This document shows, in pieces, positions 1 to 25,299 of a stretch of 25,299 nucleotides of DNA; position 1 is the first letter of the stretch; each line of letters starts with the position of its first letter. The position numbers were made by a program, and so were the translations under genes. The notes beneath the pieces are model-generated. The model worked only from the letters and a program-made list of their open reading frames with translations. It made no database searches and was not told where the DNA came from. Source of the DNA: a virus; IMG/VR virus record IMGVR_UViG_3300025483_001136, positions 1-25,299 of that record, one strand, 5' to 3'.

Positions 1-362
1 ATCATTTGCTCGTTAAGGGACACACTGTCGTCCCCAATGTAAAGCCAACCCAGAAGACGCCCGTATTTGCCAGTGCCACCAACAAGTTCAGTCCTAACAG
101 ACAACTCATCATCACCAGCCAACGTGCCTTCGAGTTTCTCTTTGAGCCAGTTGGTTGCGTCGATTCCAAGTGCTTTCTCCTCTAAGTTTTTGGTCCTTTT
201 CTCTGGCGTATCAACTCCTGCAACTCTAACTCTTTCTTTCTTGTATAGATCAAACCCGAGATCAATTGTAACGTCAATAGTGTCACCATCAAGAACACGA
301 TTGATCTCCGTCACTCGGAAGTTGTAGCAGCTCTTCCTGCTCGGTGGTGTCAATGCTCCCAT
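1..362 (-). CDS. Staphylococcal nuclease (SNase/thermonuclease) homolog, 3' end beyond left edge
   Basis: I read 120 codons from an ATG at 362-360 to the window edge; the C-terminus lies outside. The product has the SNase hallmarks: LDGDTIDV (residues 24-31), then RVRVAGVDTPE (44-54), then GKYGRLLGW (98-106). These supply the Asp, Arg and Arg positions expected for calcium-dependent phosphodiester cleavage in this family. There is no signal peptide, so it should act inside the cell, perhaps on host DNA (inference). The start is supported by GAGG about 9 nt upstream. The gene overlaps the end of the preceding membrane-protein gene by 74 nt in another frame, which is unusually long. Family assignment is confident; role in infection is not known from the sequence. 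Confidence 0.85.
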   Translation of the reverse strand, partial: MGALTPPSRKSCYNFRVTEINRVLDGDTIDVTIDLGFDLYKKERVRVAGVDTPEKRTKNLEEKALGIDATNWLKEKLEGTLAGDDELSVRTELVGGTGKYGRLLGWLYIGDDSVSLNEQM

Positions 363-498
363 CTTCTAGTTCCTCAAATGCTATTCCTAGTATATAGTAG
401 ATGCTATATCCAGCCATACAAAGAGAAAGGAATACCATAAAAATAACCGACCACACAGGATCCGCAACATTATCTAGAGGACGTAATAGTAAATTCAT
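289..498 (-). CDS. Small single-span membrane protein, unknown function
   Basis: Encodes 69 residues. A hydrophobic stretch at about residues 13-38 (rich in V, I, F, L and containing FMVFLSLCMAGYSIYYIL) predicts one membrane span. An acidic tail follows, rich in Glu, Asp and Gln. It starts 8 nt after the preceding gene's stop and its last 74 nt overlap the start of the nuclease gene in another frame. The good hydrophobic segment and the tight spacing argue for a real gene rather than a shadow. I do not recognise a family. Its position next to other membrane proteins of the presumed lysis cluster makes an envelope or lysis-related role possible, but nothing in the sequence proves it. Confidence 0.6.
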   Translation of the reverse strand: MNLLLRPLDNVADPVWSVIFMVFLSLCMAGYSIYYILGIAFEELEDGSIDTTEQEELLQLPSDGDQSCS

Positions 499-506
499 TA
501 TTCTTT

Positions 507-1088
507 TTAACAGTCGTTAAATACTGACCCAACTTCAGAACCAAGTGATGATCCAACTTTCTGACCCAATAGTAATGCCCATCCACCTGCCAACCAACCC
601 ACATATGGGATACTAGCAAGAGCAGGAACAGCAACACCAGCAGCAATAGCACTACCTGCCATCGCACCTTGACTTCGTGCTCCAGCGTCCGCCACTAAAC
701 ACTCTGCTTGTTTTGCAGTCAACTTTCCCTCTTCACCTGTTGCACCTCCCAGATTTCTAGTACCTTCACGGGTGTATTGATCACGACGCCATTCTGATCT
801 AACTTCAGATCCACCACCAAACAATCCTCTCCTCTCTTTGTCAACATCTAGAGACCTTTCGGACTCTAGAATCTTAGGATCGTCAGCACGGAATTCAATT
901 TCATAACCATCCTTACCTGCCTTAATCCTATACGATGAGTAAGGACCACGGGGAAGATTGAATGTAGGAGGTTGAACCACAGGTTCAGGTTCCTGCTTAA
1001 AAACATATCCAAGCAGACCTATATGTGCTACAGCAAATATGGATCCTACAGCAATAGCAACCACCTTGATTGGTGACTTACTTTGCAT
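507..1088 (-). CDS. Membrane protein with C-terminal glycine-zipper-like segment, unknown function
   Basis: Encodes 193 residues. An N-terminal membrane span (about residues 9-30) follows a short basic start, as in a signal anchor. A charged soluble middle (about 45-130) has several Arg/Glu-rich stretches. The C-terminal third (about 140-190) is rich in Gly and Ala with small residues at regular spacing (GAMAGSAIAAG, then VGWLAGGWALLLG), like glycine-zipper segments that pack membrane helices. It overlaps the upstream holin-like gene by 11 nt, so the two are probably co-translated. Two membrane regions around a soluble centre could suit an envelope-disrupting protein (inference). I cannot assign a named family. 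Confidence 0.7.
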   Translation of the reverse strand: MQSKSPIKVVAIAVGSIFAVAHIGLLGYVFKQEPEPVVQPPTFNLPRGPYSSYRIKAGKDGYEIEFRADDPKILESERSLDVDKERRGLFGGGSEVRSEWRRDQYTREGTRNLGGATGEEGKLTAKQAECLVADAGARSQGAMAGSAIAAGVAVPALASIPYVGWLAGGWALLLGQKVGSSLGSEVGSVFNDC

Positions 1089-1362
1089 CTTTCTTCTCCA
1101 GTGTAGGTGCTTCTTTTTGTTCTTCCTTCTTCCTAGAAGGCAAAACGCCGAACGTCGCTAGCGTTCCAGTGAACACGCTGGCAATAAAAGTCGGATCGAT
1201 ATTTTTCTGAGGAACACCAGGAACAGTTACATAATTAAGAGTCAGAATTGCTGCTGACCATCCAAGTATGATAACTCGAACGAGAGTTGATACACCCTCA
1301 TCCGCCCACTCAAATTTATTGTCCGTTTTGGATTCCTCTTTCTTCTTTGGATTTGATTCCAT
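1078..1362 (-). CDS. Small two-span membrane protein, holin candidate
   Basis: Encodes 94 residues with two predicted membrane segments (about 25-45 and 57-76) between strongly charged ends. The N-terminus is Lys/Glu-rich and the C-terminus holds RKKEEQKE. Small size, two spans and a charged tail fit class II holins, which make the inner-membrane holes that release or activate the lysis enzyme. A late-type promoter (CATAAATA) lies 22 nt upstream. The lysozyme-like gene lies about 1.5 kb upstream in the same transcription direction. Holin identity is an inference from shape and context, since holins lack a diagnostic motif. It overlaps the next gene by 11 nt. Confidence 0.6.
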   Translation of the reverse strand: MESNPKKKEESKTDNKFEWADEGVSTLVRVIILGWSAAILTLNYVTVPGVPQKNIDPTFIASVFTGTLATFGVLPSRKKEEQKEAPTLEKKDAK

Positions 1363-1383
1363 GAGTAAAGAGTAAGGCTCTTT

Positions 1384-1391
1384 TATTTATG
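1384..1391 (-). promoter_or_regulatory. T4-like late promoter (CATAAATA)
   Basis: The minus strand reads CATAAATA here, one base from the T4 late-promoter consensus TATAAATA used by the phage gp55/gp33 system. It lies 22 nt before the ATG of the holin-like gene at 1362, a normal late-leader length, and overlaps the stop of the gene upstream. Confidence 0.5.
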
Positions 1392-1581
1392 GTTCAAGGA
1401 TATCTACAGAGATATTTGTTCGATTTATTTGATTGTATTTTTGACAGAGAGCATCAGATGCCTGATGTTCCCACTTGTGATACGCATTCTTGAGAGCTTG
1501 TATATAATCAGTTCCACCGTAACCTACCATTTCATCGGCAACGATTTTCTTGATTAACACATCTCTTGTTAAATGTGTCAT
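1387..1581 (-). CDS. Hypothetical small protein
   Basis: Encodes 64 residues from ATG 1581 (MTHLTRDV). The frame stays open upstream to a TTG at 1605, but the ATG gives a conventional start and I prefer it. The protein is mixed charged and polar, apparently helical and soluble, with no signal peptide or membrane span. I recognise no motif; a stretch with Tyr, Gly and Trp (DEMVGYGGTDY, then AYHKWEHQ) is the most distinctive part. It stands alone between a 138-nt AT-rich gap and the late promoter of the holin-like gene. Confidence 0.55.
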   Translation of the reverse strand: MTHLTRDVLIKKIVADEMVGYGGTDYIQALKNAYHKWEHQASDALCQKYNQINRTNISVDILEP

Positions 1582-1719
1582 ATGTAAGTACTTATTTACC
1601 AACAATAAATTTTACATTACAAGTCTAAGGATTATTCAAAAAGTTTATCTTGGGTGGTTTCAATTTAGTATTGAATAGTATTATTTATTAACAAAACTAT
1701 TTTGAACTAAGAACTAGAT
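1582..1719. other. AT-rich intergenic gap with possible late promoter
   Basis: These 138 nt contain no supported gene. The minus strand reads TAATAAATAA at about 1681-1690, which resembles a late-promoter core but is about 100 nt from the ATG at 1581, so I treat it as weak. No stable hairpin is obvious. Confidence 0.3.
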
Positions 1720-1968
1720 TTACTCCTGAATGAAATCTACTTCACGATATCCCATCATAAGAGATTTGAGTTCATTTGCACGATCCATATTCTGTTTATG
1801 ATAAACGATCAAATCGTCGATACAAGATAAAATCTCTTCGTATGTTTGACGTGCTGGTACTTTATCATCATTAAGGTAATCATCGATTGCATCTTGCATA
1901 CGATCTTTGCGTTGCTTCGCATATTCTGCTGACCAATCGATGTCTTCCATAATATTACTTAAAGTCAT
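1720..1968 (-). CDS. Hypothetical acidic helical protein
   Basis: Encodes 82 residues from ATG 1968 (MTLSNIMEDIDW). The frame continues upstream to a TTG at 2001 that would overlap the preceding TGA, so a 93-residue form starting by translational coupling is also possible. Neither start has a strong ribosome binding site. The protein is rich in Asp, Glu, Lys and Arg and looks all-helical (for example AKQRKDRMQDAIDDYLNDD), without signal peptide or membrane span. I do not recognise a family. It directly follows the metallopeptidase gene and is probably in the same transcript. Confidence 0.55.
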   Translation of the reverse strand: MTLSNIMEDIDWSAEYAKQRKDRMQDAIDDYLNDDKVPARQTYEEILSCIDDLIVYHKQNMDRANELKSLMMGYREVDFIQE

Positions 1969-1997
1969 GTCAATTATACAAGATTTTAAGTCATCTG

Positions 1998-2663
1998 TCA
2001 ATCAATATAACCATTCTCTACTAACCACTCCCGCGTCTTAGGAGTTGGTTTATAGTCAACCCACATTGTACCACGGGCACAGGATTCAAGTGCTGCTTGA
2101 GTCATGCCTTCTGTCTTACCTGCCCAGGTTGCTTCCTTCTCCCATGGTCTTGCAGCAGGTGGATATGTTCTATTGACCATCTCTTGCCATAACATGGGAA
2201 CAGAATCCTCAGGCATAATGATAGCAATCATACTGTTATCGATCGTGCCTGCCATACAATCTTGTGCAGCGTGCCATCCTTCATGACGCATAACTGCCAT
2301 AAGTATGCCAGGATCATACATGTAAGCATCATTCAAAAAGAAATTGTTTGATACTGTGTGATAGACACCACGGTGACCATGAGGGAAATACTTCTCATCA
2401 GCAAGATATACTTGCACATCAATCAGTGTGAGAGCATTCAGCATACGTGAGAACTCTTCTTGTACAGGATCCCAGTTTGCTAATGGGTATTCCTGAACAA
2501 GATAATCAATACCCCAAATAGGGTTTACATTATCAGTACATTCTCCAACGATAAGACATCCAAGAGAATCCATACTCTTGTACCCTTGAGTAATCTTATC
2601 ATCAGCAAGTACTGGTGAAGATATTGCTGCTGCTACTAACAAACTCGTAATAATTTTTTTCAT
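1998..2663 (-). CDS. Exported HExxH zinc metallopeptidase-like protein
   Basis: Encodes 221 residues. A classical signal peptide (MKKIITSLLVAAAISSPVLA, cleavage after residue 20) sends it across the inner membrane. HEGWH at 127-131 is an HExxH zinc-binding and catalytic motif. A downstream WEKEA at 174-178 offers a Glu as third zinc ligand, as in gluzincins (inference). Several Cys (35, 42, 136, 195) could form disulfides in the periplasm. It overlaps the upstream small gene by 4 nt and lies two genes after the lysozyme-like protein, so it may help break the envelope at lysis or cleave surface proteins. The substrate cannot be told from sequence. The metallopeptidase motif is clear; the precise family is not. 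Confidence 0.7.
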   Translation of the reverse strand: MKKIITSLLVAAAISSPVLADDKITQGYKSMDSLGCLIVGECTDNVNPIWGIDYLVQEYPLANWDPVQEEFSRMLNALTLIDVQVYLADEKYFPHGHRGVYHTVSNNFFLNDAYMYDPGILMAVMRHEGWHAAQDCMAGTIDNSMIAIIMPEDSVPMLWQEMVNRTYPPAARPWEKEATWAGKTEGMTQAALESCARGTMWVDYKPTPKTREWLVENGYID

Positions 2664-2878
2664 GCGTAATAAGCTAGATAATACTTTACAATTCCATCAG
2701 TTCTTAAATTACCTTGAGATACCCAATCATGAATACATTCATAAATGCTTTGATTTGAATACTTAGGTGATCCATCAGAACATAGTTCTGATCCAAACTT
2801 CTTAAGGAGAATATTTAATCCTCGACTCCTCACATCCATACGATTTTCACTATAACGCCAATCAGTATTCATTATCAT
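2660..2878 (-). CDS. Hypothetical small protein coupled to the lysozyme-like gene
   Basis: Encodes 72 residues from ATG 2878, which overlaps the TGA of the lysozyme-like gene as ATGA and so suggests translational coupling. ATGs at 2884 and 2872 are alternatives. The product is soluble-looking, with RSRGLNILLKKFG followed by Cys, Trp and Tyr-rich segments. There is no signal peptide or membrane span. Its 3' end overlaps the metallopeptidase start by 4 nt. No family recognised; its position between two envelope-active enzymes suggests a shared expression time rather than a known function. Confidence 0.6.
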   Translation of the reverse strand: MIMNTDWRYSENRMDVRSRGLNILLKKFGSELCSDGSPKYSNQSIYECIHDWVSQGNLRTDGIVKYYLAYYA

Positions 2879-3462
2879 ACCCATACTAATTTCTTAGTAT
2901 AATCATATGCATAGACTTCACGATTGCCTTTAATTCCCCAACCTAACCAATAGTAAGCAGGAACCATATATTGTGAAATAGTGTTACCGTGTCCTTCAAA
3001 CTCAGGAAGGACACGTTGAAAGATAGGTTCGTTAATCATCCAGCGAACTTGACCTTCAAGTGAAGATGGATCACATGAGAATCTTCCACAAAAGTTTCCA
3101 AGTCCTCTATACCTATTGATAGAAGTCCATTGGATCAATCCATACCCACCAGAGAGACAGTTCTCATAAGAGACACGGGCACCACCCTCACAGATGTTAG
3201 AGATGAACTTACTCTCTTGCTTGATGTTTCCCATCAGCGTAGCAAGGGCATTACGATCAGTAATCTTTGTGTGCTCCTGAAGTTCTTTTAGAACATACTG
3301 CTCTTCTGGAGTACATTCAGGACACTGCCATGAAGGGTCTGGTTCTACTACTACCTCAGCAACTCCCTCAGGAAGAGGTGGTGCCTCTGGAATCGTCATC
3401 AGAAATGGCGCTGATACAGCAGCAATAGCAGTAATAGTAAATGGAAGAATCATAATTCTCAT
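2875..3462 (-). CDS. Phage tail-lysozyme-like peptidoglycan hydrolase, probable lysis enzyme
   Basis: Encodes 195 residues. The N-terminus (about 3-24) is a hydrophobic signal or signal-arrest segment, followed by a Pro/Glu-rich linker and a CPEC pair (47-50). The catalytic domain (about 70-195) matches the phage tail lysozyme pattern: NALATLMGNIKQESKF (71-86) with candidate catalytic Glu83, then SGGYGLIQWTS and SLEGQVRWM. Such enzymes cut the glycan strand of peptidoglycan. The export signal and lack of tail-protein fusions favour an endolysin or virion-release enzyme over a baseplate enzyme (inference). Spacing to the following gene is an ATGA overlap. A GAGG site sits about 9 nt before the ATG. 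Confidence 0.75.
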   Translation of the reverse strand: MRIMILPFTITAIAAVSAPFLMTIPEAPPLPEGVAEVVVEPDPSWQCPECTPEEQYVLKELQEHTKITDRNALATLMGNIKQESKFISNICEGGARVSYENCLSGGYGLIQWTSINRYRGLGNFCGRFSCDPSSLEGQVRWMINEPIFQRVLPEFEGHGNTISQYMVPAYYWLGWGIKGNREVYAYDYTKKLVWV

Positions 3463-3499
3463 GTGAACCTCAATATACTAGCATACCAACAAAAAAATG

Positions 3500-4072
3500 T
3501 CAATATATAACAAATACCTGATACTTTTCAAAATTGTTTTTGATATAAAAAATACTCGGGTCATAAATGATAACCTGATTATAGTTAAGATCAAACGTTT
3601 TTAAATAAAATTTATCAACATTTGCATAATGAATATATGGATCATCAATAATTCGATAATCATCCACTGGTGCAGGTCCGTCCCCGTCTATAATCTCTTC
3701 ATCAATAGGAGTATTGTTTCTTCTATAAAGTTCAATTTGAGAATTGTTTACACTTTTACTAAAGTTAACTATAGCATGATATTTTCCACTACCAGAATCA
3801 AAATTATTTTGTTCATTATCCGTAGAAAAATAAAGAAGATTAGTCTTTCTATTACGAAGATCAATCTCTAGAAGATGACCAAAAAATTTATATATTGGTA
3901 TTAGTCTATTATCTTTTGCAACTGTTTCTTCTGTATCAAATTCATACGAAGAAACTTTTTCAGGTGTCAAATAAAAATTGTCAATAATAGTTACTTCTGT
4001 TGATAATAAATTTTTCTCAACTTCAATATAATATTTTTCTAAACCGGTGTTATTTCTATTAAGTAAAAACAT
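3500..4072 (-). CDS. Hypothetical protein, possibly cupin/2OG-oxygenase-like fold
   Basis: Encodes 190 residues, very rich in Asn, Ile, Tyr and Asp. The start TIIDNFYLTPEKVSSYEF (residues about 28-45), a single YHAIVNF (about 97-103) and a late NQVIIYDPSIFYIKNNF are arranged like the DUF6445 group of 2-oxoglutarate-oxygenase-like proteins. There the order is an opening 'DNFY.nP', a strand with a metal-binding His, and a closing 'N..ilY' strand. I see no full HxD...H triad, so enzymatic activity is doubtful and the match is an inference from memory of the pattern. The ATG shares its A with the stop of the preceding 53-residue gene (TAATG). The gene is AT-richer than its neighbours. Confidence 0.6.
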   Translation of the reverse strand: MFLLNRNNTGLEKYYIEVEKNLLSTEVTIIDNFYLTPEKVSSYEFDTEETVAKDNRLIPIYKFFGHLLEIDLRNRKTNLLYFSTDNEQNNFDSGSGKYHAIVNFSKSVNNSQIELYRRNNTPIDEEIIDGDGPAPVDDYRIIDDPYIHYANVDKFYLKTFDLNYNQVIIYDPSIFYIKNNFEKYQVFVIY

Positions 4073-4233
4073 TAATACCTATACTCATCAAGTTTATTTA
4101 ATACTAGACTTAGATACTTATGTGCTAAATCTTTTTCTTTCTGCCAAACTGCTTTCGATTCAGTATCAACCTCATGCTTAAGTTTGAGGATATGACATAT
4201 CAGTTCATCCTTATTCAATTGATTCTTTGGCAT
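4072..4233 (-). CDS. Small conserved-type cyanophage protein, 53 aa
   Basis: Encodes 53 residues, beginning MPKNQLNKDELICHILKL and ending LDEYRY. The product is a charged, almost wholly helical polypeptide, probably a short coiled coil. It starts just after the terminator of the redoxin gene and its stop TAA overlaps the next ATG as TAATG, which suggests coupled translation. It resembles small hypothetical proteins I associate with T4-like cyanophages, but I cannot name a function. Confidence 0.65.
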   Translation of the reverse strand: MPKNQLNKDELICHILKLKHEVDTESKAVWQKEKDLAHKYLSLVLNKLDEYRY

Positions 4234-4237
4234 ATAA

Positions 4238-4273
4238 TAAAAAAACTCTACCCATTATATAGGATAGAGTTTT
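4238..4273 (-). terminator. Rho-independent terminator after the redoxin gene
   Basis: On the minus strand a 9-bp stem AAAACTCTA/TAGAGTTTT (arms 4265-4273 and 4242-4250) encloses a 14-nt loop and runs into a T tract (4238-4245). It lies 3 nt after the stop of the redoxin gene. The loop contains TATAAT, but I find no matching -35. Confidence 0.8.
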
Positions 4274-4276
4274 AAA

Positions 4277-4807
4277 TCATGTTCTCAGATACTCTAAAAC
4301 TTTATCTGGATGTGTTGCCGAATATGGATCGGTTTCGCAATTATCACACATACCAGGTTCTACAATTACCTTTTCAATAATCTGATTGTTAACTACAATA
4401 ACATTTCTCCAAGGACGTTTACCGTAACCTTCTACACCCCTATTAACTAGGTAACCCATTTCAGAGGTAAATTCAGAGTTACCGTCAGAGATAAATTGTG
4501 CATTTGGTCCAACATCAGTAAAGTTGTTATTAGAATTCCATTCATTTAAAGTCCAAACGTCATTTGTTGTCAGAACATAAACTTTATCAATACCTTCATC
4601 CATAAGATCTTGATATGCAGATTTAATATCTTGGAGATGTTCTTCACCACATATACGATTATTTGCACCAACCAATGAAAATACAACTACTCTTTTATTA
4701 CGAAAAAGATCAGCAGCACTAATTTTTAGGAAATTCATATTATCAAGATAAAAAAGTTCCGCATAAAGTGGAACTTGATATCCTTCTGAAATAGGAGATG
4801 GTTTCAT
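4277..4807 (-). CDS. Peroxiredoxin-5-like redoxin with altered active-site loop
   Basis: Encodes 176 residues of the AhpC-TSA/redoxin thioredoxin fold. FSLVGANNRICGEEHLQD (43-60) aligns with the Prx5 active-site segment FSLPGAFTPTCSxxHLP. Cys53 is in the peroxidatic position, but the family's Pro and Thr of PxxxTxxC are replaced by Val49-equivalent and Asn residues. Further family features are DKVYVLTTNDVWTLNEW, a GEFT-like EFTSEMG, and GKRPWRNVIVV. A C-terminal CDNC (154-157) offers extra thiols that could act as resolving or metal-binding residues (inference). Peroxide or alkyl hydroperoxide reduction in the cytoplasm is the family role. Behind a late promoter and closed by a terminator, so a monocistronic late unit is likely. 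Confidence 0.75.
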   Translation of the reverse strand: MKPSPISEGYQVPLYAELFYLDNMNFLKISAADLFRNKRVVVFSLVGANNRICGEEHLQDIKSAYQDLMDEGIDKVYVLTTNDVWTLNEWNSNNNFTDVGPNAQFISDGNSEFTSEMGYLVNRGVEGYGKRPWRNVIVVNNQIIEKVIVEPGMCDNCETDPYSATHPDKVLEYLRT

Positions 4808-4829
4808 TTGTATTAAAATATTTACCTGT

Positions 4830-4949
4830 TCAGGTATTTATAGGAACCATCATGCCACCACCACCTTGATCGTCATCATCAACATCATGATCTGTTATCA
4901 ATGCACCAATAATAAATGCCCCAAACAGACAAGTTGATAACAATAACAT
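4830..4949 (-). CDS. Tiny membrane protein with Asp-rich and Gly-rich tail, 39 aa
   Basis: Encodes 39 residues. A hydrophobic N-terminal half (MLLLSTCLFGAFIIGALI) forms one membrane span, followed by DHDVDDDD, a run of four Gly and MMVP. The start codon follows the hli stop directly (TAA then ATG), so both are probably translated from one message. The composition is too distinctive for a chance frame. The Asp run could bind a cation (inference). The last codons contain the late promoter of the redoxin gene. Confidence 0.65.
   Translation of the reverse strand: MLLLSTCLFGAFIIGALITDHDVDDDDQGGGGMMVPINT
4835..4842 (-). promoter_or_regulatory. T4-like late promoter (TATAAATA) for the redoxin gene
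   Basis: Exact TATAAATA on the minus strand, 27 nt before the redoxin ATG at 4807. It matches the T4 late consensus and lies inside the end of the preceding 39-aa gene. Confidence 0.65.
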
Positions 4950-5057
4950 TTACCATACTCCTGGAATAATTTGACCTGTGACTGCATAGCTACCCATTGC
5001 GGCAATGACTCCGATCATTGCTGCCCAACCATTAATGCGTTCTGCGTTTTCGTTCAT
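4950..5057 (-). CDS. hli: High-light-inducible protein (short form)
   Basis: Encodes 35 residues. The whole product is one chlorophyll-binding helix of the Hli/CAB family: NAERINGWAAMIG (residues 3-15), a hydrophobic helix, then TGQIIPGVW at the end. The Glu and Arg of ERxNG and the terminal TGQxxPGxW are the family signature. Hli proteins bind chlorophyll and carotenoids and protect photosystem II under stress. Cyanophages carry them to keep photosynthesis running during infection. The ATG overlaps the TGA of the upstream 49-aa gene as ATGA, and its stop abuts the next ATG, so this is a compact operon. Confident identification despite the length. Confidence 0.9.
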   Translation of the reverse strand: MNENAERINGWAAMIGVIAAMGSYAVTGQIIPGVW

Positions 5058-5203
5058 TGTTTTTGCTCCTGAGTTTTGTTGTAAATAATGACTCTGCCAT
5101 TTTCATGAGTGAATACTAGTTCTTCATCATGGCCCCAACAGAGTTCTTCGTATAGGGCATTTAGTTTCTCCATGTCCTCGTAAAGAGCATTTGGATTTGT
5201 CAT
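5054..5203 (-). CDS. Small acidic protein, 49 aa
   Basis: Encodes 49 residues: MTNPNALYEDMEKLNALYEE, then LCWGHDEELVFTHENGRVII. The pattern suggests one helix followed by a beta hairpin. The TGA overlaps the hli ATG (ATGA), so it is translated with hli. No membrane span or signal peptide. I recognise this kind of product as a recurring small cyanophage hypothetical, without known function. Confidence 0.65.
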   Translation of the reverse strand: MTNPNALYEDMEKLNALYEELCWGHDEELVFTHENGRVIIYNKTQEQKQ

Positions 5204-5208
5204 GTATC

Positions 5209-5577
5209 TTACTTACTGTACGTATTATAATTTAGGTCATCATCTTTTTTTTTAATTTCAGCAGCAAGTTCTTTTTCTGTTTTAAGGTGATGTGGTTTGT
5301 GCTCTCTATCCATAGGTTTAGAAGACTCAAAGGGATCTCTTGTGAGATTTTTGATAACAATGAATGCCTCTTTGTTATACTTACGAGTGCCAATAGGTGA
5401 TTGCCATTTTTTATTGTAGACTTCACCAACATCAATACCAGATACTTGAGTACCTGCCATTTCAACTACAATGTTATCACCTTCTTCCCACCCATATTTT
5501 TGGGCAAGAGAAGAAATTTTTTCATAGATCGATGGAGCATCCATTACTCGATCTTCCGGTTCAAGACTTCCGTGCAT
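5209..5577 (-). CDS. Hypothetical protein following ferredoxin
   Basis: Encodes 122 residues from ATG 5577, which shares its A with the ferredoxin stop (TGATG), a strong sign of coupling. An internal Met at residue 12 (MDAPSIYEKISSLA) is an alternative start. The first half is mixed alpha/beta (QKYGWEEGDNIVVEMAG), and the C-terminal third is Lys/Glu-rich and probably disordered. No known motif and no membrane segment. Coupling to ferredoxin hints at a related electron-transfer or photosynthesis-time role, which is inference only. Confidence 0.65.
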   Translation of the reverse strand: MHGSLEPEDRVMDAPSIYEKISSLAQKYGWEEGDNIVVEMAGTQVSGIDVGEVYNKKWQSPIGTRKYNKEAFIVIKNLTRDPFESSKPMDREHKPHHLKTEKELAAEIKKKDDDLNYNTYSK

Positions 5578-5867
5578 CAGTAGAGGTTCTCTTCTTGTTC
5601 AGTTTGAATTATAACATCGGAGGTTGGATATGCAACACAAGTGAGTACAAACCCTTCTTCCATTTGATCATCATCTAAGAATGATTGATCACTTTGATCT
5701 ACTGTACCAGAAATAATTTTACCTGCACATGAAGAACATGCTCCTGCACGACAGGAGTAATTCATATCAACACCACTCTCTTCAGCAGCATCTAAAATGT
5801 ATTGATCATCTTCACAGGTGATTACATGATCACCCTCTGGAGTTTTTAGTGTAATTGAATAAGACAT
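5577..5867 (-). CDS. petF: Plant-type [2Fe-2S] ferredoxin
   Basis: Encodes 96 residues, the usual length of cyanobacterial PetF. The cluster ligands are Cys39, Cys44, Cys47 ([10 protein letters not shown]) and Cys77 (LTCVAYP), exactly the plant-type CX4CX2C...C layout. Acidic patches ([13 protein letters not shown]) suit docking to ferredoxin-NADP reductase or other host partners. It carries electrons from photosystem I to enzymes such as phage bilin reductases or ribonucleotide metabolism (family knowledge; the partner here is not shown). A sigma70-type promoter (5904-5932) lies upstream. The 122-aa gene is coupled to its stop codon. Confidence 0.95.
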
Positions 5868-5903
5868 TGATATGTTTTAGGTAGATAATTTATTGTATAT
5901 TAT

Positions 5904-5932
5904 AGTATACAATAGAAGTATAAAAAATACAA
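5904..5932 (-). promoter_or_regulatory. Sigma70-type promoter of the ferredoxin operon
   Basis: Minus strand: -35 TTGTAT (5927-5932), 17-nt spacer, -10 TATACT (5904-5909). This gives a leader of about 30 nt before the ferredoxin ATG at 5867. It suggests early or middle expression by host-type polymerase. Confidence 0.6.
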
Positions 5933-5943
5933 TAGTTTATTTG

Positions 5944-6162
5944 TCAGAATCCGAAGACACCAAAGAAAAATACGCTACCACTGAAAGCATAAGAGACAAC
6001 AGCAGCAACAAATCCAACCATAGCAGTCCGTCCATTTAATTTCTCTGCTTTCTCGGCATATGACTCATAACCATAACGTTCTGCGTCGGTCTTAGAAATA
6101 TACATTTGTGGTTCAGTGGCATACATGTTTGTGCGTCCACCGTCTTCAGTTGTTACAGTCAT
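5944..6162 (-). CDS. hli: High-light-inducible protein (long form)
   Basis: Encodes 72 residues. The C-terminal half holds the Hli signature AEKLNGRTAMVGFVAAVVSY (residues 39-58) with the conserved Glu, Asn and Arg of ExxNGRxAM and a following membrane helix ending in a Phe-rich tail. The polar N-terminal 38 residues extend into the cytoplasm or stroma side. Family function is chlorophyll binding and photoprotection. A strong ribosome binding site (CGGAG, about 7 nt from the ATG) and a near-consensus promoter upstream indicate high, early expression. It shares only the long hydrophobic Hli core with the shorter hli at 4950-5057, so the two are separate copies rather than a recent duplication. 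Confidence 0.92.
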   Translation of the reverse strand: MTVTTEDGGRTNMYATEPQMYISKTDAERYGYESYAEKAEKLNGRTAMVGFVAAVVSYAFSGSVFFFGVFGF

Positions 6163-6189
6163 GTTACACTCCGTAATGTTTCTTTACAT

Positions 6190-6218
6190 AGTATATAGCA
6201 TAATAGATCATTTGTCAA
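6190..6218 (-). promoter_or_regulatory. Strong sigma70 promoter of hli
   Basis: Minus strand: consensus -35 TTGACA (6213-6218), 17-nt spacer, -10 TATACT (6190-6195). It overlaps the last codons of the GT25 gene and gives hli its own transcription start at the end of the sugar island. Confidence 0.7.
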
Positions 6219-7014
6219 TCACAGACTTTTTAGAAATTCTCCCCAGGTAAGGGTCATAGTTCATGAGATCAGAAAGATTGGTTTGGCAACCAGTGGTTTG
6301 CCAGAAACTCATAAGTGCATTATGACTACCTCTATGAAAAATATCAATATGTTCAGGGTGTATTGCAGATCCAAGATCTAATCGATATAGGAAAATAGGT
6401 ATGGAATATGTTTTACCCGAACCCAAAATAGTATCTTCAGAAACTGCTCTAGGTTTTACACCATTATCCAGTTTATATTTTTTATCTCGGACATGATTTC
6501 TCAAAATTTTAGAAGCATGATGTCTAGAGATTAGATACGCTGCAGCAGAAAAGTCATTAATAAAATATGAATGAAGTACAACATGAATATCTCCTGTAGA
6601 AATTATACTCATTTGAATACAATCCCAATCATGTGGAAGTTTTGAAACAAAATCTTTCCAAGTAAAATTCCAAAACTTTACTGTTTCAAGAACAACATCA
6701 TCCTCAAAAATCAGGGCATATGGTTCATCAGTATTCTCATAAAATTCTTTAATTGCTTTGATATGTGTCAAACAACATCCAATTTCACCTTCACTCATAT
6801 TATCTGGAGCACGACCACTGAGATATTGACAAACGTCGTCTGTACGTCCATCAAAACCAGACACTCTCGTATGATTTTCAATTTCCCAATATTCAAATTG
6901 CTTCTCCATATACTCACGTCTATGAGTATCTGAATCGAGATTTAACCAATAGATTGGAGGCAATCCTTTCAACTTACTGGTTGATTTATTTCTTTCTAAG
7001 AACTCATCCATCAT
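6208..7014 (-). CDS. Glycosyltransferase family 25 (LPS-type)
   Basis: Encodes 268 residues. The GT25 features appear in order: IYWLNLDSDTHRREYM (21-36), the opening 'NLD.s..R...m' motif; RVSGFDGR (50-57); EIGCCLTHIKAIKEFYE (77-93); and YALIFEDDVVLE (99-110) with the acidic EDD that binds the metal-nucleotide sugar. GT25 enzymes add galactose or related sugars to lipopolysaccharide. It is the last gene of the sugar island, starting with an ATGA overlap with the two-domain transferase. The following hli has its own promoter. The donor and acceptor sugars are unknown. Confidence 0.85.
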   Translation of the reverse strand: MMDEFLERNKSTSKLKGLPPIYWLNLDSDTHRREYMEKQFEYWEIENHTRVSGFDGRTDDVCQYLSGRAPDNMSEGEIGCCLTHIKAIKEFYENTDEPYALIFEDDVVLETVKFWNFTWKDFVSKLPHDWDCIQMSIISTGDIHVVLHSYFINDFSAAAYLISRHHASKILRNHVRDKKYKLDNGVKPRAVSEDTILGSGKTYSIPIFLYRLDLGSAIHPEHIDIFHRGSHNALMSFWQTTGCQTNLSDLMNYDPYLGRISKKSVIDK

Positions 7015-8552
7015 TCAAAATACTTAATAAGTTTTTCTCTATCACCCTTAATATAAGAGATAGCTTCTCTAAGATCTGGTTGAAGACTCTCTACAAGTGA
7101 CACCATTTCTTTAACGGCAATATTTTTATTGTAGTTAGTTCCCTTAGCATGTTGAATACGATGATTGTAATCACGAATAACTGGTCTACCTTTGGTAAAG
7201 GATATTGCATTATAAACCATATCCCATCCCCAACCCATCTTCATAGTCTCATGGGTCATTAATTTATCAAGTCCCCTTTCATAGTAATCATCAATAATAT
7301 CTCTATGAATAAACCAAACTGTTTCATCGGTACATGCAACCATTTTAATGTTTTGATCTTCAGAATTAATACCATGAATATCGGTATGCTGTGATGTATA
7401 CCAAACGTTAGTTACATCAGGTGCATATACACCCCACTCATATAGATTAAAATACTTTCTTGCATCCTTCACAAGTTCATCATAGTTATTAAATACAGTA
7501 TCTCCTTGACAATGCATCAGAACTTTTTTCTCTGGTTTTAGAAGATCGAGTGCAGTCACCCACTGCTTAGTGAAGTATGCATAATCGTCTAATTGAATCC
7601 AACCAGGTCTTGTGTTCTCTTCATCACTATTGATAACAGTTACTTCACCAAAAATTTCTTTAAGAGAATCTTCAATTGCACAAGACTTTTTAAATTGCCC
7701 TCTCCAATTAAAAATAAATGGTTGAATATCTTGTGTACGAATTTGAGCAAATCTTTCATTATCATGATTCAAATTACCATGATCACCATGATCATTACTA
7801 GTACTAAGGTCTTGATATAAAATTTCTATACTTGGATTAAGAACTCTTGCATAATTTGTAATATTAGAAGACTTACCAATAATAGTTTTACAAGTTGATA
7901 GTGTAGTAGCATCTACTAAAACTTCATCACCTGCCAAAATTCTTTCTGGGCTGTTAGGTTCCGCATCAATTGAATAGTGAAGACCAGACTTACTATCTGT
8001 TCGTTGATGGTCATATGAATAAAGTTTAACATCAACAAAACGTTCTCTAAATTTTTCTACAATACCTTGCTCATCAGTAGCAATAAAAATAGAGTCATAA
8101 TCTCCAGATTTATATTCTTCTATTGCACAGTCAATATACTGATCAACACTAACAAACTCAGTATGTCCAATACCATCAGTTCCTCGATAATGAACACCTA
8201 AACAGTTTGAGTATTGATCAGGATCAATACTATTAATTAAAGAACTAACCCTTTCATTAAAAGGAAAATACTTAATATATTTTTTTAAATCAAGATCCCT
8301 GTAAGATGGCCAACAATAATTCAAATCCCATCCGTTCTGAGAATTAAATTCTTGTTCGGCATTGTCAGTTACTTTTGTTTCATCAAACCAATTATCAGCT
8401 TTACCATAGAGCATAAACATCGATGGTGAGACACAAATATCTTCTGGTTTGATTCCCTTTGCCTCCAATGTTCTAAAACTTGTAAGTATGGTGAGGTAAT
8501 TGGAAAGAAACCCTCTATGTTGCCCCTCAAGTAATCTAATACTAAATCCCAT
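7011..8552 (-). CDS. Two-domain glycosyltransferase, fucosyltransferase-like N-terminus
   Basis: Encodes 513 residues from ATG 8552. I chose this start because AAGGAG sits 7 nt upstream and it lies just after the cupin stop; the frame opens 60 nt earlier inside that gene. Domain 1 (about 1-250) has LGVHYRGTDGIGH (118-130) and FIATDEQGIVEKF, the nucleotide-binding motifs of GT11/GT23/NodZ-like fucosyltransferases. A His/Asp/Asn-rich linker (about 251-268) leads to domain 2 (about 275-513), which begins PFIFNWRGQ and includes VLMHCQGDTVF, WGVYAPDV and MGWGWDMVY. The second domain looks like a nucleotide-sugar transferase of the GT-A kind, but I cannot name it. The fusion could add two successive sugars (inference). 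Its N-terminal module is paralogous to the gene at 11768-12640. Confidence 0.75.
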   Translation of the reverse strand: MGFSIRLLEGQHRGFLSNYLTILTSFRTLEAKGIKPEDICVSPSMFMLYGKADNWFDETKVTDNAEQEFNSQNGWDLNYCWPSYRDLDLKKYIKYFPFNERVSSLINSIDPDQYSNCLGVHYRGTDGIGHTEFVSVDQYIDCAIEEYKSGDYDSIFIATDEQGIVEKFRERFVDVKLYSYDHQRTDSKSGLHYSIDAEPNSPERILAGDEVLVDATTLSTCKTIIGKSSNITNYARVLNPSIEILYQDLSTSNDHGDHGNLNHDNERFAQIRTQDIQPFIFNWRGQFKKSCAIEDSLKEIFGEVTVINSDEENTRPGWIQLDDYAYFTKQWVTALDLLKPEKKVLMHCQGDTVFNNYDELVKDARKYFNLYEWGVYAPDVTNVWYTSQHTDIHGINSEDQNIKMVACTDETVWFIHRDIIDDYYERGLDKLMTHETMKMGWGWDMVYNAISFTKGRPVIRDYNHRIQHAKGTNYNKNIAVKEMVSLVESLQPDLREAISYIKGDREKLIKYFE

Positions 8553-8553
8553 T

Positions 8554-8934
8554 TCAATCTCCTTTTTCAATACGAATACTATCTTCATCAAAGTGTTGAG
8601 TTGAAAACTCAAACAACTCAGTATCTTTTAAAGCTTGCATACGATGACGCAATCCTACTGGTACATGAAACTTATCACCCTCAGTTAATATTTTAATATC
8701 AGCAACTTCTAGTCTATCATCCCATGAGAAAGATAATTCTATAGCACCTTTCTGAACATAAAAGACTTCATCTTTTAACTCATGATAATGCCATGAACAT
8801 TTTTTATCTTGAACGATATATAGAATTTTGCCACAATATCTGTCACAATTGACAATCCATTTCTCATATCCCCATCCTTTAGGAACAAACTTAATTGGTT
8901 CGGCAGCTCTAGGTGTTGAAAAAGTCATTGTCAT
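8554..8934 (-). CDS. Cupin-fold sugar-phosphate isomerase/epimerase-like protein
   Basis: Encodes 126 residues from ATG 8934, preceded by AAAGG at about 6 nt; an ATG at 8949 is an alternative. WHYHELKDEVFYVQKG (about 48-63) is the first cupin motif, with metal-binding His, His and Glu. GDKFHVPVGLRHRMQA is the second. This single-domain form resembles the C-terminal part of type II mannose-6-phosphate isomerases. In a sugar cluster it may isomerise or epimerise a phosphorylated or nucleotide sugar, for example supplying mannose phosphate for the GDP-mannose used by the epimerase at 12637-13674 (inference). It overlaps the HAD gene by 26 nt. Confidence 0.75.
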   Translation of the reverse strand: MTMTFSTPRAAEPIKFVPKGWGYEKWIVNCDRYCGKILYIVQDKKCSWHYHELKDEVFYVQKGAIELSFSWDDRLEVADIKILTEGDKFHVPVGLRHRMQALKDTELFEFSTQHFDEDSIRIEKGD

Positions 8935-9235
8935 TAATACCTTTATCATCAATGTAAAAGTCAGCTGATGGTTTACCTAAGAAAAGATCATTAAACATAC
9001 AACCCCAAGAACGAAGTTGTTTAAGAGTAAAATCATAATACTTTTCATGTGCTTTAGATGGATCATTATCAAATGTTCCCATACCTCTAGCAGTAAGATA
9101 AATTATCTGATTGTTCTTTCTATATAGATCATTTATTTTACTGATCCTATCCCATCTTGGGTTAGCATGAGTATACCTCTTTTCACCTTTACCAGGATAG
9201 CAAATAGTGCCATCGATGTCTACAACATATTTCAT
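8909..9235 (-). CDS. Short HAD-superfamily phosphatase of the capsule/LPS type
   Basis: Encodes 108 residues. VVDIDGTIC (4-12) is HAD motif I with nucleophile Asp6 and the second Asp8. IIYLTARG (44-51) holds the motif II Thr. GKPSADFYIDDKG (87-99) combines the motif III Lys with the motif IV acidic pair. The lack of a cap domain and small size match capsule-biosynthesis phosphatases. Between a heptose-phosphate kinase and a cupin it may remove the 7-phosphate of heptose bisphosphate, the GmhB step, though GmhB proteins are longer (about 190 residues); this is inference. It starts with an ATGA overlap with the kinase gene. Confidence 0.8.
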   Translation of the reverse strand: MKYVVDIDGTICYPGKGEKRYTHANPRWDRISKINDLYRKNNQIIYLTARGMGTFDNDPSKAHEKYYDFTLKQLRSWGCMFNDLFLGKPSADFYIDDKGINDNDFFNT

Positions 9236-10041
9236 AGTACCTCTTCAATATCCCATTTTTGAATTTGATATGTACCAGTATGCTCAACAGATCTAGTTGC
9301 CATTTGAATTGCCTTATCAATAGAAAAAGCAAGGTCTCTACAATTTGTATAAAGGTAAGCAAGAGTAGATAAAAATACATCACCAGCACCTGTAACGTCA
9401 TGTACATTTACTTTTGGTGCAGAAAATTTTCTACCATTCCAAGTAGCACCATCTTTACCTCTAGTTACAATAATTTGAGAATTTTCATCATAATCTAAAA
9501 GTGCCTGATCTTCAAATTCATTGATCTTAATAATTGCATTTTGGTAACAAGTTAAATCACGTTTCTTTGAATCTACAAAAATAGGGCAGGTGTAACTTTT
9601 ACATAGATCTGAAGCAAATGAATCGGTAATTAAACCTTTATCATAATCAGAAATTACTATGGCATCATATGATGTAGAGTCTGTATATAAACTAAAAATA
9701 TTCAAAGATTTACTGACCCTATCACCCCTATCTACTCTAAGAAGTTGGTGTTCAGACCTTTTATCAATATATCTAATTTTGACTAGCTCATCTGGATTGT
9801 TAGAAATAAAAGTAACCTTGCAACCAAGGGCAATTAGATTACGTTCAACATTTGCTGCCATACCCGGAGAACACATGCCATAAGAATAGTCCATGATAGG
9901 TACTGGTGCTTCAGGACTAATTCTATTACACTCACCATAATAATATTCATCTTGACAAGACTCACCAATCAATAAGATGTTTAATTGTTTTGGTGGTGGA
10001 GTAATCTCCGATTCTATCGAAGAACTGAACTTTTTTTGCAT
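9232..10041 (-). CDS. hldA-like: D-glycero-beta-D-manno-heptose-7-phosphate kinase-like (HldE N-domain/HldA type, PfkB family)
   Basis: Encodes 269 residues. NRISPEAPVPIM (39-50) is the sugar-binding motif typical of RfaE/HldE kinase domains. SPGMAANVERNLIALG (58-73) corresponds to the family's GGAANVA region, and HDVTGAGDVF (214-223) is the PfkB signature with catalytic Asp221. It should phosphorylate heptose 7-phosphate at C1. It is slightly short for the domain (about 320 residues). The ATG at 10041 has AGGA at 8 nt, so the gene overlaps the adenylyltransferase by 80 nt in a different frame. In E. coli both activities are one HldE protein with the kinase first; here they are separate and reversed in order. 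Confidence 0.85.
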   Translation of the reverse strand: MQKKFSSSIESEITPPPKQLNILLIGESCQDEYYYGECNRISPEAPVPIMDYSYGMCSPGMAANVERNLIALGCKVTFISNNPDELVKIRYIDKRSEHQLLRVDRGDRVSKSLNIFSLYTDSTSYDAIVISDYDKGLITDSFASDLCKSYTCPIFVDSKKRDLTCYQNAIIKINEFEDQALLDYDENSQIIVTRGKDGATWNGRKFSAPKVNVHDVTGAGDVFLSTLAYLYTNCRDLAFSIDKAIQMATRSVEHTGTYQIQKWDIEEVL

Positions 10042-10360
10042 ATTGAGATCCTACTACTTCCTTTCCTTTCCAATCAGAACCTACAACCATTATATCAGGT
10101 TTAATCGATTCCAGCAAGTATTCTAACTCTTCCTTGGTATCAAATACATGAACTACATCGACATACATTATTGACGATAAAATATTTGATCTATCTCCTT
10201 GCGAAAAAATAGGTCTTTTGGGACCTTTCATTTCTGCAACCCTTCTATCAGAATCAATAGCAACAATGAGATAGTCTCCAAAAGACCTAGCATACTTTAG
10301 AAGTTCAATGTGTCCAGGATGAAGCACATCAAAACATCCATTAACAAAAGATATTTTCAT
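9962..10360 (-). CDS. hldC-like: Heptose-1-phosphate adenylyltransferase-like nucleotidyltransferase (HldE C-domain/HldC type)
   Basis: Encodes 132 residues, the normal length of this domain. FVNGCFDVLHPGHIELLKYA (5-24) contains the cytidylyltransferase-fold HxGH motif (His14-His17). KGPKRPIFSQGDR and MVVGSDWKGKEVVGS complete the RfaE domain II pattern, and YSTTKTI near the end is its ISTT-like motif. It should join heptose 1-phosphate to a nucleotide, giving ADP- or GDP-activated heptose. It starts with an ATGA overlap with the methyltransferase gene and its end overlaps the kinase start by 80 nt. Which nucleotide it uses cannot be read from the motif alone. Confidence 0.88.
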   Translation of the reverse strand: MKISFVNGCFDVLHPGHIELLKYARSFGDYLIVAIDSDRRVAEMKGPKRPIFSQGDRSNILSSIMYVDVVHVFDTKEELEYLLESIKPDIMVVGSDWKGKEVVGSQYAKKVQFFDRIGDYSTTKTIKHLIDW

Positions 10361-10986
10361 ACTCCTTTGGTTTCTTTTTTGAACATAGTAGTCAAAATAT
10401 TTGTTTCTTCTTCTTTATTTTTTCTAATAGTATCTTCAAGATTACTGGATGAAACAAACTTATACCCCATACGTTTCATAAAGTTATAAAGAGAATCATC
10501 GTCAAAATGCCAAAGATGCTCGTCAGGTCTACGATGCTTCCAATTCATAAACCACTCTTCACTTTTATTATGACAATGCGGTACAGAAATACAGACATAA
10601 TTACACTTCAAGTCTTTAACAAATTCAATTTCTTCAAAATGTTCTAAAGAATCAAAGAAAGTAATTACATCATGAAATTTAGAAAAATCCTCAACAAAGT
10701 TACAACCCTCAGGAAGACTGAAATTTGTTATATCCAAACCAGAACATTTATCAATAATACCTTTACATACTTTCAAAAAACTTCCATCACCATACCCAAC
10801 ATCAAGAATGCTGTCAGGAACTCTACCAATAGAACCTATAATATTACCTAAACGAAGATACCCCATATAGGTAGGAAGTTCACCATAATTAACATACCTA
10901 GTGTTTACATAGTTTTCATTATAGTCAACAACAGACTTTTCAATCTGATAAATTATGCCATCTTCATTTTTTGAGTAATTGTTCAT
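10357..10986 (-). CDS. SAM-dependent methyltransferase
   Basis: Encodes 209 residues of class I methyltransferase type. SILDVGYGDGSFL (59-71) is motif I, the SAM-binding Gly-rich loop. CSGLDITNFS is a likely motif II acidic position, and DVITFFDSLEHFEEIEF is motif IV with the post-motif. A later cluster of His and Trp (PHCHN, then HLWHFDDDSLYNF) is seen in Methyltransf_23-type sugar and lipid methyltransferases. Both ends show 4-nt ATGA overlaps with island neighbours. A role in O-methylating the sugar chain is plausible but the substrate is unknown. Confidence 0.82.
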   Translation of the reverse strand: MNNYSKNEDGIIYQIEKSVVDYNENYVNTRYVNYGELPTYMGYLRLGNIIGSIGRVPDSILDVGYGDGSFLKVCKGIIDKCSGLDITNFSLPEGCNFVEDFSKFHDVITFFDSLEHFEEIEFVKDLKCNYVCISVPHCHNKSEEWFMNWKHRRPDEHLWHFDDDSLYNFMKRMGYKFVSSSNLEDTIRKNKEEETNILTTMFKKETKGV

Positions 10987-11771
10987 TTTCTAAAAGGATA
11001 ATCTACAGTCAACCATCGATTGTTGTTTGCTTCACAATTAATTTGCATGATATTATTCATTCTGATATCATGATAATAAAGTTCGGGTTTAATATTTTTT
11101 GCTATACTGTCAACTAAACAGAAGAAAGAACTAGCGATACAATGAACTTCTTTAGCATTTTCAATTAATTTTTTATATGCAAGCATATTCGTAGTCTGCC
11201 CCATTTGTATTTCAACAACCTTGATATTTTTGTTGAACTTACCTTTTCTCCATGACCACATTTCTATAGGATAATCACCCTCAGCACTTGAGTTCTTATG
11301 AACAACAATATATTCGGAGGCATCACCAACTAGTTTATCATACACATCGTCAGAACCAGGAACTTCTTCTGGTATCTTAAACATATCATATCTTTGCTTA
11401 AACAAAATATTTGCCTGTTCATAAAACTGTCTATCAAAATTAACAGCAAAGAATTCTTTGGGTGAATTTACTCTCTGAAAATTTCGATAATATACTTTTT
11501 CAAATCCAATTCTTGTAACAGGCCATTCCTTTTCTTGTGCCCATTGAAACATCTCCCTTTCAAGAGTTGCCCAATCATCATTAAAAGAATGAACAATAAT
11601 ATTATCAAAGTCTTTGTATAGGCAATCTATAGTTTCAAAATATTTTTGATGACAGGGTATATGCAGAGTATCACAAAGATGTTCTGCATAATAATGAACT
11701 ATTCCATTACAAATAAAATGATCACCCAAAGAAGTGTGGTGATGAAAAACAAGATCTTTATACTGCGTCAT
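10983..11771 (-). CDS. Putative GT-B glycosyltransferase (heptosyltransferase-like)
   Basis: Encodes 262 residues. HHHTSLGDHFICNGIVHYYA (10-29) resembles the opening 'slGDhii...' acceptor-side motif of GT9 heptosyltransferase-like GT-B enzymes. The second half has alternating strands and helices (YIVVHKNSS, VVEIQMGQTTNMLAY, AKEVHCIASSFFCLVDSIA). The last segment is like the nucleotide-binding loop of GT-B folds, where a Ser-Ser pair contacts the donor phosphate. Since activated heptose genes lie just downstream, heptosyl transfer is an attractive idea (inference). It is joined to both neighbours by ATGA overlaps. I am moderately sure of the fold, unsure of the donor. Confidence 0.6.
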   Translation of the reverse strand: MTQYKDLVFHHHTSLGDHFICNGIVHYYAEHLCDTLHIPCHQKYFETIDCLYKDFDNIIVHSFNDDWATLEREMFQWAQEKEWPVTRIGFEKVYYRNFQRVNSPKEFFAVNFDRQFYEQANILFKQRYDMFKIPEEVPGSDDVYDKLVGDASEYIVVHKNSSAEGDYPIEMWSWRKGKFNKNIKVVEIQMGQTTNMLAYKKLIENAKEVHCIASSFFCLVDSIAKNIKPELYYHDIRMNNIMQINCEANNNRWLTVDYPFRK

Positions 11772-12640
11772 TCCGATAGTCTTCCAAATTGATCAAATTG
11801 AAATACATTCTTTGTATTTCCCCTATAAAGATTTGCCCATAATGCACAATTACCAGTATGATTAACTAAGTAACCACATTCAGAAACAATACGTAAAGCA
11901 GCATCAAACCAAAGTTGATGGTCTTTAATACCATTAAAATTATCTTTTGCCTCAAGATTATCGAGAACTGATTCTTTGTTATAAGAAACTTTTGGTTCAG
12001 AAAAACAAATTACCTTATCACCCAATTCAGACTTGAAGAAGTCAGAAACTTTACCATCGTCAGTTTGAATCAAAACGTTAGTGGCATTAGTTACCTCTAA
12101 AAGATGATTAACTACTTTTAAATAATCTTCTGGTGATGCTAGTCTTACTTCAGTATACTTATCAGTTCCTCTATAGAGAACCGAAATAGTTTTTTCTAAT
12201 TTAATATTTTTTGATTCAAAGTAGTTTCTAAGAAGACTTTTCTTTCTAGATTCAACAATATCACTAGTATTAAAAAACCTATTGATAATTTGATTATACA
12301 AATCCCAATCATATAAATCAAATTGTTTTTGATTTTCATCTGGTATAACTACTTGCTTACCAATATCTACAGATTTAGTTAAATCTGTTCTATAAAAATC
12401 TACGTAAATATCTCTCGATGATTCAAGTGGGGTTATTCTACGAAAACCAAATTGATAGTCAATTTCATCTGGAATAATATTATAATCTCTTTGAAGAATT
12501 AAAAGAGATAAGAATGTTTGTGTTTGATTAGAATAGAAACCACAATTCCACAAACACTGAAGTTTATTAGTTGTATTTGGATGATTTAGACTACTACAAC
12601 CACCACTTGATCCTACATATCTACAATGTCTAAGTTTCAT
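11768..12640 (-). CDS. Fucosyltransferase-like glycosyltransferase
   Basis: Encodes 290 residues. TISVLYRGTDKYTE (151-164) matches the HYRGTD nucleotide-sugar motif of the two-domain transferase at 7011-8552. NVLIQTDDGKVSDFFKS is the counterpart of its FIATDEQGIVEKF, so the two are distant paralogs of the GT11/GT23/NodZ-like type. The C-terminal CGYLVNHTGNCALWANL fits the last motif of that group, where a Gly-Asn/Ser loop contacts GDP. GDP-linked 6-deoxyhexose or galactose donors are the family preference. The ATG has AGGAG 6 nt upstream and overlaps the epimerase stop (ATGA). Confidence 0.75.
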   Translation of the reverse strand: MKLRHCRYVGSSGGCSSLNHPNTTNKLQCLWNCGFYSNQTQTFLSLLILQRDYNIIPDEIDYQFGFRRITPLESSRDIYVDFYRTDLTKSVDIGKQVVIPDENQKQFDLYDWDLYNQIINRFFNTSDIVESRKKSLLRNYFESKNIKLEKTISVLYRGTDKYTEVRLASPEDYLKVVNHLLEVTNATNVLIQTDDGKVSDFFKSELGDKVICFSEPKVSYNKESVLDNLEAKDNFNGIKDHQLWFDAALRIVSECGYLVNHTGNCALWANLYRGNTKNVFQFDQFGRLSE

Positions 12641-13674
12641 AGTTGCTCCTGAATCCAGTAGTACGTATAACGAATTCCTTCTTTAAGTGTCATTTGATAA
12701 TCCCATCCAAGTTCTCTACGAACAACATCATTATTAGAGTTGCGACCACGAACACCTAGAGGTCCATCAATATGAATCTTAGAAACTTCTTTTTCTGCAA
12801 CTTCTGCAGCAATATCTACAAGTTGGTTGATAGTAACCATCTCCTCAGAACCAATATTCACAGGACCCATGAAGTCACTGTCCATCAATCGTCTAGTTGC
12901 TTCAATGCATTCGTCAATATACAGGAAGGAACGAGTTTGTAAGCCATCTCCCCACACCTCGATTGCTCCACCTGACTCCGGGAGGTAAGCAACTTTACGG
13001 CAGATTGCAGCTGGTGCCTTCTCTCTACCACCGTCCCAGGTTCCTTCAGGACCGAAGATGTTGTGATAGCGAGCAATCCTAACAGGAATACCATGGTTCC
13101 TGTTATAAGCAAGGTAAAGTCTTTCGCTAAAGAGTTTTTCCCAACCGTACTCTGAATCAGGAGCAGCAGGGTACGCAGATTCTTCACGGCAATCAGGATT
13201 ATCAGGGTCAAGTTGATTGTGCTCTGGGTACATACATGCTGAACCAGAGTAGAAAATCTTAGTAGTATTCTTACCTTTTTCTTCGTTCATCTTGCGCTGA
13301 CACTCCAGCACATTCAAATTGATAGTAACAGAGTTGTGCATGATATCTGCATCATTCTCACCAGTGAATACAAATCCTGCACCACCCATATCAGCAGCAA
13401 ACTGATAAATCTCATCGAATGTTTGAATATAACGATAAGGAACTGAATTATAAAAGTTGCCTCGGTCCCCTTTATACTCTAAGATACGACGGACAAAATC
13501 TACATCACAGAGATTACCCTGAACGAATTCGTTTGCTTCAGTTTCAGAAAACTCAGGACTCTTAAGATCTACACCACGAACCCAGTATCCTTCAGAACGA
13601 AGTCTTTTAACCATGTGACTTCCAATGAATCCACCAGCACCTAAAACAAGTGCTTTCTTGACATACTGTGCCAT
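12637..13674 (-). CDS. gme: GDP-mannose 3,5-epimerase (plant-type GME)
   Basis: Encodes 345 residues of the extended SDR family with unusually close resemblance to plant GME. It has the NAD-binding GAGGFIGSH (12-20) and AADMGGAGF (93-101). The catalytic set is Ser145/Cys147 (YSGSACMYP), Tyr176/Lys180 (YGWEK) and Lys219 (REKAPAA). FGPEGTWDGGREKAPAA, WGDGLQTRSF and GVRGRNS are GME-specific stretches. The enzyme converts GDP-D-mannose to GDP-L-galactose and GDP-L-gulose. In plants this serves vitamin C synthesis; here, next to glycosyltransferases, it more likely feeds L-galactose into a surface glycan (inference). A promoter inside the end of the upstream gene can drive it. AGGAG lies about 12 nt before the ATG. 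Confidence 0.93.
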   Translation of the reverse strand: MAQYVKKALVLGAGGFIGSHMVKRLRSEGYWVRGVDLKSPEFSETEANEFVQGNLCDVDFVRRILEYKGDRGNFYNSVPYRYIQTFDEIYQFAADMGGAGFVFTGENDADIMHNSVTINLNVLECQRKMNEEKGKNTTKIFYSGSACMYPEHNQLDPDNPDCREESAYPAAPDSEYGWEKLFSERLYLAYNRNHGIPVRIARYHNIFGPEGTWDGGREKAPAAICRKVAYLPESGGAIEVWGDGLQTRSFLYIDECIEATRRLMDSDFMGPVNIGSEEMVTINQLVDIAAEVAEKEVSKIHIDGPLGVRGRNSNNDVVRRELGWDYQMTLKEGIRYTYYWIQEQL

Positions 13675-13698
13675 AAAATATTTAAACTCCTAGTATAT

Positions 13699-13728
13699 AT
13701 TATAGTTTGATCCAACGATCATTGTCAA
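13699..13728 (-). promoter_or_regulatory. Sigma70 promoter of the GME-led part of the sugar island
   Basis: Minus strand: consensus -35 TTGACA (13723-13728), 18-nt spacer, consensus -10 TATAAT (13699-13704). It lies in the last codons of the RmlB-like gene and gives a leader of about 18 nt before the epimerase ATG at 13674. The rest of the island could be transcribed from here. Confidence 0.7.
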
Positions 13729-14722
13729 GTGTCCACTTGACAACTTCACAAATACGATCACGAATATTTTCTGGTTCCCAACCCATCTTACGCATTTTTC
13801 TACCCGATAGTGCATATCGAAGATCATGTCCAGGACGAGAGGAGTGAAAGTCAACCATCTCATACTTAAGTTCTTTACCCTGAGCATCAGCAATTATCTG
13901 TGCAAGTTGAAGATTGTTGAGTTCTTCTGCACCAACGATGTTAAACTTAGGACACCTTGCATCACCGTAATTCCCAGTTTCAACTATAGTGTCCTGTGCT
14001 AGAAGGAAAAGCAGAGCGTCAGAAACATCTTCTGCATGAATATAATGACGAGAACCAGGAATTGTTTTAGTTTCATCACTATGAATTGTGATTGATTCAC
14101 CATCACGAACACTCTTGATGCACATGGGAATAAACTTTTCTGGGTGTTGACGTTGCCCAAAGACATTCATTGTGTGGGTAATGTATACGGGTACCCCATA
14201 AGTGTTGTGGAAAGCAACTGCGAGTTCCTCACCACCTGCTTTAGTTGCACTGTATGGGTTGGTAGAATTATAACGATCGTTCTCATCATACAGAATACCG
14301 TCTGGTGCAGGTCCAAAGACTTCATCAGTACTAAAATATACAAACCTTTCCAAACGATCCAAACCACGAGCATAGTCAAGGATGTTGCAGGTTGCCACAA
14401 CATTATCCATGACAAATTCCATAGGGTATTCAATACTACGATCAACATGAGAACCAGCAGCAAGGTGAAGAATGTAGTCAACCTTACCAATGTCTGCAGC
14501 AATCAGTGGATTCACTGCTGCTTTCAAATCATGAAATACAACTCTCACACGAGATCGATCTTCTAGAGAAAACTCTTGGAGAACATCATGAAGTCGATTT
14601 AGATTGCCACTAAAATCAAGACGATCTAAAGTTACAACTTCCCAGTCAGTATTAATAAGAATTTGAGATATAAGATGATGTGCAATAAAACCCGCACCAC
14701 CAGTCACCAAAGCTCTTTTCAT
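13700..14722 (-). CDS. RmlB-like nucleotide-sugar 4,6-dehydratase/epimerase (SDR)
   Basis: Encodes 340 residues of the extended SDR family. VTGGAGFIA (6-14) binds NAD, with the last Gly of GxxGxxG changed to Ala. YFSTDEVFG (129-137) supplies the Thr132-Asp133-Glu134 triad of dTDP-glucose 4,6-dehydratase, and YSATK (157-161) is the YxxxK pair. NVFGQRQHPEKFIP and a late SSRPGHDLRYALS also match RmlB. So 4,6-dehydration of a nucleotide sugar is the best guess, giving a 4-keto-6-deoxy intermediate; the nucleotide (dTDP, GDP or CDP) is not certain. It is the first gene of the island, directly behind the terminator-promoter at 14747-14781. Confidence 0.85.
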   Translation of the reverse strand: MKRALVTGGAGFIAHHLISQILINTDWEVVTLDRLDFSGNLNRLHDVLQEFSLEDRSRVRVVFHDLKAAVNPLIAADIGKVDYILHLAAGSHVDRSIEYPMEFVMDNVVATCNILDYARGLDRLERFVYFSTDEVFGPAPDGILYDENDRYNSTNPYSATKAGGEELAVAFHNTYGVPVYITHTMNVFGQRQHPEKFIPMCIKSVRDGESITIHSDETKTIPGSRHYIHAEDVSDALLFLLAQDTIVETGNYGDARCPKFNIVGAEELNNLQLAQIIADAQGKELKYEMVDFHSSRPGHDLRYALSGRKMRKMGWEPENIRDRICEVVKWTLDNDRWIKL

Positions 14723-14746
14723 TTTAATTTTTTTACTATAGTAATT

Positions 14747-14775
14747 ATTATACTAAAAAAGGAGAGTTTATGCAA
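14747..14775 (-). promoter_or_regulatory. Sigma70 promoter of the sugar island, -35 inside terminator hairpin
   Basis: Minus strand: -35 TTGCAT (14770-14775), 17-nt spacer, consensus -10 TATAAT (14747-14752). The -35 hexamer falls on the loop and arm of the terminator hairpin at 14761-14781, and the T tract forms part of the spacer. TSS would be near 14740, about 18 nt before the ATG at 14722. Confidence 0.7.
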
Positions 14776-14781
14776 CTCTCC
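14755..14781 (-). terminator. Rho-independent terminator before the sugar island
   Basis: Minus strand: perfect 8-bp stem GGAGAGTT/AACTCTCC (14774-14781 with 14761-14768), 5-nt loop, then six T (14755-14760). It ends the transcript that carries the structured stretch 14782-14938. It could also act as a regulated attenuator for the gene downstream. Confidence 0.85.
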
Positions 14782-14938
14782 CCATAAGGTCTTGCCATGC
14801 ACGCCACTTACTCTTATGGTAAAGTAAGAAACCCGAGGGGTCGATTAACCCATCCCGACCAGGGTTGTTTACGTGTCTCCATCACGGACATATTAGGGAT
14901 GACTCCACCAGGGTAAGTTTATGGTCTATCCAAGACTG
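14782..14938 (-). ncRNA. Candidate structured RNA with H-type pseudoknot next to the terminator
   Basis: This 157-nt stretch is clearly GC-richer than its neighbours and holds no normal gene. On the minus strand, CUUACU (14823-14828) pairs with AGUAAG (14807-14812). CCAUAAG (14813-14819) pairs with CUUAUGG (14782-14788). The pairs interleave, giving an H-type pseudoknot with directly abutting stems, immediately before the terminator. Further upstream CAUCCC can pair with GGGAUG, and ACCCTGGT occurs twice 49 nt apart. A TTGACA straddles the preceding stop codon but lacks a good -10. Weinberg-type 'wcaG' RNAs occur in cyanophages before sugar-epimerase genes, which fits this context, but I cannot confirm the match. 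Alternative: a small protein needing a +1 shift (see findings). Confidence 0.5.
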
Positions 14939-15508
14939 TCAAATACCAACATCAAAAGATAAACAATATCTATCATTGGCACTTGTATTAGTACTAACAC
15001 TATGTCTTAGGTATGAAGGAAACAAAAAAAAGTCTTTATTTTTTGGTGTAATAGTTACAACTTCTGAGGTAAACTGATTAAATTGATTTAAATCAGGTAC
15101 AAGTGAAGTTTGAAAACAACTACTACCTTCGAAAGTAATGTCACCACTATTACTATTTACTTCTAAGTACAGTATACCACTGAAGAGGCAATTTGTATGA
15201 CAATGACTTTGTGCGTAATCTTTTTGATTATGCTTAACAGACCATGATCTAATAATGTTAAGTGGTACATTTTCACTTATGTTTAGTTGAGTATATCCAA
15301 AGTGATCAACTTCTGTCTGAATTTTTTTACGCAAGTCTTTTAATTGTGGCAAATCAAGAAGACTTTCGGTTTCAGATATCCAACCATTATTCATGGTAGT
15401 CTTCATATAAGAAAGACTTTTTATAAAAATAATCAATGGTGCATTAGTTTCTATTTCAGAAGAATAGAACGGTGTTGCAAAAATTGGATTAATATATCTA
15501 TTGGGCAC
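14939..15508 (-). CDS. 2OG-Fe(II) oxygenase-like protein (2OG-FeII_Oxy_5 type)
   Basis: Encodes 189 residues from GTG 15508; AAGGG lies about 10 nt upstream and the next Met is far inside the domain. The C-terminal half matches the putative phage 2OG-Fe(II) oxygenase family: RSWSVKHNQKDYAQSHCHTN (residues about 87-106), then FSGILYLEV, and FLFPSYLRHSV. The HCH and later His are the candidate iron ligands, and the closing Arg in NDRYCLSFDV would bind 2-oxoglutarate. Such proteins are common in T4-like cyanophages, with unknown hydroxylation substrates. It overlaps the preceding gene by 11 nt. The annotation of the fold is firm; activity is not shown. Confidence 0.8.
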   Translation of the reverse strand: MPNRYINPIFATPFYSSEIETNAPLIIFIKSLSYMKTTMNNGWISETESLLDLPQLKDLRKKIQTEVDHFGYTQLNISENVPLNIIRSWSVKHNQKDYAQSHCHTNCLFSGILYLEVNSNSGDITFEGSSCFQTSLVPDLNQFNQFTSEVVTITPKNKDFFLFPSYLRHSVSTNTSANDRYCLSFDVGI

Positions 15509-15755
15509 TTACAACATCCCTTACATAACAAGGAACACCATCTGGATCTAACCAACAAGTATATTCATGATCTTCCATAGCAGTTAACAACTGCATTTGA
15601 TTATCACAAAGATACATATCTTTATACCGACCAGTATAAGAATCTACTTTTTGAATTCGACAATCCGGTTTACCATTGATTTCTAAAGTCCCAACTTCAA
15701 CATAACGATAAGGAAAACGTTCTAGAAGAACATTTGGTTTTTGTACAACGTTCAT
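15498..15755 (-). CDS. Hypothetical protein, 85 aa
   Basis: Encodes 85 residues, predicted mostly beta, with Cys at 32, 50, 67 and 76 (for example DCRIQKV, YLCDNQ, TCWLD, PCYV). It is soluble, with no signal peptide. The start abuts the preceding stop and the end overlaps the 2OG-oxygenase-like gene by 11 nt, so it belongs to the same operon from the promoters at 15999-16132. No family recognised. The spaced cysteines might bind a metal, but the spacing is not a standard zinc finger. Confidence 0.6.
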   Translation of the reverse strand: MNVVQKPNVLLERFPYRYVEVGTLEINGKPDCRIQKVDSYTGRYKDMYLCDNQMQLLTAMEDHEYTCWLDPDGVPCYVRDVVSAQ

Positions 15756-15976
15756 CAGGCAACCTCAACAGAAATTTTAAGATCAGAATAAAGGCAGTCC
15801 ATCATAATTTCATAATCATCAAGTGGATCACCAGAAAAAATTACTCCATTAGATTCATAATATTTACGAACCTTCTTAAATAATTTTGGGTTTTTTACAT
15901 CTAAGAAAATTTCACCTTTTGCAGCAGTACGAAGGGTATCCAAATCCTTCGTTTTGAATTTTTCAGTCAGTGCCAT
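15755..15976 (-). CDS. Hypothetical protein, first gene behind tandem promoters
   Basis: Encodes 73 residues: an N-terminal basic part (MALTEKFKTKDLDTLRTAAK), then a mixed alpha/beta part (FKKVRKYYESNGVIFSGDPLDDYEIMMD). No membrane span and no known motif. It stands first behind promoter P2 (15999-16027) and about 120 nt behind P1 (16104-16132). Its ATG lies 15 nt from a weak GGTAA element, so translation may depend on leader structure (inference). The one-base overlap with the next gene implies coupling. Confidence 0.6.
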   Translation of the reverse strand: MALTEKFKTKDLDTLRTAAKGEIFLDVKNPKLFKKVRKYYESNGVIFSGDPLDDYEIMMDCLYSDLKISVEVA

Positions 15977-15998
15977 TGTCTGTTTTGATTACCTGTAT

Positions 15999-16027
15999 AT
16001 TATAAGGTGTTGTGGTTATATAGTCAA
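15999..16027 (-). promoter_or_regulatory. Promoter P2 (near-consensus sigma70)
   Basis: Minus strand: -35 TTGACT (16022-16027), 17-nt spacer, consensus -10 TATAAT (15999-16004). Placed just after the pseudoknot RNA; transcription would start near 15992, 16 nt before the ATG at 15976. Confidence 0.7.
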
Positions 16028-16032
16028 GTGAG

Positions 16033-16097
16033 AGTAGGTTCCTATCGCCGCTGCTTCTGAACCTACTGAAGGGAAGCACCGCAGTTGATTTCTCAAC
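16033..16097 (-). ncRNA. Candidate small RNA or riboswitch-like leader: GNRA hairpin plus H-type pseudoknot
   Basis: Transcribed from P1, whose start should be near 16097. The RNA opens with a hairpin GUUGA-GAAA-UCAAC (16084-16097, GAAA tetraloop). It continues with interleaved stems: UGCUUC (16073-16078) with GAAGCA (16052-16057), and AGUAGGUUC (16059-16067) with GAACCUACU (16033-16041). Loops are 5, 1 and 10 nt, the geometry of a compact H-type pseudoknot as in preQ1, SAM-II or glutamine riboswitches. I cannot match it to a known consensus, and no U tract follows, so it may be a leader of 15755-15976 rather than a free RNA. Confidence 0.55.
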
Positions 16098-16103
16098 TCA
16101 TAT

Positions 16104-16132
16104 ATTATACTACCTCTAGTGTCCTCTGTCAA
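16104..16132 (-). promoter_or_regulatory. Promoter P1 (perfect sigma70 consensus)
   Basis: Minus strand: TTGACA (16127-16132), 17-nt spacer, TATAAT (16104-16109), a full consensus match. It overlaps the last codons of the 52-aa membrane protein gene and would start the structured RNA at about 16097. Confidence 0.8.
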
Positions 16133-16274
16133 ATGGTTCCCAGTGCTGCCAATTGTATTTGTGTACTGCCCACATTCCTATTATAGGAACGAAAATTAAA
16201 ATAGTTGATAGAAATCCTAATCCGTATGGGTTGTTTAATACAACGCCACAAAATCTAGCAAACTGTAACATCAT
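16116..16274 (-). CDS. Small single-span membrane protein, 52 aa
   Basis: Encodes 52 residues beginning MMLQFARFCGVVL. One membrane span (about 19-36, GLGFLSTILIFVPIIGMW) is followed by an aromatic, charged tail ending EPFDRGH. The first ATG overlaps the upstream TAA (TAATG), giving coupled translation with the gene after talC. Its 3' end contains promoter P1. No known family; shares the pattern of small membrane proteins encoded near talC in cyanophages, without known role. Confidence 0.65.
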   Translation of the reverse strand: MMLQFARFCGVVLNNPYGLGFLSTILIFVPIIGMWAVHKYNWQHWEPFDRGH

Positions 16275-16477
16275 TATGAGTCAAAATATTTTTGAAGGAC
16301 TGCAATACGTTCTTCTTCATGAGCAATAACATCCACTTGATCCTGAATAGCAGCAAGAACATCGGGATGTTCTCCAATACCTACAGGATTTTTAAGATAA
16401 ATCTCAATATTGAGTCTTGCCTTTTCAATATTACCAACAGCATCTGCTTTGAGTGCTTTTAAAATTTCATTTCTCAT
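16274..16477 (-). CDS. Small helical protein following transaldolase
   Basis: Encodes 67 residues from ATG 16477, which overlaps the talC TGA as ATGA; the frame opens 18 nt earlier inside talC but this start is better. The sequence MRNEILKALKADAVGNIEKA, then HPDVLAAIQDQVDVIAHEEE, predicts two or three amphipathic helices. It is probably a small helical bundle, translated together with transaldolase. I associate this type with talC-linked hypotheticals in cyanophages; no function is known to me. Confidence 0.7.
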   Translation of the reverse strand: MRNEILKALKADAVGNIEKARLNIEIYLKNPVGIGEHPDVLAAIQDQVDVIAHEEERIAVLQKYFDS

Positions 16478-17121
16478 TTTTGTACCAAATCCCAATCTTT
16501 CTGAAACAAATCTAAACCCTCTCTAGTCAAAACATGATCATACATATTCCAAAAAGTTTTTGGTGGTAGTGTACAAATACTTGCACCATACATGAAACAC
16601 CTAGAGACATGATGAACATCACGAACTGAAGCAGCAAGAACTTGTGTAGTACTAAAGTGTCTATCATATGTATTAGAAATAGCACGTATCAGTTCTACAC
16701 CACTAAAACTATTATCATTACATCTACCAACAAAAGGTGAGACATATGCAGCACCAGCACGACGTGCAAGAATTGCTTGAGCTACAGAAAAGATAAGGGT
16801 TACATTAACTCTTTTACCTGTAGCAGCAAGTGCTGTGCATGCCTTAAGACCTTCAATAGTACATGGAACCTTAATAGTAACATTCCGACAATTCTCAAAC
16901 TGCTTTGCTTGGTCAATCATTTCTTCTGCAGTGTCAGCAACAACTTCGGCAGAAATAGATTCGAAAACTTTAAACTCGTTTGATATTTCTTTAATGACTT
17001 CGACAGGATCTCTACCACTTTTTTTAATGATAGTTGGGTTTGTTGTGATACCTTCAATCATACCCGTTTCATGGGCTTTCTTGATTTCATCAATATCAGC
17101 AGTATCTAAAAAAAGTTTCAT
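16474..17121 (-). CDS. talC: Transaldolase (phage TalC/Fsa-like short form)
   Basis: Encodes 215 residues, the length of the short TalC/fructose-6-phosphate-aldolase-like subfamily. MKLFLDTADIDEIKKA (1-16) has catalytic Asp6, EGITTNPTIIKKSG (23-36) holds the phosphate-site region, and VTIKVPCT (81-88) has the Schiff-base Lys84. NVTLIFSVAQAILARRAGA and YVSPFVGR follow the family pattern. It transfers a dihydroxyacetone unit between sedoheptulose 7-phosphate and glyceraldehyde 3-phosphate. In cyanophages it pushes host carbon through the pentose phosphate pathway for NADPH and ribose. The promoter is at 17189-17217. An ATGA overlap couples it to the next gene. Confidence 0.96.
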   Translation of the reverse strand: MKLFLDTADIDEIKKAHETGMIEGITTNPTIIKKSGRDPVEVIKEISNEFKVFESISAEVVADTAEEMIDQAKQFENCRNVTIKVPCTIEGLKACTALAATGKRVNVTLIFSVAQAILARRAGAAYVSPFVGRCNDNSFSGVELIRAISNTYDRHFSTTQVLAASVRDVHHVSRCFMYGASICTLPPKTFWNMYDHVLTREGLDLFQKDWDLVQK

Positions 17122-17188
17122 AATTTTGTATAATTCTTAGTATATAGAATAAGGACTTCGTCATCTTTTGCCGATAACGTGCTTGAAT

Positions 17189-17217
17189 AGTATACCACTT
17201 AAAAAAGTAATATGCAA
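17189..17217 (-). promoter_or_regulatory. Sigma70-type promoter of talC
   Basis: Minus strand: -35 TTGCAT (17212-17217), 17-nt spacer, -10 TATACT (17189-17194). Predicted leader is about 60 nt to the ATG at 17121. I see no strong ribosome binding site before that ATG. Confidence 0.65.
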
Positions 17218-17242
17218 GTGAAATATTTAAACAATTGTATGG

Positions 17243-17458
17243 TTATATTTTAATACTTAACCAGGGTAGTAGTGGTGGTATAACACCAATCAATCTGAGA
17301 AGGCCCTCAGCAAATAAACATAAGACAATCCACCCAACACACATGCTGATAATACTTGCGTTTCTATTGTGTCTCCGAATAGCATCGTCAATCATCTCCC
17401 GACACTCTTTCTGAGTGACATATTGTTCTAACTTTATTTCATTCATCCGATGGTCCAT
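17243..17458 (-). CDS. Small C-terminally anchored membrane protein
   Basis: Encodes 71 residues from ATG 17458 (ATG 17446, residue 5, overlaps the preceding stop by 8 nt and may be used instead). A polar N-terminal helix (LEQYVTQKECREMIDDAIRR) is followed by a hydrophobic stretch from about residue 36 to the end. That gives a tail-anchored or single-span layout with the soluble part in the cytoplasm. No family recognised. It lies last in the operon of the 55-aa gene, just before the talC promoter. Confidence 0.6.
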   Translation of the reverse strand: MDHRMNEIKLEQYVTQKECREMIDDAIRRHNRNASIISMCVGWIVLCLFAEGLLRLIGVIPPLLPWLSIKI

Positions 17459-17606
17459 TTTTCATCATTTTATCAATAGGATCTGGTTCACCCCCAATAA
17501 TTATACATGCTCTCTTGTAGAAAAAGTTTTCAGTGTTTCCAGATGACTCAAAAGTCTCTTTGACTTTTACCCAGTTATTGTAGGTATGCTCGTCCATTCC
17601 GTTCAT
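17439..17606 (-). CDS. Small cyanophage-type protein, 55 aa
   Basis: Encodes 55 residues: MNGMDEHTYNNWVKVKETFE, then a Cys (RACIIIGG) and PDPIDKMMKNG. It is soluble with a Trp-centred helix. The pattern 'NWvKvKetfE..gnt.n.fYkRA' is one I associate with a recurring small hypothetical in T4-like cyanophages. A promoter at 17654-17681 precedes it; between the two lies an AT-rich inverted repeat. It overlaps the following membrane protein gene. Confidence 0.65.
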   Translation of the reverse strand: MNGMDEHTYNNWVKVKETFESSGNTENFFYKRACIIIGGEPDPIDKMMKNGPSDE

Positions 17607-17612
17607 TTAACT

Positions 17613-17652
17613 AAAATTTTTAATACTTATTAGTTATTACTATAAAAATTTT
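17613..17652. repeat. AT-rich inverted repeat in leader
   Basis: Perfect 10-bp arms aaaattttta (17613-17622) and taaaaatttt (17643-17652) with a 20-nt AT-rich spacer, located between the -10 box and the ATG at 17606. Pure A/T pairing makes it weak; it may be chance in such composition. Confidence 0.4.
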
Positions 17653-17653
17653 A

Positions 17654-17681
17654 ATTATACATTAAAGTGTTTATATTACAA
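17654..17681 (-). promoter_or_regulatory. Sigma70-type promoter
   Basis: Minus strand: -35 TTGTAA (17676-17681), 16-nt spacer, consensus -10 TATAAT (17654-17659). It lies in an AT-rich gap (17607-17703) and would serve the 55-aa gene and its membrane-protein partner. Confidence 0.5.
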
Positions 17682-17703
17682 CACACATTAAAAAATAATT
17701 AAA

Positions 17704-17901
17704 TTATTTTGATAAATTTTTTAAATATTCTTTTTCACTTTGATAGGGTTGTTTTTTATTAGTCCAAATTTCATATCCTTCAATTATATCTGGTACTAGC
17801 CACTGGTCCACACGAACACACTGCTCCCAGTTGATAGGGTGAGCACAACTCACCACTACAACAGAAAAGAATGCTCGTAGGTGGATCCAGAGACTATACA
17901 T
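17704..17901 (-). CDS. Small lipoprotein-like protein
   Basis: Encodes 65 residues. The start (MYSLWIHLRAFFSVVVVSCA) has a short charged N-terminus, a hydrophobic core and VVSC with Cys19. This fits the lipobox rule (small residue before an acylated Cys). The mature part would be about 46 polar residues ending EKEYLKNLSK. It could be an outer-membrane lipoprotein, conceivably an o-spanin-like or superinfection-exclusion protein (inference; no spanin partner is adjacent). The ATG overlaps the preceding zinc-ribbon gene stop by one base. Confidence 0.55.
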   Translation of the reverse strand: MYSLWIHLRAFFSVVVVSCAHPINWEQCVRVDQWLVPDIIEGYEIWTNKKQPYQSEKEYLKNLSK

Positions 17902-18158
17902 TATCGAACTTCGAAATTTATTTTACGAACTTTACGTTGCTTTCTTTGTTCTTGCCACAAGATATCTTCCTGAGAAAGAACTCCTTTCTGATTTTTAGGT
18001 TGATAAGAGTTCAACATAACAACACTTGATAAGTCAACTGCTGAAATCTTATCACCACGAATAGTTGCCATATTCGGACAACCACAAGAAACCGTCTTAC
18101 TTGGGTGTCCTTCTAATTCCTTTCCACAGGAACGACACCTAATCTTTATATTTTCCAT
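17901..18158 (-). CDS. Small zinc-ribbon-like protein
   Basis: Encodes 85 residues. IRCRSCGKELEG (5-16) gives one CxxC pair and VSCGCPN (24-30) a second CxC pair, a likely zinc-binding knuckle. A hydrophobic segment (IRGDKISAVDLSSVVML) and a basic tail (EQRKQRKVRKIN) follow. The N-terminal CRxCG...CGCPN layout occurs in small cyanobacterial and cyanophage proteins I cannot name. Nucleic-acid or protein binding is possible. A GATAAATA late-type element lies about 35 nt upstream in the end of the previous gene. Confidence 0.65.
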   Translation of the reverse strand: MENIKIRCRSCGKELEGHPSKTVSCGCPNMATIRGDKISAVDLSSVVMLNSYQPKNQKGVLSQEDILWQEQRKQRKVRKINFEVR

Positions 18159-18190
18159 TGTATAATTCTTTATACGTCTTCAGTTTTCAG

Positions 18191-18364
18191 TTATTTATCA
18201 TCTAACATAAACTCTACCGTATTGGCAACATCATTCATTGCATCTCGCAGTTCCTCACGTTGTCCAGCGTGTTGTTCTACTTTCGTAACACCATTCTTAA
18301 ACTCTTCACAGAGAGTCCATCTCCATTGACTCATACTCTTAGAGTACCAAAGATTAATTTTCAT
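18191..18364 (-). CDS. Small cyanophage-type protein, 57 aa
   Basis: Encodes 57 residues: MKINLWYSKSMSQWRWTLCE, then HAGQREELRDAMNDVANTVE. The Trp-rich N-terminal strand region followed by one long helix resembles a small recurring T4-like cyanophage protein. No motif known to me. It overlaps the preceding coiled-coil gene by 11 nt and has no promoter of its own that I can see, so it likely depends on read-through from pstS. Confidence 0.65.
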   Translation of the reverse strand: MKINLWYSKSMSQWRWTLCEEFKNGVTKVEQHAGQREELRDAMNDVANTVEFMLDDK

Positions 18365-18530
18365 TTGTAGAAAAGTCGTCTACTCGACTATTTAGTTCTC
18401 CCATCTTACGAATCAATTGCATATGTTCAGTTTCTATTTCCTCAATACGACTCTGTAGTATCTCAATCATATCATAGATGTTATCACAGTCTGCAATTTT
18501 TTGTTCCGATTTTTTAATTTTCTTTTTCAT
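18354..18530 (-). CDS. Small coiled-coil protein, 58 aa
   Basis: Encodes 58 residues, Lys/Glu/Ile-rich with heptad-like spacing (IYDMIEILQSRIEEIETEHM, then LIRKMGELNSRVDDF), so a coiled coil is likely over most of its length. The basic start MKKKIKK might touch nucleic acid. It begins only 6 nt after the pstS terminator stem and has no visible ribosome binding site, because the T tract occupies that place. Expression should therefore be low and dependent on read-through. Confidence 0.6.
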   Translation of the reverse strand: MKKKIKKSEQKIADCDNIYDMIEILQSRIEEIETEHMQLIRKMGELNSRVDDFSTNEN

Positions 18531-18554
18531 AAAAAAGGGGGACTACTGTCCCCC
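18531..18554 (-). terminator. Rho-independent terminator of pstS
   Basis: Minus strand: perfect 7-bp GC-rich stem GGGGGAC/GTCCCCC (18548-18554 with 18537-18543), 4-nt loop, then six T (18531-18536). It follows the pstS stop by 12 nt. Confidence 0.92.
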
Positions 18555-18566
18555 ACTATACTTATA

Positions 18567-19529
18567 TTATTCGATACTGTCAACAGCAGCAAGTGCTTTC
18601 TGACGAAGGTCTTCAGGCAGTGGAACATAACCAAGACCATCAGACATTGCCTGTGACTTCTCACTCAACATATAACGAAGAGTTTCCTTCACACCAGTCT
18701 TAGACTCAGGGTATGCTAGGACCCATGTCAGAGAGACAATAGGATATGCGTTGGCACCAGCAGGATTAGCATCAGCACCACGAAGTTGGTCGTCCAAGAC
18801 AATCTTACTCAAACCAGCAGCAGATGTTTCAGCATTTGCTGTGACATAGTTACCTGCCTTGTTTTGTAGTGATACTTGTTGAAACTTACCACCACTCACA
18901 TAACCATAGTTTAGATACCCGATAGCACCAGGAACTTGTTTCACTTGTGCAGCAACACCAGAGTTACCTTTACCACCAACACCAGCAGGCCACTTTACTG
19001 CCTTACCTGTACCAACCGTTTCTTTCCACTCAGGAGAGAATGCCGATAGTGAGTTAGTGAAACCTTTTGTGGTGCCACTACCATCAGAACGGAATACGGG
19101 AACGATAGTTTTACTATCACATCCAAAGGTAGACCAGTTAGTAACCTTACCAAGATATACATCAGCAAGTTGTGTCTGTGTCATCTTGACTTCACAACCA
19201 GGCATATTGTAAGCAGGAACAATAGCACCACCAGTCATAGGAATGTGAACCATTGGAATGTCCTGCTTCTCATCACTTACAGCACCATCACTGGCACCAA
19301 AGGCAACAGTTTTAGCAATATACTGACGAACACCAGCACCACTACCAACTGCTTGATAGTTTACTTGATTGCCAGTTTCACCTGCCATAGTTTGAAACCA
19401 TGCTTGATACAATGGAGCAGGAAATGTTGCACCTGCTGCATCAAGTCTGAATGTAGTGCTTTCTCCCGAACCACATGCCACCATTAGAGGAGTGGCAGCA
19501 GCGATTGTTGCGAGTGCTTTGAGTTTCAT
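18567..19529 (-). CDS. pstS: Phosphate ABC transporter substrate-binding protein
   Basis: Encodes 320 residues, usual PstS length. The signal peptide ends in LMVAC with Cys19 as lipobox cysteine, so it should be a lipoprotein facing the periplasm. DAAGATFPAPLYQAWF (30-45) is the PstS N-terminal motif. AVGSGAGVRQ, ASDGAVS and RSDGSGTTKGFT carry the phosphate-contacting Ser, Asp, Arg and Thr. It delivers phosphate to the host PstCAB transporter. Phages carry it to raise phosphate uptake in poor water. A pho-box-like element replaces the -35 of its promoter and a strong terminator follows, so it forms its own phosphate-controlled unit. Confidence 0.96.
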   Translation of the reverse strand: MKLKALATIAAATPLMVACGSGESTTFRLDAAGATFPAPLYQAWFQTMAGETGNQVNYQAVGSGAGVRQYIAKTVAFGASDGAVSDEKQDIPMVHIPMTGGAIVPAYNMPGCEVKMTQTQLADVYLGKVTNWSTFGCDSKTIVPVFRSDGSGTTKGFTNSLSAFSPEWKETVGTGKAVKWPAGVGGKGNSGVAAQVKQVPGAIGYLNYGYVSGGKFQQVSLQNKAGNYVTANAETSAAGLSKIVLDDQLRGADANPAGANAYPIVSLTWVLAYPESKTGVKETLRYMLSEKSQAMSDGLGYVPLPEDLRQKALAAVDSIE

Positions 19530-19546
19530 TTTAATAAAAAAACTTT

Positions 19547-19579
19547 ATTATATAGAGATAATTAATACAATTTTAACCA
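19547..19579 (-). promoter_or_regulatory. Pho-box-like promoter of pstS
   Basis: Two 8-bp units, ATTAATAC (19561-19568) and TTTAACCA (19572-19579), read on the plus strand at 11-bp spacing. They resemble cyanobacterial pho-box repeats (PyTTAAPyPyT/A). They cover the place of the -35 relative to a consensus -10 TATAAT (19547-19552, minus strand), the normal layout of a PhoB-activated promoter. The first unit is a weak match. Confidence 0.5.
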
Positions 19580-19581
19580 TT

Positions 19582-19605
19582 AAAAAAGGACCCTCGTCAG
19601 GATCC
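19582..19605 (-). terminator. Rho-independent terminator of the beta-barrel-like gene
   Basis: Minus strand: stem GGATCC/GGGTCC (19600-19605 with 19588-19593, one G-T pair), 6-nt loop, then six T (19582-19587). It separates the gene at 19642-20013 from the pstS promoter, which begins at its foot. Confidence 0.85.
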
Positions 19606-19641
19606 CCGAATATCTATATGTTTATGTGACTATATGAACGA

Positions 19642-20013
19642 TCAGAAGGAGTACTTCAGACCTGCTTTCGTTCCGTAACCACGGTCAATGTTAGAATCAC
19701 CTGAACCGACGAAGGAGACTTCGCCATATGCACCAAGACTATCGGTCAGTGCAACACCAAGACCTGCCTTACCAGAAGGAACTGTGTCGGTTTCACCACC
19801 GTCAGGAGAGACTACAGTAGCTCCACCCTGAACATAGTATGAAGCACTCTCACCGAGTTCTCCTTCATAACCTACGTGAAGGTCAGTAGCAGTTCCGTTG
19901 TAGCTGGATCCAGTGAAACCGGAGTTAGCTTCGACGTTAACGTAGGGACCAGCGAAAGCGGCACCAGCAGATACAGACAGAGCAGCGGTTGCTGCGAATA
20001 CAGTTTTAAACAT
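19642..20013 (-). CDS. Small outer-membrane beta-barrel-like protein
   Basis: Encodes 123 residues. A clear signal peptide (MFKTVFAATAALSVSAGAAFA, 21 residues) is followed by alternating polar/aromatic strands (GPYVNVEANSGF, ATDLHVGYEGELG, SASYYVQGGATVV, KAGLGVALT, AYGEVSFVG). The last residues GLKYSF end in Phe, the beta-signal of outer-membrane proteins. About six to eight strands fit a very small barrel, or a partner in a larger one. It might alter the outer membrane of the infected cell, change permeability or block other phages; this is inference. Placed right before pstS, it may share an uptake theme. Its leader is long and structured. Confidence 0.75.
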   Translation of the reverse strand: MFKTVFAATAALSVSAGAAFAGPYVNVEANSGFTGSSYNGTATDLHVGYEGELGESASYYVQGGATVVSPDGGETDTVPSGKAGLGVALTDSLGAYGEVSFVGSGDSNIDRGYGTKAGLKYSF

Positions 20014-20229
20014 TTTTTTACCTTTAAGTATATCTCGTGGAGTTTCCCACGGATGAAAGAGAGATCGACGTTCTCTCGTTGTAATTATACCTTTTGATGT
20101 TTTATTACAAAAGGTTAAGTATTTATACTAGAAAAACTTTATAGTTTTCTGTAATAGTGAAGAGATTAATCTCTGACACTTCCCTCACACGGATGAATCT
20201 AGTATACGACAAGATGATTATCTTGTCAA
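20014..20229 (-). promoter_or_regulatory. Complex promoter/leader region of the beta-barrel gene
   Basis: Minus strand, in order: promoter TTGACA (20224-20229), 17 nt, TATACT (20201-20206), whose spacer is mostly a perfect 8-bp hairpin (20208-20227). A hairpin with AGAGAT/ATCTCT core is at 20156-20180, and a late box TATAAATA at 20120-20127. A TATAAT (20084-20089) has only a poor -35 at 15 nt. Two short leader hairpins are GAGAGA/TCTCTC and GTGG/CCAC (about 20029-20080). So both early and late transcripts may enter this gene, with a leader of up to about 180 nt. Confidence 0.55.
20120..20127 (-). promoter_or_regulatory. T4-like late promoter (TATAAATA)
   Basis: Exact TATAAATA on the minus strand, 106 nt before the beta-barrel gene's ATG. 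The distance is long for a late leader, so confidence is moderate. Confidence 0.45.
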
Positions 20230-20302
20230 CTCCTCCACCTGGACTCGAACCAGGGACAGGGTGATTAACAGTCACCTGCTCTACCAACTGAGCTATAGAG
20301 GA
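20230..20302 (-). tRNA. tRNA-Asn (anticodon GTT)
   Basis: Minus-strand cloverleaf: acceptor TCCTCTA/TGGAGGA (with one wobble), D arm GCTC...GAGC, anticodon stem GGTGA/TCACC with loop CTGTTAA (GTT), T arm CCTGG-TTCGAGT-CCAGG. Discriminator G; CCA is not encoded. It reads AAC/AAT codons, which are frequent in this Asn-rich phage. Confidence 0.96.
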
Positions 20303-20307
20303 TTGAA

Positions 20308-20381
<74 letters not shown>

Positions 20382-20393
20382 AAATAAAGTTAA

Positions 20394-20415
20394 GAAGAGA
20401 AGATGTTTTCTCTTC
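20394..20415 (-). other. Hairpin in the tRNA leader
   Basis: Perfect 8-bp stem GAAGAGAA/TTCTCTTC with a 6-nt loop, 12 nt before the 5' end of tRNA-Arg and without a T tract. It may guide processing of the tRNA precursor (inference) rather than terminate. Confidence 0.5.
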
Positions 20416-20421
20416 GTTTAT

Positions 20422-20450
20422 ATTATAGTATATTATAAATTATTAGTCAA
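20422..20450 (-). promoter_or_regulatory. Sigma70 promoter of the tRNA pair
   Basis: Minus strand: -35 TTGACT (20445-20450), 17-nt spacer, consensus -10 TATAAT (20422-20427). It overlaps the stop of the 76-aa gene and starts transcription about 35 nt before tRNA-Arg. Confidence 0.75.
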
Positions 20451-20673
20451 CCTTTTCGGTAGATTCTTCTGTTTCTTCTACATCTGTTTCTTCTACAGGT
20501 TCTGGAATTTTTACACCAGTTTGTGTTAGATATTCAATAGCACCGACAACTTTCATGAATAAATCTCTAGTACCTGCTGCATTAACTTTGAGATTTTCTA
20601 ATTCTGCTGCAAGTTTATCTCTTTGATTAATAAGACTTGCTAAGTGTGTTTGTTGTTCGTTCAGTTCAGACAT
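20443..20673 (-). CDS. Small coiled-coil protein with acidic tail
   Basis: Encodes 76 residues from ATG 20673. The frame opens at a TTG (20685) but the ATG is the natural start. The N-terminal half (MSELNEQQTHLASLINQRDK, then LAAELENLKVNAAGTRDLF) is a predicted coiled coil. The C-terminal 20 residues are Glu/Thr/Val-rich and disordered (PVEETDVEETEEST). A late promoter lies 31 nt upstream, so it is expressed late and might be a virion or assembly factor (inference). A comparable protein occurs in T4-like cyanophages as a hypothetical. Confidence 0.7.
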   Translation of the reverse strand: MSELNEQQTHLASLINQRDKLAAELENLKVNAAGTRDLFMKVVGAIEYLTQTGVKIPEPVEETDVEETEESTEKVD

Positions 20674-20703
20674 TTTGTTTTTCAATAATTGATTAACTTC
20701 GTT

Positions 20704-20711
20704 TATTTATA
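20704..20711 (-). promoter_or_regulatory. T4-like late promoter (TATAAATA)
   Basis: Exact TATAAATA on the minus strand, 30 nt before the ATG at 20673 and overlapping the end of the preceding gene. Confidence 0.65.
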
Positions 20712-20919
20712 AGTTGCCAAGAGATTCGGCAAGATATTCAAGTGAGTAAATTTGGTGATCTTTAATGTCAGGATCTAACCATTCAGCAAACTCTGATTGG
20801 ATCGCATGAGCATCTTCTACAGATCTTAGCACGTCATCAGTCTTCATGTCACAGAGAACGTGCATTCTATCAACTGCCCAATCATGGGTCACGTGTAGAG
20901 TTTCTTCCAAAGTTTCCAT
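20707..20919 (-). CDS. Hypothetical acidic helical protein
   Basis: Encodes 70 residues from ATG 20919, which has GGAAAG 6 nt upstream. The frame is open further back into the GIY-YIG gene, but that part looks non-coding. METLEETLHVTHDWAVDRMH, then EDAHAIQSEFAEWLDPDIKD and YSLEYLAESLGNL predict a soluble helical protein. No known motif. It overlaps the nuclease gene by 38 nt and is probably translated from the same message. Confidence 0.65.
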   Translation of the reverse strand: METLEETLHVTHDWAVDRMHVLCDMKTDDVLRSVEDAHAIQSEFAEWLDPDIKDHQIYSLEYLAESLGNL

Positions 20920-21331
20920 AATCTTTCCGCATGTAACGGCCGAGAATGTTACTATTATAATATGCGGGTGCTCCGTTGTCAAGTGCCTCTGATAACACAT
21001 TATTTAAAAATAACTGCTTGGTCTCTTCGAAGTTACAATCTCCTTTCTTCTCATGAAGACTTAGTATTTCTCTACTGAAGAACTCTTTGCCGTATTTTTT
21101 TATATCTTCCTTTAACTCAGGACAAGAACCATAATACTTCTTCCAATCAGATTCTTGTTTTACTTTTCTCTTTTTTCCCGGTGGGGTTCTGAACGACCAA
21201 AAATACTTTCGCCCAATGTATTGTCGTTGGTTTGACTTATTGGTAATGAGATAAACAAAACCAAAGTAGTTACTAATAGCATCAGAGTCAAAAGGTTCAT
21301 TATTATATATCCAAGAATTCTCATAACTCAT
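20882..21331 (-). CDS. GIY-YIG-like endonuclease
   Basis: Encodes 149 residues. FGFVYLITNKSNQRQYIGRK (23-42) is the GIY-YIG core in the variant form 'VY...YIG' with Arg41 as the candidate catalytic Arg. A basic FWSFRTPPGKKRKVKQESDW and YYGSCPELKEDIKKYGKEFF, with a late Glu, continue the domain. Free-standing GIY-YIG enzymes in T4-like phages are Seg-type homing endonucleases, but this compact, widespread cyanophage type may instead be a repair or host-DNA-cutting enzyme (inference). Both a late box (21354-21361) and a sigma70-like promoter (21380-21408) precede it. Confidence 0.75.
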   Translation of the reverse strand: MSYENSWIYNNEPFDSDAISNYFGFVYLITNKSNQRQYIGRKYFWSFRTPPGKKRKVKQESDWKKYYGSCPELKEDIKKYGKEFFSREILSLHEKKGDCNFEETKQLFLNNVLSEALDNGAPAYYNSNILGRYMRKDYGNFGRNSTRDP

Positions 21332-21353
21332 GATATAGTATCTTATGAGCTAT

Positions 21354-21361
21354 TATTTATC
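21354..21361 (-). promoter_or_regulatory. T4-like late promoter (GATAAATA)
   Basis: GATAAATA on the minus strand, one base from consensus, 22 nt before the nuclease ATG at 21331. Confidence 0.5.
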
Positions 21362-21379
21362 TTTAACGAGAACAAACCT

Positions 21380-21408
21380 ATTCTACATAAAAAAAGGAGA
21401 CTTGTCAA
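21380..21408 (-). promoter_or_regulatory. Sigma70 promoter overlapping a terminator
   Basis: Minus strand: consensus -35 TTGACA (21403-21408), 17-nt spacer, -10 TAGAAT (21380-21385). The -35 sits on the loop of the terminator hairpin at 21389-21414, the same design as at 14747-14781. Confidence 0.55.
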
Positions 21409-21414
21409 GCCTCC
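21389..21414 (-). terminator. Rho-independent terminator of the Lys/Ala-rich protein gene
   Basis: Minus strand: 8-bp stem GGAGGCTT/AAGTCTCC (21407-21414 with 21396-21403, one G-T pair), 3-nt loop, then a T run (21389-21395). It lies about 30 nt after the stop at 21443. Confidence 0.88.
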
Positions 21415-21442
21415 TTAGAATATTATGTGAGTTTTATATTAC

Positions 21443-22435
21443 TTATTCGTTTTTAGCACCAGACTTATGACGGACGGTTCCTTTCTCGTCTGTATAAGTT
21501 TCTCTCTCCTTATTAGGAGTTACATAACCAACACCAGGAACTACACCAGTCTTACCAGCAGCTCTCGCAGCATTTCTATCTGCTGCTCTTTGTGCTGCTC
21601 TCTTACGATTTTTATCATAAGAACTCATTGCTTCATCAACATTCTCTGACTCTACAAGTGCTTCAATCTCCTTCACAGTAAAGAGACCGGTTGCTTCAAG
21701 TTCTTCTCTTCTCATCTTAGTTTTGCTGTCCATTGCCATACGGCGTTTGAACTGCTTATCTGCTTCTGAAGAATCACCCTGATGTTGAGCACGTTGATCA
21801 TTATCATATGCATTTCTCTTTGCCTTATCAACACGCAGTTTGCGCTCAGGAGTCATTGGTTGGTAACCTTCAGTCTCCACAACCTCTTCACTCATACGAC
21901 TGACAACTTTCTGTGCCTGACGTTTAATGAATCCCTTGATACCACTCTTTGTCTTTTTCTTGGCATCTGATGCTGCTTCTCTTGCCTTTCCAGGAGCATC
22001 CTTAACTGCTTGTTTTACTTCACTTGCTTTCTTTTTCGTTGCAGTTATTTTTTTTCCAGCACTATCCTTTGCCATCTTTGTTGCAAGCATTCCAGAGATG
22101 GCTGCACTTGCGGCTTTTGATTTTACGTTTGATTTTGCCTTACCAATTGCATCACCAATCTTTCTCTGTGCCTGTCTCCTCTTTGCACCTACATCAACAC
22201 CAGATGCTCTCTTAGGAGTAGTATCATGACCAAAGGTTACCTTTGCCTCATCCATATATGAAAGAACTGCTTCCTCAAGAAGATCGAGATTGATCTCCCC
22301 CTCAATACATTCATCAATTAATTCTTCAATAAGATTATCAAAATCCTGTTCAGAAATAATGTCAACTTCTACAGTTTCAACTTCCTTTTTTTCGTAAATG
22401 CTATAGTATGCATCTACTAAACCTTTATCCGACAT
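21443..22435 (-). CDS. Lys/Ala-rich, probably virion-associated protein
   Basis: Encodes 330 residues. The N-terminal 65 residues are acidic and helical (EQDFDNLIEELIDECIEGEI). The middle (about 70-180) is an unusual Lys/Ala/Ser-rich repetitive region (for example GKAKSNVKSKAASAAISG and DAPGKAREAASDAKKKTKSG), like nucleic-acid- or histone-like tails. The end contains MTPERKLRVDKAKRNAYDND and repeated Arg/Ala (RKRAAQRAADRNAARAAG). Such proteins in T4-like cyanophages are usually virion or prohead components. I infer a structural, perhaps DNA-condensing or scaffold role. A late promoter lies 25 nt upstream and terminators flank it on both sides, so it is a separate late unit. No catalytic motif. 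Confidence 0.75.
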   Translation of the reverse strand: MSDKGLVDAYYSIYEKKEVETVEVDIISEQDFDNLIEELIDECIEGEINLDLLEEAVLSYMDEAKVTFGHDTTPKRASGVDVGAKRRQAQRKIGDAIGKAKSNVKSKAASAAISGMLATKMAKDSAGKKITATKKKASEVKQAVKDAPGKAREAASDAKKKTKSGIKGFIKRQAQKVVSRMSEEVVETEGYQPMTPERKLRVDKAKRNAYDNDQRAQHQGDSSEADKQFKRRMAMDSKTKMRREELEATGLFTVKEIEALVESENVDEAMSSYDKNRKRAAQRAADRNAARAAGKTGVVPGVGYVTPNKERETYTDEKGTVRHKSGAKNE

Positions 22436-22459
22436 TAATCTAATATAAGCATTATGTTT

Positions 22460-22467
22460 TATTTATA
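22460..22467 (-). promoter_or_regulatory. T4-like late promoter (TATAAATA)
   Basis: Exact TATAAATA on the minus strand, 24 nt before the ATG at 22435, and only a few bases after the terminator of the nrd operon (its T tract leads into the box). Confidence 0.7.
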
Positions 22468-22497
22468 AAAAAAGAGGGGTACCGGTACCCCTCTTTT
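22466..22497 (-). terminator. Palindromic terminator after the nrd operon
   Basis: A perfect palindrome GAGGGGTACCGGTACCCCTC (22474-22493), extended by A/T pairs, forms an 8-bp-plus stem with a CCGG loop. The minus strand continues with seven T; the plus strand also has TTTT, so it could act in both directions. It begins at the stop of the small gene after nrdB. Confidence 0.92.
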
Positions 22498-22643
22498 CAA
22501 TCTTTATTATATGCACTATATGCATCATAGTCACCAAACAGATAAGAATCCTGCTCTGCGGCTTCTCTATATGATGCAAGAGAATTTATAGTTTCATTTT
22601 TTTTATCTGAAATAATTGGAGTGAGAGGTTCTATTTGATCCAT
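22497..22643 (-). CDS. Small acidic protein after nrdB
   Basis: Encodes 48 residues from ATG 22643, preceded by GGAGAG at 5 nt. A longer form from ATG 22697 (66 residues, overlapping nrdB by 38 nt) is possible, also with a GGAGGA site about 10 nt away. MDQIEPLTPIISDKKNETIN, then a Tyr/Asp-rich tail DSYLFGDYDAYSAYNKD predicts a short, partly disordered protein. It ends directly at the palindromic terminator, so it is the last gene of the nrd operon. No function recognised. Confidence 0.6.
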   Translation of the reverse strand: MDQIEPLTPIISDKKNETINSLASYREAAEQDSYLFGDYDAYSAYNKD

Positions 22644-22659
22644 CTCTCTCCAAACTTTT

Positions 22660-23844
22660 TCAAAGTGAGAATCCTGCAAAGGTATTTTCGGTGACATCTT
22701 GTTTGATTCCTCCGACGATATAAGACTCAACCTCAGTCTCCTGAGGAGCGACCTGAAGACCCTTCGACGAAATCCAATGTTCCGTCCAGGGGAGTGGGTT
22801 ATTCTTTGCGGGTATGTCATAGATTGGTTTAAGTCCGATTGCCTTCATTCTACGATTGGCAATCCATTCAACATACTGTTGCAGCAGTTTATCATTCAGA
22901 CCAATCATAGATCCATCTTTGAACAAGTATTCTGCCCAAAGTTTTTCTTGATTAACACAATTTTCAAACGTATTAATCAACCATTGCTCCTCTTCTTTGA
23001 AGATTTTTGCCATCTCAGGATCATCACCATCTCTCCACTTCTTCAGAATGTTTTGAGTGATTGCCAAGTGTTGGTTCTCATCTCTTGCAATAAGGGAGAT
23101 AATTTTTGCTGAACCTTCCATGAGTTTAAGTTCACCAAAAGCAAAACTACAAGCAAAAGAAACATAGAACCGTATTCCTTCCAGGATATTGACATTAGCA
23201 ACTGCTTTGAAGAGTTTGCGCTTGAGCTCATATCTTGAACTTTGTGCATAGTGAACTCCTTCTAATGCGTGTTGCCAATCGTTAGTACTATCATAATGAT
23301 GTGCAGCATTAATAAAGTCATTATATGCTTCAGTCACACTCATCGCACGTTCTACGATGCGTTCATCATTCAGAATATGATCAAACACATCTGAAGGATC
23401 TGGATAGATATTCTTAATAATATGTGTATAAGAACGACTGTGAATCATCTCCATGAATCCCCAGACTTCCATACATGCCTCTAGTTCGGGTAGACTGCAA
23501 TAAGGTATAAAAGCCATCCCAGGACCACGCCCTTGTACAGAATCCAGCATGATCTGGTACTTAAGATTGCTGGTAAAAATATGCTTTTGCTCAGGGCGTA
23601 ATGTCTGATAGTCCGAACGGTCTTTCTGGAGGGATACCTCTTCAGGTCTCCAGAAATAACCCAATTGCTGCGTTGTAAGTTTGTCAAAAATTGGATATTT
23701 GTAAGAATCATATCTCTGAATACCTAATGGTTTTCCAAAGAACATTGGTTGTTTTTTAGTCTCTACCTCTTCTGCATTGAACACGGTCATAGAATTGACC
23801 ACTGGATTACCCTCTTTATTCGTCTTAAATCTTACAAGACTCAC
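22660..23844 (-). CDS. nrdB: Ribonucleotide reductase class Ia, small subunit
   Basis: Encodes 394 residues from GTG 23844, which has GGAGG 7-8 nt upstream; an ATG at residue 19 lacks a site and would still keep the domain. PMFFGKPLGIQRYD and FWRPEEVSLQKDR (64-76) begin the fold. The diiron ligands are Asp101 (MLDSVQGR), Glu132 and His135 (MEMIHSRSY), then the Glu of FGELKL and Glu/His of ARDENQHLA. The radical Tyr is Tyr139. It generates the tyrosyl radical needed for NrdA to reduce ribonucleotides. It overlaps nrdA by 20 nt. The N-terminal 18 residues are an extension compared with E. coli NrdB. Confidence 0.96.
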   Translation of the reverse strand: MSLVRFKTNKEGNPVVNSMTVFNAEEVETKKQPMFFGKPLGIQRYDSYKYPIFDKLTTQQLGYFWRPEEVSLQKDRSDYQTLRPEQKHIFTSNLKYQIMLDSVQGRGPGMAFIPYCSLPELEACMEVWGFMEMIHSRSYTHIIKNIYPDPSDVFDHILNDERIVERAMSVTEAYNDFINAAHHYDSTNDWQHALEGVHYAQSSRYELKRKLFKAVANVNILEGIRFYVSFACSFAFGELKLMEGSAKIISLIARDENQHLAITQNILKKWRDGDDPEMAKIFKEEEQWLINTFENCVNQEKLWAEYLFKDGSMIGLNDKLLQQYVEWIANRRMKAIGLKPIYDIPAKNNPLPWTEHWISSKGLQVAPQETEVESYIVGGIKQDVTENTFAGFSL

Positions 23845-25299
23845 AGTCGTCCTCCTCTACGTTTTCTAATTGTGAAATTAAACTATCAAGAGACTCTGTA
23901 GATTCCTCTACTTCATCACTTTTATTATCGTATGTATTTTGATAATACGAAGTCTTCCAACCATACTTATATGTAGTTAAAAGATCTTGTGCCATTACTG
24001 ATACTGGTACCTCATTATCTGGATAATTTTCTGGATTATAACTCCAGTTACCAGAGATTGCTTGGTCAAAGAACTTTTGCATCACAGCAACGATATTAAT
24101 ATAACCCATATTGGATTTCATATCCCACAACAAGGTGTAGTTACTTTTAAGAGTATTGTACTGTGGAACAATCTGCTTAAGAGGACCTTTCTTTGACTTT
24201 TTAATGGACAGATATCCTCTAGGTGGTTCAATTCCATTTGTTGCGTTTGACACAACGGAACTGCTCTCTGATGGCATCTGAGCAGACAATGTTGAGTTCC
24301 TAACTCCGTGGGTAAGTACCCTCTGTCGAAGATCCTCCCAATCATACTGAAGCTCATTTGGTACAATCTCATCGACATCGTTCTTATATGTATCAATTGG
24401 AAGAATTCCACTACCATACTTGGTGAGATGACTATATTCACATGCACCTTTTTCTTTTGCAAGATCGACAGTTGCTTGAATGAGATAGTATTGAAATGCT
24501 TCAGTAAGGTCATGAACAATCTTCCATGCCCCCTTATCATCGTAGTGCTCTCCATTACGTGCTAAGTAATGTGCTAGTCCAATATAACCGATTCCAAGTG
24601 ATCTACGTGCCTTTGTGGCAATCTCTGCTGCGTTGATTGGGTAGTTTTGAAAATCGATGAGTTCATCAAGACTACGAACAGCAAGATCACAAAGAACTTC
24701 AAGATCTTCAAGATCCCTAATTTTACCAATATTAATAGCAGAAAGGATGCAGAGAGCAATTTCACCATTAGGGTCATCAATATGTTGAAGGGGTTTCGTT
24801 GGTAGAGTAATTTCTTGACATAAATTACTCATTTCAATTTTATCAATAAAAGAAGAGTGTGAATTGCAGTGGTCAATGTTCATGATATACAAACGACCTG
24901 TCTCTGCTCTCTCCTTCAAAATATCTAGAAAAAGTTCCTGTGCCCCGATAGTCTTTCTCGGAATAGACTCGTCTGATTCATAGCCCACATAGCAATCGTC
25001 AAATGAATCAGTACCAAAAGCATCATAGAGACCTGGTACGTCATGCGGTGAGAAGAGGCTAATCTCTCCATTCGCAATGAAACGTTCGTAGAAAAGTTTT
25101 GAAATTTGGATTGAGTAGTCAAGTTTCCTCACTCGGTTGTCTTCTGTTCCTTTATTATTCTTAAGAACAATAATGTCTTCTATTTCTTGGTGCCAGATAG
25201 GAAAGTGAACTGTAGCAGAACCACCTCTGATGCCGTTTTGTGTACAGCATCGTACAGTTGATTCAAACTTTTTAAGGAAGGGGATAACGCCTGTGTGTT
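23825..25299 (-). CDS. nrdA: Ribonucleotide reductase class Ia, large subunit, 5' end beyond right edge
   Basis: The frame is open to the right edge; I read about 490 codons of the C-terminal part. It begins at TGVIPFLKKFESTVRCC, continuing NGIRGGSATVHFPIWH and NRVRKLDYSIQI. Functional residues visible are NLCQEITLPTKP (active-site Asn, Cys and Glu), GEIALCILSA (redox Cys), MPSESSSVVSNATNGIEPPRG (substrate-binding loop region) and SYYQNT with the two radical-transfer Tyr. The C-terminal CESCKI carries the shuttle thiols, spaced closer than the CESGAC of E. coli. It reduces NDPs to dNDPs with NrdB for phage DNA synthesis. The N-terminal ATP-cone region and start lie outside this window. Confidence 0.96.
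   Translation of the reverse strand, partial: HTGVIPFLKKFESTVRCCTQNGIRGGSATVHFPIWHQEIEDIIVLKNNKGTEDNRVRKLDYSIQISKLFYERFIANGEISLFSPHDVPGLYDAFGTDSFDDCYVGYESDESIPRKTIGAQELFLDILKERAETGRLYIMNIDHCNSHSSFIDKIEMSNLCQEITLPTKPLQHIDDPNGEIALCILSAINIGKIRDLEDLEVLCDLAVRSLDELIDFQNYPINAAEIATKARRSLGIGYIGLAHYLARNGEHYDDKGAWKIVHDLTEAFQYYLIQATVDLAKEKGACEYSHLTKYGSGILPIDTYKNDVDEIVPNELQYDWEDLRQRVLTHGVRNSTLSAQMPSESSSVVSNATNGIEPPRGYLSIKKSKKGPLKQIVPQYNTLKSNYTLLWDMKSNMGYINIVAVMQKFFDQAISGNWSYNPENYPDNEVPVSVMAQDLLTTYKYGWKTSYYQNTYDNKSDEVEESTESLDSLISQLENVEEDDCESCKI

Follow-up and report, generated by a model that had tools for sequence, protein, structure and literature searches.

Phages make several kinds of small structured RNA. 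One short structured example is the put RNA of phage HK022, which lies at the beginning of a transcript or close to it and needs no protein; put consists of two simple stem-loops, and its target in cis is RNA polymerase. The stable RNAs C and D from the tRNA cluster of phage T4 are small RNAs of unassigned function that are co-transcribed with tRNAs, and phages can carry mimics of ToxI. ToxI is a pseudoknot antitoxin RNA (PMC12373285), and abiF RNA has been reported in cyanophage S-CREM1 (PMC9964418). The known leader RNAs of cyanophages are wcaG and manA RNA (PMC2864571).

The window analyzed here is a stretch of 25,299 nucleotides from an uncultivated virus (IMG/VR record IMGVR_UViG_3300025483_001136). 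A first-pass annotation had found no known riboswitch consensus for a leader on its minus strand and had suggested a search against Rfam covariance models. In this search (Rfam 15, positions 15950-16180) no family, riboswitches included, matched at E <= 10. No description of the element was found in open-access papers; subscription papers may hold one. By sequence comparison, the element represents a new and widespread family of structured cyanophage RNA without an Rfam match.

A pseudoknot RNA behind a perfect promoter

The features of the locus are as follows, in the direction of transcription.

16116-16274, minus strand: phrog_1184 ORF, 52 amino acids, small membrane-type protein
16104-16132, minus strand: P1, perfect sigma70-type promoter TTGACA-17-TATAAT; most relatives have a promoter of this type at the equivalent position
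16083-16098, minus strand: H0, hairpin at the 5' end, AGUUGA-GAAA-UCAACU, with its first base at the predicted +1 (16098/16097)
16079-16083, minus strand: UGCGG joining segment, in which C16081 pairs with G16049 and G16080 with C16050
16073-16078, minus strand: 5' strand of stem S1, UGCUUC
16068-16072, minus strand: loop L1, CCUU(C), of which CCUU is nearly invariant
16059-16067, minus strand: 5' strand of stem S2, AGUAGGUUC
16058, minus strand: loop L2, a single A (A in 150 of the 153 distinct cores collected)
16052-16057, minus strand: 3' strand of S1, GAAGCA
16042-16051, minus strand: loop L3, GCGGCGAUAG, nearly invariant
16033-16041, minus strand: 3' strand of S2, GAACCUACU
15999-16027, minus strand: P2, TTGACT-17-TATAAT, which belongs to the downstream gene and lies outside the RNA element
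15755-15976, minus strand: phrog_552 ORF, 73 amino acids, no function assigned

The RNA element thus spans about 66 nt (16098-16033, minus strand) and reads H0, UGCGG, S1 5' strand, CCUU, S2 5' strand, A, S1 3' strand, GCGGCGAUAG, S2 3' strand. The arms of H0 (A16098-A16093 and T16088-T16083) enclose a GAAA loop. S1 consists of 6 bp (16078-16073 with 16057-16052) and S2 of 9 bp (16067-16059 with 16041-16033), and together they form an H-type pseudoknot. The hairpin at the predicted P1 start and the two stems thereby agree in position and length with the first-pass annotation. An addition to it is the extension of S1 by two pairs, the covarying pair 16080-16050 and the invariant C-G pair 16081-16049. 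Single-sequence nearest-neighbor folding gave an unremarkable score (z = -0.8), since the folding program cannot score pseudoknots.

Both promoters were also confirmed. The -35 box of P1 (TTGACA, 16132-16127) lies within the last codons at the 3' end of the phrog_1184 ORF and is separated by a 17-nt spacer from the -10 box (TATAAT, 16109-16104), so that 12 of 12 positions agree with the consensus. P2 (-35 TTGACT, 16027-16022; 17-nt spacer; -10 TATAAT, 16004-15999) is one base off perfect, with 11 of 12 positions. The window contains four exact TTGACA-N15..19-TATAAT sites, where 0.05 would be expected. Transcripts of phrog_552 would come from P2, and also from P1 by read-through.

The suggestion that P2 serves to bypass the structured leader did not hold. 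Of 24 related loci that lack the RNA element, 20 have a P2-type promoter before phrog_552, and in S-SM2 and P-SSM2 such a promoter lies directly in front of the phrog_552-homologous gene. P2 therefore belongs to phrog_552, and the tandem arrangement represents two neighboring units and no regulated bypass.

The predicted position of the transcript start is a constant property of the family. In the window H0 follows the -10 box of P1 by 5-6 nt. In 121 of 138 distinct relatives the distance from the -10 box to the 5' arm of H0 is 6 nt; the RNA is therefore predicted to begin at +1. A -10 box with at least five of six matches combined with a -35 box with at least four of six was present in 74% of cases, compared to 1.2% in shuffled upstream DNA. 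A minority of copies (e.g., S-SM2 and Bellamy) lies directly after an ORF end and has a weak promoter. H0 itself is variable in sequence and loop length, and no hairpin of at least 4 bp was present in eight cases; the constant core therefore consists of UGCGG and the pseudoknot.

The window also contains host-like metabolic genes, encoding a phosphate-binding protein (PstS type) and a transaldolase (18567-19529 and 16474-17121 (-)).

Covariation in both stems of the pseudoknot

The first-pass annotation had staked the structure on conservation of the paired bases in relatives and on compensatory changes in both stems. In an alignment of 81 relatives, standard pairs fill 99.7% of the paired cells, compensatory changes on both sides occur in 13 of the 17 pairs, and the structure has thus survived this comparison. 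Cells in which both bases have changed numbered 230, compared to 76.5 in shuffled alignments, and none of 500 shuffles reached any of the measures. Shifting the pairing partners along the alignment abolished the covariation signal. After thinning to less than 90% identity, which left 35 sequences, all of the 11 highest-ranking pairs by APC-corrected mutual information belonged to S1, S2, or the extra pair 16080-16050, which is GC in 24, UA in nine and UG in two sequences of this non-redundant set. Evolutionary evidence for the predicted pseudoknot is therefore very strong.

The paired cells include 18 G-U and no A-C combinations, indicating selection on the minus-strand RNA; a feature acting at the level of DNA, such as a recombination site, was rejected on this ground. 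Across relatives CCUU in L1, the A of L2, GCGGCGAUAG in L3 and the UGCGG segment are nearly invariant. S2 varies between 8 and 10 bp, a single nucleotide separates S2 from S1 in 152 of the 153 cores collected, and L3 is 10 nt long in 149 of them.

Distribution and copy number

A structural parser applied to all DNA collected from IMG/VR and from isolates identified at least 409 instances with at least 153 distinct cores. The latter number is the fairer count, because some instances are overlapping stretches of one place. BLASTN searches identified the element in S-SKS1, S-SCSM2R, SynMITS9220M01 and ACG-2014f, with further matches in S-SM2, Bellamy, S-H68, S-B05, S-B43, and RB11-B. It is also present in P-SSM2, P-SSM5 and single-cell viral genomes, and by pattern scans of IMG/VR the element is frequent among uncultivated viruses. 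A pattern scan of genome_contigs gave at least 118 matches; among the matches listed none meets the structural test, and they were therefore read as chance. No instance was found among the bacterial genome loci collected by pattern. The family is a well-supported addition to the structured RNAs of viruses that rank among the most abundant in the sea, and it places an unannotated RNA at exact coordinates in dozens of sequenced genomes. Carriers include model isolates such as P-SSM2 and S-SM2, in which it can be tested at once.

Searched with a model of the element (R1), eight complete genomes each gave a single strong match, as did a partial record (W09). With the same model, 20 of the 22 uncultivated contigs with any match carry one copy and two carry two. 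In two contigs (L227 and L504) two copies lie 1-2 kb apart, the second of which overlaps an ORF end and has a weak or absent H0.

A second promoter-led, conserved and structured-looking leader (GACGCAAGTAAGTCGCGGAACGGA...) was observed on the reverse strand near position 2542 of stretch L736 (S-SKS1, ~197.4 kb) and near position 6799 of L714 (S-SM2, ~186.8 kb), and the GACGCAAGTAAGTCGCGGAACGGA motif also follows a promoter at 217067 in ACG-2014f. In two of these three phages it stands 11 nt before a small ORF starting with MLELL. The S-SKS1 stretch gave no Rfam match at gathering score for this leader.

Genes behind the element

In about half of the distinct contexts a tRNA lies directly behind the knot, being tRNA-Arg(UCU) for 53 distinct cores, tRNA-Pro(UGG) for 18 and tRNA-Gly for one. 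In 71 of these 72 contexts the distance from knot to tRNA is 2-5 nt, and in the exception it is 8 nt. Otherwise an ORF follows, with a median linker of 19 nt among the 47 cases with linkers of at most 40 nt; these linkers are 78% AU and a Shine-Dalgarno-like sequence is found in only two of the 47. The downstream ORFs are unrelated and comprise phrog_552, several small uncharacterized ORFs, and ORFs which we take from their sequences to be PurM-like and gene 32-like. Terminator-like sites within 90 nt downstream were found in only four of 151 contexts (two tRNA contexts and two inside ORFs). Upstream of the element, the preceding unit ends in a terminator more often than in shuffled sequence (26 of 150, compared to five in shuffles).

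A role in tRNA processing was considered and rejected. One locus (L086) has the same promoter and tRNA-Pro and lacks the element, which is therefore dispensable for the tRNA, and the element also stands before ORFs.

In some S-SKS1-like phages (L022 and L039) a conserved non-coding stretch, AGTTAAGGTCAGAGAAGTAAATGGAGCATGGGAGGC..., lies just after the element; it gave no Rfam match in L022.

Possible functions of the RNA

The first-pass annotation had proposed a regulatory RNA made from a dedicated strong promoter, in the form of a riboswitch, an attenuator or a free small RNA. A structured and probably regulatory RNA is strongly supported by the conservation and the promoter-fixed start, and a free small RNA is possible and is the form we favor. 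The riboswitch and attenuator forms were not upheld, as the downstream genes are unrelated and neither a recurrent terminator nor a Shine-Dalgarno switch is present. The fixed +1 start, the low copy number and the indifference to the next gene together point to an RNA that serves the whole infection rather than one gene.

We tentatively favor a small RNA that acts in trans and is made as a removable leader, although we put its likelihood slightly below even. A strong promoter of the P1 type would start the transcript at the first base of H0, and from such a promoter, which resembles those of host sigma70, synthesis would be expected early in infection. In tRNA contexts the RNA would be freed from the primary transcript by RNase P, and in ORF contexts by cleavage in the AU-rich linker. 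In the window P2 would separately supply the phrog_552 mRNA, making the RNA and the gene independent units. The compact knot would then act in trans, its invariant loops binding to a protein or machine of either the host or the phage. The case for action in trans rests mainly on the copy number, which stays low, at one per genome, although the element is portable. Of the two ends that a trans-acting small RNA should have as its own, the 5' end is fixed by the promoter and no terminator stands directly after the element; given the near-absence of terminators, an autonomous small RNA would depend entirely on processing. Two further points count against it: the constant short gap to the next gene is equally expected of a cis-acting leader, and two contigs carry two copies.

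The element may instead be a 5' module acting in cis, a reading that is possible but doubtful. The nascent knot would bind RNA polymerase in the manner of HK022 put, or would block 5'-end-dependent decay by RNase E/J, so that the carrier transcript is better elongated or kept. The close and constant linkage to the gene behind it (2-5 nt for a tRNA, about 19 nt for an ORF), almost never interrupted by a terminator, argues for action in cis, and both the locking of the element to +1 and its indifference to the downstream gene fit as well. However, a portable enhancer would be expected before many operons and not once per genome, other perfect promoters in the same genomes have no element, and tRNAs hardly need protection of their 5' end. 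That the element is a riboswitch or ligand-sensing attenuator of the gene behind it is improbable, even though compact conserved pseudoknots with invariant loops are typical of small aptamers and some copies lie 14-25 nt before a start codon, including those of purM-like genes. Against this stand the many tRNAs in the place of an mRNA, the lack of a pathway shared by the downstream genes, the missing expression platform and the absence of a match to any Rfam riboswitch at E <= 10.

Three other readings were weighed. As a special case of action in trans, the RNA could be a decoy against an RNA-binding abortive-infection toxin, like the ToxI mimics of phages. A single H-type pseudoknot RNA in a phage, with a host-type promoter and a patchy distribution, would suit such a role; yet tandem repeats are lacking, neither abiF RNA nor other Rfam antitoxin RNAs match, and we know of no target in picocyanobacteria, which makes a decoy very improbable. 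It is still harder to accept the element as a self-cleaving ribozyme (HDV-like or theta type) that trims the tRNA leader. It adjoins phage tRNAs, and P1 and P2 of the HDV ribozyme have the same pseudoknot topology. But the one nucleotide between S2 and S1 leaves no room for P3/L3, P4 is absent, the conserved UGCGG lies upstream of the expected HDV cut site, no Rfam ribozyme matches, and the element also precedes ORFs. The reading to which we give least credence is a replication-origin transcript, an R-loop primer RNA as at oriF and oriG of T4. One copy per genome, a strong promoter with a structured 5' end, and the location of the P-SSM2 copy close to the detrended GC-skew minimum would agree with an origin, whereas the S-SM2, ACG-2014f and S-SKS1 copies lie away from a skew extremum and the element is absent from related phages.

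Returning to the trans-acting small RNA, its wider form is rather speculative. A single-copy, early pseudoknot RNA would bind a protein or polymerase, by which T4-like cyanophages would take over a host process. This RNA, carried at the 5' end of tRNA and mRNA transcripts and removable from them, might then define a functional class that is new among phage RNAs.

Comparison with known RNAs

By its description, the put RNA of HK022 is similar in position, whereas the element described here is a pseudoknot and usually occurs once per genome. ToxI and abiF RNA are small RNAs that act by binding a protein; the element differs in having no repeats and no adjoining toxin gene. The abiF model (RF03085) gave nothing over cut-off in 20 phage records and no match at all in the window. 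T4 RNAs C and D, also likened by description, differ in that the element stands before protein genes as well.

The wcaG (RF01761) and manA (RF01745) RNAs are likewise structured, stand before varied genes in T4-like cyanophages and have no assigned function. Their models do not match the element, and both match elsewhere in the same window or genomes. In the window, wcaG RNA (46.9 bits; 14793-14893, minus strand) is followed by a terminator-like hairpin (14783-14759), and both stand just before a GDP-mannose 4,6-dehydratase-like gene (13700-14722). Like the element, manA RNA can start just after a strong promoter, as in P-SSM2, where it lies 1.2 kb upstream of the pseudoknot element, or sit between tRNAs, as in ACG-2014f, where the pseudoknot element, tRNA-Arg, manA RNA and a second tRNA are arranged head to tail as one unit (L721, 6899-7313). 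Compared to wcaG and manA RNA, the element is shorter, is built as an H-type pseudoknot and has its start fixed at +1.
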